Positions 1 through 64,000 of a DNA stretch of 64,000 bases are shown in pieces. Position numbers and translations under genes: made by a program. Where the stretch lies: NCBI RefSeq assembly GCF_027533505.1, contig NZ_JAPZUB010000041.1, forward strand, positions 1-64,000, written 5' to 3'. Numbering within the stretch: the stretch's first letter is position 1; each line of letters starts with the position of its first letter. A model generated the notes under the pieces. It made no database searches. It saw only the letters and a program-made list of their open reading frames with translations, and was not told where the DNA came from. This DNA comes from Flavobacterium sp. (GTDB lineage Bacteria > Bacteroidota > Bacteroidia > Flavobacteriales > Flavobacteriaceae).

Positions 1-60
1 GACTCTTTTTTTTATCGGTGCGGCGTGTCCCTACGGTCGAACCGCCGCCTTGTTTTTAGT

Positions 61-95
61 GAGGCCCTTCAAGTTGAAGGGCCTCATTTTTTTTA
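61..95. terminator. Rho-independent terminator hairpin
   Basis: gaggcccttcaagttgaagggcctcatttttttt: near-perfect stem plus T-run. Confidence 0.7.
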
Positions 96-108
96 TCGGT
101 GCGGCGCA

Positions 109-153
109 AATGAATTATGAGTTATGAATTATGAGTTATGAGTTATGAGTTTC
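109..153. repeat. Heptamer tandem array (ATGAATT/ATGAGTT)
   Basis: atgaatt atgagtt atgaatt atgagtt atgagtt atgagtt, period 7. Confidence 0.85.
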
Positions 154-186
154 CATAAAGGAGCAAATAAAATTTACTAAGCTTTT

Positions 187-1464
187 TTAAAACAATTCTA
201 AGGCACGTTCAAGGGCCATGCCACGACTTCCTTTAATCAAGACTACAGCAGGGGGATGGGTTTTAAATTGAGCTTTGAATGCTTCAAAATCAGGGTAAAA
301 GTGAAGGTTTTTTTGGATGGTTTTAACGCTATCAAAGCATTTTCCGATAAAATGACATACTAATTCAGGCGAATCAGGAATTAATTGTACTATTTGTCGG
401 TGTTCCTCTTCACTTTCAGAGCCGAGTTCAAACATGTCGCCTAGTATAGCAATTTTCGGAGTTTTGGTTAATTGCATAAAATTTTCTAAAGCTAATTTCA
501 AACTACTAGGATTCGCATTGTAAGCATCCAATATGATTTCGTAGTTATTCTTTTGAATGATTTGCGAACGATTGTTTTCTGGGATGTACCCTTCAACGGC
601 TTCTTTAATCGCTTCTGTGTCCACTTTAAAGTAGTTTCCTATGGTGATTGCTGCACAGATATTGGTGGCATTGTACAAGCCAATTAAATGAGAATAAATC
701 ACAGTGTTTTGATATGCAATGGTCACAAAAGGGTTGGCTTCAATTGGACCAAAAGTAACATTAGCATTGATTTCTTTTGCAGTAAAGATGAAGCGAGGGT
801 GTGTCTTAGATTTTTCCCTTTGTATCACATCATCGCCATTGATGAAGGCCAATTTCTGATGGGTGAATAAATAGGTATACATTTCGCTTTTTCCTTTGAT
901 CACCCCTTCAACACCACCAAATCCTTCTAAGTGTGCTTTACCAAAATTAGTGATGTAACCGTAATCAGGTTCAGCAATTTCGCAAAGGAGTTCGATTTCT
1001 TTTTGATGGTTAGCTCCCATTTCTACTATGCCTATTTCTGTATCTTGGGTAAAACTAAGAAGCGTTAAGGGAACACCGATATGGTTATTTAAATTTCCTT
1101 TGGTAGCTTTAGTGTTGTATTTTTTCGAAAGTACAGCCAATATAAGTTCTTTTGTCGTCGTTTTTCCATTACTACCGGTAAGTGCGACAATGGGTATACC
1201 TAATTTCCTGCGATGGAATTGCGCCAATTTTTGTAATGCTACTAAACTATCCTCAACAAGAAGGGTGCGTTCGTCAATATAGTAGTCTGCATTATCGATG
1301 ATGACATAAGATGCTCCAAGTTTAAGTGCATTTTGGGCAAATGTGTTTGCGTCAAAACGCTCTCCTTTTAAAGCCACAAATAGGCTGTTTTGGCCAATGG
1401 TACGCGTATCAATACTAAGAGAAGCACAGCTTAAAAAAGCTTCGTACAAGTTCGCTATATTCAT
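187..1464 (-). CDS. murF: UDP-N-acetylmuramoyl-tripeptide--D-alanyl-D-alanine ligase
   Basis: 425 aa; Mur ligase ATP motif TGSNGKTTTKE; ILGDMFELG; DAYNANPSS. Confidence 0.93.
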   Translation of the reverse strand: MNIANLYEAFLSCASLSIDTRTIGQNSLFVALKGERFDANTFAQNALKLGASYVIIDNADYYIDERTLLVEDSLVALQKLAQFHRRKLGIPIVALTGSNGKTTTKELILAVLSKKYNTKATKGNLNNHIGVPLTLLSFTQDTEIGIVEMGANHQKEIELLCEIAEPDYGYITNFGKAHLEGFGGVEGVIKGKSEMYTYLFTHQKLAFINGDDVIQREKSKTHPRFIFTAKEINANVTFGPIEANPFVTIAYQNTVIYSHLIGLYNATNICAAITIGNYFKVDTEAIKEAVEGYIPENNRSQIIQKNNYEIILDAYNANPSSLKLALENFMQLTKTPKIAILGDMFELGSESEEEHRQIVQLIPDSPELVCHFIGKCFDSVKTIQKNLHFYPDFEAFKAQFKTHPPAVVLIKGSRGMALERALELF

Positions 1465-1473
1465 GTTTTAAAA

Positions 1474-1508
1474 ATATAAAAAAAGCCCTAAAAATAGGGC
1501 TTCTTTTG
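1474..1508 (-). terminator. Intrinsic terminator between murF and gldJ
   Basis: aaaaaaagccctaaaaatagggcttcttttg stem-loop. Confidence 0.6.
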
Positions 1509-1525
1509 TCTAAATGATATTGTGA

Positions 1526-3235
1526 TTAACGCTTTTTATTGCGTGCAGTTTTCTTTTGATCTGATTTGGGTCCAACACGTGACATCGCACAACGGAAACC
1601 AATATAATCTGTGGCCATATCCTGAGGGAAATAACGGCGTTGCGCTGGGTCAAGCCAATACGCTCTGTCTCTCCAAGAACCCCCTTTGTAAACACGAACA
1701 TCATCGTTGATAAGCGTCGAACGCTTGTTAGAACGGTCGAATTTACGAATCATATTCCCTATGGAATCCACACTTACATTATGTTTTGGAGAATCATACA
1801 TGCGTTGATCATCCTTTAGCTTCGCTTCGGTACCACCTTCAGAGCCAAAATCGAAATAACGTGTCGATTGTTTGTCCCCATCACGGTAGTTTCTGTGATC
1901 GCTTTTGTCAAAGTTTTGACGCAAATATGTCTCTTTTTCATCAACCGCTACTTGAGCAATTTGTCCGATAAAGTTTCTAGAGATTACTTTTCCATTTGGT
2001 AAGGTGTCAAAACGTTGTGTTTCAGCCGTCACTAATTCTACTTTACCATCTTCACCAATTTTGTTTTTGGTATATACGTTTCCACGATAGTAGTTGAAGT
2101 CGTTGGCCTCATCGTCTACAATAGGGCGGTATACATCAGCAACCCATTCGGCTACGTTACCAGCCATATCATACAATCCAAAATCATTTGGAGGGTACGA
2201 TTTTACTTTGTTGGTAATGTCAGCACCGTCATCAGACCATCCTGCCAATCCACCGTAATCCCCTTTACCTTGCTTGAAGTTAGCCAATTGGTCTCCGCGA
2301 ATTTGTCGTTTGCTTGAGCGGGTATAACCACCAGACCATGGATATTTTTTCTGTCCTTTGTAGATGTTGTATTCGCGCTGTCCGATATCAGCAGCAGCTG
2401 CATATTCCCATTCTGCTTCAGTGGGTAAACGATATTCTGGTAAGATTAACCCAGAGGTACGTTGCGCATACACGTTTTTAGCTTCTTGTGTTTCACCTTT
2501 AGCATTGGTAGTAGCTTTAGCTTTGGCTCCACGACGACCTTTTAAAACAACTTCTTCGTTACCCCCAAAAGTTTTGGTAGGTGCTGCTAAATATGTTTCA
2601 GTGTCAAAAGTCGCATCTGCTTTGGCTTCAGTCACCTTGGCATCTTTTTTCAAATAACCTTCACGCTCAAGGATAGCCTCGTTTACACGATTGGTTCTCC
2701 ATTTTGCAAATTCAGTGGCTTGAATCCAATTTACACCCACTACAGGATATTCTGCATAGGAAGGGTGACGAAGATAGTTGTTGGTCATCGTTTCGTTGTA
2801 ACCCAAACGATCTCTCCAAACAAGCGTATCAGGGATAGCCCCTTCGTAAATGTTTTTATAATTTTCTTCTTCTGGAGGGAAAACGCGTTTTAACCAATCC
2901 AAGTACTCCATGTACATGAGATTCGTTACTTCGGTTTCGTCCATATAAAACGATTGCACGTGCTGTTGATTTGGGGTGTTGTTCCAGTCGTGCATCGGAT
3001 CATCGGCCACTTTACCCATGGTGAAAGTACCGCCTTCCACTAAAACCAATCCGGGACCGGTTTCTTGTTTTTTGAATTTAGAGGCATATTGAAACCCTCC
3101 TTTTTTGTCGTTAATTTTCCAGCCTGTGGCTTTCGATCCGGTGTTGGAGCTCGATTTCTTGCTACAACTGGAGAATCCGGCCAGCAAAATTACCGCAAAA
3201 AACCATCGCATTGCCATAAATTTGTTTACTTTCAT
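1526..3235 (-). CDS. gldJ: Gliding motility lipoprotein GldJ (FGE-sulfatase fold)
   Basis: Lipobox GFSSCSKK, FGE-family motifs GGTFTMG, YRLPTEAEWEYAA, GFRCAMS; upstream of divergent porU as is typical for flavobacteria. Confidence 0.9.
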   Translation of the reverse strand: MKVNKFMAMRWFFAVILLAGFSSCSKKSSSNTGSKATGWKINDKKGGFQYASKFKKQETGPGLVLVEGGTFTMGKVADDPMHDWNNTPNQQHVQSFYMDETEVTNLMYMEYLDWLKRVFPPEEENYKNIYEGAIPDTLVWRDRLGYNETMTNNYLRHPSYAEYPVVGVNWIQATEFAKWRTNRVNEAILEREGYLKKDAKVTEAKADATFDTETYLAAPTKTFGGNEEVVLKGRRGAKAKATTNAKGETQEAKNVYAQRTSGLILPEYRLPTEAEWEYAAAADIGQREYNIYKGQKKYPWSGGYTRSSKRQIRGDQLANFKQGKGDYGGLAGWSDDGADITNKVKSYPPNDFGLYDMAGNVAEWVADVYRPIVDDEANDFNYYRGNVYTKNKIGEDGKVELVTAETQRFDTLPNGKVISRNFIGQIAQVAVDEKETYLRQNFDKSDHRNYRDGDKQSTRYFDFGSEGGTEAKLKDDQRMYDSPKHNVSVDSIGNMIRKFDRSNKRSTLINDDVRVYKGGSWRDRAYWLDPAQRRYFPQDMATDYIGFRCAMSRVGPKSDQKKTARNKKR

Positions 3236-3426
3236 ACTCGTTAGTAGGTAATTAATTTTAGTGGCGCAATATAAGCATTAACCTTGATATTGCAACAACT
3301 TTTTTAAGAAACTGTATTTTTTTTCGTCTTTAACAAAACGTAACATTTCTTTTGATATTGTATACCTTTGAAAAAATTAATTTTACTTTTTCAAAATAAA
3401 CCTTTGATTATAACGTTTGCATACTG

Positions 3427-6400
3427 ATGAAAAAAGTTGCTATTCTACTTGGAATTTTCTCCATAGTTTTTTCGTATGCCCAAAATTCAGGGCAGCATAC
3501 TCTTATTTGGTCGACCAAGCAAAACTATAAACAAGGCTTGAATTCTATTGCAATACCTCATTTTTCCAATGATGGTTTTGAATTTGACGCTGAAAAAAAA
3601 GCGGTTTATTTTACCTTTAAATTAAGTTCATCTTCAGGATTGCTCAATGCTGATGTCCTCATTCAAAATCCGGTATATACCCCTATGGCTGAAACTGAAT
3701 TGGGGATTTTGGATAAATCTGTCATAAAAGAAACATTACAGAAAGAAGTTTTTAGCTACTTCAACAGAACAACTCCAATGGTACAGGTGCGTTTGTCTCC
3801 TTTTGTGAAAGTCAACGGGCAATATCAGAAATTACTCTCTTTTAATTATGTGCTTCAAAATTCCAATAAAGCCGCACCACTTCAAACCAATAGTGTTCCC
3901 TCTTTAACTAATTCAATGTTGTCTTCGGGATCTATCAGACGTTTTTATGTAGAAAAATCGGGCGTATACAAACTTACCCGCAGTTTCTTGAGTAGTTTGG
4001 GTGTGCCTGTGAACACGGATCCGCGAAAAATTAAAATTTTTGGTCATGGGGGTCGAATGGTACCGTTATCCAATCAAGTCGATTTTCCTTTTGATCCCGA
4101 GGAAAATGCCATTCAATTTGTAGGAGAAGCCGACGGAAGTTTTGATAATGAAGATTACATCCTCATGTATTGTGAAGGAATGGACAATTGGAGTGCTGAA
4201 AACGAAACCCATTTAAATCTTTATGCAGATCGGTCGTATTATTACGTGGTGGTTGGTGCTGATAATGGAAAACGCATGGCTCCAATGACCCAACCTGCTG
4301 GAGCGCCTACGCAAGTATTTACCACTTTTGATGATTATCGCTACCATGAAGTCGATTTAAATAACATAGGGCGATTGGGACGGGTTTGGTTTGGTGAAAA
4401 TTTCAGTACCGATAATGAGCAAGAGTTTGAATTTTCTTTTCCAACTATTGCCCCTTCAGCCATAACCCGTTTAACCATTCATGCAGGGGGTAATTCGTTT
4501 GCTACATCCAACTTTAAGGTCGCCGTTAATGGTCAAAATGCAGGTACCCTCAACCTGTCGGCCGTGATACCCGATTCAGGAACCGAAGCTTCTCACAACT
4601 ATCTAAACACCACTATTGCCACCACTCAAAATTACACGGTGAAACTAACTTACGATAATGAAGGTGTTCCAACAGCTCGTGGATTTTTGGATTATATAAT
4701 TATAAAGACTCGCTCTAATTTAACGGGAACCGGCAAACAGTTCCGATTTACCGATGAGAATGCAGCGTTCACCACAGGAATTGGCGAGTTTCAAATCAGC
4801 AATGCTTCTACGGTACAACAGGTTTGGGACATCAGCGATATCTATAATGTAACGCAAGTTTCCAATACTACTGGAGCTTCGTTTTCATTCAAAACAGCAT
4901 TGGGTTCACCCAAACGATTCATTGCGGTTTCTGAAGCAGACTATTTCACACCTTTGCGTGAATCTAATCCAGGAGTTGCCAATCAAAACTTGAAAGGCAC
5001 TTTGTTCTTGGATGATAACGGCACTTTTCGTGATATTGATTACGTCATTGTAACGCCCGAAAATTTAAAGAGTCAGGCCGAAGTTTTGGCCAATTTTCAT
5101 CGTTCCTACCATAGCTACAATGTTAAAGTCGTAACATTGCCCATGATTTATCAGGAATTTAATAGCGGAAAGCAAGATATTGGGGCTATTCGCAACCTAA
5201 TGCGCTACATCTATCACAATGCTTCGCAGCCTTCCAATCGGGTAAAATATTTGAATTTATTTGGCGATGCATCGTATGATTTTAAAAATAGAATTTCCAA
5301 CAACACCAATATAGTTCCTATTTACCATGCGTTAAGTAGTTATTTTTCGGGAGAAACTTCTTTTGCCTCCGATGATTTTTTTGCGTTGATGGATGCAACA
5401 GAGGGCGATCCATTGTCAGGTTTTGCGGCTGACTTTGCGGTGGGACGTATGTTGGTGTCTACTCCACAGCAAGCCGCTGAAATGGTGAATAAAGTGATTG
5501 AATATCACGATTTACAATCCTATGGGAGTTGGCGAAATAATTATGTTTCCATCTCTGATGACGCCGACAAAGATCCTGATGCTAGCCTTCAAGTGCGTCA
5601 AAACATACTCACCGATGCCATTTACACCCAAAAACCGTTTATCAACTTCAGAAAGATATTTTTGGATTCCTATGTGCAACAAACCTCTTCGGGAGGCGAT
5701 CGATATCCGCAAGCCAAATTGGATTTGAGTAATGCCTTTGAAAAAGGTGCCTTGGTGTTTAATTATTTAGGCCATGGAGGAGAAGACGGTTTAACCGCAG
5801 AGCGCTTGTGGGATAAATTTGACGGATTTAATTATCAGAACCGTTTTCGTTACCCTTTATTTATCACAATTACCTGTGAGTTTTCGCGTTTTGACAATCC
5901 TTTACGACCCACAGCAGGGGAATATACTTATTGGAATCCTCGAGGGGGGGCGATTTCCTTGATAACAACCATTCGCTCTATTGGGCAGTTTCAGGCTGAA
6001 AATTTCAACGATAACTTGTCGAGTAAACTCTTTGCGTACGGTTCGAATACGTATGTGTCAATTGCCGAGGCTTTGCGTCAAGCAAAAAATATGTCCAATA
6101 ATAATTCGGCGACACGGGTAGTTTTCTATTTGGGCGATCCTGCTTTGAAATTGGCCATCGCCCAACCTAAAGTAGTTTTAACCAAAATTAATGACGTTCC
6201 TATAACGCAACCTACCGACGATTTAAAAGCGCTGGCTACCATCAAATTAAGCGGTGAGGTGCAAGATGAAAACGGCCAGCTTTTATCCAGTTACAATGGA
6301 GAATTAGCCATCAATGTTTTTGATAAAAACTTTACCAAAAATGCATTAAATAACGATGGATTTACCACTCCGCTCACTTTTGAGAATTTAGGCGAAACCA

Positions 6401-7248
6401 TTTTTCGAGGGAATGTGAGTGTGGTCAATGGCCAGTTTGAGGTCACCTTTGTTGTGCCTCGTGATATTCGTATTCCTTTGGGACCCGGGCGGGTGAGTTT
6501 TTATGCCAAAGGTACTCAAGTCAACACCGATCGTACGGGACACAGTTTTGATATTCGAGTGGGTGGTGTCAATACAGCTGCAGTGGCCGATAATTTAGGT
6601 CCCCGTGCCCGCTTATATATGAATGATGAAAGTTTTGTCGACGGTGGAATTACTAATGCATCCCCATTTTTATTAGCCTTTTTAGAGGATGAACATGGGA
6701 TTAATACAGCAAGTGGAATCGGACATGATATCATTGCAATTTTGGATGGCGATGAAATGAATCCATTTGTGCTGAATGATTACTACGAAACGGAGCTGAA
6801 TGATTTTACCAAAGGAAAAATTCGTTTTCCCTTTCGTGATTTAGCAAAAGGGCCCCATACCATTGTTTTCAAAGCTTGGGATGTGTATAACAACCCTGTA
6901 ACTGTAGAGATTCATTTTGTGGTGGCAGACGGTAATGGGATTACCTTGACGAATGTCTTAAATTACCCCAACCCTTTTGTGAATTACACCGAGTTTTGGT
7001 TCAATCATAACCGCCCTTTTGAACCTTTAGAAGTTCAAGTTCAGATTTTTACCATCACAGGTAAAATTGTAAAAACGATCAACCAAACAGTAACCACAGA
7101 AGGTTTTTTAAGTCGCCAAATTCAATGGGATGGACTCGATGATTTTGGTTCAAAAATCGGGAAAGGGGTGTATGTATACAAACTAACGGTACGATCGACC
7201 CTCAATGGGAATACTGCGGAAAAAATTGAAAAATTGGTTATACTGTAA
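3427..7248 (+). CDS. porU: Type IX secretion system sortase PorU
   Basis: 1273 aa; C25-peptidase-like region (NYLGHGGEDGLTAERLW, TITCEFSRFDNP), T9SS CTD-like C-terminus. Confidence 0.92.
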   Translation: MKKVAILLGIFSIVFSYAQNSGQHTLIWSTKQNYKQGLNSIAIPHFSNDGFEFDAEKKAVYFTFKLSSSSGLLNADVLIQNPVYTPMAETELGILDKSVIKETLQKEVFSYFNRTTPMVQVRLSPFVKVNGQYQKLLSFNYVLQNSNKAAPLQTNSVPSLTNSMLSSGSIRRFYVEKSGVYKLTRSFLSSLGVPVNTDPRKIKIFGHGGRMVPLSNQVDFPFDPEENAIQFVGEADGSFDNEDYILMYCEGMDNWSAENETHLNLYADRSYYYVVVGADNGKRMAPMTQPAGAPTQVFTTFDDYRYHEVDLNNIGRLGRVWFGENFSTDNEQEFEFSFPTIAPSAITRLTIHAGGNSFATSNFKVAVNGQNAGTLNLSAVIPDSGTEASHNYLNTTIATTQNYTVKLTYDNEGVPTARGFLDYIIIKTRSNLTGTGKQFRFTDENAAFTTGIGEFQISNASTVQQVWDISDIYNVTQVSNTTGASFSFKTALGSPKRFIAVSEADYFTPLRESNPGVANQNLKGTLFLDDNGTFRDIDYVIVTPENLKSQAEVLANFHRSYHSYNVKVVTLPMIYQEFNSGKQDIGAIRNLMRYIYHNASQPSNRVKYLNLFGDASYDFKNRISNNTNIVPIYHALSSYFSGETSFASDDFFALMDATEGDPLSGFAADFAVGRMLVSTPQQAAEMVNKVIEYHDLQSYGSWRNNYVSISDDADKDPDASLQVRQNILTDAIYTQKPFINFRKIFLDSYVQQTSSGGDRYPQAKLDLSNAFEKGALVFNYLGHGGEDGLTAERLWDKFDGFNYQNRFRYPLFITITCEFSRFDNPLRPTAGEYTYWNPRGGAISLITTIRSIGQFQAENFNDNLSSKLFAYGSNTYVSIAEALRQAKNMSNNNSATRVVFYLGDPALKLAIAQPKVVLTKINDVPITQPTDDLKALATIKLSGEVQDENGQLLSSYNGELAINVFDKNFTKNALNNDGFTTPLTFENLGETIFRGNVSVVNGQFEVTFVVPRDIRIPLGPGRVSFYAKGTQVNTDRTGHSFDIRVGGVNTAAVADNLGPRARLYMNDESFVDGGITNASPFLLAFLEDEHGINTASGIGHDIIAILDGDEMNPFVLNDYYETELNDFTKGKIRFPFRDLAKGPHTIVFKAWDVYNNPVTVEIHFVVADGNGITLTNVLNYPNPFVNYTEFWFNHNRPFEPLEVQVQIFTITGKIVKTINQTVTTEGFLSRQIQWDGLDDFGSKIGKGVYVYKLTVRSTLNGNTAEKIEKLVIL

Positions 7249-7255
7249 AAAATAC

Positions 7256-7263
7256 TATATTTG
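7256..7263 (+). promoter_or_regulatory. Bacteroidetes -7 box (TATATTTG) upstream of porV
   Basis: TAnnTTTG consensus 23 bp before ATG. Confidence 0.45.
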
Positions 7264-7285
7264 TTAACTTTTTTAAATTGCAACA

Positions 7286-8482
7286 ATGAAGAAGCTATTA
7301 TGGGCGCTGAGCCTCCTAAGCATCACAACTACAATAAACGCACAACAACGAGTTATCACTACTGGCGTTCCCTTTTTAATGATTGCCTCCGACGCCCGAG
7401 CGGCTGGCTTGGGTGATCAAGGGGTGGCCACTTCTGCGGATGCCTATGCACAACAATGGAATCCTGCCAAGTTTGCCTTTGCTACCGATAAACAAGGGTT
7501 CTCGTTAGGGTATACCCCTTATTTGACGCAATTGGTCAACGACATTTCTTTGGGACAAGTGACCTATTACAATCGTATTAATGAGCGAAGTGCTTTTGCC
7601 GGTTCCTTACGATTTTTTAGTTTGGGAGAAATCGAGTTGCGCCAAAGTTTTGACGATCCCGCCAATGTGGTCAAACCGAATGAGTTGGCTTTAGATGGGT
7701 CGTATGCCCTTAAGTTGAGTGACCGTTTCAGTATGGCGGTGGCCGGACGCTATATTCGCTCCAATTTACGAATTCCTGATGCGACTACAGATGCTCGTGC
7801 AGCCAACACTTTTGCCTTCGACGTTGCCGGTTTTTTTCAGTCGGAAGAATTTGCACTAGATGATTTTAACGGGCGCTATCGTTTGGGATTCAATTTCCAA
7901 AATTTAGGACCTAAAATCAGTTATGACAATGATCAAAGTGATTTAAATTCCAATTTTATTCCCGCCAACATGCGTTTGGGAGGTGGATTTGATTTCATTT
8001 TGGACGAATACAATAAAGTATCTTTGAATGTTGAAGCCCAAAAATTATTGGTTCCTACGCCTCAAGTGGGTTTCGATAATGGAACATACAATGGAACGGA
8101 TATGAATAATGACGGGACAATAGACTCTGTCGATATGCAATTGGCTACTGAAGAATACAAACGGATCAATTGGGTGTCGGGTATTTTCCGTTCCTTTGGG
8201 GATGCCCCTGGAGGGTTTTCCGAAGAATTACGAGAAGTGAGTTATTCGGTAGGTGCCGAGTACAATTACCAAGATGCTTTTGCTATGCGTTTGGGTTATT
8301 TCAATGAAAGTAAAGATAAAGGAGGACGTAAGTTTTTTACTCTTGGTGCTGGATTTAAGTACAATATCGTACGCGTAGATGTTTCCTACTTATTTTCCGC
8401 CTCCCGCATTCGAAACCCTCTAGAAAATACACTTCGTTTTTCGCTGACGTTTAATTTTGGCGACAAATATGAAGATTATTAA
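7286..8482 (+). CDS. porV: T9SS outer membrane protein PorV/LptO
   Basis: 398 aa beta-barrel; SDARAAGLGDQGVATSADAYAQQWNPAK; adjacent to porU. Confidence 0.93.
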   Translation: MKKLLWALSLLSITTTINAQQRVITTGVPFLMIASDARAAGLGDQGVATSADAYAQQWNPAKFAFATDKQGFSLGYTPYLTQLVNDISLGQVTYYNRINERSAFAGSLRFFSLGEIELRQSFDDPANVVKPNELALDGSYALKLSDRFSMAVAGRYIRSNLRIPDATTDARAANTFAFDVAGFFQSEEFALDDFNGRYRLGFNFQNLGPKISYDNDQSDLNSNFIPANMRLGGGFDFILDEYNKVSLNVEAQKLLVPTPQVGFDNGTYNGTDMNNDGTIDSVDMQLATEEYKRINWVSGIFRSFGDAPGGFSEELREVSYSVGAEYNYQDAFAMRLGYFNESKDKGGRKFFTLGAGFKYNIVRVDVSYLFSASRIRNPLENTLRFSLTFNFGDKYEDY

Positions 8483-8502
8483 TCGTTTTTAATTACCAAT
8501 GA

Positions 8503-8540
8503 TACAATCCAAATTTCACTTTGAAGTTTGGATTTTTTTT
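8503..8540 (+). terminator. Intrinsic terminator after porV
   Basis: aatccaaatttcactttgaagtttggatttttttt. Confidence 0.6.
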
Positions 8541-8552
8541 CCGCAATACCTT

Positions 8553-9035
8553 ATGAAAGAACTTACCATTCAAACGGTTTTTACAGTCTACGATGCGCTT
8601 GACCAAACGCCGAGCGAAGTGCAAGCTTTGATGGAAAAAGCGATTGCTGCACGAAATACAGCCTATGCCCCTTATTCACGCTTTCGTGTGGGAGCTGCTT
8701 TGCTTTTGGATAATGGTGAAGTAGTTGTGGGTTCCAACCAGGAAAATGCAGCCTATCCCTCCGGACTTTGTGCTGAACGTGTCGCTATATTTCAAGCCGG
8801 TGCATTATATCCTGATGCCGTGATCACGACGCTGGTTATCACCGCTGCTTCTGAGACCAATCCTACGCTGTCGCCAATTCCGCCGTGTGGGGCATGCCGT
8901 CAGTCGATTGCCGAGTACGAGTTTCGACAAGATACACCCATAGCCATTTATTTTATGGGTGAAAAAGGGGTAGTGTATCAATCCGAGTCTATTGCCAATT
9001 TGTTGCCGTTGACTTTTGATAAAACCGCCTTGTAA
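8553..9035 (+). CDS. cdd: Cytidine deaminase
   Basis: CAERVAIFQ and PPCGACRQSIAEY zinc motifs; start placed at internal ATG MKELTIQ after the terminator rather than the ORF-track start. Confidence 0.9.
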   Translation: MKELTIQTVFTVYDALDQTPSEVQALMEKAIAARNTAYAPYSRFRVGAALLLDNGEVVVGSNQENAAYPSGLCAERVAIFQAGALYPDAVITTLVITAASETNPTLSPIPPCGACRQSIAEYEFRQDTPIAIYFMGEKGVVYQSESIANLLPLTFDKTAL

Positions 9036-9216
9036 GCTAAAACGATGTAGTTAATATTTCCCCCTCTAAACGGTTGCTAAAAACTATATTTTTAGGGGAT
9101 TTAATTTTTAGTTCTACAATCATTATTCTATTTTTGCATTCCGATTATTCCGTGATGTAAACAATTTCGCATAATCGTGCCCACAAAATTTTGTAAAACG
9201 CAGTAATTCAGTCAAA

Positions 9217-10215
9217 ATGAAAGAAATTACCAAAGAAGTTTACCTGCAATGGTATGAAGATATGCAGTTCTGGAGAAAGTTTGAAGACCGTCTCGCTGCT
9301 GTGTATATTCAACAAAAAGTTAGAGGTTTCCTTCACTTATATAACGGACAGGAAGCGGTATTGGCCGGTGCCTTGCACGCGATGGATTTATCCAAAGACA
9401 AAATGATTACCGCTTACCGTAACCACGTGCAACCCATTGGAATGGGCGTAGATCCTCGTAAAGTTATGGCAGAGTTGTATGGAAAAGTGACAGGTACATC
9501 CAAAGGAATGGGAGGTTCAATGCACATTTTTTCCAAAGAACATGGGTTTTATGGCGGACACGGAATCGTTGGAGCACAAATCCCAGTGGGAGCCGGAATC
9601 GCTTTTGCCGACAAATATTTTGAAACAGGTGGGGTAACGCTAACCTATTTTGGAGACGGTGCAGCGCGTCAAGGGTCACTTCATGAGGCTTTTAATATGG
9701 CGATGAACTGGAAGTTGCCGGTGGTTTTTATTTGTGAAAATAACGGGTACGCCATGGGAACTTCTGTAGAGCGAACCGCAAATCATACCGATATTTGGAA
9801 ATTAGGATTAGGGTATGAAATGCCTTGCGGTCCCGTAGATGGGATGAATCCTGTAAAAGTGGCCGAAGCCATGCATGAAGCCATTGAGCGGGCACGTCGC
9901 GGCGATGGACCTACGTTTTTAGAAATGAAAACATACCGTTACCGAGGACACTCGATGTCGGATGCGCAATTGTACCGAACCAAAGACGAGGTAGAGGAAT
10001 ACAAAAAAATTGACCCTATCACGCAAGTTTTAGATATTATCAAAGAAAAAGGATACGCTACCGAAGCTGAAATCGAAGCGATTGATGAGCGTGTTAAAAA
10101 TTTAGTGGACGAGTGCGAACGTTTTGCCGAAGAGTCCCCTTATCCCGAAGTACAACAATTGTACGATGTGGTGTATGAAGAACCGAATTATCCATTTATT
10201 CCCCATAAATTATAA
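9217..10215 (+). CDS. pdhA: Pyruvate dehydrogenase E1 component subunit alpha
   Basis: GDGAARQGSLHEAFNMAMNWKLPVVFICENNGYAMGTS ThDP motif; YRYRGHSMSD. Confidence 0.93.
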   Translation: MKEITKEVYLQWYEDMQFWRKFEDRLAAVYIQQKVRGFLHLYNGQEAVLAGALHAMDLSKDKMITAYRNHVQPIGMGVDPRKVMAELYGKVTGTSKGMGGSMHIFSKEHGFYGGHGIVGAQIPVGAGIAFADKYFETGGVTLTYFGDGAARQGSLHEAFNMAMNWKLPVVFICENNGYAMGTSVERTANHTDIWKLGLGYEMPCGPVDGMNPVKVAEAMHEAIERARRGDGPTFLEMKTYRYRGHSMSDAQLYRTKDEVEEYKKIDPITQVLDIIKEKGYATEAEIEAIDERVKNLVDECERFAEESPYPEVQQLYDVVYEEPNYPFIPHKL

Positions 10216-10221
10216 GCAATT

Positions 10222-11826
10222 ATGGCAACAGTAGTAACGATGCCCCGCTTGAGTGATACGATGACCGAAGGAACGGTAGCAACATGGTTGAAAAAAGTGG
10301 GTGATACGATCAAAGAAGGTGATATTTTAGCTGAAATCGAAACCGATAAAGCCACCATGGAGTTTGAATCTTTCAACGCTGGGGTTCTTTTACATATCGG
10401 TATTCAAGAAGGTCAGTCAGCTCCTGTTGACTCGCTATTGGCCATTATTGGTCAGGCTGGGGAAGACATTAGTGCTTTGTTGAATGGGGGAACTGCTGCT
10501 CCGGCTTCCAACGGTACTGCCGATGCTCCGGCGGCCTCACCCACTGTTGCGACGGCTCCAGCGGGTATTCAAGTGATTACGATGCCTCGTTTGAGTGATA
10601 CCATGACTACAGGTACCGTGGCCACTTGGTTGAAAAAGGTAGGCGATACCGTAAAAGAAGGCGATATTTTGGCTGAAATCGAAACCGATAAGGCTACCAT
10701 GGAGTTTGAATCTTTCCATTCAGGAACGCTATTATACATAGGCATTCAGGAAGGAGAATCAGCTCCCGTAGATAGTGTTTTGGCGATTATTGGGCCTGCG
10801 GGCACCGACGTACTTGCTTATGCTGAGTCGTTGAAATCAGGAGGAGTTCCTGCGGCAACTCCGACTTCTGCACCCGCTGAAATCCCAACTTCAGTTTCTG
10901 CCACACCTGTAGCTGCTCCGGTAGTTCAGGAAGGAGGTCGCATTTTTGCATCGCCATTAGCGCGTCAAATTGCGAAAGAAAAAGGCATTGATTTAGGTCA
11001 AGTTAAAGGGACAGGCGAAAACGGGCGTATTGTGAAAAGTGATGTCGAGCAATTTACAGCGGCTCCTGTTGCCACAGCTTCTGCACCAGTTGCACCAGCA
11101 CCGGCCGCGGCTCCCGAAGTGAAACCTTTCGTTCCAGCGGGATCCGAATTTGCAGAGCAAATTAAAAATTCCCAAATGCGTAAAACGATTGCACGTCGTT
11201 TGTCAGAATCCATATTTACCGCTCCTCATTTTTATTTAACCATCGAGGTTGCCATGGATGAAGCGATGAAGTCGCGCGGAGTGATTAATTCAGTACCCGA
11301 TACCAAAGTGTCGTTCAACGATATGGTGATTAAAGCGTGTGCGATGGCTTTGAAAAAACATCCAAAAGTAAATTCGCAATGGAGCGATGAAGCCATCACA
11401 ATCAATCACCACGTGCACATTGGTGTAGCCGTGGCCGTAGAGGATGGATTGGTTGTTCCAGTCGTACGGTTTACCGATCAAATGACGTTGTCACAAATTG
11501 GAAATGCGGTTAAAGATTTAGCAGGGAAAGCGCGTAATAAGAAGTTACAACCTTCCGAAATGGAAGGAAGTACATTTACCGTTTCCAATTTAGGTATGTT
11601 CGGAATCACGGAGTTCACCTCGATCATCAACCAGCCTAATTCCGCTATTTTGTCGGTAGGAGCCATTATTCAAAAACCTGTTGTTCGTGATGGGCAGATT
11701 GTAGTAGGACACACCATGAAAGTAACCTTAGCCTGTGATCATCGAACCGTCGATGGAGCAACAGGAGCTGCGTTTTTACAAACCTTACGCACTTTCTTGG
11801 AAAATCCAGTCACTATGTTAGCCTAA
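10222..11826 (+). CDS. pdhC: Pyruvate dehydrogenase E2 with two lipoyl domains
   Basis: Two EIETDKATMEFESF lipoyl motifs, Pro/Ala linkers, DHRTVDGATGA catalytic motif. Confidence 0.92.
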   Translation: MATVVTMPRLSDTMTEGTVATWLKKVGDTIKEGDILAEIETDKATMEFESFNAGVLLHIGIQEGQSAPVDSLLAIIGQAGEDISALLNGGTAAPASNGTADAPAASPTVATAPAGIQVITMPRLSDTMTTGTVATWLKKVGDTVKEGDILAEIETDKATMEFESFHSGTLLYIGIQEGESAPVDSVLAIIGPAGTDVLAYAESLKSGGVPAATPTSAPAEIPTSVSATPVAAPVVQEGGRIFASPLARQIAKEKGIDLGQVKGTGENGRIVKSDVEQFTAAPVATASAPVAPAPAAAPEVKPFVPAGSEFAEQIKNSQMRKTIARRLSESIFTAPHFYLTIEVAMDEAMKSRGVINSVPDTKVSFNDMVIKACAMALKKHPKVNSQWSDEAITINHHVHIGVAVAVEDGLVVPVVRFTDQMTLSQIGNAVKDLAGKARNKKLQPSEMEGSTFTVSNLGMFGITEFTSIINQPNSAILSVGAIIQKPVVRDGQIVVGHTMKVTLACDHRTVDGATGAAFLQTLRTFLENPVTMLA

Positions 11827-11844
11827 AAAATTAATTGATACATA

Positions 11845-11882
11845 CAAAAAATCCTGCTCGATAAAGCAGGATTTTTTTATAG
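11845..11882. terminator. Intrinsic terminator between pdhC and exbD
   Basis: aaaatcctgctcgataaagcaggatttttttat. Confidence 0.8.
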
Positions 11883-11892
11883 AATCCGATTG

Positions 11893-12288
11893 CTATTGAC
11901 TGTTACTTGTAGCAATAACAAACTTGAGTTTGTTTTTCACTCCAATCTGGAGCACATCGACTAAATCTTGTACTTGAAGATTATACGGAATACGAACCAC
12001 AATGGTTTCGTCTGAACCGGGCGTGATTTTGGACATTAATACCGATTCCAATTGGTCAAATGGAACTTCTTCCTTATCCAAAAAGTATCTCTTTTCCTCG
12101 GTAACCGAAAGGCTAATTAATTGTTTGTTCGTTTTCTCATTATTTTTTGACTTGGGCAACGTCATTTTAATCACATTCGGATTCGCCAAGGTGGAAATGA
12201 TTAAGAAAAACAACAAAAGGAAAAACATGATGTCGCTTAACGAGGAAGTCGCGACTTCAGCATGAAAGCGTTTATTTCGTCTTACCAT
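11893..12288 (-). CDS. exbD: ExbD/TolR biopolymer transport protein
   Basis: 131 aa; N-terminal TM, SSLSDIMFFLLLFFLI. Confidence 0.88.
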   Translation of the reverse strand: MVRRNKRFHAEVATSSLSDIMFFLLLFFLIISTLANPNVIKMTLPKSKNNEKTNKQLISLSVTEEKRYFLDKEEVPFDQLESVLMSKITPGSDETIVVRIPYNLQVQDLVDVLQIGVKNKLKFVIATSNSQ

Positions 12289-12982
12289 TGGGTCGTTGAA
12301 TTATGTTGACAAACTCTAAAACTTGTTTTTGAATGCTTAACACGAAGCCATCAATTTTACCATTAAACAAGTGGTAGGCTGCATAGGCGATGATGCCCAC
12401 AACAAGACCCGCTCCTGAGCTGATCATTTTTTCGTACAACCCCCCCGAAATGTTACCAATACTAATATCTTCTGTTTGTGAAATGCTATAGAAAATTTTT
12501 ATTACTCCAGAAATCGTTCCGATGAATCCCAACGTGGGTGCAATACCCGCGATTAAACCTAACTGTCCCAGTTTTTTCTCCATTTCACCTACCTCAATAT
12601 TGGCCGCACGCTCCATATTGGATTCAATTTCAGAAATTGGTCGACCAATCGTTAAAATTCCTTCGCGCAACACATAACCCGAAGCGGTGTTGTTGCGTTC
12701 GGTAATGGCTACAGCACGTTGTAATTCTCCTGAATTTAACGCCTCACGCACATCACGGGTGAGATTAGGGTCAATTTTTGACCGTTTGTGGATATACAAC
12801 CAACGCTCAATGATTATGAATAAGGTATAAAATAGTAAAAGTGCAATAGGGATGAGAAAAAAACCTCCTTTGGTAACAAACTCCAAAACGGAAATTTCTT
12901 TGACGGCAACCGTGTTTTCAATGACCGCCCCAGTCGCTTGGGTGATACTGTCGTTTTGAACTTGAAGAAAAAATAAATTCAT
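12272..12982 (-). CDS. exbB: ExbB/TolQ/MotA proton channel protein
   Basis: 236 aa; GLIAGIAPTLGFIGTISGVIKIF, LVVGIIAYAAYHLF. Confidence 0.88.
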   Translation of the reverse strand: MNLFFLQVQNDSITQATGAVIENTVAVKEISVLEFVTKGGFFLIPIALLLFYTLFIIIERWLYIHKRSKIDPNLTRDVREALNSGELQRAVAITERNNTASGYVLREGILTIGRPISEIESNMERAANIEVGEMEKKLGQLGLIAGIAPTLGFIGTISGVIKIFYSISQTEDISIGNISGGLYEKMISSGAGLVVGIIAYAAYHLFNGKIDGFVLSIQKQVLEFVNIIQRPNGKTK

Positions 12983-13106
12983 AGTGTTCCTTAGTTTTAT
13001 AATAGTGGAATTATTCTCAAATTTGCCCTAAAGATAAAAGCAGTTACAATACTAAACTAAAATTTTAGAAAAATATTTTATCTCAAAATTAGTTATCACA
13101 AAAGAA

Positions 13107-14327
13107 ATGAACTACGCCGAAACTGTTGCTTGGATGTTTTCCCGTTTACCGATGTACCAACAGGTGGGAGCGGTTGCTTATAAAAAAGATCTAACCAATA
13201 CGCTTGCCTTTGCCGAAGTATTGGGCCATCCCGAGCGATCCTTAACGTGCATTCATGTAGCGGGCACCAATGGTAAAGGTTCAACGTCGCATTTACTCGC
13301 CTCCGTCTTACAAGCAGCAGGCTATAAAGTAGGATTGTATACGTCACCCCATTTAAACGATTTTCGGGAACGCATACGAATTAATGGAGAACCGATTGAA
13401 GCTGATTTTGTAGTGAATTTTATCGCTACCCATCGTGCGTTTTTGGAACAACAGCAATTGAGTTTTTTTGAGTTGACGGTAGGAATGGCATTCGCGTATT
13501 TTGTTGCAGGAAAAACCGATATCAACATTATTGAGGTAGGCATGGGAGGGCGCTTGGATTCAACCAATATTATTACTCCCGAAGTCGCAGTGATTACCAA
13601 TATCGGGTTGGACCACACGCAATTTTTAGGCACAACACTTCCTGAAATTGCAGCTGAGAAAGCAGGGATAATCAAAGCGGGCGTACCGGTCGTTGTGGGC
13701 GAGTGGGAGGCCGCAACACAGGCGGTTTTTGAAAGCCGCGCACAAGCCCTTCAAGCGCCTTTATATTATGCAGGGGTTTTGCAAACGTCAACTTATCCCT
13801 CCGTATTGAAGGGTGCTTATCAAGAAGCAAATAAAAAAACGGTACAACAAACCTTGGCTGTTCTTCAAGCGCAAGGGAAATTTATCATTTCTGAGGAAGC
13901 GATACAAAAGGGATTCATGGAGGTAATGGAGCGAACCGGACTGCGGGGACGTTGGCAAATTTTGGGGCATCAACCCAAGATCATTGCCGATACAGCACAC
14001 AATGCACATGGACTTCGGGTAGTCATGCCACAACTTTTGGCGGAACCCTTTACGCAATTACATCTGGTGTTGGGCGTGGTCAATGATAAAGATTTGAATG
14101 AAATTCTTCCTTTGTTTCCAAAAAATGCGTTGTATTATTTTTGTAAACCCAATGTGCCAAGAGGGTTAGATGCCGAAGTTTTACGACAAAAAGCCGAAGA
14201 ATTTCAGTGTAAAGGAATGGTATTCGCTTCCGTTTCAGAAGCTTATAACGAGGCTAGAAAACAAGCGGGTTCTGACGATGTGATCTATGTGGGAGGGAGT
14301 ACTTTTGTAGTCGCGGAACTTTTTTGA
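13107..14327 (+). CDS. folC: Dihydrofolate/folylpolyglutamate synthase
   Basis: HVAGTNGKGSTSHLLASVL, YTSPHLNDFRERI. Confidence 0.93.
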   Translation: MNYAETVAWMFSRLPMYQQVGAVAYKKDLTNTLAFAEVLGHPERSLTCIHVAGTNGKGSTSHLLASVLQAAGYKVGLYTSPHLNDFRERIRINGEPIEADFVVNFIATHRAFLEQQQLSFFELTVGMAFAYFVAGKTDINIIEVGMGGRLDSTNIITPEVAVITNIGLDHTQFLGTTLPEIAAEKAGIIKAGVPVVVGEWEAATQAVFESRAQALQAPLYYAGVLQTSTYPSVLKGAYQEANKKTVQQTLAVLQAQGKFIISEEAIQKGFMEVMERTGLRGRWQILGHQPKIIADTAHNAHGLRVVMPQLLAEPFTQLHLVLGVVNDKDLNEILPLFPKNALYYFCKPNVPRGLDAEVLRQKAEEFQCKGMVFASVSEAYNEARKQAGSDDVIYVGGSTFVVAELF

Positions 14328-14367
14328 TTTTTTTTAATTTTTTCCTTGCAGAAACAAAAAACAGTCT

Positions 14368-14375
14368 TATATTTG
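14368..14375 (+). promoter_or_regulatory. Bacteroidetes promoter for tRNA genes (TATATTTG with upstream TTG at 14346)
   Basis: TAnnTTTG with 19-bp spacing to TTG. Confidence 0.6.
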
Positions 14376-14397
14376 CATCCGCAATCAAGCACTAATC

Positions 14398-14472
14398 GGG
14401 CGATTAGCTCAGCTGGTTCAGAGCACCTCGTTTACACCGAGGGGGTCGGGGGTTCGAACCCCTCATCGCCCA
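14398..14472 (+). tRNA. tRNA-Val (anticodon TAC)
   Basis: Cloverleaf GGGCGAT...ATCGCCCA; anticodon arm CCTCG-TTTACAC-CGAGG; TTCGAAC T-loop. Confidence 0.93.
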
Positions 14473-14502
14473 CAAAGCAAGTCCTATGACTTGCTTTTTT
14501 TA
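14473..14502 (+). terminator. Terminator hairpin after first tRNA
   Basis: aaagcaagtcctatgacttgctttttttat. Confidence 0.65.
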
Positions 14503-14526
14503 TGGACTTCGTTCTGTAGTTTGTAT

Positions 14527-14600
14527 GGGTCATTAACTCAGCGGTTCAGAGTGCTACCTTGACAGGGTAGAAGTCACTGGTTCGATTCCAGTATGACCCA
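14527..14600 (+). tRNA. tRNA-Val (anticodon GAC)
   Basis: GGGTCAT...ATGACCCA; anticodon arm CTACC-TTGACAG-GGTAG; TTCGATT T-loop. Confidence 0.92.
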
Positions 14601-14606
14601 CAAAAA

Positions 14607-14642
14607 CAAAAGCCTTTCGATTTCGAAAGGCTTTTTTTATGT
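14607..14642. terminator. Intrinsic terminator
   Basis: aaagcctttcgatttcgaaaggctttttttat. Confidence 0.8.
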
Positions 14643-14698
14643 TTTAGATATAACTATTAAACGTTGAAGATAAGCGTCAATGGAAATTAAGGGAGCAT

Positions 14699-15496
14699 CT
14701 ACCAATCACCGCTGGCGCCACCACCACCAAAGCCGCCGCCACCGCCAAAGCCTCCCCATCCTCCAGCGGAAGAGCCACCCCCCCAACTGCCGCCGGAACC
14801 TCGTCCTAAGCTGCTAAGAATGATGATGTCGGCCAGGTCAGGACCACTGAATCCGCTGCCACCACGGCCCCCGCCGCCACGTTTATTTCGCGAGGCAATC
14901 GCGATTATAATAATGAAAACAATCAAAAAGATAAAAAAGACGATGCCACCCACTAAGGTGTCGCCCGATTTGCCTTTATGATCGTTTTTATATTCGCCTT
15001 TGAGGGTTTTGAATATCGCTTCAGTTCCCGATTGAATGCCCCCGTAATAATCCCCTTTTTTGAAAAAAGGTTTCAAGTCTCGTTCAATGATACGTCGCGA
15101 CTGAGCATCAGTGAGCAAATGCTCAACGCCATAGCCCGTGGCAATCGTCATTTTCCGATCTTCAAGCGCAATAAGAAGGACGACGCCATTGTCTTTTCCT
15201 TTTTGACCAATTTCCCATGCTTGTCCCAAATCGGTAGCATACCGATTGATGGATTCCCCTTGGGTGGTTTTTACCATCATCACAAAAATCTCGGTCGAGG
15301 TACTGTCGGAGTACACTTTAAGTTTTTCATACAACGAGGCCAATTCCGCTTTCGACAAGGTTTGGGTACTATCGATGATGGGCGGAATAAATCCGGGTTT
15401 TTTGGGTATGGTAACCTGCGCCAAACTGCATTGATGCACCGCCAACATAGCCGTCAAAAGGAGGAACTGAGCGAGTTTATAGGCCAATTTGATCAT
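14699..15496 (-). CDS. TPM domain protein with Gly-rich C-terminus
   Basis: TPM phosphatase family: ATGYGVEHLLTDAQSRRIIERDLKPFFKKGDYYGGI; GGGGGFGGGGASGDW tail. Confidence 0.85.
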   Translation of the reverse strand: MIKLAYKLAQFLLLTAMLAVHQCSLAQVTIPKKPGFIPPIIDSTQTLSKAELASLYEKLKVYSDSTSTEIFVMMVKTTQGESINRYATDLGQAWEIGQKGKDNGVVLLIALEDRKMTIATGYGVEHLLTDAQSRRIIERDLKPFFKKGDYYGGIQSGTEAIFKTLKGEYKNDHKGKSGDTLVGGIVFFIFLIVFIIIIAIASRNKRGGGGRGGSGFSGPDLADIIILSSLGRGSGGSWGGGSSAGGWGGFGGGGGFGGGGASGDW

Positions 15497-15930
15497 CCTT
15501 TTGAAATTTCATTGGTTAATTCATTGGTGTCCTCTTCCGTGTAAGGGAAATAATGTTTTAACTGTTCTCCTACAAGGCGGATGCCCTCGCACAGTGCCAT
15601 AGCATTTTTTCCCTCTCGAAAGTAGTTTTGCATCACCTCTTTGGTGCTATCCCAAAAGGTATCGGTCACCTTTTCGTGTATGCCTTGGTCGCCACAAATG
15701 GTAAACTTGCGACTTTCAACGGCGACATAAATTAGTACCCCATTGCGTTGTGCGGTAGCCTCCATTTTCAATTCGTAAAAAACTTCCAAAGCGCGTTCCA
15801 TCGCTTCCTTAGTGAGCGTTTTTTCCAAATGCACACGAATTTCCCCCGAAGTCGCTTTTTCCGCTTCTTGGATGGCCATGACCACCGCTTTTTCATCGTT
15901 GGGGGTTAAAAATTGTTCTACCGTTGACAT
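15493..15930 (-). CDS. TPM domain protein
   Basis: TSGEIRVHLEKTL, GDQGIHEKV, EGIRLVGEQLKHYFPY. Confidence 0.82.
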   Translation of the reverse strand: MSTVEQFLTPNDEKAVVMAIQEAEKATSGEIRVHLEKTLTKEAMERALEVFYELKMEATAQRNGVLIYVAVESRKFTICGDQGIHEKVTDTFWDSTKEVMQNYFREGKNAMALCEGIRLVGEQLKHYFPYTEEDTNELTNEISKG

Positions 15931-15939
15931 AGGTCAGAA

Positions 15940-16542
15940 TTACTTCTTACTGTTGAAATCAAAGTTCACCTCGGGTGCTTTTTCGGCGCCTTCTTCGGCT
16001 TTGAACCGCGCCATTTCATCAAATCCAAAGAGTTTGGCAAACAGAACAGATGGGAAGGTTTTCGTGCTTTTGTTGTACACGTTTATCGATTCGTTGTAGC
16101 GATCACGTGCTACATTGATGCGGTTTTCGGTACCCTCCAATTGCGACTGTAATTCCAAAAAGTTTTGATTGGCTTTCAGGTCTGGGTATTTTTCTACACT
16201 CACCAATAAACGAGAAAGTGTGCTCGAAACTCCTGCTTGCGCTTGTTGGAATTTTGCTAATTGATCTGGGGTAATGTTTTGTGGATCAATCGTAACATCA
16301 GTCGCCTTCGCACGTGCATTTACCACAGCCTCCAAAGTTGATTTTTCAAAATCGGCTGCGCCTTGCACCGTTTTTACCAAATTACTGATCAAGTCATTTC
16401 GGCGCTGGTAGGCACTCTCTACATTGGACCAAGCGGTTTTTGCATTTTCTTCTTTACCTACGAGACCGTTGTACGATCCAATTCCAAAAAGAAATAGAAT
16501 TCCAATAACGATCGGTACAATCCATTTTTTTAATGCATTCAT
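15940..16542 (-). CDS. lemA: LemA family protein
   Basis: YNGLVGKEENAKTAWSNVESAYQRRNDLISNLVKTVQGAADFE. Confidence 0.92.
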   Translation of the reverse strand: MNALKKWIVPIVIGILFLFGIGSYNGLVGKEENAKTAWSNVESAYQRRNDLISNLVKTVQGAADFEKSTLEAVVNARAKATDVTIDPQNITPDQLAKFQQAQAGVSSTLSRLLVSVEKYPDLKANQNFLELQSQLEGTENRINVARDRYNESINVYNKSTKTFPSVLFAKLFGFDEMARFKAEEGAEKAPEVNFDFNSKK

Positions 16543-16602
16543 AGTTGTTTATATTAATTAGAGTTTTACAATTAGTCCAAAAATCGTAAGCATTGTTACG
16601 TC

Positions 16603-16935
16603 TTACAATCCGTTTTTAATTTTCTGCAATTCTGTTTTAACCGCTTCGAGTTTGGCGATGATTTCAAACGTGTCCAAGGTTTTTTTCTGTTTGTCTTTCA
16701 AATGGGTTTTGGCTCCTTCCAAGGTAAATCCGCGCTCTTTCACCAAATGGTATATCAATTGCAGGTTTTTGACATCTTCCTGCGTAAACATGCGGTTGCC
16801 CTTAGCATTTTTTTTGGGTTTCAAAATATCGAATTCCTTATCCCAAAAACGAATCAACGAAGCATTGACCCCAAAGGCTTTGGCGACTTCCCCAATGCTG
16901 AAATACAATTTATCTTTTGATAGTTCAATATGCAT
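16603..16935 (-). CDS. MerR family transcriptional regulator
   Basis: YFSIGEVAKAFGVNASLIRFWDKEF HTH. Confidence 0.88.
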   Translation of the reverse strand: MHIELSKDKLYFSIGEVAKAFGVNASLIRFWDKEFDILKPKKNAKGNRMFTQEDVKNLQLIYHLVKERGFTLEGAKTHLKDKQKKTLDTFEIIAKLEAVKTELQKIKNGL

Positions 16936-16955
16936 AGTTCTTTGTGTTTATATGG

Positions 16956-17936
16956 TTAATCAAGCGATTGGTTCTCTTGGTTGGCAATTTTCGAAATGAC
17001 CACATATTCTGCCGCCGAAATATTGCCGTAATAAAAATTAATCGGATTTACTGGCTTCCCGCCTTTGTGCACTTCATAATGCAAATGGGGCGCTTCACTA
17101 CGACCGGTGCTGCCTACAAAGCCAATTACATCGCCCCGTTTTACCCGCTGTCCGGGTCTAACTTTTATCTTACTCAAATGGGCGTACAGTGTGAGATAAC
17201 CGTACCCGTGGTTGATTTGAATATGGTTTCCGTAGCCCGATAAGCCGTTGTCTGCCCGTTTCACCACGCCATCACCCGTAGCGTAAATCGGAGTTCCCGT
17301 GCGCGCCGTAAAGTCCATGCCTTCGTGCATTTTTCGCGCTTTGGTAAACGGATCCGTGCGGTACCCAAATCCCGAGGCCATCTGCTTCAAGTCCTCATTC
17401 TTCACCGGTTGTATCGCCGGAATCGAAGCCAACAACCGCCCTTTGGTTTTCGCCATTTTCAAAATCGCATCCAACGAGCGCGACTGCACCACCAACGCTT
17501 TGGCAATCTCATCTACTTTTTTATGGGTGTTTATGACCAAGTCAGCGTTGTTAAACCCCTCCAACTCGCGGTACCGATCCTGCGTGATGATTCCCGCTCT
17601 TCGATCGGCTTGAGCAATCGGATTGGCATTAAAATACACCCGATACAAATTGTTGTCTCGCTCCTCCAAACTCGTCAACACCGCATCCAACTGTTCAATT
17701 TTTTTATTCAAAATCGAGTAGCTGATTTTCATGTTGTCAATTTCCCGTTTCATCATTTTATCTTTTGGCGTCTCTAGGTACGAGGTATTCATCACCAACA
17801 CAAAGCTCAAAAAACCAAACAATGCCGAAGCGACCAGAAACAAGAGCACATACGCAATTTTCGTGCGTTTTTTAGGCTTGATTTTGCGATAGGCCAAGCT
17901 CTCGGTATCATAATAATATTTTACTTTCTTCGACAT
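16956..17936 (-). CDS. M23 family metallopeptidase
   Basis: GFGYRTDPFTKARKMHEGMDF, HLHYEVHKGGKPVNP LytM motifs. Confidence 0.9.
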   Translation of the reverse strand: MSKKVKYYYDTESLAYRKIKPKKRTKIAYVLLFLVASALFGFLSFVLVMNTSYLETPKDKMMKREIDNMKISYSILNKKIEQLDAVLTSLEERDNNLYRVYFNANPIAQADRRAGIITQDRYRELEGFNNADLVINTHKKVDEIAKALVVQSRSLDAILKMAKTKGRLLASIPAIQPVKNEDLKQMASGFGYRTDPFTKARKMHEGMDFTARTGTPIYATGDGVVKRADNGLSGYGNHIQINHGYGYLTLYAHLSKIKVRPGQRVKRGDVIGFVGSTGRSEAPHLHYEVHKGGKPVNPINFYYGNISAAEYVVISKIANQENQSLD

Positions 17937-18210
17937 GCGGTAATTTACTATTTTTGTGGCGGTAAACGCCGAACGGTAGTTATACGAACAAATTTAGGAA
18001 ATGTTTCGCGCAAACCTAAATTTTGTTGCAGTTCCACAGTGGTAGCTTGATTATCAGGAGCATAAACCCCCGAGTGCTATGTCATCCTCCTCCTGCTCCC
18101 GCCCGTCGCTTTGTCCGCTACGCTCCCAAGAGCTCCAACAAGGGCGGTATCAGGGCTATATCGAACATCCGTTTGCCAAAACCAAACCATAAACCAATTG
18201 AAATTCGCCC

Positions 18211-20847
18211 ATGAAATCGCAGGACATTCGCAAAGCGTACCTCCAATTTTTTGAAAGTAAAAACCACTTGATCGTGCCTTCCGCGCCCATCGTTTTAAAA
18301 GACGATCCCACCTTGATGTTCAACAACTCCGGAATGGCGCAGTTTAAGGAATTCTTTTTAGGCAACGGCACGCCTAAGAGTCCCCGTATTGCCGATACCC
18401 AAAAATGCCTTCGCGTTTCGGGAAAGCATAACGATTTAGAAGACGTAGGGTTCGACACCTACCACCATACCATGTTTGAAATGCTAGGCAATTGGTCGTT
18501 TGGCGATTACTTCAAAAAAGAAGCCTTAGCCTGGGCTTGGGAGTTTCTCACCGAAGTCTTGAAATTGGATAAAGACCGTTTGTACGTCTCGGTTTTCGAA
18601 GGCAACCCTTCCGAAAATGTACCCTTCGACCAAGAGGCGTTTGATATTTGGAAACAATACGTTGCAGAAGATCGCATCATCTTAGGGAATAAAAAAGATA
18701 ATTTCTGGGAAATGGGCGATCAAGGGCCTTGTGGTCCTTGTTCTGAAATTCATATCGATTTGCGTACCGACGCCGAGCGTGCTGCCGTTTCAGGACGCAG
18801 TTTGGTCAATGCCGATCATCCGCAAGTGGTGGAGATTTGGAACAATGTATTCATGGAATTCAACCGTAAAGCCGACGGATCGCTCGAAAAACTACCCGCA
18901 CAACATGTGGATACCGGAATGGGATTCGAGCGTTTGTGTATGGCCATGCAAGGCGTAACCTCCAATTACGATACCGACGTGTTTACCCCTTTGATCCAAA
19001 AAGTGGAACATATTACCGGGTTACACTACACCAACAACGAAATCAAGTCCATTTCAGAGGAACAAAATAAAATCAATATTGCCATCCGGGTCATTGTCGA
19101 TCACGTCCGTGCCGTAGCCTTTGCTATTGCCGATGGACAATTGCCATCCAATACAGGAGCCGGTTATGTGATTCGCCGCATTCTTCGCCGTGCGATTCGG
19201 TATGGTTTTACTTTTTTAAACCAAAAAGAAGCTTTCATTCATCAATTAGTAGCGGTTTTGGCCGATCAAATGGGCGAATTCTTCCCCGAAATCCGTTCGC
19301 AGCAAAATCTAGTGACCAATGTAATCAAGGAAGAGGAAGCCTCGTTTTTACGAACCCTCGATCAAGGGTTGCAATTGCTCGATAAAGTGGTAGCCGAAAC
19401 CCAAGGCAAAGAAGTCAAGGGAGAGAAGGTATTTGAACTGTATGATACCTTCGGTTTCCCCAAAGATTTAACAGCATTGATTTTAAAAGAAAAAGGATTT
19501 ACGTATCAAGAAGCGGAGTTTGAAGCGGAGTTGGCCAAACAAAAAGCGCGTTCGCGTGCGGCTTCCGAAGTGACAACCGAGGATTGGAAGGTTTTGATCG
19601 AAGGCAATGTAGAAACCTTTGTCGGCTATGATCAAACCGAAAATGAAGTAAAAATTACCCGTATTCGTAAGGTAGATTCCAAAAAAGACGGATTGTTATA
19701 CCAAATCGTTTTAGATGCCACGCCTTTTTACCCAGAAGGAGGGGGACAAGTGGGCGATAAAGGTTCGCTCATTTCCGCCAACGAAGTCATTGAAATCATT
19801 GATACCAAAAAAGAGAACAATCTTATTTTACATTTTGCCAAATCATTACCTGAAAATGTCAATGCCGTTTTTGTTGCCAAAGTAAATACCGATTTACGCA
19901 CCGCAACGTCCAAAAACCACTCGGCAACGCACTTGATGCATTTGGCATTGCGCACCGTTTTGGGAACACATGTGGAGCAGAAAGGGTCGTTGGTAAATCC
20001 CAATTATTTGCGTTTCGACTTTTCACATTTTGCCAAAGTTACCGATGCAGAAATTCGTCAGGTAGAAGACTTTGTCAATGCGCGTATTGCCGAGCAATTG
20101 GCTTTGGTAGAATACCGTAATCTACCCATTCAAGAAGCGATGGCCAAAGGCGCGATGGCTTTGTTTGGTGAAAAATACGGGGATACCGTTCGCATGATTG
20201 AATTTGGTGAAAGTCGGGAGTTGTGCGGTGGAATCCATGTGAAAAACACGGCAGACATCTGGCATTTCAAAATTGTTTCCGAAGGAGCAGTCGCAGCGGG
20301 AATTCGTCGTATTGAGGCAATCACCGGCACGGCAGTAGCTGATTTCTTTGCTCAGCAAGAAGCAGCCTTGGCTCAAATCAAAGAAACGTTGAAAAATCCA
20401 CAAGATGCGTTGAAAGCCGTGGTGAGTTTGCAGGATGAAAATACCAAATTGAAAAAGCAAATCGAGCAGTTATTAAAAGATAAGGCTAAAAATCTAAAAG
20501 GTGAACTGGCTTTGCAATTGCAATCGGTAAATGGAGTACGGTTTTTGGCGACTCAAGTGGATTTAGATGCCAACGGAGCCAAAGATTTAGCCTATGAATT
20601 GGGGCAAAATCAAACCGATATCTACTTGGTTTTGGCCACTGTAACCGATGATAAACCTATGCTAACGTGCTATATTTCGAAAGAATTGGTGGATAGCAAA
20701 GGCTTAAATGCAGGACAAGTGGTCCGCGAGTTGGGTAAGTACATCCAAGGCGGTGGCGGTGGACAGCCGTTTTTTGCTACCGCTGGAGGGAAAAATCCGG
20801 CGGGTATAGAAGAAGCCCTTTCCAAAGCAATCGATTTTATAAAATAA
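18211..20847 (+). CDS. alaS: Alanine--tRNA ligase
   Basis: 878 aa; [40 protein letters not shown]. Confidence 0.95.
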
Positions 20848-20849
20848 AT

Positions 20850-20880
20850 AGAGCCTCCCACACGGGAGGTTTTTTTTGAC
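20850..20880 (+). terminator. Intrinsic terminator after alaS
   Basis: gagcctcccacacgggaggtttttttt. Confidence 0.7.
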
Positions 20881-20913
20881 CCCTGAATTCGTATTTTTGA
20901 AAAAAAATAATCC

Positions 20914-21879
20914 ATGCAATTACACACTCCTGTTCCTGTAAACCCTATCGAAAACCCCCTCAGTTACCAAGCGAAAGTCTTTAGTATGGGGTCGTGTTTT
21001 GCTGAACACATGAATGAAAAGTTGCGCTACTACGGATTTGATAGTGATGCGAATCCGTTTGGAATTATTTTTAATGCGCTTTCCATGCAACGTTTGGTGG
21101 CACGTATCGTTCAGGAGCAAGCGTTTACTGAAGCAGATATTTTTTTTCACAACGAACTCTGGCAATCCTATGAAGTGCATTCTCGTTGGAGTACAACCGA
21201 GGCCGAACGCTATATTCATCAGTTAAATTCGCTTCTTTTTACCGCTCATGAACAACTGGTGCAAGCCACTCATTTTATACTAACATTGGGAACGTCATGG
21301 GTGTATACCTTTGCCAATCAGGTTGTAGCCAATTGCCATAAAGTGCCCAATGCCCAATTTGAAAAGCGATTACTTACAGCCGAAGATACAGAAGGAGCTC
21401 TAGCCGAAATCATGCGTTTAGTTCGGCAAATAAATCCAAAAATTCAATTTGTTTTTACGGTTTCTCCCGTGCGTCATACCAAAGATGGATTTACAGAAAA
21501 TCACATAAGCAAAGGAAATTTGTTGCAAGCGATTTACAACCTAAAACAAAACGATAACAAGTGGTATTATTTTCCTGCCTATGAAATCATGATGGATGAG
21601 TTGCGCGATTACCGCTTCTTTGCGGCTGACCTCATTCATCCCAATGCCCTTGCCATTGATTATATCTGGGAACGATTCTCTACGGAGGCAATTTCAAGTG
21701 AAAGCCATCCTATTATGAAAGAGGTTGTTGAATTAAAACGGGCATTACAGCATCGTCCACAGCGTGAACATACGCAGGCTTGGAGAAAATTTCAACAGCA
21801 CTTATCCCAAAAAATCGAAACATTTCAACAAAAATATCCTACGATATGCATTTCCTTTGTTCTCGATAACAAGGACTAA
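20914..21879 (+). CDS. GSCFA domain-containing protein
   Basis: FSMGSCFAEHMNEKLRYYGFDSDANPFGIIFN; LTLGTSW; FTVSPVRH. Confidence 0.9.
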   Translation: MQLHTPVPVNPIENPLSYQAKVFSMGSCFAEHMNEKLRYYGFDSDANPFGIIFNALSMQRLVARIVQEQAFTEADIFFHNELWQSYEVHSRWSTTEAERYIHQLNSLLFTAHEQLVQATHFILTLGTSWVYTFANQVVANCHKVPNAQFEKRLLTAEDTEGALAEIMRLVRQINPKIQFVFTVSPVRHTKDGFTENHISKGNLLQAIYNLKQNDNKWYYFPAYEIMMDELRDYRFFAADLIHPNALAIDYIWERFSTEAISSESHPIMKEVVELKRALQHRPQREHTQAWRKFQQHLSQKIETFQQKYPTICISFVLDNKD

Positions 21880-22205
21880 CCCAATTCCTTTTCCAAACGT
21901 TCCCAGCCACCGCCGTTCATCACCTCAATACCTTGTGCTTTCAATAATGAAGCAGCTTGTGCACTGCGCATACCACTACGGCAACACACAATGACGGGCT
22001 GGTTGCGTTTTTTGATTTCGGCAACTTTCCCGTTGATCACTTGTAGCGGAATGTTTTTCGAACCTTGGATATGACCCGAAGCAAACTCTTCATAGGTGCG
22101 TACGTCAATAATCACAGCCCCTTTTTGCAAAAAATCTTTCACACTTTCTCCTTTGCTCCCAAAACCTAAAATGTTGAATAATCCCATACTGTTATTTTTG
22201 ACCAA
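21876..22205 (-). CDS. Rhodanese-like domain protein
   Basis: GAVIIDVRTYEEFASGHIQGSKNIPL, VCCRSGMRSAQAA. Confidence 0.9.
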   Translation of the reverse strand: MVKNNSMGLFNILGFGSKGESVKDFLQKGAVIIDVRTYEEFASGHIQGSKNIPLQVINGKVAEIKKRNQPVIVCCRSGMRSAQAASLLKAQGIEVMNGGGWERLEKELG

Positions 22206-22267
22206 AGGTAAACGACCCGTGCCTCACACAAGGTAACTCAAGTTACCAAACCCAAAAATGTGTACAT

Positions 22268-22861
22268 TTGACTCCCATGAAACCCTCCGACCGCAAAACC
22301 GAAATTATTAATGTGGCGGCCCGACTCTTTAAAGAGAAAGGGTATAGCGCCGTAACTGTGCGCGATATCGCCCAAGCTCTAAATATTAAAGCGGCCAGTT
22401 TATACAATCATATCGCTTCCAAACAAGAAATTCTCGTACTCATCGTCATCACCATCGCTGAAGAATTTACTAACGTAATGGAAGAAGTCCAACAAAGTGA
22501 CGCAACCGCAATCGCCAAAATCGACCGCATTATTCAATTGCACATCGACATCACCCTCCGCAATCCCGATGCACTCGCTTGTTTAAATAACGATTGGATG
22601 CACTTGGAAAACGAAGCCGACCTCAAATATTTCCTGAAAATGCGCACCGATTACGAAGAGAATTTTCGTCAAATCGTAAAAAAAGGAATTCATAATGGCG
22701 AAATTCAACACCGTAATCCTGAGGTAATTATTTTTTCTATCTTATCTACACTCCGAACACTCTATATTTGGTACAACAAAACCAAAAGCCTCAGCGAAAA
22801 CACCTTACGCGACGATATGCGCAACGTATTGCTCAATGGCATCACCGTAAACGCACGTTAA
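22268..22861 (+). CDS. TetR/AcrR family regulator, probable PaaR-type regulator of the paa cluster
   Basis: N-terminal TetR HTH (AARLFKEKGYSAVTVRDIAQALNIKAASLYNHIASKQEIL), immediately upstream of paaE. Confidence 0.85.
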   Translation: MTPMKPSDRKTEIINVAARLFKEKGYSAVTVRDIAQALNIKAASLYNHIASKQEILVLIVITIAEEFTNVMEEVQQSDATAIAKIDRIIQLHIDITLRNPDALACLNNDWMHLENEADLKYFLKMRTDYEENFRQIVKKGIHNGEIQHRNPEVIIFSILSTLRTLYIWYNKTKSLSENTLRDDMRNVLLNGITVNAR

Positions 22862-22899
22862 AAATTTACAACGTTTTCGTTACCCTTAAAAAAAATCAC

Positions 22900-22907
22900 T
22901 AAATTTG
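22900..22907 (+). promoter_or_regulatory. Bacteroidetes -7 box TAAATTTG upstream of paaE
   Basis: TAnnTTTG directly upstream of palindromic operator. Confidence 0.5.
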
Positions 22908-22914
22908 TATCGTA

Positions 22915-22932
22915 AACTAACGTTTGTTAGTT
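22915..22932. promoter_or_regulatory. Candidate TetR operator palindrome AACTAAC-GTTT-GTTAGTT
   Basis: Perfect 7-bp inverted repeat between -7 box and paaE start. Confidence 0.65.
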
Positions 22933-22950
22933 AAATAAGAAACGCAAATT

Positions 22951-24024
22951 ATGGTTCAGTTTTACAAGGTAAAAGTTGCCGATATTTACAAGGAAACCAA
23001 AGATTGTTCCGTGGTGACCTTGGACATTCCTGCCGAAATCCAACCGGCTTTTCAATTCAAACAAGGGCAACACCTCACGTTCAAAACCCAGTTAGAAGGA
23101 AAAGAAGTGCGTCGCTCGTACTCGCTTTGTTCCGCACCCCACGAGCACAAATGGCAAGTGGCCGTCAAACAAATTCCGGGGGGCTTGTTTTCTACCTATG
23201 TCAACGAACAGTTGCAACCCGGGGACGAAATCGAAGTGATGGCACCCGATGGGAAGTTTTATGTAGAAACACAACCTGAAGTAGCCAAAAATTACATCGC
23301 TTTTGCCGCAGGAAGTGGAATAACTCCCATGTTGTCGATTATCAAAACGCACTTGGCCAACGAACCCCACAGTACTTTTAAGCTGTTTTACCTGAATCGT
23401 AGCGTAAAATCCATTATCTTTAAAGAAGAAATTGAACAATTGAAAAACACCTATTTCAACCGTTTTGAGATTTTTCATTTCTTGACCAAAGAACACCGCC
23501 ACGCCGAATTGTTCAACGGTCGTTTTACCCAAGAAAAAATTAAAACCCTAACCGAAAGAATCATCGATATTCCCAATACACACGATTGTTTCTTGTGTGG
23601 GCCCGAAGAGATGATTCACTTGTTGCGTGACGAACTCACGGCAGCAGGTTTACCTAAAGAATATATTCATTTCGAATTGTTTAACACCGGAATCTCCGAA
23701 GCCGACAAAGCACGCATCAGCAAAATTGTCGAGAAAAAAGTCGAAGGTACCGAAGTGACTATCATCGATGGCGGTAAAGAATTCCACTTTGTGATGGGCG
23801 ATGATTTTGACAATATCCTCGACGGAGCCATTGCCGCCGGTGCCGATTTACCGTATGCTTGTAAAGGAGGGGTGTGTAGCACCTGCCGTTGTATCGTCAA
23901 AGAAGGATCGGTCGAAATGAAACTGAACTATTCGCTGGAAGAAGACGAATTGGCCAAAAACTATACGTTGAGCTGCCAAGCCGTGCCAACCTCCAAGAAA
24001 GTAGTGGTCGATTTTGGCGTGTAA
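22951..24024 (+). CDS. paaE: Phenylacetyl-CoA epoxidase reductase subunit PaaE
   Basis: FNR-like N-terminus RRSYSLCS, AAGSGITPMLSII; C-terminal 2Fe-2S CKGGVCSTCRC. Confidence 0.93.
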   Translation: MVQFYKVKVADIYKETKDCSVVTLDIPAEIQPAFQFKQGQHLTFKTQLEGKEVRRSYSLCSAPHEHKWQVAVKQIPGGLFSTYVNEQLQPGDEIEVMAPDGKFYVETQPEVAKNYIAFAAGSGITPMLSIIKTHLANEPHSTFKLFYLNRSVKSIIFKEEIEQLKNTYFNRFEIFHFLTKEHRHAELFNGRFTQEKIKTLTERIIDIPNTHDCFLCGPEEMIHLLRDELTAAGLPKEYIHFELFNTGISEADKARISKIVEKKVEGTEVTIIDGGKEFHFVMGDDFDNILDGAIAAGADLPYACKGGVCSTCRCIVKEGSVEMKLNYSLEEDELAKNYTLSCQAVPTSKKVVVDFGV

Positions 24025-24029
24025 TTTTT

Positions 24030-24123
24030 GGGAGCAAGAACCCTTGGTTTCAAAAGAAGCACTGTCCCGTCGTCCGCTGTATCCCTCCACTTCGTTGCGG
24101 GGATGCCGCTTCCACCGGGGCTA
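24030..24123 (+). repeat. ~90-bp interspersed element (GGGAGC...GTCCGCTGTATCC...GGATGCCGCT...CGGGGCTA)
   Basis: Shared ends and core with copies at 30159, 31495 (inverted) and 34133. Confidence 0.65.
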
Positions 24124-24234
24124 AATAAGAATACTGAATTTCAAAACATAAAATCCCAAAAAGGGATATAATTAAAAACAAAAAAACGATGTGCCTTCGG
24201 GATCATCAAGTTGTCAAACGAAAAGGATACAGCT

Positions 24235-25191
24235 ATGTCAGAAAAAGAGATTAAAAACTTAGAAGAACTGTTTCAACGTCGCATCGATAACGACGAGAAA
24301 ATTGAGCCCAAAGATTGGATGCCGGAGAAATACCGCCAAACGCACATTCGTCAAATTTCACAACACGCCCACTCCGAAATCGTGGGGATGTTGCCCGAAG
24401 CCAATTGGATTACCCGCGCACCATCCTTGCGCCGTAAAGTAGCCTTGTTGGCCAAAATCCAAGATGAAGGCGGACACGGGTTGTACTTGTACAGCGCCGC
24501 TGAAACTCTCGGAATCTCCCGTGATGAAATGTATGAACAATTGCATACGGGTAAAGCCAAATATTCCAGCATTTTCAATTATCCTTCGCTCACATGGGCC
24601 GATATCGGTGCCATCGGTTGGTTGGTTGACGGTGCCGCCATCATGAATCAAGTCGCGTTAATGGGAACGTCTTACGGACCCTATTCTCGTGCGATGATTC
24701 GCATCTGTAAAGAAGAAAGTTTTCACCAACGCCAAGGCTACGAAATCTTATTAACGATGTCCAAAGGAACGCAAGAACAGAAAGACATGGTGCAAGATGC
24801 CTTAAACCGCTGGTGGTGGCCGTCTTTAATGATGTTTGGACCCCGCGATGCCGAATCACCCAACACCGAACAATCGGTGAAGTGGAAATTGAAACGCAAA
24901 ACCAACGACGAACTCCGTCAGCAGTTTGTGGATCAAACGGTACCGCAAGCCGAAATCTTGGGAGCAAAAATTCCAGATGCGCACCTAAAATGGAACGAAG
25001 CGCGTAAACACTACGACTTCGGTGAAATCGATTGGGAAGAGTTCTGGCAAGTCGTTAACGGCCACGGAAAATGCAACAAACAACGTTTGGAAGCCCGTCG
25101 TTCGGCTTGGGAAAAAGGAACCTGGGTGCGCGATGCCGCCATGGCCTACGCCGAAAAACAAACCCAACGCAACCTCGAAAAAGCAGTGTAA
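24235..25191 (+). CDS. paaA: Phenylacetyl-CoA epoxygenase subunit PaaA
   Basis: [37 protein letters not shown]; start set at ATG 24235 (the track uses an upstream TTG). Confidence 0.95.
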
Positions 25192-25195
25192 CAAC

Positions 25196-25223
25196 GCATA
25201 ATTCATAATTCATAACTCATAAT
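25196..25223. repeat. Heptamer array (CATAATT/CATAACT)
   Basis: cataatt cataatt cataact cataatt, ends 3 bp before paaB ATG. Confidence 0.8.
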
Positions 25224-25226
25224 TGT

Positions 25227-25508
25227 ATGAACAACTGGCCTCTTTGGGAAGTCTTTATCCGTAGCAAAAACGGATTAGAACACCGTCACTGCGGTTCCCT
25301 ACACGCAACCGATGCTACGATGGCTTTAGAAAACGCTCGTGATGTCTACACCCGCCGCGGCGAAGGGGTAAGTATCTGGGTCGTACCCTCAAGTCAAATT
25401 ACAGCTTCCAATCCAGAGCAAAACGGAGAGACCTTCGAACCCGCTTTGGATAAAGTATACCGTCATCCCACATTCTATGAATTGCCGGATGAGCTAAAGC
25501 ATATGTAA
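25227..25508 (+). CDS. paaB: Phenylacetyl-CoA epoxygenase subunit PaaB
   Basis: WEVFIRSKNGLEHRHCGSLHATDATMALENARDVYTRRGEGVSIWVV. Confidence 0.94.
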   Translation: MNNWPLWEVFIRSKNGLEHRHCGSLHATDATMALENARDVYTRRGEGVSIWVVPSSQITASNPEQNGETFEPALDKVYRHPTFYELPDELKHM

Positions 25509-25510
25509 AT

Positions 25511-25541
25511 GAGACATTAGACATTAGCCGTTAGTCTTTAG
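25511..25541. repeat. Heptamer arm AGACATT/AGTCTTT (left arm)
   Basis: agacatt agacatt agccgtt agtcttt; complementary to right arm motifs AAAGTCT/AACGTCT. Confidence 0.75.
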
Positions 25542-25568
25542 AAACGTAAAGGAGTAGATCTAAATTAC

Positions 25569-25715
25569 AAAGTCTAAAGTCCAAAGTCTAACGTCTAACG
25601 TCTAAAGTCCAAAGTCTAACGTCTAACGTCCAAAGTCTAAAGTCCAAAGTCCAACGTCTAACGTCTAACGTCCAACGTCCAACGTCTAAAGTCTAAAGTC
25701 CAACGTCTAACGACT
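25569..25715. repeat. 21 uninterrupted heptamers AA[AC]GTC[CT] (right arm)
   Basis: Manual parse gives 21 x 7 = 147 nt in perfect register; ends 9 bp before paaC ATG. Confidence 0.95.
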
Positions 25716-25724
25716 AAAAAAAAC

Positions 25725-26477
25725 ATGAGCAATTCAAAAATCAACTACATCCTCGGAATCGCCGACAACGCACTCAACCTTGGCCAACGCTTAAGTGAAT
25801 TATGCGGGCACGGACCGAGTTTGGAAACCGATATTGCCACGACCAACATCGCACTCGACTTGTTGGGTCAAACCCGTAGCTATTATCAATATGCAGCCGA
25901 ACTCCAAGGGGGTGAAGCTACCGAAGATACCTTGGCCTTCTTGCGCAAAGAACGCGAATACAAAAACGTCTTGTTGGTTGAACAACCCAACACCGATTTC
26001 GGCTATGTGATGGCCCGTCAATACTTGTTTGATGTATTCCATCTCTTGTTGTTGGAACAATTGCAAAACAGCAACGATGAGGTACTTGCTGCCATTGCCA
26101 AAAAGAGCATCAAAGAAGTAAGTTACCACAAGCGCTTCTCCGGCGATTGGATCAAACGCTTGGGCGACGGAACCGAAGAAAGTCATCACCGTATGCAAGA
26201 AGCCTTCGACAATTTGTGGACGTTCACCAACGAATTATTCCTAATGACCGCTGATGACACCGCCATGGTTGAAGCGGGAGTAGGGGTGGATGTGTCCCAA
26301 TTGAAAGACACTTGGATGCAAGAAATTACCGCCTTGTTGACAGAAGCGACCTTAACCGTGCCTGATTTGAAGTATTTCTTAAAAGGAGGTAAAGAGGGAA
26401 TGCACTCCGAACACATGGGCTTTATTTTGACCGATATGCAATACATGCAACGCACGTATCCAAACATGACTTGGTAA
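25725..26477 (+). CDS. paaC: Phenylacetyl-CoA epoxygenase subunit PaaC
   Basis: ALNLGQRLSELCGHGPSLETDIATTNIALDLLGQTRSYYQYAAEL. Confidence 0.94.
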   Translation: MSNSKINYILGIADNALNLGQRLSELCGHGPSLETDIATTNIALDLLGQTRSYYQYAAELQGGEATEDTLAFLRKEREYKNVLLVEQPNTDFGYVMARQYLFDVFHLLLLEQLQNSNDEVLAAIAKKSIKEVSYHKRFSGDWIKRLGDGTEESHHRMQEAFDNLWTFTNELFLMTADDTAMVEAGVGVDVSQLKDTWMQEITALLTEATLTVPDLKYFLKGGKEGMHSEHMGFILTDMQYMQRTYPNMTW

Positions 26478-26481
26478 GACT

Positions 26482-26982
26482 ATGCTGATTGAAATGAAGA
26501 CCATTACACCGCAGATAACGGCCATTCTCGAGTCGGTTTCCGATCCTGAGATTCCCGTCCTCTCCATTATGGACATGGGCGTAGTGCGTGATGTGGCGGT
26601 CGAGGGAACCGAGGTTTTCATCAAAATCACACCCACCTACAGCGGTTGCCCCGCCATGGATACCATCGCCGATGATATCAAAGCGGCTTTCGCCAAAGAA
26701 GGGTACCAAGCGCAGGTCAAACTCGTATTAGCCCCCGCATGGTCTACCGACTGGATTACCGAACGCGGACGAAAAGCACTCGAAGCCTATGGCATCGCAG
26801 CGCCCTTAACCGAGGAAGCCGACAAAGAAGCCTTACTCGGAAATAAAAAAATAGTAAAGTGCCCGCAATGCGGTTCCACCCACACTCGATTAGTCAGTCA
26901 GTTTGGTTCGACCGCCTGCAAAGCCTTGTTTCAATGCGAGGAATGCCACGAACCCTTTGACTATTTTAAATGCTTAAAATAA
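26482..26982 (+). CDS. paaD: Phenylacetate degradation protein PaaD (MIP18/SufT-like)
   Basis: SVSDPEIPVLSIMDMGVVRDV, TPTYSGCPAMDTI, CPQCGS...FQCEECHEPF. Confidence 0.92.
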   Translation: MLIEMKTITPQITAILESVSDPEIPVLSIMDMGVVRDVAVEGTEVFIKITPTYSGCPAMDTIADDIKAAFAKEGYQAQVKLVLAPAWSTDWITERGRKALEAYGIAAPLTEEADKEALLGNKKIVKCPQCGSTHTRLVSQFGSTACKALFQCEECHEPFDYFKCLK

Positions 26983-27066
26983 TGCCCACCTGCACAATTT
27001 CGGTTGCTGCAGGTGTTTATATAATAAACCATAACGTAAGTTCGCTTACAACTAACCAATATACCG

Positions 27067-27852
27067 ATGAGTACAACTTCAATTGAAAAAAAGATTGAAA
27101 ACAAGGTCGCGTACCTACATTTGAACCGACCCGAAGTATTCAATAGCTTCAACCGCGAAATGGCTCTTTCCATGCAATCCGCTTTGGATGAAGTGGCCCA
27201 AGACCCTGAAGTGCGCGCCATTGTGATTACCGGAAACGGGAAAGCTTTTTGTGCCGGTCAAGACTTGAAAGAAGTGACCACACCCGAACTCAATCCGGGA
27301 TTCCGAAAAATCTTAGAGGAACACTATAATCCCATTATCGAACGCATACGCGCGATCGAAAAACCCGTCGTGGCTGCCGTTAACGGTGTTGCCGCAGGAG
27401 CAGGAGCGAATATCGCTTTGGCCTGTGATATTGTGGTGGCCAACGAACATGCTGCTTTCATCCAAGCCTTTAGCAAAATCGGTCTCGTGCCCGATAGCGC
27501 GGGAACCTTTTTCTTACCTCGATTAATCGGATTCCAAAAGGCCTCCGCCTTGATGATGCTCGGCGATAAAGTGTCGGCGACCGAAGCTTATGAAATGGGA
27601 ATGATCTATAAATGTTATCCCAACGCTTTATTCGAAGAGGAAGTACAAAAGTTAGCCATAACGTTAGCCGACATGCCAACGCATGCACTAGCGCTTACCA
27701 AAAAATTGTTGAACCGTTCCATGATCAATAACCTTCAAGAACAATTGGCTATGGAAAGCGACTTGCAAATCGAAGCCAGTTCGTCCAACGATTACCGCGA
27801 AGGCGTAGCCGCTTTTGTCGAAAAACGCAAACCAGAATTTAAAGGAAACTAA
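27067..27852 (+). CDS. paaG: Enoyl-CoA hydratase/isomerase, PaaG-like ring-1,2-epoxyphenylacetyl-CoA isomerase
   Basis: crotonase motifs GKAFCAGQDLKEV, AGAGANIALACDIVVANEHAAFIQAFSKIGLVPDSAGTFFLPRL. Confidence 0.85.
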   Translation: MSTTSIEKKIENKVAYLHLNRPEVFNSFNREMALSMQSALDEVAQDPEVRAIVITGNGKAFCAGQDLKEVTTPELNPGFRKILEEHYNPIIERIRAIEKPVVAAVNGVAAGAGANIALACDIVVANEHAAFIQAFSKIGLVPDSAGTFFLPRLIGFQKASALMMLGDKVSATEAYEMGMIYKCYPNALFEEEVQKLAITLADMPTHALALTKKLLNRSMINNLQEQLAMESDLQIEASSSNDYREGVAAFVEKRKPEFKGN

Positions 27853-27853
27853 A

Positions 27854-27904
27854 GATTAACGATTGTTGATTAACGAATGAAGATTAACGATTTTTGATTG
27901 ATGA
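27854..27904. repeat. Left heptamer arm (GATTAAC/GATTGTT/GAATGAA/GATTTTT), includes 33-bp terminal inverted repeat 27866-27898
   Basis: gattaac gattgtt gattaac gaatgaa gattaac gattttt gattgat. Confidence 0.9.
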
Positions 27905-28281
27905 ATATGAAGCCGAGTAGTTTAGAAGAACGATTAATTCAATTTGCAGTTGATGTGATACATCTTACGCAAAAGAAGAATCCTACTTTCGCTTCAGAAC
28001 ATTTAACAAAACAACTAATTCGTTCCTCAACATCAGCAGCACTGAATTATGGTGAAGCAAGAAGTGGAGAGTCACCCAATGATTTTCTTCACAAAATGAA
28101 AATAGTTTTGAAAGAACTTAGAGAGAGTTTGATCAATTTGAAAATACAACAAAGAGCAGCTTTAATTGAAAAAGAGGAAGATTTGAGACGATTAATTAAT
28201 GAAAATGATGAGTTAGTCTCAATATTTGTAGCGAGTATTAAAACCGCTTCCTCAAAAAAGCAATACCATGATAGAAAGTAA
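27901..28281 (+). CDS. Four-helix bundle protein (S23 / 23S rRNA intervening-sequence protein, Avd-like family)
   Basis: LEERLIQFAVDVIHLTQKKNPTFASEHLTKQLIRSSTSAALNYGEARSGESPNDFLHKMKIVLKELRESLINLKI: family signature. Confidence 0.9.
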   Translation: MNMKPSSLEERLIQFAVDVIHLTQKKNPTFASEHLTKQLIRSSTSAALNYGEARSGESPNDFLHKMKIVLKELRESLINLKIQQRAALIEKEEDLRRLINENDELVSIFVASIKTASSKKQYHDRK

Positions 28282-28283
28282 AA

Positions 28284-28323
28284 ATCAAAAATCAAAAATC
28301 GTTAATCTTCATTCGTTAATCAA
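28284..28323. repeat. Right heptamer arm, reverse complement of left arm (33-bp perfect inverted repeat 28291-28323)
   Basis: atcaaaaatcgttaatcttcattcgttaatcaa is the exact reverse complement of 27866-27898. Confidence 0.95.
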
Positions 28324-28324
28324 T

Positions 28325-29476
28325 GTGGCGATTATCGGTTCGGGAACCATGGGCAGTGGTATCGCACAAGTGGCGGCTACCGCCGGATGTGCCGTCAAAT
28401 TGTTTGATGTGAACCAAGGCGCATTGGATAAAAGCAAAGCCGCACTTGAAGCCACTTTGTCAAAATTGGTGGAGAAAGAAAAAATCACCGCCGATACGAA
28501 AGCCGGTATTCAAAGTAGAACTGCGTATGTGACTGCGTTGTCCGATTTGTCCGATGCGGATTTGGTGATTGAAGCGATTGTGGAAAATCTAGAGGTAAAA
28601 CGCAAGTTGTTTGCCGAACTCGAAAGCATCGTGGCGCCAACAACTATTTTAGCCTCCAATACTTCCTCACTGTCGATTGCCTCAATTGCAGCTTCTTGCC
28701 AAAAATCGGAGCGCGTCATCGGGATTCACTTTTTTAATCCCGCACCGTTAATGCAATTGGTGGAAGTCATTCCTGCCGTACAAACTTCAGAAGCCGTGTT
28801 GCAAACCGCCGTGGACACCATTCGTTCTTGGAAAAAAGTAGTAGCCGTAGCCAAAGACACGCCCGGATTCATTGTGAATCGTGTGGCCCGACCCTTTTAC
28901 AGTGAAAGTTTGCGGATTTATGAGGAGGGAATGGCCGACTTTGCTACGATCGACTGGGCGTTGAAAACCGTAGGCGGTTTCCGTATGGGGCCGTTCGAAC
29001 TCATGGACTTCATCGGGAATGATGTGAACTATGCCGTAACCGAATCGGTGTTTACCTCGTTCTATTTTGATCCACGGTACAAACCGGCGTTTACCCAAAA
29101 ACGGCTAACGGAAGCCGGTTTCTTCGGAAGAAAATCCGGTCGTGGGTTCTATGATTACAGTGCAGCAATGCCTCTTCCCCAAGAAGATACAGCAATGGCA
29201 CAATGTATTTTTCAACGGGTCATCGTCATGCTTATCAATGAGGCTGCCGATGCCCATTTCCTGAATGTAGGTTCGGTACAAGACATCGACAATGCCATGA
29301 CCAAAGGGGTGAATTATCCCAAAGGTCTCCTCGCTTGGGCCGACGAACTCGGATTGCAATGGTGCGTCGACAAACTCGATGCCCTCTACGACGAATACCG
29401 CGAAGACCGCTACCGCTGCAGTCCGCTCCTTCGTAGAATGGCTAAAGCCAACCAGCGGTTTTATATAAGTGATTAG
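28325..29476 (+). CDS. paaH: 3-hydroxyacyl-CoA dehydrogenase PaaH
   Basis: VAIIGSGTMGSGIAQVAATAGCAVKLFDVN; IGIHFFNPAPLMQLVEVIP; conserved part begins at GTG 28325 (track start 28268 adds repeat-derived residues). Confidence 0.88.
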   Translation: MAIIGSGTMGSGIAQVAATAGCAVKLFDVNQGALDKSKAALEATLSKLVEKEKITADTKAGIQSRTAYVTALSDLSDADLVIEAIVENLEVKRKLFAELESIVAPTTILASNTSSLSIASIAASCQKSERVIGIHFFNPAPLMQLVEVIPAVQTSEAVLQTAVDTIRSWKKVVAVAKDTPGFIVNRVARPFYSESLRIYEEGMADFATIDWALKTVGGFRMGPFELMDFIGNDVNYAVTESVFTSFYFDPRYKPAFTQKRLTEAGFFGRKSGRGFYDYSAAMPLPQEDTAMAQCIFQRVIVMLINEAADAHFLNVGSVQDIDNAMTKGVNYPKGLLAWADELGLQWCVDKLDALYDEYREDRYRCSPLLRRMAKANQRFYISD

Positions 29477-29498
29477 TAACTAGTGACTAGTAATTAGT
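29468..29498. repeat. Left heptamer arm AGTGATT/AGTAACT/AGTGACT, overlapping the paaH stop codon
   Basis: agtgatt agtaact agtgact agtaatt agt. Confidence 0.8.
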
Positions 29499-29580
29499 TG
29501 GATGGATAAACTATTGAAAATAATGAAGAATGGTAAAAATACAAACCACCTGTCACCCCCAAGTTTCGGGGCTAGCCAGT

Positions 29581-29748
29581 CACTAGTCACTAATCACCAG
29601 TCACTAATCACCAGTCACTAGTTACTAATCACTAGTCACTAATCACTAGTCACTAATCACTAGTCACTAATCACTAGTCACTAATCACTAGTCACCAGTC
29701 ACTAATCACTAACAACTCATAACTCATTACTCATAATTCATAACTCCC
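29581..29748. repeat. 24 heptamers CACTAGT/CACTAAT/CACCAGT then AACTCAT (right arm)
   Basis: Continuous period-7 parse, 168 nt, ending exactly before paaI ATG (29749). Confidence 0.95.
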
Positions 29749-30150
29749 ATGACGCCTGCCGAAATCGTCCATACCATGCTCTCCAAAGACGCCTTTAGCC
29801 AATGGCTAGGGATCGAATTGGTACATATTGATCACGGGACCTGTACGCTGTCACTCACCGTTCGCGAAGAAATGCTCAACGGTTTTGGCATCGCACACGG
29901 AGGCATCACCTTTGCGTTGGCCGATAGTGCTCTAGCGTTTGCTGCCAACTCGCACGGACGCCAATCGGTAAGTATCGATACGTCCATCAACCATGTGGAA
30001 ACCCTCAAAGCCGGGGATGTCATCACCGCCACCGCCACCGAGGAAGCCCTCAAAAACCGCTTCGGATTCTATGCCGTTGCCCTAACCAAAAACGAAACCA
30101 CCGTCGCGCTGTTTAAAGGAACGGTTTTCCGTAGCGAACGCGAATGGTAG
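29749..30150 (+). CDS. paaI: Hotdog thioesterase PaaI
   Basis: LGIELVHIDHGTCTLSLTVREEMLNGFGIAHGGITFALADSALAFAANSHG. Confidence 0.93.
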   Translation: MTPAEIVHTMLSKDAFSQWLGIELVHIDHGTCTLSLTVREEMLNGFGIAHGGITFALADSALAFAANSHGRQSVSIDTSINHVETLKAGDVITATATEEALKNRFGFYAVALTKNETTVALFKGTVFRSEREW

Positions 30151-30158
30151 TTTTTTTT

Positions 30159-30205
30159 GGAGCTATTCCCTGCGAAACCTGCCTGCCGTAGGTAGGTCGG
30201 GGCTA
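30159..30205 (+). repeat. Shortened copy of the ~90-bp interspersed element with embedded palindrome
   Basis: GGAGCTATTCCC...ACCTGCCTGCCGTAGGTAGGT...CGGGGCTA. Confidence 0.55.
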
Positions 30206-30273
30206 GGGGCTCCTGCTCAAATGAAGTAAAACACTAAAATCGATTGCCTTGTGCAATCCAGGAATAAAAATAT

Positions 30274-31476
30274 ATGGAATCTTACATCATCGACGGCCTT
30301 CGAACGCCCATCGGAAATTACCAAGGAACGCTTGCAGCCGTGCGCCCAGACGATCTAGCGGCTCACGTCATCAAAGCCTTGGTGGAACGCAATGCACAAA
30401 TCCCCACAGACGCTTATGCCGATGTGATTTTAGGCTGTGCCAACCAAGCCGGGGAAGACAACCGCAACGTAGCGCGTATGGCGTTATTGTTGGCGGGCTT
30501 ACCCTATACCGTTCCGGGAGAAACCGTCAACCGTTTGTGTAGCTCCGGACTCTCAGCAGTCATTCACGCACACCGCGCCATTCAAGCCGGTGACGGAAAA
30601 GTGTTTATTGCAGGTGGTGTGGAAAATATGACCCGCGGACCCTTAGTCGTGTCCAAGCCTTCAGCCGCTTATGGGACCGACAGCAAAATGTATGATTCCA
30701 GCTTCGGATGGCGTTTCATCAACCCCAAAATGCACGAAATCTACGGCACCGACGCCATGGGGGAAACCGCTGAGAACTTAGTGGATTTGTATCAAATTTC
30801 GCGCGAAGACCAAGATGCCTTCGCCTTACATAGTCAGCAGAAAGCCACCGCAGCCCAACAAAGCGGTCGCTTGGCACAAGAAATTGCTCCCGTAACGATT
30901 CCGCAACGCAAAGGCGATCCCATCGTGTTTGCCAAGGATGAGTTCATCAAACCCAGTTCGTCCCTAGAAGGATTGGCCAAACTCCGTCCTGCCTTCCGCA
31001 AAGACGGTAGCGTAACCGCTGGAAATGCTTCTGGATTGAACGATGGTGCGGCAGCCTTGATTGTGGCTTCGAGTGAAGCTGTTGCGGAATACGGATTAAA
31101 ACCCTTAGCCCGAATCGTGAGTTCGGCCGTAGTTGGGGTTGAACCGCGTATTATGGGTATCGGACCCGTAGAGGCGAGTAAGCAAGCCTTAGCGAAAGCG
31201 GGTTTAACAGTAGAACAAATGGATATTATCGAATTGAACGAAGCCTTTGCTGCACAAAGTATTGCGTGCATCCGTGCTTTGGGATTAGCCGATAACGATC
31301 CACGCATCAACCCGAATGGAGGGGCTATTGCAATCGGTCACCCACTAGGGGTAACGGGTGCGCGAATTGCCTATTCTGCCGCATTAGAATTGCAGCAAAC
31401 GGGTAAACAATACGCCTTAATTACCATGTGTATTGGTGTAGGACAGGGGTATGCCGTGATTATTGAGCGCGCTTAA
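30274..31476 (+). CDS. paaJ: 3-oxoadipyl-CoA / 3-oxo-5,6-dehydrosuberyl-CoA thiolase PaaJ
   Basis: thiolase: VNRLCSSGLSAVIHAHRAI, NPNGGAIAIGHPLGVTGAR, TMCIGVGQGYAVIIE. Confidence 0.92.
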   Translation: MESYIIDGLRTPIGNYQGTLAAVRPDDLAAHVIKALVERNAQIPTDAYADVILGCANQAGEDNRNVARMALLLAGLPYTVPGETVNRLCSSGLSAVIHAHRAIQAGDGKVFIAGGVENMTRGPLVVSKPSAAYGTDSKMYDSSFGWRFINPKMHEIYGTDAMGETAENLVDLYQISREDQDAFALHSQQKATAAQQSGRLAQEIAPVTIPQRKGDPIVFAKDEFIKPSSSLEGLAKLRPAFRKDGSVTAGNASGLNDGAAALIVASSEAVAEYGLKPLARIVSSAVVGVEPRIMGIGPVEASKQALAKAGLTVEQMDIIELNEAFAAQSIACIRALGLADNDPRINPNGGAIAIGHPLGVTGARIAYSAALELQQTGKQYALITMCIGVGQGYAVIIERA

Positions 31477-31494
31477 AAAGATAAACGTTCATAT

Positions 31495-31553
31495 TAGCCC
31501 CGATGGCAGCGGCATCCCCGCAACGCAGTGAAGGGATACAGCGAACAGCGGGA
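31495..31553 (-). repeat. Inverted copy of the interspersed element
   Basis: TAGCCCCGATGGCAGCGGCATCCCCGCAACGCAGTGAAGGGATACAGCGAACAGCGGGAC. Confidence 0.6.
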
Positions 31554-31628
31554 CCAAACATACCCAAAAGCACCGGAGTTTGTGCTTCAAAAAAAATATA
31601 AAGACGCTCAGCGTCAAAAAAAAATGAT

Positions 31629-34127
31629 ATGAATAAAATTCAACATTACGTTTTAGGTCAGTGGACCAGCGCCACCGGTTCGGGTATACCTACCTACGAT
31701 GCGGTGACGGGCGAGTTTATCGCAGAAACCTCTGTAGAAGGCTTGGATATTCCGGCAATTTTGCACTATGGTCGTACCAAAGGCGGTGAAAAATTGCGTA
31801 AAATGACGTTTCAAGAGCGCGGGAATATGCTCAAAAGTTTGGCGCTCTACTTAAACAAACGCAAAGAACAATTTTATGACCTCAGTTACCGCACCGGGGC
31901 AACGCGTGTCGATAGCTGGATTGATATTGAAGGGGGATTTGGAAACCTATTTGCCAATGCTTCCCTTCGTAAATTATTCCCGAATCAACCCTACCACGTA
32001 GAGGGCGATCCCATCGACTTATCGCGTGGCGGTCGTTTTATGGCGCATCACATTATGGTGCCCAAAAAAGGGGTGGCGATTCACATCAATGCGTTCAACT
32101 TCCCGATTTGGGGAATGTTGGAAAAATGCGCGGTCAACTGGATGGCGGGAATGCCTGCGGTAGTTTTACCCGCTCCTTCTACGTCGTATTTGACCGAAGC
32201 GGTGGTGCGTGAAATTATTGCATCGAACATCCTCCCGGAAGGTGCATTGCAACTCATTTGTGGTACCGTTACGAACATCTTTGATACGGTTGAAAGTCAG
32301 GACGTGATTACTTTCACGGGTTCGGCAGCTACCGGACGTAAGTTGAAAGCCCATCCACGCATCATCGAAGAAGCCGTTCCGTTTACAATGGAAGCGGATT
32401 CGTTGAATGCCTCTATCTTAGGCGCAGATGCCGTGCCGGGAACCCCCGAATTTGATTTATTCATCAACCAAGCGCGTAGCGAAATAACGGTGAAGGCCGG
32501 ACAGAAATGTACCGCCATTCGCCGTATGATTGTTCCTGAAAACTTGATGGATGAGGTACAAAATGCCTTGGCCAAATCTTTAGATAAAGTAACGATTGGT
32601 GACCCACGCCTCAAAGAAGTGCGCATGGGGGCTTTAGTAAGCAAACACCAAGTTGAAGTACTCAAAAGTCGTGTGAACGAACTGGCGCAACACAGTCAGT
32701 TGGTGTACGGTGGCGATTGGGATAACATTGCCCTTCAAGGTGCCGATTTACAAGGGGCTTTCGTGGCGCCCGTTTTGTTGCGTCAAGACCGACCTTTCGA
32801 ACATACTGCAGTACACGAAATCGAGGCCTTCGGTCCGGTGTCGACGCTTATGCCCTATAAAAATTTGGATGAAGCCATCGAATTGGCCCAAATGGGGAAA
32901 GGTTCGTTAGTGTCTTCTATTGTAACTAATTCCGATGAAATTGCGAAAGACTATGTAGTCAATGCTGCGTCACACCACGGACGTATTTTAGTGCTTAACC
33001 GTGAAAACGCCAAACAAAGCACGGGTCACGGTTCGCCCCTTCCGCTATTAGTACATGGCGGTCCCGGTCGTGCGGGTGGCGGGGAAGAAATGGGAGGCGT
33101 GCGCGGAATCAAGCATTATATGCAACGCTGTGCGATTCAAGGTTCGCCCACCACATTAACCGAAATCACCGGAATCTACCAAGCGAATGCGAAGTACAAA
33201 GAAGCCGACCAACATCCGTTCCAATACCATTGGGAGGATATCCAACCCGGAATGTCGTTGAAAACGCACAAGCGTACGATTACCGATACCGATATCATCA
33301 ACTTTGCGAATTTAACCTGGGATCATTTCTATGCCCATACCGATATCACCTCGTTGGATGGAAGTATTTTTGAAAAGCGTACGGCCCACGGCTACTTTAT
33401 ATTGGCAGCGGCAGCGGGCTTGTTCGTCTACCCCAACAAAGGACCGGTGGCGGCCAATTACGGTTTGGAAGAATGCCGTTTCTTACGTCCGTTGTACCAT
33501 AATGATACAGTGTATGTACGACTCACGTGCAAACAGAAAATCGAGCGGGATGTGGCTTCGGCCGAACATCCGAGTGGGATTGTAAAATGGTTTGTTGAAG
33601 TCTTTGACAGTGAAGACGAATTGGTAGCGGTGGCTACGATTCTGACCATGGTGCAGAAAAAACAAACCGTATTTACCGAAATGACTTCCGCTAAAATCCA
33701 AGAATGTTTGGACAAATTAACGGAAGCCTCGCAACCGAAATGGGGGATTCTTACGGCCCAACATTTGATCGAACATTTGGAAGAAGGCTACCGTATCCTA
33801 TCGGGTGAAAAGCAAGATTTCGAGATTGCGACACCAGAGAAGATTTTGGATAAAGTGCACCACTCGTTATACAATTACGAACCGTTCCCGAAAGGAACCG
33901 CTTACCCAACGATGAAGAAAGGCGAGTTGGAAGACTTAATCCATCCGGATTTAGCGACAGCCAAAGCCAAATTCTGGGAAGCGCGCGAGGCGTATGTCGC
34001 GTTCTTCAAGCAAAACCCCGAAGCGGTGATGAAGAATAGGGTCTTCGGTCATTTGAACCGTTACGAGAGTTATTTACTCGAACGCAAACATTTGAACCAC
34101 CATTTTGAACAGTTTGATCTACTGTAA
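31629..34127 (+). CDS. paaZ: PaaZ bifunctional protein (aldehyde dehydrogenase + MaoC hydratase) with C-terminal DinB/DUF1569-like extension
   Basis: ALDH domain (FTGSAATGRKLKAHP, VKAGQKCTAIRR), MaoC region (NFANLTWDHFYAHTD), extra ~150 aa ending HLNRYESYLLERKHLNHHFEQFDLL. Confidence 0.9.
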   Translation: MNKIQHYVLGQWTSATGSGIPTYDAVTGEFIAETSVEGLDIPAILHYGRTKGGEKLRKMTFQERGNMLKSLALYLNKRKEQFYDLSYRTGATRVDSWIDIEGGFGNLFANASLRKLFPNQPYHVEGDPIDLSRGGRFMAHHIMVPKKGVAIHINAFNFPIWGMLEKCAVNWMAGMPAVVLPAPSTSYLTEAVVREIIASNILPEGALQLICGTVTNIFDTVESQDVITFTGSAATGRKLKAHPRIIEEAVPFTMEADSLNASILGADAVPGTPEFDLFINQARSEITVKAGQKCTAIRRMIVPENLMDEVQNALAKSLDKVTIGDPRLKEVRMGALVSKHQVEVLKSRVNELAQHSQLVYGGDWDNIALQGADLQGAFVAPVLLRQDRPFEHTAVHEIEAFGPVSTLMPYKNLDEAIELAQMGKGSLVSSIVTNSDEIAKDYVVNAASHHGRILVLNRENAKQSTGHGSPLPLLVHGGPGRAGGGEEMGGVRGIKHYMQRCAIQGSPTTLTEITGIYQANAKYKEADQHPFQYHWEDIQPGMSLKTHKRTITDTDIINFANLTWDHFYAHTDITSLDGSIFEKRTAHGYFILAAAAGLFVYPNKGPVAANYGLEECRFLRPLYHNDTVYVRLTCKQKIERDVASAEHPSGIVKWFVEVFDSEDELVAVATILTMVQKKQTVFTEMTSAKIQECLDKLTEASQPKWGILTAQHLIEHLEEGYRILSGEKQDFEIATPEKILDKVHHSLYNYEPFPKGTAYPTMKKGELEDLIHPDLATAKAKFWEAREAYVAFFKQNPEAVMKNRVFGHLNRYESYLLERKHLNHHFEQFDLL

Positions 34128-34132
34128 GAATT

Positions 34133-34221
34133 GGGAGCTATTTCCCGCTTTCGCCTTTACCTGCCTGCCGTCAGGCAGGTCTCTCCGCTCCGCTGCGAGG
34201 ATATCGGCTCTATCGGGGCTA
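34133..34221 (+). repeat. Copy of the ~90-bp interspersed element with nested palindrome ACCTGCCTGCCGTCAGGCAGGT
   Basis: GGGAGCTATTTCCCGCTTT...GGATATCGGCTCTATCGGGGCTA. Confidence 0.6.
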
Positions 34222-34255
34222 ATGCTTTAGCGAAGCAAGAAGATAGATGCTATTA

Positions 34256-34339
34256 ACTGAATACTGAATACTGAATACTGAATACTGATCACTGTATACT
34301 GTATACTGTATACTGAACACTGAACACTGAACACTGAAA
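34256..34339. repeat. 12 heptamers ACTGAAT/ACTGTAT/ACTGAAC
   Basis: Continuous period-7 parse, ends 3 bp before ATG 34343. Confidence 0.95.
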
Positions 34340-34342
34340 GAA

Positions 34343-35092
34343 ATGGAACCTTACGTAAAACATACCTTACAAGAAAATATAGCTACGATTGAGTTTTTTC
34401 ATCCGGAGCAGAATTCGTTGCCCGGAGCGGTATTAGCTGAATTGGCGCAAACGATTACCGAAGTGGGCCACCGCGACGAGGTGAAAGTCATTATTTTACA
34501 AAGCGGTGGCGACCGTACGTTTTGTGCGGGAGCGAGTTTCAAGGAACTCATCGCCATCAATGATGCGGCTACGGGGAAAGTATTTTTCTCGGGTTTTGCG
34601 AATGTCATCAATGCGATGCGCAAATGTCCGAAGTTGATCATCGGACGTATTCAAGGGAAAACGGTAGGTGGTGGCGTTGGAATTGCTGCGGCAACCGACT
34701 ATTGTATGGCCACCCAGTTTGCCGCGATTAAGTTGAGCGAACTCAACGTGGGGATCGGACCCTTTGTGGTGTCACCCGCCATTGAACGCAAAATGGGCGT
34801 TTCCGCAACTTCGCAGATCGCCATTGATGCCAATACCTTTTATGAAGCCTCGTGGGCGCGTGAGAAAGGTTTGTTTGCACAAGTTTTTCCTTCGTTGGAA
34901 GAATTGGATGCCGCCGTTTGGGCATTTGCACAACACCTTTGCACCTACAATCCCGAAGCCATGCTGGAGATGAAGAAAGTCTTCTGGCGCGGCACCGACG
35001 ATTGGGATACCTTACTCGCCGAACGCGCAGCCATCAGTGGCCGTTTGGTATTGAGTGAGTTTACGAAGCAAAAATTGGAGAAGTTTAAGTAA
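34343..35092 (+). CDS. Enoyl-CoA hydratase/isomerase family protein (paa cluster)
   Basis: crotonase: GDRTFCAGASFKELIAIND, GRIQGKTVGGGVGIAAATDYCMA. Confidence 0.87.
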   Translation: MEPYVKHTLQENIATIEFFHPEQNSLPGAVLAELAQTITEVGHRDEVKVIILQSGGDRTFCAGASFKELIAINDAATGKVFFSGFANVINAMRKCPKLIIGRIQGKTVGGGVGIAAATDYCMATQFAAIKLSELNVGIGPFVVSPAIERKMGVSATSQIAIDANTFYEASWAREKGLFAQVFPSLEELDAAVWAFAQHLCTYNPEAMLEMKKVFWRGTDDWDTLLAERAAISGRLVLSEFTKQKLEKFK

Positions 35093-35198
35093 GAGTGACT
35101 AGTGACTAGTGACTAGTCTTTAGTCGTTAGAGTAAAAAGTGACTAGTGATTAGTGACTAGTCGTTAGTCATTAGACGTTTGAGTAACTAGTGACTAGT
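35093..35198. repeat. Left heptamer arm (TAGTGAC/TAGTCTT/TAGTCGT family)
   Basis: gagtgactagtgactagtgactagtctttagtcgttag... Confidence 0.85.
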
Positions 35199-35215
35199 TT
35201 TCAAACAATGGACGG

Positions 35216-35320
35216 AGTAAATAGTAAACAGTGAACAGTATGTAGTAAACAGTAAACAGTAAGCAGTAAGCAGTGGACAGTAAGCAGTAAGCAGTGGACA
35301 ATAAGCAGTAATTAGTTGGT
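35216..35320. repeat. 15 heptamers AGTAAAC/AGTGAAC/AGTAAGC/AGTGGAC
   Basis: Period-7 parse in uninterrupted register. Confidence 0.92.
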
Positions 35321-35324
35321 AGTA

Positions 35325-35385
35325 ATCACTAGTTACTAATCACTAGTCACTAATCACTAGTCACTAATCACTAATCACTAATCAC
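35325..35385. repeat. Right heptamer arm (ATCACTA/GTCACTA), reverse complement of 35093-35198 family
   Basis: atcacta gttacta atcacta gtcacta ... Confidence 0.9.
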
Positions 35386-35406
35386 AAAAAATAACCAATC
35401 ATTACT

Positions 35407-36003
35407 ATGATATACGCATTCAAAGGGTTCATCCCCGTTATTCACGAGAGTAGTTTTATTCACCCGCAGGCTTCGGTGACGGGGAATGTGATTATTGGGA
35501 AAAACGTATATGTTGGACCCGGGGCTGCTATCCGTGGGGATTGGGGCGAAATCATCATTGAAGACGGGTGCAATGTGCAAGAGAATTGTACGCTACACAT
35601 GTTTCCTGGAAAGACGATGGTCTTGAAAGCGGGTGCGCATATTGGTCACGGTGCCATTATTCACGGTGCTAATGTGGGTGCGAATTGCTTGATTGGGATG
35701 AATGCCGTGTTGATGGATGATGTAAACGTAGGCGATGAATGTATCATCGGGGCGTTGGCGTTTGTCAAAGCGGGGATGCAGATTCCGAATCGGAAGCTGG
35801 TGGTGGGGAATCCGGCTGAAATCATTAAAGACGTTTCGGATGAAATGATTGCTTGGAAAACCAAAGGAACTAAGTTGTACCAACAGTTGCCCCAAGAATG
35901 TTATGAAACGCTACAGGCGGTTGAACCTTTACGAGAAATCCCTAAAGACCGACCCACGCAAGAAGCGTTTTATGCCACCTTACAAGAATTTAAAAAGAAA
36001 TAA
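35407..36003 (+). CDS. paaY: Gamma-carbonic anhydrase-like hexapeptide protein PaaY
   Basis: HPQASVTGNVIIGKNVYVGPGAAIRGDWGEIIIEDGCNVQENCTLHMFPG left-handed beta-helix. Confidence 0.88.
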   Translation: MIYAFKGFIPVIHESSFIHPQASVTGNVIIGKNVYVGPGAAIRGDWGEIIIEDGCNVQENCTLHMFPGKTMVLKAGAHIGHGAIIHGANVGANCLIGMNAVLMDDVNVGDECIIGALAFVKAGMQIPNRKLVVGNPAEIIKDVSDEMIAWKTKGTKLYQQLPQECYETLQAVEPLREIPKDRPTQEAFYATLQEFKKK

Positions 36004-36047
36004 ATACGGGTTCCAATTGTAATCGTTATCCCTTCAATAGGAGAATA

Positions 36048-36077
36048 ACTTGAAACTTGAAACCTGAAACCTGAAAC
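36048..36077. repeat. Heptamer array ACTTGAA/ACCTGAA
   Basis: acttgaa acttgaa acctgaa acctgaa, just upstream of ATG 36085. Confidence 0.88.
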
Positions 36078-36084
36078 AAAAACA

Positions 36085-37401
36085 ATGGTTGAATTCAAAA
36101 TGCCCAAGCTGGGTGAAAGTATTGCAGAAGCCACCGTTATCAGTTGGTTGAAAAATGTCGGGGATTATATCGCGGCCGAAGAGACCCTCTTGGAAGTCGC
36201 TACCGACAAAGTAGACAGCGAGGTGCCGTCACCCGTTTCGGGAGTTATTAAAGAAATTCGTTTTCAAAAAAACGATGTGGTTGCCGTGGGCACCGTGATG
36301 GCGTTGATTGAAGCGACGGAGCAGTCTACAGTAAGCAGTGAACAGTCTTCAGTAAGCAGTGAGCAGTCGACAGTAAACAGTGAACAGTCGACAGTAAACA
36401 GTAAACAGTCAGCCGATCAAGGCAGGTCGCAGGCGCAGGCTCCAACTCAGGCGAAGCTGCGTCAGGGGGGGACTACCTTTTTGTCTCCGCTGATCATTAG
36501 CATTGCACAAAAGGAAAACCTCTCGATTGAGGAACTGCAATTGATTCCGGGGTCGGGTGCTGACGGACGTTTACAAAAAAGCGATGTGTATCAGTATTTG
36601 AGCAACCGCAAATACCCCGTGCAAAGTAAACCGGTGGTTGCCAACCCATCGACGTCTTCTTACCCTAAACCGAAAATCAATTATACCGAAGGGAAAGATT
36701 ATATCATCGAAATGGACCGTATGCGCAAGATGATTGCCGACCATATGGTGTATTCGAAGCAAACCTCACCACACGTAACTTCGTATTTGGAGATTGACGT
36801 GACCAACTTGGTGGCATGGCGTACCGCTCATAAAGATACGTTTCAAGCGAAGACTGGGGAGAAGTTGACTTTTACTCCCTTGTTTGTGGAGGCCGTTGCC
36901 AAAGCGATTCAGGAGTATCCGTTGATTAATGTGGCGGTAGAGGACACCAAAATCTATGTACGAAAAGAGATTAATATCGGGATGGCTACCGCACTTCCTA
37001 CTGGGAATTTGATTGTTCCGGTCGTGCGTAATGCCAATGAAAAATCCCTTGCCGCGTTGGCGCAAGAGGTCAATCACTTGGCGGAAAGTGCGCGCAATAA
37101 TAAATTAAAACCCGAAGAGATTCAGGGGAGCACTTTCACGATTTCCAACGTGGGTACCTTCGGAAGTTTGATGGGTACACCGATTATCAACCAACCGGAA
37201 GTGGCGATTTTAGCCTTTGGAATTATCAAAAAGCGTCCGGAGGTGATTACTACGGAAAAAGGAGATGAGATCGCGATTCGCAGTATGATGTTTCTCTCGC
37301 TCTCGTTTGACCATCGGGTGGTGGACGGCTTCTTAGGGGGTTCGTTCCTACGCAAGGTGGGCGATTATCTCGAACAATTTGATACCAACACAACCTACTA
37401 A
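36085..37401 (+). CDS. Dihydrolipoamide acyltransferase (branched-chain ketoacid dehydrogenase E2)
   Basis: lipoyl VATDKVDSEVPSPVSGVI; FLSPL...IPGSGADGRLQKSDV E3-binding; SLSFDHRVVDGFLGG. Confidence 0.9.
   Translation: MVEFKMPKLGESIAEATVISWLKNVGDYIAAEETLLEVATDKVDSEVPSPVSGVIKEIRFQKNDVVAVGTVMALIEATEQSTVSSEQSSVSSEQSTVNSEQSTVNSKQSADQGRSQAQAPTQAKLRQGGTTFLSPLIISIAQKENLSIEELQLIPGSGADGRLQKSDVYQYLSNRKYPVQSKPVVANPSTSSYPKPKINYTEGKDYIIEMDRMRKMIADHMVYSKQTSPHVTSYLEIDVTNLVAWRTAHKDTFQAKTGEKLTFTPLFVEAVAKAIQEYPLINVAVEDTKIYVRKEINIGMATALPTGNLIVPVVRNANEKSLAALAQEVNHLAESARNNKLKPEEIQGSTFTISNVGTFGSLMGTPIINQPEVAILAFGIIKKRPEVITTEKGDEIAIRSMMFLSLSFDHRVVDGFLGGSFLRKVGDYLEQFDTNTTY
36323..36413. repeat. 13 heptamers (AGTAAGC/AGTGAAC/AGTCGAC/AGTAAAC) inside the E2 CDS linker
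   Basis: Period-7 DNA repeat giving 7-aa peptide repeat STVSSEQ/SSVSSEQ/STVNSEQ/STVNSKQ. Confidence 0.95.
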
Positions 37402-37407
37402 AATAGC

Positions 37408-38472
37408 ATGATACCAATGACGCAAGAAATTAAAATTACAAAAGTAGCCCAGTCGCAAGCGGCCGGTGTGGACTTTCACAACATCGTGATGGGCACGCGC
37501 TTTAGCGACCATATGTTTATTTGTGACTATGAAAATGGGGCGTGGCACAACCCGCGTATCGAACCCTTAGCCTTGATTCCGACGCATCCAGCCGCCATGG
37601 CGTTGCATTACGGACAGGCGATATTTGAAGGTATGAAAGCCACCTTGGGTCAAGACGGTACACCGTTGTTGTTCCGTCCGGAGGAGAATGCCAAGCGGTT
37701 AAACCACAGTGCTGATCGTATGGGGATGCCTGCCTTTCCTGAAGATTTGTTTGTGGAAGCATTAAAACAATATGTAGCTATTGAGAAAGCATGGATTCCG
37801 ACACAAGAAGGTAGCGCCTTGTATTTACGTCCGTTTATGTATGCGGATGAGGCGTTTATCGGGATGCGTGCGGCTACCTCGTATAAATTTATCATCATGG
37901 CCTCACCGGCGGGTCCTTTCTTTAGTCGCAAGATTAAACTGTATGCGGAGAAGAAATACGTTCGTGCCGTAAACGGAGGAACTGGAGAAGCGAAAGCGGC
38001 TGGAAATTATGCAGCAGCGATTCGTCCAACTGAGTATGCCAAAGCAAAAGGGTACGACCAAGTCTTGTGGTTGGATGCCCATGATTTTAATTATATCCAA
38101 GAAGTGGGAACCATGAACATTTTCTTTAAAGTGGATGGGAAGTTCATCACCCCGAGTTTGAGTGGTTCTATTTTGAATGGAATTACGCGCATGAGTGTGA
38201 TTGACTTGTTGCGTCACAAAGGCTATGAGGTGACGGAGCGTCCGATTACGATGGATGAAATCAAAGCGGCTCATGCGGCCGGACTTTTAGAAGAAGCCTT
38301 TGGTACGGGAACTGCTGTGGGTATTGCGATGGTGGAGGAAATCGGGAATAATGATTTCACGTTGACCTTGCCCGAAGCCAATCCCGTTTCGCATATGGTC
38401 AATGACACCTTGAATGCCCTTAAAGTTCAACAGGAAGCCGATCCGTTTGGATGGATTGTGCCCGCTCGTTAA
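37408..38472 (+). CDS. ilvE: Branched-chain amino acid aminotransferase
   Basis: HYGQAIFEGMKA, YLRPFMYADEAFIGMRA, GTMNIFFKVDGKFITPSLSGSILNGITR. Confidence 0.92.
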   Translation: MIPMTQEIKITKVAQSQAAGVDFHNIVMGTRFSDHMFICDYENGAWHNPRIEPLALIPTHPAAMALHYGQAIFEGMKATLGQDGTPLLFRPEENAKRLNHSADRMGMPAFPEDLFVEALKQYVAIEKAWIPTQEGSALYLRPFMYADEAFIGMRAATSYKFIIMASPAGPFFSRKIKLYAEKKYVRAVNGGTGEAKAAGNYAAAIRPTEYAKAKGYDQVLWLDAHDFNYIQEVGTMNIFFKVDGKFITPSLSGSILNGITRMSVIDLLRHKGYEVTERPITMDEIKAAHAAGLLEEAFGTGTAVGIAMVEEIGNNDFTLTLPEANPVSHMVNDTLNALKVQQEADPFGWIVPAR

Positions 38473-38497
38473 TTCGCGCTTGACGCGCCCCCTCATT

Positions 38498-40573
38498 ATG
38501 TTAGATAAAAAAATACTTGAAAAAGCGTTTACGACCTTAGTGACTGCCAAAACAATGGCGGAATGGTACGAAGCGAATTTTAAAACCGTTTCCAAATATG
38601 TGCATGCAACATCACGCGGTCATGAAGCGATTCAGATTGCGGTGGCGATGCAATTGGGTCCCCAAGATTATGCCTTCCCGTATTACCGTGATGACGCGAT
38701 GTTGTTGGGGATTGGCATGCAGCCCTATGATTTGATGTTGCAATTGCTGGCGAAGCGTGACGATCCGTTTTCTGGGGGTCGCACGTACTACTGTCACCCG
38801 AGTTTGCGCGATGCTGACAAACCCAAGATTCCGCACCAGTCGTCTGCGACGGGGATGCAAGCGATTCCCGCGACGGGCGCTGCGATGGGATTTTGGTACA
38901 AAGAGAATTGCCCCCCGACCCCCGAAGGGGGCGGATTCGAAGCAGAATTACCCCCGTTGGGGGAAAGGGGGCTGGTGGTTTGTTCGCTGGGTGATGCTTC
39001 GGTGACAGAAGGAGAGATTGCGGAAGCGTTTCAAATGGCGGCGTTGAAGCAGTTGCCGATTTTATATTTAGTACAAGATAACGGCTGGGATATTTCGGCG
39101 AATGCCAAAGAAACCCGTGCCCAAAATGCGTTTGAATATGCGAAGGGCTTCCATGGTTTGGAGGCGATTAGCATTGATGGCGCGAATTTTATAGAAAGTT
39201 ATACCGCACTGGAGCAGGTCATTCAAACGATACGTACCGAGCGTCGTCCGTTTTTGGTACATGCGAAAGTGCCGTTGTTGAACCACCACACTTCTGGGGT
39301 GCGCATGGAATGGTACCGGGACGACTTGGACGAAGCGCGTTCGCGGGATCCATATCCGGTGCTATGGCAACAAATGCGGGAAGCGGGTTTCACGGAAAGC
39401 GATTTGCAAGCGATTGAAGCCGCCGTTTTAGCAAAAGTGGAAGCGGATTACGAAAAGGCGTTGGCGGCAGAAGATCCACGCCCGGAGGATTTGTTTACGC
39501 ATGATTTTGCCCCTACACCGATTACGGAGGAAGTGGGCGAGCGCTGTCCAGAGCGGGAGGATAAAGTGGTGATGGTGGATTGTGCTTTGTTTGCCGTCGA
39601 AGAACTGATGAAACAGCATCCCGAATGTTTGTTGTACGGACAAGACGTAGGTGGACGCTTGGGCGGTGTATTCCGTGAAGCGGCGACCTTGGCGCAGAAG
39701 TTTGGCGACAACCGGGTATTTAATACGCCCATTCAAGAAGCCTTTATTGTGGGTTCGACCGTGGGGATGTCGGCGGTAGGCTTAAAACCGATTGTTGAGG
39801 TACAGTTTGCCGATTACATTTGGCCGGGCTTAAACCAGTTGTTTACCGAGGTGAGTCGCTCCAACTATTTAACCAACGGAAAGTGGCCGGTGAGTATGAT
39901 CTTGCGGGTGCCGATTGGGGCGTATGGTAGCGGCGGACCTTATCACTCGTCTTCTGTGGAGAGTGTGTTGACGAATATTCGTGGGATTAAGATTGCGTAT
40001 CCGAGTAACGGGGCGGACTTGAAGGGCTTGCTGAAAGCGGCTTACTACGACCCGAATCCGGTGGTGATTTTGGAACACAAAGGGTTGTACTGGAGTAAGG
40101 TGAAAGGCACGGAGATGGCGCGGGTGAACGAACCTTCGGAAGACTATGTGTTACCGTTTGGAAAAGCAACTATTGTACAAGAAATATGGCCGCAAGAAAC
40201 CCAAGAGACCGTTACGGTGATTACCTACGGGATGGGGGTGCATTGGGCATTGAACGCTTCGGCGGGGATGGCAACACAGGTGGAGATTGTGGACTTGCGT
40301 ACGCTGTATCCTCTGGATGAAGAAACGATTTTCAAATCAGTACGTAAGGCGAAGAAATGTTTGGTGGTGACGGAAGAGCCGGTGAACAATTCGTTTGCAC
40401 GGAGTTTGGCGGGTCGTATTCAAGAGGTGTGTTTCCGTGACTTGGATGCGCCGGTGATGGTGATTGGTTCGGAAAATCTTCCGGCGATACCGTTGAACAG
40501 TACGCTAGAGCAAACGATGATTCCTAGTGCGGAAAAGGTGCGGGTGAAGATTGAAGAACTTTTACGGTATTAG
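38498..40573 (+). CDS. Branched-chain ketoacid dehydrogenase E1, fused alpha-beta subunits
   Basis: E1alpha: SRGHEAIQIA, SLGDASVTEGEIAEAFQMA; E1beta: GQDVGGRLGGVFREA, HSSSVESVLTNIRGIKIAYPS; start at internal ATG 38498. Confidence 0.9.
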   Translation: MLDKKILEKAFTTLVTAKTMAEWYEANFKTVSKYVHATSRGHEAIQIAVAMQLGPQDYAFPYYRDDAMLLGIGMQPYDLMLQLLAKRDDPFSGGRTYYCHPSLRDADKPKIPHQSSATGMQAIPATGAAMGFWYKENCPPTPEGGGFEAELPPLGERGLVVCSLGDASVTEGEIAEAFQMAALKQLPILYLVQDNGWDISANAKETRAQNAFEYAKGFHGLEAISIDGANFIESYTALEQVIQTIRTERRPFLVHAKVPLLNHHTSGVRMEWYRDDLDEARSRDPYPVLWQQMREAGFTESDLQAIEAAVLAKVEADYEKALAAEDPRPEDLFTHDFAPTPITEEVGERCPEREDKVVMVDCALFAVEELMKQHPECLLYGQDVGGRLGGVFREAATLAQKFGDNRVFNTPIQEAFIVGSTVGMSAVGLKPIVEVQFADYIWPGLNQLFTEVSRSNYLTNGKWPVSMILRVPIGAYGSGGPYHSSSVESVLTNIRGIKIAYPSNGADLKGLLKAAYYDPNPVVILEHKGLYWSKVKGTEMARVNEPSEDYVLPFGKATIVQEIWPQETQETVTVITYGMGVHWALNASAGMATQVEIVDLRTLYPLDEETIFKSVRKAKKCLVVTEEPVNNSFARSLAGRIQEVCFRDLDAPVMVIGSENLPAIPLNSTLEQTMIPSAEKVRVKIEELLRY
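38911..38973. repeat. Palindromic G/C-rich element in frame within E1 CDS
   Basis: CCCCCCGACCCCCGAAGGGGGC...TTACCCCCGTTGGGGGAAAGGGGGCT encoding PPTPEGGGFEAELPPLGERGL. Confidence 0.8.
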
Positions 40574-40606
40574 TTTAAAGTTTCAGGTTTCAAGTTTCAA
40601 GTTTTG
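40572..40606. repeat. Heptamer array AGTTTCA/GGTTTCA, overlapping the E1 stop codon
   Basis: agtttaa agtttca ggtttca agtttca agttttg; 23-bp exact reverse complement match to 36048-36070. Confidence 0.88.
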
Positions 40607-40617
40607 GAACGTATAGA

Positions 40618-40660
40618 ATCCCGAGGATGATCAGGTGTGGTTGTTCTCGGGGTTTTGTTT
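40618..40660 (+). terminator. Possible terminator after bkd E1
   Basis: cccgag...ctcgggg followed by ttttgttttt. Confidence 0.4.
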
Positions 40661-40662
40661 TT

Positions 40663-40735
40663 GTTTAAAGTTTAAAGTTTAAGGTTTCAGGTTTCAGGTT
40701 TATCCCGGAATTTCGGGATCAGGTTTCAAGTTGTG
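40663..40735. repeat. GTTTAAA/GGTTTCA heptamer array split by palindrome ATCCCGGAATTTCGGGAT (40702-40719)
   Basis: gtttaaagtttaaagtttaaggtttcaggtttcaggttt | insert | caggtttcaag. Confidence 0.75.
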
Positions 40736-40782
40736 GTGTAAAAGCTTAATTCTCTTAATGGTTAATTTAGTATATAGCGACT

Positions 40783-40834
40783 TTTTTTAACCGCAAAGTG
40801 GCAAAGAATTCGCAAAGTTCGCGAAGTTTTTAAA
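40783..40834. repeat. Short GCAAAG repeat (TTCGCAAAG-like, period ~9-10)
   Basis: aaccgcaaagtggcaaagaattcgcaaagttcgcgaag. Confidence 0.6.
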
Positions 40835-40860
40835 GGGGAGGAAGGCGCTGCGCTTTTGGT

Positions 40861-40902
40861 AAGTTTCAGGTTTGAAGTTTCAAGTTTCAAGTTTCAGGTT
40901 GG
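40861..40902. repeat. Heptamer array AGTTTCA/GGTTTCA
   Basis: aagtttcaggtttgaagtttcaagtttcaagtttcaggtt. Confidence 0.8.
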
Positions 40903-40980
40903 GGTGTAATGAGGACGTATGTGGGATTGCGGGAGGAAAAGTTTAAAAAAGTGTAATGGAGTAAATTGTCGTTTCGATTA

Positions 40981-41196
40981 CTAAGGAGCTCTACAACGTC
41001 CTGTTTGTTTCATTTCGACGATAGGAGAAATCCCATTCCATTCTTCACGCAACGATTGAAACCCATGGTAAAAATTAAATCCATCAAAATAAAAAACCAC
41101 TTTTTTGGGAGGTATTTGTTGGATTTCTTCAGCTTGTTTTATTTCTTCAGTCATAAGTGCATATAAAAAAAAAGCTCCCAGTAGGAGCAGGTTCAT
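40981..41196 (-). pseudogene. Possible remnant of a NYN-domain (LabA-like) protein
   Basis: KKVVFYFDGFNFYHGFQSLREEWNGI resembles the NYN N-terminus, truncated at 71 aa. Confidence 0.4.
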
Positions 41197-41268
41197 AATA
41201 CTGAGATTATGAGGTGGCGTTAATAGGTAACAAAAATAAAACTATTTTTTATAAAAACAATTTTTTTG

Positions 41269-41352
41269 TTTCAGGTTTCAAGTTTATTCCGCTTCGCTCC
41301 ATCAGTCGGCTAAAGCCTCGTGTCAGGTTTCAAGTTTAAAGTTTTAGGTTGG
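41269..41352. repeat. Heptamer array GTTTCAG split by a 38-nt segment (41286-41323)
   Basis: tttcaggtttcaagttta | ttccgcttcgctccatcagtcggctaaagcctcgtgtc | aggtttcaagtttaaagtttta. Confidence 0.6.
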
Positions 41353-41390
41353 TGGGTTGGTGGGAGGTATGTGGTTCTAGTGGGGTTTTT

Positions 41391-41427
41391 ACTTTTTGTC
41401 TTGACACAAAAAGTAACAAAAAAGTCA
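41391..41427. repeat. Hairpin repeat ACTTTTTGTCTTGACACAAAAAGT...GTCAAGG
   Basis: Inverted repeat ACTTTTTGT/ACAAAAAGT with nested CTTGAC/GTCAAG. Confidence 0.55.
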
Positions 41428-41799
41428 AGGCATTTGCAGTGAACAGTTGCAGTATTCAGAAATCAGTATTGCTAAATAAATCTAGATGCTTCAATTCATT
41501 TATTCGGTGCTCCTATGCAGATGCTGTTTTTTGAACTTGAAACCATTCATAATTTATAATTCATCATTCATAATTATAAAAATGTGGGTTGCTCCTTGCC
41601 GCTCCAACCCTTGAAAAGATACGCTTTTTTCTATTAGGCCGAGGACGTCCTACAAACGTATGTGCACGAATACACTGAAAACCGTCCTGTTTTGATCGTT
41701 CTTCAGTTATCGGTTGGAATTTTGAATTTTGTTTTTTTTAAAATTTAAGGTTGTTGTGTTATATGAATGCCTGTGGATTAGTGGAGGAGGGTAAAAGTT

Positions 41800-41836
41800 T
41801 ATGTAGCCTTCCCTAAAAATGTTAGGGAAGGCTACA
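41800..41836. terminator. Strong hairpin (bidirectional terminator candidate)
   Basis: gtagccttccctaaaaatgttagggaaggctac. Confidence 0.65.
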
Positions 41837-42139
41837 CTCAGTTTGATTAATCAGATTTTCAAAAGCTTTTGTAATTCTAACTAATTGCGTCTGCTCTTCT
41901 TCAAATAAAGTGTTAAGGTCTGGCACATTATCTTTCCAACTTATTCTAAATTTTAATGGCTGTTCAGAAAGTAAAGCCTTAATGAAATTGTCAGGTAAAT
42001 TTTTATCAATATGAGAAAGTCTATTTAAATCGAACTTATATCTGGAATTTGCAGGAATAGCATTTAAGTGAACACCTCTGCGATTACCAATTTTCAAACG
42101 TCTTTGTAGTTCTGTTAAAAGTTTCTCTGTTAATTCCAT
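41822..42139 (-). pseudogene. Short N-terminal-like fragment of a large helicase/AAA protein
   Basis: ELQRRLKIGNRRGVHLNAIPANSRYKFDLNRLS...SWKDNVPDLNTLFEEEQ resembles the N-terminus of DUF4011/AAA-type helicases; only 105 aa, stop overlaps terminator hairpin. Confidence 0.45.
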
Positions 42140-42395
42140 ATAGTCTTATAGTGCGTTGAATAAAATTAGCTGTTTAGTTTTTATTATGCATTGTTTTGTG
42201 AGTCATGCAAATCCAAAAGGGCTTCTACTTTAATTTATATTAAATCTCATATACTGTGACATAATTTCAATCCACAAACCTGATTAGGTGGGCAAAGAGA
42301 TAATTAGTATCCTGTCTAATTTAAAACTTTCCCTGTGAATTTTAAACATTTATTTTAAAAATATCTAACATAACTCACATCTAAATCTAACATTT

Positions 42396-43298
42396 TTACA
42401 ACAAGTCATCAATTATATCACAAAAATCAAATTCATGAATTAGAACTATTGTATGTCCATCTTTTCGCATATTTAGTGCTTTCTCTACTTTTCTACCATA
42501 ACAAGCAAATGCCCATGCAGGATTACCATTATCACCAACAATTAAATAATCAGTTTTTTTATTTACAGACTCTGTAGGGATTCCTCCAAGTTTTAAGATG
42601 TCATTATGCAATGATTCTCTGTTTCCTCTTTTTAGTACACCAGTAATACAGAATGTTTTACCCTTAAATTCTACATTAGGTTCACTTGAACAAAGACCAA
42701 AAATATTTATACCTGATGTTTCATTTTTAATTTTTTCAGAAACTTCTTTATCATTAATTTTAATGAATTGATTGAAATAAGCCTTAAGTACAAGAATTTC
42801 TTCTTCCTCAATTTTTCCATCAGATACAATTGAGAGAATTATACTTCTTAATTCATCATATGGGTAATATGTGTTGAGATGATCATTATCTTCTAACCAT
42901 TTATGTAAATCATGTATTTCTCTTTCATTTATCTCTCCATCGGCTAGAATTCCATGACAAAGTCCTTGTAGAGTTTGAAGGTCAGTAGTTACTACATTGT
43001 AATAATAATTATCGGCTTCATATTTTTGACAAAGCCAATACAAGTCTTCAATGGCTTCTGATGAAGGTATGCTATTGGTGCTTGTAGCTGCAATTATTGA
43101 CATGAACTCGTTAAATGGATTTCTCGAAATTAAATTATTGTGAGTTTGAGCCCATTTTTTTAATTCATTTATTTCTTTCTCATTTACCTCACCATCGAGA
43201 TTTATACCTACTAGAATTCCTTTTAAAGAATTAATTGCTTTGTCAGCTTGTGATTTTGCCGTTAAAATATTTAGTGTTATTTGGTCTATATTACTCAT
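42396..43298 (-). CDS. BRCT domain protein with duplicated TerB-like N-terminal repeats
   Basis: GKTFCITGVLKRGNRESLHNDILKLGGIPTESVNKKTDYLIVGD BRCT; repeated LxGILxDGEINExEIxxLxxWxxxN modules. Confidence 0.8.
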   Translation of the reverse strand: MSNIDQITLNILTAKSQADKAINSLKGILVGINLDGEVNEKEINELKKWAQTHNNLISRNPFNEFMSIIAATSTNSIPSSEAIEDLYWLCQKYEADNYYYNVVTTDLQTLQGLCHGILADGEINEREIHDLHKWLEDNDHLNTYYPYDELRSIILSIVSDGKIEEEEILVLKAYFNQFIKINDKEVSEKIKNETSGINIFGLCSSEPNVEFKGKTFCITGVLKRGNRESLHNDILKLGGIPTESVNKKTDYLIVGDNGNPAWAFACYGRKVEKALNMRKDGHTIVLIHEFDFCDIIDDLL

Positions 43299-43450
43299 AA
43301 GTTTGATTTAAAATTTGTTGTAATGTTTAGATTTTCAGAGAGGGAGATTTCAGAGCATAAAACTGTCAATATACCACAAAAGTTGAAGTGAGATTAAATC
43401 TTCAATTAACTGCTGAACCCGCCATTTTGCCAAACTGCTGTTATGCCTTG

Positions 43451-46072
43451 CTATTTTCTTCGCTTTCGTATTTCCGCTACATAATTCTCTAAAATAGTTA
43501 AGTCCGCAAGAAATTCATCAGAGTCTGGCATTTCTTCAATCAAAGATCCTGCTGTATCGTGACCAGTAAAGTAAGTAGAACATTTGCTCATATTGTCATC
43601 AACTATTTTGTAATCATTATCTGTTAAATCAATAATCTTTGATAACCTTTGAGTTTGAATTGCTCTACCAAATCGTTGGATTGCACCATTTAAAAAGACT
43701 TCTTCTATAAATCGTTCCCAAGTTTCTCGAAGCTTACCATAGAGAGCTTTAGCTCGTTCTTTATATACTTCCTCTGTTTCGGTTCTTTCAATTTTCTCTA
43801 GTTGTTGATATGCACTTTTCAATAGTCCAATACGTTTTCCAACAGGTAAAGCATCCCAAGGTGGGTTGCTGGCTATTAACCCTGTTTCCTTTTTTTTCCT
43901 TGTTAGACTTTTTATGTCTAACGCACAATTTATACTTTCCGAATGTTCTTGAATCATTAGAAGAAAGGTTATATCGTGCGTAAACACTATTACTTGTCTT
44001 TCTAGAGCTTCTTCTGTAATTCTTTTCGATATTTTATTTCGCCATTTGTGGTCAAGCGAAGAAACAGGGTCATCAAAAATGATTGCACTTTTATGTTCTG
44101 AAATAGATAACTCAGAAAAGAAGGTAGCTAAAGAGATACATCTATGTTCTCCCTCGCTTAAAATATCTTTTAAAGCAACATTATTTGAGTTGTTTTCATC
44201 AAGTCTTAAATAGTGATACTGTTTTCCTCTTTGTCCTTTTGTTTCAGTTTCTATTTTAATGTTTTTAAAACCGAGTTTACCTAATTCCTCTTTAAAATTT
44301 TGCTTAAGATTCTGATTTACATAACGTGTTGTCAGCTCATTGCTTAATGTGGTAATTGTTCGGGTATTACATTTACTGATACATTGATTAAGCAAGGCAA
44401 CCTTTTTTTGTCGATAAATTTCTCGACCTAATTTTGGTTTATGCTCGTAAATTTTCTTTTCACCATATAATTGATTAAGTTCTTTCAATAAAGGCTTTAA
44501 ATCTTCGTCAATAGATTGAACTTTCAATTTTTCATTTATTTCAGATAAGGAGTTAATTAAGTCTTGAATTAAAGTCTTTGGCGTGATGTCAACCTCAATG
44601 GCATTAATGTTTTCAATGGTTTTCATTGAATTAAATAATCCAACTATGTACGCCTTTTGCTGTGAAAGTAAGGTTAAATAATCTAATTGCATTTCCGAAT
44701 AATTTTTAATTAGTTCATCTAATTCAAGAGAAATAGGGGCTTGTTCTTCAAAATCAAAATCAAGTTTGTACAAACTTTCAATTGCTAAATCATACCTTTC
44801 TTTGGCTTCGTCAAATGTTTTTTGAATGTCATTTTTTACAAAATCTTCAAATTTTGTGAACCTTTCTCGTGCCTGGACTTCCAAGGCTTGAAGACAAAGA
44901 GGACAACTACTATTATCTGACACATTTGGAAAGTTTTCTGATTGAGTGCTTTCGTTATAAAATTTCCTTGCACTTTCCCATAAAATTTTCCAAGCATTAT
45001 TTCCAACACCTTGTATTGGTAAATCTGAAAATGCTGTATTTGAGGATTCCTCTAAAGCCTTTTTAGCGATACAAAAACCATTTAAAATCTGAGTTAGATT
45101 GTTAAGGGATTGACCTGTTAAATTGTTCTCTAAATTTTGATATTTATTTCTCAAAATTTCAAATCGCTTGATTTTCTCCTCATTAGATTTTAAACTTGTC
45201 TTCGGGTCTGTTGCTTTTAATTTTTCTACATCCTTAACAAGAGTTTCAATTCTTTCGTTTTTTGTAGCATTCCATTTTGATTCAGCTCTTAATTCATCTA
45301 AAGTTGAGTCTGCATTTAGGTTATCAAGAAATAATTTTGCAGTTGATTCTTCTGGAACTTGTAAAAGTCCGTAATCAAACTTTTGCATGGATGGATTGGA
45401 AAGCTCTTGGGTTAGTTGTGTTTCAATATTTTTTACAGCTTCTGCCAATTTCTCCACAATTGAGAGACCTAGAGGTATAAAAGCTATTTCATCTTCACCC
45501 TCTATATAATGATTTGCACTGTATGTGTCGAATACATCAATTTTTTTTAAAGTGTTTTCACTTACTGCTTCATTGATAAGATTAACAGTTGAGAAATTTA
45601 TTCCATCAGAAGTATATTCTATGCTTGCTTTTTTATCATTTCCAGCACTAGTTGGGTCATATAAATTGGAGTTTATTTTAGGTTTGAGTCCTCTCGTGTT
45701 GCAGGAATGCTTTAAAATACTAACATAACTTGATTTACCTGAGCCATTATCTCCATAAACAATAGTTAGTCCACTTGGTGCGAATTTTAATTCACTTGAC
45801 TTACATAAAGCATTTATATTATCTATGTTAGTGATTTTGGATAGTATGATATTGTCAGCATTTGTAGAGTTGTCAGCAAAATCTCTTAAATCATCAAAGT
45901 CAACGACATCAAACTCAAAATGAGAAAGTCCAAAATCAACCTTACAAATTTCCTTTAATTCAGAAATATCGGTTTCAGTAAGTTCATTATTTCTAATTAA
46001 TCGGTCAACAGCTACTTGCCAAAATAAAGGCTTGTTAACTACCCAATCTATTATGTCATTCAGTATAGGCAT
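43451..46072 (-). CDS. AAA_13 / RloC-like ATPase with CPxC motif
   Basis: Walker A VYGDNGSGKSSYVSILK; SSCPLCLQAL; ABC-like signature LSEGEHRCISLATFFSEL; Walker B SAIIFDDPVSSLDH. Confidence 0.8.
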   Translation of the reverse strand: MPILNDIIDWVVNKPLFWQVAVDRLIRNNELTETDISELKEICKVDFGLSHFEFDVVDFDDLRDFADNSTNADNIILSKITNIDNINALCKSSELKFAPSGLTIVYGDNGSGKSSYVSILKHSCNTRGLKPKINSNLYDPTSAGNDKKASIEYTSDGINFSTVNLINEAVSENTLKKIDVFDTYSANHYIEGEDEIAFIPLGLSIVEKLAEAVKNIETQLTQELSNPSMQKFDYGLLQVPEESTAKLFLDNLNADSTLDELRAESKWNATKNERIETLVKDVEKLKATDPKTSLKSNEEKIKRFEILRNKYQNLENNLTGQSLNNLTQILNGFCIAKKALEESSNTAFSDLPIQGVGNNAWKILWESARKFYNESTQSENFPNVSDNSSCPLCLQALEVQARERFTKFEDFVKNDIQKTFDEAKERYDLAIESLYKLDFDFEEQAPISLELDELIKNYSEMQLDYLTLLSQQKAYIVGLFNSMKTIENINAIEVDITPKTLIQDLINSLSEINEKLKVQSIDEDLKPLLKELNQLYGEKKIYEHKPKLGREIYRQKKVALLNQCISKCNTRTITTLSNELTTRYVNQNLKQNFKEELGKLGFKNIKIETETKGQRGKQYHYLRLDENNSNNVALKDILSEGEHRCISLATFFSELSISEHKSAIIFDDPVSSLDHKWRNKISKRITEEALERQVIVFTHDITFLLMIQEHSESINCALDIKSLTRKKKETGLIASNPPWDALPVGKRIGLLKSAYQQLEKIERTETEEVYKERAKALYGKLRETWERFIEEVFLNGAIQRFGRAIQTQRLSKIIDLTDNDYKIVDDNMSKCSTYFTGHDTAGSLIEEMPDSDEFLADLTILENYVAEIRKRRK

Positions 46073-46143
46073 ATGTGTTTTAGTGTCTGTTTTTTATAAA
46101 AAGGCATAACGGCTGGCTAAGTCTGATTTTCTTAATCTAATCG

Positions 46144-46184
46144 CAAATTAAAAATAATTCTACAACCGTCACTAGGATTTTTCC
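46144..46184. repeat. ~40-bp direct repeat copy 1
   Basis: caaattaaaaataattctacaaccgtcactaggattttt; matches 47697-47736. Confidence 0.7.
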
Positions 46185-46439
46185 TGTTTTACGTAAGTAT
46201 TTTTCCTATACCTCAAAAATAAGACGTGGTTAAGGAGTAATTTTGCGGGTTTCCGCAAAAGGGCAATAAAAGATTTGGGGAGGTGGGTGTAATCCTATTT
46301 CGGGATGAAGTAGTACGGTGTAAAGTTGGGATAGGATTTAGCGTAAAATACTGTGGCATGGTGTGCAGCGCGTAGGCCTGTTATGTATACCAAATTCCGA
46401 GGCCCTAGCACTCAAAATGCGGTGCGCCTATCCTCCTCC

Positions 46440-46484
46440 TACCATGCGCCATAGATACGCCATAGATAGTCCATGAGGAGTCCA
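46440..46484. repeat. Degenerate 11-mer tandem repeat
   Basis: atgcgcc atagatacgcc atagatagtcc atgaggagtcc atgaaaa. Confidence 0.6.
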
Positions 46485-46654
46485 TGAAAATTATTTTAAA
46501 AACAACCCTCAAAAACCCTCGAAAAGCATAAAAAACCATCGAAAAATGATGACTCGTTATGCGGTAAAAACGCGTTGGGAGGAACTATATTTTTTTTGCA
46601 TTGACTGAGTTCCGTTTCGTTTTTTCGATGTGATAGGAGCTAACAGTGAAAGGG

Positions 46655-46740
46655 GTTGCTAAGCTGCTGAGTTGCTGAGCTGCTGAGTTGCTGAGCTGCT
46701 GAGCTTCTGAGCTTCTGAGTGGCTAAGCTTCTGAGTGGGT
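46655..46740. repeat. Octamer tandem array (GCTGCTGA/GTTGCTGA/GCTTCTGA)
   Basis: gctgctga gttgctga gctgctga gttgctga gctgctga gcttctga gcttctga. Confidence 0.9.
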
Positions 46741-46774
46741 GGGGTGCTACGAAGTCAGGAGATTTCGCAGAGTG

Positions 46775-46820
46775 GGTTGCTAAGCTGCTGAGAAACTGAG
46801 TTGCTGAGCTTCTGAGTGGG
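46775..46820. repeat. Second octamer array block
   Basis: gttgctaa gctgctga gaaactga gttgctga gcttctga. Confidence 0.85.
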
Positions 46821-46890
46821 TGGATTGCTGGGGAGTTGGGTGATTTTGCAGTATGGAGAGTATTACAGTTACTGATGTTGGGGGTGATTT

Positions 46891-47385
46891 TTATTTTGAA
46901 TTTAAAACTTCTTCAATACTATTATATGCAGTTAGGACATACTCAATATTTGGGTTGTCATTATGGTATAATAAAGAAGTATAAAGCAAGTATGTTTCTC
47001 CATTAACTTCAAAATTAATAACATTATCAATTTTCGTTACAAATTTGTTGAAAGTGCTATTTAAATACCATCTATCAAATACATTAAATCTAATTTCTGC
47101 CTTTTCTTCATCTTCAGAACATATATAAATTAATGAATTTTGAGCATTCTCAAAGAAAGATTTTATGATGTTATCAATTGTTCGTCCAACAGCACTATCA
47201 AAGGGTTCAATAGCATCACTAACTTTTTCTATAATTACCTGATATACATTTTCAATAGCATTTTCAGATACAGAATCAAGAGTTTCATCAATTATAAATA
47301 CAACTTTATATTCGATGTTGTTTTTAGTAGTAAAATTATAAGTGCTTGTATCTTCGTTAAAAGTGTAGCTATAACGGTTTGGCAA
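46891..47385 (-). CDS. DUF6169-like hypothetical protein (TTG start)
   Basis: 165 codons; YSYTFNEDTSTYNFTTKNNIEYKVVFI; TTG start overlaps the preceding small ORF stop. Confidence 0.65.
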   Translation of the reverse strand: MPNRYSYTFNEDTSTYNFTTKNNIEYKVVFIIDETLDSVSENAIENVYQVIIEKVSDAIEPFDSAVGRTIDNIIKSFFENAQNSLIYICSEDEEKAEIRFNVFDRWYLNSTFNKFVTKIDNVINFEVNGETYLLYTSLLYHNDNPNIEYVLTAYNSIEEVLNSK

Positions 47386-47515
47386 ATTTGATACCTTTTT
47401 GAGTTACTGCTTCAATAGAAGTATTTCCTTTCAAAAAAGAACGAACAATAGTTTTATCTGCAACCATTTTGGTTATAGATTTCATTATTGATTCTTTTGT
47501 GACTATTCTTTTCAT
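47369..47515 (-). CDS. Small 48-aa ORF overlapping the DUF6169-like gene
   Basis: Hand translation MKRIVTKESIMKSITKMVADKTIVRSFLKGNTSIEAVTQKGIKFAKPL; not in ORF track. Confidence 0.55.
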   Translation of the reverse strand: MKRIVTKESIMKSITKMVADKTIVRSFLKGNTSIEAVTQKGIKFAKPL

Positions 47516-47696
47516 ACTGCAAATATATTACTTTCTCTTAATCAATCATCTAGCTAGGTAATTTTTTAACGATCGTAATTTCTCTATTACAATTGTTGTT
47601 TTTTTGCTTAACACTATCATTATAAAAATTAATTGTTTTAATTAAATCAGATGTTTTTGAAAAATCACCGATAGTGGTTGGATAAGTTGCTTCTGT

Positions 47697-47736
47697 AAAT
47701 TAACAATAATTCTACAATCGTTACTGGGATTTTTTA
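47697..47736. repeat. ~40-bp direct repeat copy 2
   Basis: aaattaacaataattctacaatcgttactgggatttttt. Confidence 0.7.
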
Positions 47737-47780
47737 GAGCTGATAAGCTACTGAGCTTCTAAGCTTCTGAGCGGGTGGGT
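47736..47780. repeat. Octamer array block
   Basis: gagctgataagctactgagcttctaagcttctgagcggg. Confidence 0.75.
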
Positions 47781-47827
47781 TGCTTATCAGCGCGGGAGAC
47801 TTCGCAGAGCGGGTGGGCGGGGTGGTA

Positions 47828-48160
47828 TTAGGTAAGGACTTCAGAAATTTGTTGCTTCATGTTGGGTATTTTATTTTTTATAACATCCCAAACAATAGTA
47901 TAATTAACCCCCATGTAATCATGAATTAAGCGGTCTCTCATTCCTGCCATATTCTTCCATGGGATTGTATTCGATTTAACTTTAAAATCGGCAGGGATTT
48001 TCTTAGTTGCTTCACCAATAATTTCATAGCTTCTGACAATAGCTCTTTAAAGGGTTTCATCATTTAAAAAAACATCGTATTCCAAATCGCTACTAACAGA
48101 AATGATATAGGTACATTCATCAAGAATATGTCTTAGGTATTCTTTTGGTTCTTTAGACAT
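47828..48160 (-). pseudogene. HepT-like toxin with in-frame TAA nonsense codon at 48047-48049
   Basis: Hand translation MSKEPKEYLRHILDECTYIISVSSDLEYDVFLNDETL*RAIVRSYEIIGEATKKIPADFKVKSNTIPWKNMAGMRDRLIHDYMGVNYTIVWDVIKNKIPNMKQQISEVLT; RDRLIHDY catalytic motif. Confidence 0.85.
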
Positions 48161-48449
48161 ATAGAACTTCATTTAAGATTTTCGGACCAATATAGGGACT
48201 CAATCCATTTTTAGTTACCACTTCAATTTTTTCATTCTTGAATATTTTTTCAAACAAATCACAGGCTGCCATATAGTTGTCGAAGTTTTCTTTCTCTGGT
48301 TCAAAATCAATCAACAAGTCGATATCACTTTCTTTTGATTGTTCTCCATGGAGGTATGAACCAAAAAGGCCAACGCTACGAATACCAAACTTCGTAAGTT
48401 TTAATTTGTTGGATTTCAACGTTTTTAATATGTGCTCTTTTGTTGTCAT
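48153..48449 (-). CDS. MntA-type minimal nucleotidyltransferase antitoxin
   Basis: GLFGSYLHGEQSKESDIDLLIDFEPE NTase motif; overlaps hepT start. Confidence 0.88.
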   Translation of the reverse strand: MTTKEHILKTLKSNKLKLTKFGIRSVGLFGSYLHGEQSKESDIDLLIDFEPEKENFDNYMAACDLFEKIFKNEKIEVVTKNGLSPYIGPKILNEVLYV

Positions 48450-48533
48450 GAGTAACTTTGTTCAAATATACAAAAGATTGTTTTCTGAATAAGAAGGTGG
48501 TTAAAAATTACCAAGAGCGTTGCATAAGGAAAT

Positions 48534-48572
48534 AAGTGGCTGAGCTACTGAGCTTCTATGCTTCTGAGCGGG
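48534..48572. repeat. Octamer array block
   Basis: agtggctgagctactgagcttctatgcttctgagcgggg. Confidence 0.7.
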
Positions 48573-48681
48573 GTAGGGCTACAGGCGAAATCAGGCGTTT
48601 GTTCATGGCGTGGAATGGGTACTTAAAAGTACAAAAAAAACCGAAGCAGGGGTGTGCTTCGGTTGCTCTTTGGTATTGTAC

Positions 48682-49221
48682 TTATTTGGTTTTTAACTGC
48701 GGGGGGTATTCCGCCAGGATTTGAGTCACAAACTCCTTAATGTTCTCGTCCTTTTTCTCCGTACGTTTGGTGAGTTCGCCTTCGCCGACGCCCTGCCAAA
48801 TCAGTTCTTTTGTTTTGGCATCTCTGAAGTCAATGGTCAGTTTTCCCTCGACATACTGGTACACATTGTTGAAGCCACCGCCCCAACCCCAAGCGCCCCA
48901 GCCCCAGCCCCAACCCCAGCCCCACATGGGTGATTGGATAACATCGACTTGCTCTTTCTCTTGAGTGAAAATGGACACAATTAAATCGGGCGTCTCACTT
49001 TTGGTAAAGCCTTTCGTAGCCATCACCTCGTCGATCGAACGTAAAATACGCCGCTTGTCCAAGTCCGAAATGGCCGCTTTGTCAATGGCCGCTTTTTGAT
49101 AGGCATAGGTCTTGTACTGACTAAATGTGACATTCTTATCATAGTCAGCATTCACCCGAATGGTACTACAGGACGTTAAGCATAACGCCAAAACTGCGGT
49201 GAGTAAAAATAGTTTTTTCAT
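48682..49221 (-). CDS. DUF4136 lipoprotein with Gly-Trp-rich segment
   Basis: CLTSCSTIRVNADYDKNVTFSQYKTYAYQ; GWGWGWGWGAWGWGGG. Confidence 0.85.
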   Translation of the reverse strand: MKKLFLLTAVLALCLTSCSTIRVNADYDKNVTFSQYKTYAYQKAAIDKAAISDLDKRRILRSIDEVMATKGFTKSETPDLIVSIFTQEKEQVDVIQSPMWGWGWGWGWGAWGWGGGFNNVYQYVEGKLTIDFRDAKTKELIWQGVGEGELTKRTEKKDENIKEFVTQILAEYPPQLKTK

Positions 49222-49266
49222 AACAATTGGTATTTAAAGTGCAGCTTCTTTCCAAGTGGAAATAGG

Positions 49267-51252
49267 CTACAACAAGGTTTCGTCTACCAAATGGGGAAGC
49301 GTCACTTTCAAAAGCGGTTCCACTTCCATGGCGCGTTTAATCGCAAAAATAGCGCCTTCATTGCGGGCCCAACTGCGGCGGGAAATTCCGTTGTTCACGT
49401 CCCAGAACAGCATGGATTTCAGGCGTCTATCGCTATCGGCAGTCCCATCAAGAACCATACCAAAGCCCCCGTTCATTACTTCGCCCCAACCGACACCGCC
49501 ACCGTTGTGAATCGATACCCAAGTCGCCCCTCGGAAACTGTCGCCAATCACATTGTGAATCGCCATGTCGGAGGTAAAACGGGAACCGTCATAAATGTTG
49601 GACGTTTCGCGATACGGCGAATCCGTTCCTGAAACATCATGGTGGTCGCGGCCAAGAATGATGTAGCCAATCTCGCCACGCGCAATCGCTTGGTTAAAGG
49701 CCTCGGCTATTTTCATACGCCCTTCGGCATCAGCATACAAAATCCGGGCTTGTGAACCGACCACTAATTTATTCTCTTGTGCTCCTTTGATCCATTGGAT
49801 GTTGTCAGCCATTTGTTGGCGAATCTCCTCGGGAGCGGTTTCCATGATTTTTTCTAACACCGCACAAGCTAGGGCATCGGTTTTCTTTAAGTCTTCGGGA
49901 TCGCCCGAGGCACAAACCCAACGAAAGGGGCCGAACCCATAGTCAAAACACATCGGACCCATAATGTCTTGCACGTAGCTTGGGAATTTGAATTCACGAC
50001 CCAACGTCGGATGGTCGTTCATCACATCAGCCCCAGCACGAGACGCTTCAAGTAAGAACGCATTGCCATAGTCAAAGAAATAAGTGCCTTTGGCCGTGTG
50101 CTTGTTAATGGCTGCTGCATGGCGACGGAGTGTTTTTTGGACTTCCTCGCGGAACTTCTCGGGTTGGTGGGCCATCAAGGCATTGGATTCTTCAAAGCTG
50201 TATCCCATCGGGTAATAACCGCCCGCCCACGGATTGTGTAGCGAGGTTTGGTCAGAACCCAAATCAATGTGAATGTTTTCGGCATCAAAGCGTTCCCATA
50301 CATCCACAATATTCCCAAGGTAAGCGATGGATACCACTTCTTTGGTTTCTTGGGCTGTACGAACGCGGGTTACAAGTGCGTCGATATCTTCGATAATCTC
50401 GTGAATCCAACCTTGTTCGTGGCGGATGCGGGTGATTTTGGGGTTGACTTCAGCGCAAACCGTAATACAACCCGCAATAGTGCCTGCTTTGGGTTGCGCA
50501 CCACTCATGCCTCCCAACCCCGAGGTCACAAACAAGTTGCCACTCGGACTCTTTTTGATTTTGCGGAAACCGTTGAGTACGGTAATGGTGGTTCCGTGTA
50601 CGATACCTTGGGGTCCGATGTACATATAACTCCCCGCTGTCATTTGTCCGTATTGGGTAACGCCCAGTGCGTTAAATTTTTCCCAGTCATCGGGTTTGGA
50701 GTAGTTGGGGATCATCATACCGTTGGTCACCACCACGCGCGGGGCATCTTTGTGCGACGGGAAGAGTCCCATGGGATGACCGGAATACATGACAAGCGTT
50801 TGCTCGTCGGTCATTTCGGCCAAATATTTCATAGTAAGGCGGTATTGTGCCCAGTTTTGGAACACAGCACCATTACCCCCATAGGTAATTAATTCATGCG
50901 GGTGTTGTGCAACAGCATAATCCAAGTTGTTTTGAATCATGAGCATGATGGCTTTGGCCTGCTCGCTTTTGCCAGGATATTCCGAAATCGGACGCGCATA
51001 CATGCGGTAGTCGGGACGCAAACGGTACATGTAAATGCGGCCGTAGGTTTCGAGCTCCTCTTTGAATTCAGGAATAAGCTCGGCATGATGCTGCGGTTCA
51101 AAATAACGTAAGGCATTTTGGAGCGCCAACTTTTTCTCTTCTTCGTTTAAGATTTCTTTGCGTTTGGGCGCGTGATTGATTGCCGGATCATACGGTTTCG
51201 GTTGGGGTAAAACCTTAGGGATTCCCTCGAGTAGTTGTTCGTGAAAGGTCAT
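49267..51252 (-). CDS. hutU: Urocanate hydratase
   Basis: TYGGNGAVFQNWAQYRLTMKYLAEMTDEQTLVMYSGHPMGLFPS; start at MTFHEQLLEGIPKVLP. Confidence 0.94.
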   Translation of the reverse strand: MTFHEQLLEGIPKVLPQPKPYDPAINHAPKRKEILNEEEKKLALQNALRYFEPQHHAELIPEFKEELETYGRIYMYRLRPDYRMYARPISEYPGKSEQAKAIMLMIQNNLDYAVAQHPHELITYGGNGAVFQNWAQYRLTMKYLAEMTDEQTLVMYSGHPMGLFPSHKDAPRVVVTNGMMIPNYSKPDDWEKFNALGVTQYGQMTAGSYMYIGPQGIVHGTTITVLNGFRKIKKSPSGNLFVTSGLGGMSGAQPKAGTIAGCITVCAEVNPKITRIRHEQGWIHEIIEDIDALVTRVRTAQETKEVVSIAYLGNIVDVWERFDAENIHIDLGSDQTSLHNPWAGGYYPMGYSFEESNALMAHQPEKFREEVQKTLRRHAAAINKHTAKGTYFFDYGNAFLLEASRAGADVMNDHPTLGREFKFPSYVQDIMGPMCFDYGFGPFRWVCASGDPEDLKKTDALACAVLEKIMETAPEEIRQQMADNIQWIKGAQENKLVVGSQARILYADAEGRMKIAEAFNQAIARGEIGYIILGRDHHDVSGTDSPYRETSNIYDGSRFTSDMAIHNVIGDSFRGATWVSIHNGGGVGWGEVMNGGFGMVLDGTADSDRRLKSMLFWDVNNGISRRSWARNEGAIFAIKRAMEVEPLLKVTLPHLVDETLL

Positions 51253-51256
51253 TAAT

Positions 51257-51460
51257 CTAATGTCTTGGTTTGTTGGTTTGTTTGTTTTGTCGAATGTCGC
51301 CCGTACTTTTATCAAAACCATAAGGGCAATGACGGCAACCCGATTTGCAACAATACCCACGCTTCAAATGGTAGCGTTCGGTAAAAACACGAAATCCTTC
51401 GGGACTGAGATAAAAATCTTCGCCTTCTTTGAGATTATTCGGATGGAGAGCGTCATTCAT
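51257..51460 (-). CDS. DUF5522-like small Cys-rich protein
   Basis: FYLSPEGFRVFTERYHLKRGYCCKSGCRHCPYGF. Confidence 0.8.
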   Translation of the reverse strand: MNDALHPNNLKEGEDFYLSPEGFRVFTERYHLKRGYCCKSGCRHCPYGFDKSTGDIRQNKQTNKPRH

Positions 51461-51487
51461 ACCTACAAAATTAACAACTTTGCAAGA

Positions 51488-51820
51488 ATGAAAGTCATCG
51501 TTGCCAAATATTTAACGCCTGTTGGATTTCGGGCCATTACCATTTTCCCTTTTGTTATCGTGCGATCAAAAGATGCTTTGTTGGATCCGCATTTGCTTTC
51601 TCACGAGCGCATACATATCCATCAACAACGCGAATTGCTCGTGGTGTTTTTTTATGTCTGGTATGTCCTGGAGTTTTTAGGGCGTTGGATGGTGCTGCGC
51701 GATCGAACGGAGGCGTACCGAGCCATTTCTTTTGAACGTGAGGCTTATGCAAACGAAAACGACCCTCACTATCTCAAGCGAAGGTCGTTGTATTCCTTTT
51801 TATTTTATTTTAAAAAATAA
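51488..51820 (+). CDS. Conserved hypothetical protein
   Basis: MKVIVAKYLTPVGFRAITIFPFVIV...HERIHIHQQREL. Confidence 0.7.
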   Translation: MKVIVAKYLTPVGFRAITIFPFVIVRSKDALLDPHLLSHERIHIHQQRELLVVFFYVWYVLEFLGRWMVLRDRTEAYRAISFEREAYANENDPHYLKRRSLYSFLFYFKK

Positions 51821-54800
51821 TCTTTGTAGCGGTAATGATTCCGTTGGCCAATCGAGTTTGCACTAGCAATGGGGTTTGGTTGCGTGTCAGATGGGGAACT
51901 TCAAACTGTGAAGCATTGATTTGATCATATTGACCAATAACGCGACCCAACATATCCAAAACGGTGACGGAGGCAATTACTTCGCGGGCAGAACTTACTT
52001 GTATAGTCTCTTGAGTGATAACGGTTACTTCATCTTCAGCCGCTACTGATTGTTTCATACCGTTGTTGTAAATAATGATAAAGCGATTTGAACGAGTTCC
52101 CGCTGTGGTCGTAAAGCGATACGGACTTACTTTTAAATTGTGTACTACATTCAAATCCTTATCACGGATAAAAATATCTTGATCGGCAAACATTCCGTCA
52201 ACGGCGGCCAGGGCAATGTGATATTGTCCTGCGGCGGGTGCATGGAATCCAACGGGAACTTCATCCATCGGGTTAAACGGTAAAGCCCGTCCTTGAATTT
52301 GGAATTTTTCAGTATCGATGAGTGAAAAGATACTCATGGATCCCAAAATCGCTGTGTTGCTGTCAAAGAAGTTATCTTTTCCATTGCTGGCGCTTTGTAC
52401 ATACCCCACCAATGTTCGTTCCGATTGTCGGCTGCTGTTCACAATGTCGAGCCAGAAGCGATGGCGTTCAAGTTCAACATTTACGGGAGGTTCAATGATA
52501 TAGTCACTGCTTCGGTAGAAGTTGGTGTTGTCAAAGGTATTGCTTCGTAATCCATTGTTGAAAGCAACGGTGTCGGTCGTCGCAGGGCCGTCAATCATTT
52601 GAACAAAGAATCCTTGGCCTGCACCTATGAAATAATCGCTAGAAGCAGCAGGACAACACGATGTACCGGTAAAATTGTACGTCAAATAATCCCCGGGACT
52701 GTAATTATAAATATACGTATTGTAAAACGGACTCGCGATTTGTGACGGTAAAGTACCATGGGTCCAAATTTTGATGTTCCCCATGATTTTTGTTCGGTTA
52801 TTGAACAAAAACTGACTTGCGCGAATCGCCGAAGGATAGGGGTTTCCAACCAAATTCCAGTTGTCACTGTAGTTGGTGATTTCAGTCCCATTCAATCCTG
52901 TATGATAAGCCGTATTGGTGTCAGAGCCCCGCGCTATAGCGGTAGTGATATTTCCATTATTGGGAACGCCCGTGAAAGTGTTGACTAACGTTTGTGGCGT
53001 CACATTACCAAAGGAGTCAGGACCCCGAACAATATACCCTCTACCCGCAGTCATCGTATTGCCCACAGCCATTTCCCAGTTGCCTTGCCCACCGTTGGGA
53101 TTAGCAATGGTAGGGTTCCAACGCCAGATTAATCCCGAGGTGGTAGGCGCACCAATGTTACTCGTGCTAAAACCGGCTACAGGGGAGGACCAATACACGT
53201 AGTCTTGACGACGAATGTTGGCATTGCGGGTATAGTTGATGGAGCCCGTATTGGCTACGTTGTTGATTTGTACCAAACTAGAATTGTTTAACAGGTTGAA
53301 TTGCGCCCCTGTTTGAACATTAACCCAATCGGTAACCGTAATGGTATTCGATGCATTTACGGTTAAGGTAGCTCCTGTTTGTACAATCAAGTTTCCAGCA
53401 AAAGCATGATAAGAACTGCCTGAAATGACAGGATTATTTGCAGTAACAGGGATGATAACACAATCGGCATTGTTAGGGATACTCGTGTTTGGAGTCCAAT
53501 TATTTACTTTATTCCAATCCGTATCGACCGAACCGTTCCAAATTTTACGACTATTGACTGTAATGGTTGCATCGTCGGTGACATCCATAATCACACCATT
53601 ACAGAAAGTATAGCGAATACGAGCGGTATAAGTAGTTGTTTGGTTTGGACAAACAGTAAGGGTGGGAGAGGTTCCCACGACAGGACCTGATGTTCCCACA
53701 CCTTCAAACCAAGTTATCGTTGTAATCGAAGGTCCAGCAGGCATAAAACGCCAAGCCTCGTTTGTGGTGGTCCAATCAGGATCCAATGAGTTGCGATTAG
53801 GAGCTACCACACCTGCAGTTCCCGTATTGTTTTGAATTCCAATAACGGCATTACCACTATTCCAAGAGGCACAAACCCGTTTTTCTTTAATGTACACTTC
53901 AATGATATTCGTATTTTCATACAAAACTATCATTCCGGTATACATTAAATTGTTACAAGCAAACGAGAACATGGGTACTTCGCTCCAGCCAATAATCATG
54001 GCACGACATCCCGAAGGCATAGTGACCAATTCCCAACTTACTTCTCCACCCACGCTGGGGTCGATATCGTGATAAGCTCCAAATATTGTATTTAAGAATA
54101 GGGAGGGGCTTGGCAAGTTGGTGCTAAAGGCCCAGTTATTATAGCCTCCAGGGGTATTGTTGGTGGTGTTAAACGAAACAACCCCATTGGAACCAATCAA
54201 CATTTGGTTGTAGGTGTTTCCGTAGTAACAAAAGTTGAACGGAATAGATACCAAACCTGACCAAACATCATCTACGTTAATACTTACCGAATTGGCTAAA
54301 CAACCAAATTGATAAGGGGGGGCGTAGGGTATAGATTCAACCGTATAATTGGTGGTATCGCCTAAGTTCTTATAGGTAGCTTCCAAAGTGGTGCAAGTAG
54401 AAGCGCCACAAGTTGTAATGGGCGCGGGGTCGACGCCCCCTAATCCTAAACCTCCAGCGACGTTGGTCGGACATCCTGTAGAATTTGTTCCCACTCCACC
54501 TCCAGGGGTACATGCGGTAGTAACACAAATACTAAAAGTTCCTTGACCAATACCATTGGCAAAACTATAGACTCGAATATAATAGGTAGCTCCAACCGTG
54601 AGACCTGTAAGTGTCGTGGTTTCGTTCAAGCTCCCCGTAGTAGCGTTTATACAAGCCAAAGAGGTTAAACTCAAACATGAGCCACTATACACTTGAAGTA
54701 CCGCATTTGCTAGTGTGCCTGGAGTAACAGTGACTGTATGTGACGTTTCGTAAGCTTCAAAAGTATACCAAACATCATCATCGGCGTTACCAACGCAACC

Positions 54801-56183
54801 CGCTAGTGAATTCGTTGCAAGTACAGTTGTTCCACTGGTAGAAGAAGTACAAAAGGTGGTTGGATTTGTATTTAAGGCTACAGCCGTAGCACAGCTATCA
54901 TTTACAGGGGGGCCAGGAGTAGTCACACAAATACCAAAAGTGCCAGGACTGTCATTGCCATATTCCCAAACACGAATAAATAAGGTAGCCCCAGGGGTTT
55001 GACCGGTCAAGTTGATACTAGACATCAAACCATTAGCGCTAGAGTCATCATCGCAGGTGACAAGGGTTAACCCCCCACAGGTTCCTTAATATACTGCCAT
55101 ACCGCTATCGGTAATACCGCCTGTTTGCGTATCTATAGATAAAATACCCGAAGCAGGAACCGTTACGCGAAACCACACATCACCGCCAGCATAACTTGCA
55201 CAGCCAGGAGCTGGAGGTCCAACAGAATCAGAAGCACCAAGGGTCGTGTAAGTTGCGTAAGTGCAATTCGTTGCGGGGGTTAGTGTTATGGCTCTACTAC
55301 AATTATCATTTGCAGGGGGTGTCACACAAGTTCTTGAAATGGTGAAACTCCCTGTTGCATTAGAGGCAGCATCCCAATTGGCAATATATACAAAGTAAGT
55401 GGTCCCTAGTGTAGTATTAAAAGTATAGCTTTCCGTTCCGCCACCAAATCCAGAATCTTGACAAGTAATATTGGTTAAGCCGAGGCATGATCCGCTTGCA
55501 ATGGCCATTTCATGATCAAAACTACCATTTGCAGTTGATGTGATTGTAGTTGTTGATCCGTCGCCTGTAAAGGTATACCAAACCCCATTGTTACTCATGC
55601 TGCATCCCGTATTATGGTTGGTTGAACCATTTGTACCAAAAGTGGTTCCGTTCATATTTGTAGTGCCACATGGGAGTGTAGTAGCGGTAATACAACTATT
55701 ATTGGAAGGAGGACTGGCGGTAACACACAGCGAGGATAGATTCATGTTGTTGTTGTTTCCAATGTTTACAACTTTAATGTAATAAATACCATTGGCTAAA
55801 GGTCCTGTAGTAATCGTTTCTGTTTGAGCTGAATTGGTTGCATTATTGGCATTGGCACACGAAATAGTCGATAAACCAGCACATGAACCCGTTGATCCAA
55901 TAAGTTGTAATAACAAGTTTTGATTGGTTGTGGTACCCACAATTGTAACAGATGCGGGTCCACCACTGACAGTGAAAGTATACCAACGATCTCTGTGAAA
56001 AGTTAGCCCAGTACTACAAGTATTTATCAGCGGGGCATCATCAGTACCGTTTGAAACCGACCCGCTAAGGCATGGGCCATTGACAGTAATAGGTAATGCC
56101 ACAGCACAGTTATTCTGTGCATTTATCTCATGAGTAAAACTCAAAAGAGTAATAAGCATTAAGTAATTGTAAATTTGTTTCAT
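51810..56183 (-). pseudogene. Large T9SS-type secreted protein split by an in-frame TAA (55086-55088)
   Basis: ORFs 55086..56183 and 51810..55028 are in the same frame; reading through gives GMAVY*GTCGGLTLVTCDDDSSANGLM, continuous repeat architecture; signal peptide at N-terminus, sorting-type domain at C-terminus. Confidence 0.75.
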
Positions 56184-56683
56184 ACCTTGCTGTTTTTTGT
56201 GCTTTTTTCGATTACAAAATTTCTACAAAAAATTGGGATTCAATGATAAAGTCGATTAACTGTTAGATTTTCTGTTGAAATGCAAAAAATACGTTTTTTC
56301 TCACAAAAAAGTCGATATACAACCATTTGTTTTTTACTAAATTGCTGAAAAACAATGGATAACTTCTTTGGTTGTTTTTGCACTCGTTGAACTAAAATCA
56401 TTAACTATAGATTTTTCATTTTGATTTACGTAAAAATTGTTGTGAACAGTTTTTTCCAATGGCATCCATTTTTACCTCAAGTCCCTCGATTATTGAAAAA
56501 GGGAATATAAAATCGGATAAAACCTTCATTTTCAATCCTTATTTTGTTAAATTTGAAATCGAAGTTACATAAGGAAAGTTGAAAAACCCAAGTTTTTTGT
56601 TAAAAAAACATGCATTTCATCGATTTTTTTGGTATTTACGTCGATTATAAGAAGTATATTCCTACATTTACAACATAAACTTT

Positions 56684-58519
56684 TTGATTATGAAAAAAAT
56701 AGTACTATTATTTATTTGTTTAGTGTCGTCTGCGACCTATGTTAGTGCACAATTGTATGTGTCTAATAATAGCTATGTTTTCAACAAAGGTGCTTTGTTG
56801 TTTGCACGTGGAAATTTAGAGCTCAATGGAGCCAACAGTTTTTTATATCTACGGAATGAGGCGCAATTCCTTCAAGGAACTGCCGGATCATCAACCAATA
56901 GAGGTTTGGGCCGACTGTCGGTTTTTCAAGAGGGTACAAGCAATGCTTTTGCCTACAATTATTGGTGCGCACCCGTAGGAAATGCTTCAGCAGGTTCTGG
57001 AAATGAAAATTTTGGGGTGAGTATGTTAGGTACCCCCACAACATTAACAACCACTATTCCTGCTGCCTTATCTTCAGCAACTTACAATGGGTCGTCGTCT
57101 GCAGCTGCTCTAACTATTGCGACCTATTGGATTTGGCGATTTTTATCTTCTAACAATTATTCACAATGGGTGCAGTCCGCAGGAACAACCAATATCGCAC
57201 CTGGCGAAGGTTTTACCATGAAAGGGGTTTCGGGTACCGATGCAACCAATCCTGGAGAAACCGTTGCTAATAATCCTGGGAATGCCCAGCGCTATGATTT
57301 TCGGGGAAAACCCAATGATGGAACCATTGTAATCAATGTTGCCAATGGGGCTTCAACCCTTACAGGTAATCCCTATCCTTCAGCGATTGACTTAAATTTA
57401 TTCTTGAATGATCCCGCCAATTCTTCTTTAGACGGAACGGCTCTGTTTTGGGAACACGACAAAACTGTCAACTCACATAACATTGTAGATTACCGTGGAG
57501 GTTATGGTGTATACAACGGTACCACAAGTGTTTACACTCCAGCTACTTTTTACACCTATGATTTGGGAGGTAACCAAGGCTCCGTTTTCAGTTCCCCCAA
57601 CAACATGTACCAACGTCGATTTTCCCCGATAGGACAAGGTTTTATGGTACGAGGCGTTTCCAATGGTTCAGCGATAATGCGAAATGCTCATCGGGTATTT
57701 GTGAAAGAGGGAGCTGCCAATTTCTCCCAGTTTGAACGTCTTAGTAATGAAGCAAATTCAGCTGGTATTGCAAGTTTTGGCAATATTCCAAATGTGGCGG
57801 GTATTGATTATACACAATTAAGTGCCGCTCCTACACCGCATTTTACCGTCAATACCTCCTTGGGCGGAAATGCTGTACGACAAGTCGCGTTGTGTTTTTT
57901 ACCCAATGCCATTGACGGTGTCGATCGTGCCGATTCGAAATCTCCAGACACAACAGCCAACTTACCGATGGATATGTACATAGTGTTGGAGAATGAGCCT
58001 TATGTGCACGCTACTACGGCATTTGATAGCAGCAAACGAATCAATGTTGGATTCAAATGCAATGCTTCAACCACCTTCACCATGATGGTAAAAGATATCG
58101 TAAACTTTGATATGGCAGAAGATATTTTCCTCTATGATGCCGAAACAGGATTGTATCATGACATCAAAAATCAACCGTATGCATTCACTTTACAACCCGG
58201 GGTAAATAACAACCGTTATCAAATCACATTTACAGATCAAGCCCTTTCCAATGGCGAGTTTAATGGAGGACGATTGGATATTTTACAAAACAATCAAGAA
58301 CAGCTTTTAGTCATCAGTAACCCAACGCAATACGAACTTTCAGAAGTGAGCCTTTATGATATGCTTGGAAAAAATGTATTTACCAAAAAAGGATTGGGTA
58401 GTCAAAATCAATATGAATTTGCTACGGGTTCACTGGCAGAAGGAATTTACATCGCCCGTATAAAAACAATAGAGGGGCATTCGCTCAGTAAAAAAGTCGT
58501 TATCGAGCGTGTTCGCTAA
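56684..58519 (+). CDS. Secreted protein with T9SS type A sorting domain
   Basis: signal peptide; C-terminal SNPTQYELSEVSLYDMLGKNVFTKKGLGSQNQYEFATGSLAEGIYIARIKTIEGHSLSKKVVIER. Confidence 0.88.
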   Translation: MIMKKIVLLFICLVSSATYVSAQLYVSNNSYVFNKGALLFARGNLELNGANSFLYLRNEAQFLQGTAGSSTNRGLGRLSVFQEGTSNAFAYNYWCAPVGNASAGSGNENFGVSMLGTPTTLTTTIPAALSSATYNGSSSAAALTIATYWIWRFLSSNNYSQWVQSAGTTNIAPGEGFTMKGVSGTDATNPGETVANNPGNAQRYDFRGKPNDGTIVINVANGASTLTGNPYPSAIDLNLFLNDPANSSLDGTALFWEHDKTVNSHNIVDYRGGYGVYNGTTSVYTPATFYTYDLGGNQGSVFSSPNNMYQRRFSPIGQGFMVRGVSNGSAIMRNAHRVFVKEGAANFSQFERLSNEANSAGIASFGNIPNVAGIDYTQLSAAPTPHFTVNTSLGGNAVRQVALCFLPNAIDGVDRADSKSPDTTANLPMDMYIVLENEPYVHATTAFDSSKRINVGFKCNASTTFTMMVKDIVNFDMAEDIFLYDAETGLYHDIKNQPYAFTLQPGVNNNRYQITFTDQALSNGEFNGGRLDILQNNQEQLLVISNPTQYELSEVSLYDMLGKNVFTKKGLGSQNQYEFATGSLAEGIYIARIKTIEGHSLSKKVVIERVR

Positions 58520-58524
58520 TATGA

Positions 58525-58556
58525 AAGGGGCCTAAAGGCTCCTTTTTTTATGTACT
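58525..58556 (+). terminator. Intrinsic terminator
   Basis: aaggggcctaaaggctccttttttta. Confidence 0.55.
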
Positions 58557-58564
58557 TTTGTTCC

Positions 58565-59458
58565 ATGCAAGCGATTTCGCAAAAACTCGAGTTACACGAC
58601 ACCATTTCCGTCACCCTGCGTCGGGAAGACCTTCTCTTTCCAGCGATTTCGGGTAATAAATGGCGAAAACTCAAATACAATATCCAACACATTCTTCAAG
58701 AGGGTTATGAAGGTGTGCTGACATTTGGTGGCGCACATTCCAATCATATCGCTGCAACAGCCTATGCTGCTAAAAAGTTCGGTTTTAAAGCAATAGGGAT
58801 AATCCGTGGGGATGAACTTCAACATACCACTTCATGGAGTCCAACACTCCAATCGGCACAACATTGGGGTATGGAATTCAAGTTTTTGTCTCGAGATGCT
58901 TTTCGGGTTTTGAAATCGGACCCAACTTACTGGTGCAATACGTATCCCAATTATTTTATTTTACCAGAAGGGGGTACTGGTGCATTGGCCGTTCAGGGAT
59001 GCGCCGAAATGATCCTGCCCGAAGACCAATCATTTACGCACATTGTGTGTGCTGTAGGCACGGGAGGCACGCTTTCAGGATTGAGTGAAGGGGCTTTTTC
59101 CCATCAAAAAATTTTAGGATTTCCTGCATTAATTGGGGATTTTTTAAGAGAAGATATTCGTAATTTTGCAAAAAAGGAGAATTGGGAATTGATTCAAGGC
59201 TATACCTTTGGAGGTTATGCCAAAACAAGTCCCGAATTAATTCGTTTTATCAATCAATTTTATCAAAAACATCAGGTGCCGTTGGATCCGATTTACACCG
59301 GTAAAATGATGTATGGTTTAGTAGATTTATTGGCAAACGATTTTTTCCCAAAATCAGCAAATATACTAGCCATTCACACAGGAGGGTTACAAGGAATCCC
59401 CGCCATGAATGAAAGGCTCAAACAAAAAAATCAAATTACGCTTCAAATTCATGTATAG
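58565..59458 (+). CDS. PLP-dependent 1-aminocyclopropane-1-carboxylate deaminase / D-cysteine desulfhydrase family protein
   Basis: SGNKWRKLKYNI PLP-Lys, TFGGAHSNHIAATAYAAKKFG, VGTGGTLSGL. Confidence 0.9.
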   Translation: MQAISQKLELHDTISVTLRREDLLFPAISGNKWRKLKYNIQHILQEGYEGVLTFGGAHSNHIAATAYAAKKFGFKAIGIIRGDELQHTTSWSPTLQSAQHWGMEFKFLSRDAFRVLKSDPTYWCNTYPNYFILPEGGTGALAVQGCAEMILPEDQSFTHIVCAVGTGGTLSGLSEGAFSHQKILGFPALIGDFLREDIRNFAKKENWELIQGYTFGGYAKTSPELIRFINQFYQKHQVPLDPIYTGKMMYGLVDLLANDFFPKSANILAIHTGGLQGIPAMNERLKQKNQITLQIHV

Positions 59459-60371
59459 ATTCATTTGTATTTTTGTCGTGTTATTAGTCCTAACGGCTTG
59501 TGGTTCCTCGCGTCCTGTCGTACGAACGACCAAACCTACCGCACAAACCACAAAAACTGATCCGCGAAAAACCAAGCGACCCGTTGCAACCACTTCACCG
59601 ACAACTCAGTCACCCTCAAGACCGGTTCAAATCGATCCTACGCCCGCTCCATCTTCGCAAGCGGATAAGCCTACAATTGAAGTTTTGGAAGCCACCACAG
59701 CCGTCAAAGTGACTACAGCGATGGTGATGGATTATATTGAAAAGTATAAGGAAATTGCCAAAAAAGAAATGGTCGATTACGGGATTCCTGCAAGTATCAC
59801 TTTAGGACAAGGAATATTAGAATCGGGGGCTGGAACAGGGCCTCTAAGCGTTCAAGCCAACAATCATTTTGGAATCAAATGCCATAAGGAATGGAAAGGA
59901 CCTAGTGTTAGTTATGACGATGATGCAGTAGGTGAATGTTTTCGTAAATACAGTGATCCTTTTGAATCGTTTAAAGATCATTCAATTTTTTTGGTGACCC
60001 GTGAACGCTATGCCAATTTATTTCGCTTGGATATTGCCGACTACAAAGGCTGGGCCAAAGGACTCAAAGCCGCAGGGTATGCCACTGATCCAGCGTATCC
60101 TACTAAGTTAATTGGATTGATTGAACGCTACCAATTGCAGCGTTTTGATGTCGAAGTACTCGGAGCAAGTTCAATAACAAATACGATTAATTCAAGTGCA
60201 ACACTCCCAATTAAAAGTGATTACACGACTGAAAAACAGCATGTTGTAGCGAAAGGTGATACCTTATATTCCATTTCCAAAAAATACAGTATCCCTGTTG
60301 AGGTGTTAAAATCAAAAAATAATTTAAATGATACCGCATTAGCCATCGGTCAAATCTTACGCTTAGAATAA
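59451..60371 (+). CDS. Glucosaminidase-domain lipoprotein with C-terminal LysM
   Basis: lipobox [70 protein letters not shown]. Confidence 0.9.
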
Positions 60372-60372
60372 A

Positions 60373-61662
60373 ATGATATACCAAAGAAGTAGTGCGCTGT
60401 TTGCAGCCGCTGAAAAAGTAATTCCAGGAGGCGTAAACTCCCCAGTACGCGCTTTTAAAGGAGTAGGGGGTACTCCAATTTTTGTTAAATCGGCCAAAGG
60501 AGCCTATTTGTATGATGAAGACGGCCGTCGTTTGATAGATTACATTAATTCATGGGGGCCAATGATTTTAGGGCATGCTTATGAACCCGTGATCACTGCT
60601 ATCAAAGAACGCGCTGAAAAAGGAACCTCTTTTGGAATGCCGACCGAATTGGAAACACAAATTGCGGAGCTAGCCGTTGCAATGGTACCCAATATTGATA
60701 AAATTCGTTTTGTAAATTCAGGAACAGAGGCCTGTATGAGCGCCATTCGCTTAGCGCGTGGATTTACAAAACGCGATAAGATTATCAAATTTGCAGGGTG
60801 CTATCATGGCCATTCGGATTCTTTTTTAATTCAAGCCGGTAGCGGTGCGAGCACATTTGGAACACCCAACAGCCCCGGAGTCACGCAAGGGACCGCCCAA
60901 GATACTTTGCTAGCGCCTTACAATAATGTAGCAGCGGTTGCCGATTTATTTGCTGCCAATCCGCAACAAATTGCCGCTATTATCGTCGAACCCGTTGCAG
61001 GAAATATGGGGTGCGTGCCGCCTTTACCCGGATTTTTAGAAGGACTTCGCGCGTTGTGTACCCAACAGGGAGCTTTGTTGATTTTTGATGAAGTCATGAC
61101 GGGTTTCCGACTTGCTGCTGGGGGTGTACAAGAGCGCTTGTCTATTGCTGCCGATATCGTTTGTTTTGGGAAAGTTATCGGTGGTGGACTTCCGGTGGGG
61201 GCTTTTGCAGCTAGAGCAGAGATTATGAATTATTTAGCCCCAGTTGGTCCTGTGTATCAAGCGGGAACGCTAAGCGGAAATCCATTAGCTATGACTGCTG
61301 GTCTAGCCATGTTGACCGCTTTACACGAGGATAGGGATGTTTTTAATCGAATTGATCAAAAAACAGCCTATCTGCACGAGGGGATGGCAACCGTGATACA
61401 AAAAACAGGACTACCACATACGATTAATCGATTAGGGTCTATGATTTCAGTTCACTTTGATGAAACTCCAGTCATCGATTTTGAAACCGCAAAAAAAGGG
61501 GATAACGAACGGTTTAAAGCATTTTTCCACGGCATGTTACAGGAGGGTATTTACATTGCTCCTTCTGCCTATGAAACCTGGTTTATCACCGATGCGCTAA
61601 CCTACGATGATTTAGACAGGACCATTGAAGCTGTCGGAAAAGTAACTTCAGTATTGAAATAA
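60373..61662 (+). CDS. hemL: Glutamate-1-semialdehyde 2,1-aminomutase
   Basis: [48 protein letters not shown]. Confidence 0.95.
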
Positions 61663-61692
61663 AAAAAGCTCCGAAAGGAGCTTTTTATTTTT
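61663..61692. terminator. Intrinsic terminator after hemL
   Basis: aaaaaaagctccgaaaggagctttttattttt. Confidence 0.75.
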
Positions 61693-62029
61693 ATTTTATT
61701 TTCTTACCTACAAGTCGATTTAAAAGTTCTGGATTGGCTTCCAATTGGGCCATTTGTTGTGGTGTTAGTGTGCCTCGAATTTTTGCTTCAATCACACGAC
61801 TCATTTCAATCTTTCGCTCAGCAGAAAGATTTTTGTTGTCCAATACTTCGTATTTCATTTCGAAAAGTCTGAAAAAATCTTCTCGCTGGTTTTCTGGTAA
61901 ATTTACCACTTGGGCTAAAGCAACCATATCGTTTTTTGCTTTTGCTTGTACAGATAATTCTTTGTCTTGAGCCGACATGCTTAATGTGGCCATCATACAA
62001 AAAGCAAAACTAAGGAGTAATTTTTTCAT
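61691..62029 (-). CDS. Small secreted hypothetical protein
   Basis: signal peptide MKKLLLSFAFCMMATLSMSAQ; LTPQQMAQLEANPELLNRL. Confidence 0.65.
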   Translation of the reverse strand: MKKLLLSFAFCMMATLSMSAQDKELSVQAKAKNDMVALAQVVNLPENQREDFFRLFEMKYEVLDNKNLSAERKIEMSRVIEAKIRGTLTPQQMAQLEANPELLNRLVGKKIK

Positions 62030-62105
62030 AACTATAAAAATCTAAATTGATAATCAAAGGTAAACTATTTTGCTATAAATCCAAAAAAATCAAAAGATTG
62101 AACAA

Positions 62106-62525
62106 TTAGTTCTTAATCTCAAGTGAATTTTCAGATTCAGGTGTTCGTTTACGCTTTAATCCCGCCTCAAATTTTTGGTATTGTGTTTCCGTAAGTATCT
62201 TTTTCATCTCGGCTTTAAAAGCATCCTCTTCAGCTTGTCTCTTCTCACGGCGCGCTTGTAATTGTTCCTTTGTCATTAATCGGCCATCGTCTTTCTTTCC
62301 TTTCAACTCGGCAACATAGGCTTCACGGTCACGAACAATCTTTTCTACAAGGGGTTTGATTTTTTCCCCTTGTCCCGGTTCCAAAACGATATCCTTGGTT
62401 AAACGATTGAAGAGAACAGTCACTTTTTCCTCAAAAGTTAATTTTTGTGGAGTGCCTGATTTTTGCAATTGAGCGGAAACAGGGAGTAAAAAAAGGAATA
62501 GTACTAAAGTAAAAATAGCTTTCAT
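62106..62525 (-). CDS. Small secreted Spy/CpxP-like helical protein
   Basis: signal peptide; ILTETQYQKFEAGLKRKR. Confidence 0.5.
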   Translation of the reverse strand: MKAIFTLVLFLFLLPVSAQLQKSGTPQKLTFEEKVTVLFNRLTKDIVLEPGQGEKIKPLVEKIVRDREAYVAELKGKKDDGRLMTKEQLQARREKRQAEEDAFKAEMKKILTETQYQKFEAGLKRKRTPESENSLEIKN

Positions 62526-62588
62526 TTGAACTCATTTTTTATAAGGACCAAAAATAATAAATAAGGTTTAATTTGCGCCAAGAATTTA

Positions 62589-62596
62589 TATCTTTG
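62589..62596 (+). promoter_or_regulatory. Bacteroidetes -7 box TATCTTTG
   Basis: TAnnTTTG just upstream of the 62601 ORF. Confidence 0.45.
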
Positions 62597-62600
62597 TAAT

Positions 62601-62972
62601 GTGAAAATCGGTGTAATTTTTATCGTTTTTGTTTTTCTTTTTCGCCCTGTAATGCCAGTGGTTGACTACATATTGAATTACGATTATATTCGTACTGTTT
62701 TGTGTGAAAATAAAGCCAAACCGAAGTTGTCTTGTAACGGTAAATGTCATTTGATGAAACAATTAGCAAAAGCCTCTGAACAAGAAGACTCCAATCAAAA
62801 AAACAATAAAAGCCAAGTCAAAGTGGAATGGGAATTCCCATTCATGCAAGCAAATGTTCACGAAAGTAGCACTGCTTTTCATTCAATGGCCCATACAATT
62901 TCAATCTTTTCGTATTCCAATTTATACCAATTTTCAGCCGAAATTGGCGTTTTTCATCCCCCAACGGTTTAA
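62601..62972 (+). CDS. Small membrane protein with CENKAKPKLSCNGKCHLMKQL motif
   Basis: N-terminal TM then Cys-rich motif; upstream of MbnP-like gene. Confidence 0.65.
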   Translation: MKIGVIFIVFVFLFRPVMPVVDYILNYDYIRTVLCENKAKPKLSCNGKCHLMKQLAKASEQEDSNQKNNKSQVKVEWEFPFMQANVHESSTAFHSMAHTISIFSYSNLYQFSAEIGVFHPPTV

Positions 62973-63071
62973 TTTGCTTTCTTCGATAGTTACAGTGTTG
63001 TGCTGTACTTCTTGATGTGTTTTTTATAAAATGCATCACTCTATTACTATTGTTTAAATTTAAATTAAATC

Positions 63072-63881
63072 ATGAAAAATATTTTAAAAAAAGCAGCTCT
63101 TTGTATGGTTGCACTTACTGCATTGTCGCTAACTTCTTGTTCAAATGACGACGATACAAACAACAACATCACCGGTGAGGGGACATTAAAATTAGAATTT
63201 GATAATATCTATAAAACAGCCAATTTGGCTATGAATACTCCTTATACCAATACGAATGGGGAGGTAGTGAAGGTGTCAAAAATGAAATACATCGTGAGTA
63301 ATATTAAGCTTACTAAAGACGATGGCACCGTGTTTACGTATCCTAAAAGTCAGAGTTATTTTATTGTAGACGAATTAACAGCTGCTTCACTAGTACTTGA
63401 TTTACCTAATATTCCAGCGGGGAACTATACCAAAGTAACTTTCGGAATTGGAGTTGATCAAGAGCAGTTTAATCTTGGAGCTGCAGGACAAGGCGATTTC
63501 CTAACCCAAGCCCAAAATGCCGGTATGATGTGGTCATGGAGTGCGGGTTATAAATTTGTCAATTTTGAAGGTACTTTTACTTCTCCAACAGTAACGACGG
63601 ACACGAATTTCAGGGTACATACTGGACAAACAGGAACAGATTACAACTATACGACGGTGACGCTTAACTTACCATCCAATGCTTTAGTTCGCACCAACAT
63701 CACGCCACAAGTGCATATTATGGCAGATGTATCGCATTTAATTGATGGTACCAACAAAATTTCGTTGACAGCAGCCAAAGGTTCTGGCGCAGCAGCCAAT
63801 GTTATGGGGGGACCAAATTTAGCTCTTGTTACCGCCAACATCGCCAACATGTTTACCGTTGATCATGTTCATAATGATTAA
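63072..63881 (+). CDS. MbnP-family lipoprotein
   Basis: lipobox LTSCSNDD; LEFDNIYKTANLAMNTPYTNTNGEVVKVSKMKYIVSNIKL; FGIGVDQEQFNLG; MMWSWSAGYKFVNFEGTF. Confidence 0.82.
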   Translation: MKNILKKAALCMVALTALSLTSCSNDDDTNNNITGEGTLKLEFDNIYKTANLAMNTPYTNTNGEVVKVSKMKYIVSNIKLTKDDGTVFTYPKSQSYFIVDELTAASLVLDLPNIPAGNYTKVTFGIGVDQEQFNLGAAGQGDFLTQAQNAGMMWSWSAGYKFVNFEGTFTSPTVTTDTNFRVHTGQTGTDYNYTTVTLNLPSNALVRTNITPQVHIMADVSHLIDGTNKISLTAAKGSGAAANVMGGPNLALVTANIANMFTVDHVHND

Positions 63882-63882
63882 A

Positions 63883-63922
63883 TAAATCCAAAGGCGTTCG
63901 ACTTTCGGGCGCCTTTTTTATC
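63883..63922 (+). terminator. Possible terminator/attenuator
   Basis: aaggcgttcgactttcgggcgcctttttta. Confidence 0.55.
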
Positions 63923-63933
63923 TTCTTTATACT

Positions 63934-64000
63934 ATGAAAAAGGTGATCATAGGGGTGTTAGCCCTTGGACTTTTAACGGCTTGTGCTACTGATGAGGAAG
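63934..64000 (+). CDS. Truncated lipoprotein CDS at window edge
   Basis: MKKVIIGVLALGLLTACATDEE lipobox; continues beyond the window. Confidence 0.6.
   Translation, partial: MKKVIIGVLALGLLTACATDEE

Follow-up and report, generated by a model that had tools for sequence, protein, structure and literature searches.

Between paaB and paaC, two genes of the phenylacetyl-CoA epoxidase operon of a Flavobacterium near F. fontis, lies a run of heptamers so regular that it raises the question of whether it is a leader peculiar to paaC or one member of a wider class of elements, and of how such an array has come to occupy an intercistronic gap. We addressed this question in a stretch of 64,000 nucleotides (the window), in further sequence of the same genome and in related genomes. 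An earlier note on this DNA had described 21 heptamers without phase slip at the paaB-paaC junction, with variation nearly confined to two sites of the unit, a short reverse-complement arm upstream and a loop of about 27 nt. This description proved accurate, and the parts of the junction are as follows.

25227..25508, + strand: paaB, the upstream gene (NCBIfam TIGR02157, 5.2e-42)
25512..25541, + strand: 5' (left) arm, four reverse-complement heptamers, 3 nt past the paaB stop codon (sequence)
25542..25568, + strand: spacer (loop) measuring 27 nt, common to the D4 MAG and missing from F. fontis and RE-26jul17
25569..25715, + strand: 3' (right) arm, 21 heptamers [CT]AA[AC]GTC (sequence, Tandem Repeats Finder)
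25716..25724, + strand: A-rich leader immediately before the paaC start codon, lacking a U-run (sequence)
25725..26477, + strand: paaC, the downstream gene (NCBIfam TIGR02158, 1.6e-85)

Anatomy and turnover of the paaB-paaC array

The 21 units stand back to back. Tandem Repeats Finder placed the array at 25569-25718, with period 7, 21.4 copies and 0% indels, and its lag-7 identity was 0.853, compared with a maximum of 0.399 in 5000 composition shuffles. Four positions of the unit are constant throughout and a fifth is changed only once, in the final unit (TAACGAC); the two free sites are near balance (T12/C9 and C11/A10) and unlinked, with combination counts of 7/5/5/4. The left arm reads AGACATT AGACATT AGCCGTT AGTCTTT AG, which is the reverse complement of the array units, and is predicted to pair with the first of them. 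In the predicted fold only about the first six units are able to pair with this arm, and the remainder is excess. RNA folding, which the earlier note had proposed as a check, predicted a stem in this gap, with fold z-scores of -2.2 and -2.8 in two computations. The 27-nt spacer holds no ORF, and no Rfam family was found at the array in an Rfam scan; the Flavo-1 sRNA (RF01705) lies between two genes elsewhere in the window, at 31492-31559. An intrinsic terminator, consisting of a G+C-rich stem and a U-run, can be ruled out, because the array is followed by an A-rich leader without a U-run and then by the paaC start codon.

Across relatives, copy number differs with the period intact. The junction holds 21 units in the window, about 11 in the D4 MAG and 5 in each of F. 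fontis and RE-26jul17, and the left arm is common to these three relatives and nearly invariant in them. Because the series of 5, 5, about 11 and 21 units proceeds by whole heptamers, the window copy appears as the overgrown 3' arm of an inverted repeat. On the most economical reading, a short, near-balanced inverted repeat would have had its right arm amplified in the lineage of the window and D4, a direction of change that we infer. In F. fontis and RE-26jul17 the arrays of only 5 units vary at the two free sites as well, and the two-site variation therefore counts as inherited and not as a sign of selection on each unit. The earlier note's preference for copying over simple slippage decay was upheld in part, by the change in whole heptamers and by simulation: duplicating blocks of up to ten units, with a D4-like array as the starting point, fits the observed pattern, and single-unit growth from a D4-like 10-unit array, as simulated with no new changes, was rejected for its excess neighbour identity (maximum-lag p < 0.003).

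Heptamer arrays across the genome and their orientation

About 18 more period-7 segments are present in the window, nearly all of them intergenic, and the intergenic DNA of the window shows autocorrelation peaks at 7, 14, 21 and 28 that its coding DNA lacks. With genes called by a hexamer-model caller, a 1.07-Mb sample of the genome, partly chosen for array hits, contains 154 period-7 segments; the corresponding counts at lags 8, 9 and 11 are 32, 13 and 19. Coding DNA makes up 88.5% of the sample, but just 10 of the 154 segments lie mostly within it. In the 667 kb not selected on array hits, 42 segments were counted at lag 7, and 19, 5, 3 and 7 at lags 8, 9, 10 and 11, respectively. The arrays use about 50 different consensus heptamers, or dialects. 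The exact family of the paaB-paaC array, with the same two variable sites, occurs at many genome loci, and its four unit types recur elsewhere with 141 matches versus 8 for a reversed-pattern control. A one-off special leader of paaC is thus ruled out, as the class is found throughout the genome. The effect on paaC expression specific to this junction, which the earlier note had implied, is unsupported, for arrays of this kind form a class that extends over the genome and the phylum.

Two further possibilities were rejected. Wholesale copying between loci is not indicated, as the longest run of units that the paaB-paaC array has in common with another array (L130) is 3, not above shuffles. Nor do the arrays look like all-frame stop signals: a stop on at least one strand occurs in 37 of the 50 distinct heptamers, no excess over the 35.4 of shuffled ones, and stops on both strands show a modest excess (24 of 50 versus 14.4). 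Two larger arrangements were also seen. A long gene-poor region after a stop codon contains a series of AGTTTCA/GGTTTCA heptamer blocks (40571-41576), and at locus L121 (3855-4370) heptamer blocks of one dialect recur about six times at a spacing of about 60 bp with a CCCCGAAACTTCGGGG palindrome between them, forming a higher-order repeat.

In many cases the array contributes the upstream gene's stop codon or extends to the next start codon, and the paaH-paaI gap has one arm at each end.

29464..29499, + strand: left arm of the paaH-paaI gap, GTGACTAG dialect, supplying the paaH stop codon
29576..29746, + strand: right arm of the same gap, immediately ahead of the paaI start; its TCACTAG dialect passes into AACTCAT

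The final codons and the stop codon of paaH lie inside the heptamer array (29464-29476). Both arms are conserved in F. fontis with fewer units, and the array at 36004-36084 is likewise kept with a different copy number. At other sites the dialect itself has turned over: in the gap at 34128-34342, with the same start codon, ACTGAAT of the window is replaced by TCACTA in F. fontis, and other repeats take the place of the window array at 35093-35406.

The orientation of the arrays depends on which end of a gene they touch. In same-direction gaps of the source genome, C exceeds G on the sense strand in 14 of 14 cases in which the array touches a start codon, and G exceeds C in 12 of 12 cases in which it touches a stop codon (Fisher p 1e-7). 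Across all gap types the respective polarity holds in 19 of 21 start-side and 19 of 22 stop-side cases, and gaps without arrays show no comparable skew (58% on the start side and 39% on the stop side). The start-side trend was also found in 10 of 11 start-side arrays from 40 stretches of the genus Flavobacterium and in 22 of 31 arrays at named paaC loci of Flavobacterium and Flavobacteriaceae samples; the stop-side trend is weaker outside the source genome (4 of 9 and 11 of 15, respectively). In F. johnsoniae, translation operates without Shine-Dalgarno sequences and responds to structure and to A residues ahead of the start (PMC6847099). The mRNA start region may act as a filter on array orientation, in that the G-poor, A/C-rich orientation before starts would be kept because initiation without Shine-Dalgarno sequences needs an unstructured A-rich leader. 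Such a constraint at the start codon leaves the polarity of one-armed arrays after stop codons unexplained.

Complementary arms and IVP genes

The three paa gaps, gathered from up to 74 loci with near-duplicates removed, retain complementary arms across species while the arm sequence is replaced. Within-species arm complementarity in the paaA-paaB gap was 10.8, compared with 6.5 for swapped partners (z 11.3); the same comparison gave z 6.9 for paaB-paaC and z 5.6 for paaC-paaD, and in each of the three gaps none of 20,000 permutations reached the observed matching. Many paaA-paaB gaps of Flavobacterium are compact heptamer hairpins of 58-85 nt, each with its own sequence. Complementarity of gap ends is not general, however, as 26 period-7-rich same-direction gaps of 45-250 nt in the source genome gave z 0.5; many arrays in this genome are one-armed, and a hairpin was rejected as the rule for all of them. 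Two side observations concern this data set: another dispersed hairpin, TGTCATTCTGAACTTGTTTCAGAATCTCAT, occupies the paaC-paaD gap at L051, L053, L066 and L069, and two loci titled as Bifidobacterium breve and Rhizobium MAGs (L034 and L035; PaaC identity 73% and 71%) carry Flavobacterium-like paa operons, so that their titles look mislabelled.

A longer element (27852-28309) lies within the paa operon itself, four genes downstream of the paaB-paaC array. Between its arms it encodes a protein of a four-helix-bundle family (IVP) that was first known from extra segments in ribosomal RNA.

27853..27900, + strand: left arm of the ORF-bearing element, GATTAACG... heptamers (L241, inverted-pair score 35)
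27901..28281, + strand: 23S-rRNA-intervening-sequence-type four-helix-bundle (IVP) ORF between the arms (profile matches)
28271..28309, + strand: right arm of the ORF-bearing element, overlapping both the 3' end of the ORF and paaH at its called start

The ORF matches TIGR02436 (4.9e-22), PF05635 (7.7e-13) and PDB 2rld (8.8e-10). The called paaH start (28268-28320) overlaps the end of the IVP ORF and the right arm; since the first 14-17 residues of paaH would be array-encoded and are outside the family match, the true start may be downstream.

Inverted arms around IVP genes are widespread. The source genome has 16 IVP family matches, and in the 15 tested the inverted flank score averaged 22.7, whereas swapped partners gave 11.6 (z 10.4). 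A gene's own flank partner scored best in 12 of them, and 13 reached a score of at least 12, compared with 18% of control genes. The arms of these bracketed genes use a separate dialect at each locus. Further IVP loci from the genus and the phylum gave z 22.3; of these 55 loci, 36 scored above the 95th percentile reached by swapped pairs, among them 22 of the 25 that belong to the genus. The commonest arm period at those 36 loci was 7 (21 loci), followed by 8. In other families the arms may use 6- or 8-mers, and in Winogradskyella, Psychroserpens and relatives (L052, L071, L085 and L093) the arms of IVP genes look like 6-mers (GAAATT/AATTTC). An octamer array in the window (46655-46736, TGCTGAGC, about 10 copies) has a unit that resembles the CTGAGCTGCT-type arm by the IVP gene of L231.

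The paaB-paaC junction is itself a site of such elements. In relatives, nine paaB-paaC gaps exceed 280 nt, and every one of them contains an IVP ORF, as do 2 of 4 long paaA-paaB and 5 of 7 long paaC-paaD gaps; one of the paaB-paaC elements (L048) has arms, TTAGTCG/CGACTAA, close to the window's own units. In the source genome, 97 of the 154 arrays use a heptamer that also flanks an IVP gene, compared with 8% of random 7-mers; the exact dialect of the window array is not found beside any IVP gene there. A literature search, which was not aimed at IVP genes, found no paper joining heptamer arrays to these genes.

Origin of the elements and known systems

We propose that the paaB-paaC array is probably the overgrown 3' arm of an ORF-less intercistronic inverted-repeat element, one of a class in Flavobacterium and other Bacteroidota whose full form carries an IVP gene. 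The full form would comprise a left arm by the upstream stop codon, the IVP ORF and a complementary right arm before the next start codon; in the short form, exemplified by the paaB-paaC gap, a short loop without an ORF would separate the arms. This proposal builds on the anatomy of the array, its polarity, its turnover by whole heptamers and the replacement of dialects at the same site. It also takes in the arms of the paa operon, which are matched within but not between species, the IVP genes, which are bracketed far beyond controls, and the IVP-bearing elements at the paaB-paaC junction of relatives. During replication, arms may lengthen as blocks of several heptamers are duplicated in tandem, and strand switching templated by the hairpin, which would copy one arm onto the other, could keep them complementary. 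As a period of 7 is not a multiple of 3, growth into genes would be purged and the arrays would remain intergenic. The least certain point is the proposed tie of the ORF-less hairpins to the IVP protein, as its derivatives or as its targets. It is conceivable, though doubtful, that a single genetic system across Bacteroidota unites IVP proteins with inverted heptad arrays. The protein would then recognise heptad hairpins in intercistronic RNA or DNA, or spread or maintain them; ORF-less hairpins such as that at paaB-paaC would be its non-autonomous copies, and 23S rRNA intervening sequences would be one special case among operon-invading elements. Because the dialect varies by locus, common element ends of the MITE type are not evident.

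Alternatively, complementarity might be kept by selection on an RNA hairpin with a role in the mRNA, such as stability, RNase III processing, or translational insulation or coupling of PaaB and PaaC. Such selection would accord with the paaA-paaB stems, which have fold z < -2 in 26 of 35 gaps (mean z -3.2) and arms adjoining stop and start codons, with both-side changes in 5 of 12 base pairs of a 10-species alignment, and with an array orientation that tracks genes. However, sense RNA is not more stable than antisense in heptamer gaps, being if anything slightly less so (p 0.01), and G-U pairs show no excess on the sense strand; selection for a strong RNA stem is therefore not indicated. One-armed arrays are also common, and close relatives tolerate 5 to 21 copies. 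A DNA-level process that matches the arms fits at least as well, for example replication template switching, which a published account treats as a maker and keeper of hairpins (PMC8794818), and we consider a selected RNA hairpin unlikely.

The array could also be a neutral, slippage-grown VNTR in unconstrained intergenic DNA, with the opposite arm and the IVP neighbourhood incidental. Its copy number does differ between relatives, and mostly intergenic heptamer VNTRs vary between F. psychrophilum isolates (PMC4501049), but this plain microsatellite reading is already disfavoured and seems quite improbable given the rejection of single-unit growth by simulation, the gene-polar orientation of arrays, the arms matched across species and the IVP bracketing at z 10.4 and 22.3. 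The near-invariance of five of the seven unit positions over 21 units, and the ending of arrays beside start codons, might instead suggest repeated sites for a DNA- or RNA-binding regulator controlling downstream translation, as MacGregor proposed for TAACTGA; yet dialects switch at orthologous positions, each genome uses dozens of different heptamers and unit number is not conserved, which makes regulator binding very improbable.

For the preferred reading, an overgrown arm of an inverted-repeat element, the bracketing of IVP genes is of particular value, as it ties the function and spread of the IVP protein to the origin of the intergenic heptamer repeats of Bacteroidetes, both of which are, to our knowledge, open questions, and offers a concrete testable substrate. 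The element class explains operon spacers that look like noise, and, as each genome has dozens of loci that all differ in sequence, it supplies natural replicates for studying how complementary arms originate and persist.

Several known systems share features with these elements. The 23S rRNA intervening sequence (PF05635/TIGR02436) lies within the 23S rRNA gene and is cleaved out of the transcript by RNase III without religation. The elements described here resemble it in having an inverted-repeat stem and a full form with an IVP ORF between the arms; this ORF is missing from the window's paaB-paaC copy and is found at 27901-28281 and at the junctions of nine relatives. In contrast to the intervening sequence, they occupy intercistronic gaps of protein operons rather than rRNA genes, the present array lying between paaB and paaC; their arms are degenerate 6-8-mer arrays with locus-specific sequence, and many copies are without the ORF. 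The cyanobacterial STRR are likewise degenerate heptamers, some of which occur in both strands of the P6b stem of the tRNA-Leu intron and are in that case complementary across a stem, but they belong to another phylum and another location.

TAACTGA direct repeats occupy intergenic regions of Beggiatoaceae, Cyanobacteria and some Bacteroidetes; they are mostly forward and just upstream of start codons, and Flexibacter litoralis has one reversed set directly after a stop codon (MacGregor 2015, PMC4679880). The paaB-paaC array is similar in its period of 7 and in its intergenic, forward position near a start codon, whereas the many dialects, the paired arms and the IVP link set the present elements apart, and the source genome, with 0 matches to TAACTGATAACTGA, contains no tandem TAACTGA. 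For F. psychrophilum, 8 of 12 VNTR motifs in Table 3 of Apablaza 2015 (PMC4501049) are heptamers, nearly all intergenic, and several of these loci differ among isolates; they served as typing markers, and arms, polarity and IVP context do not figure in the passages considered. The paaB-paaC array is comparable to a VNTR in that its copy number varies by whole units among relatives.
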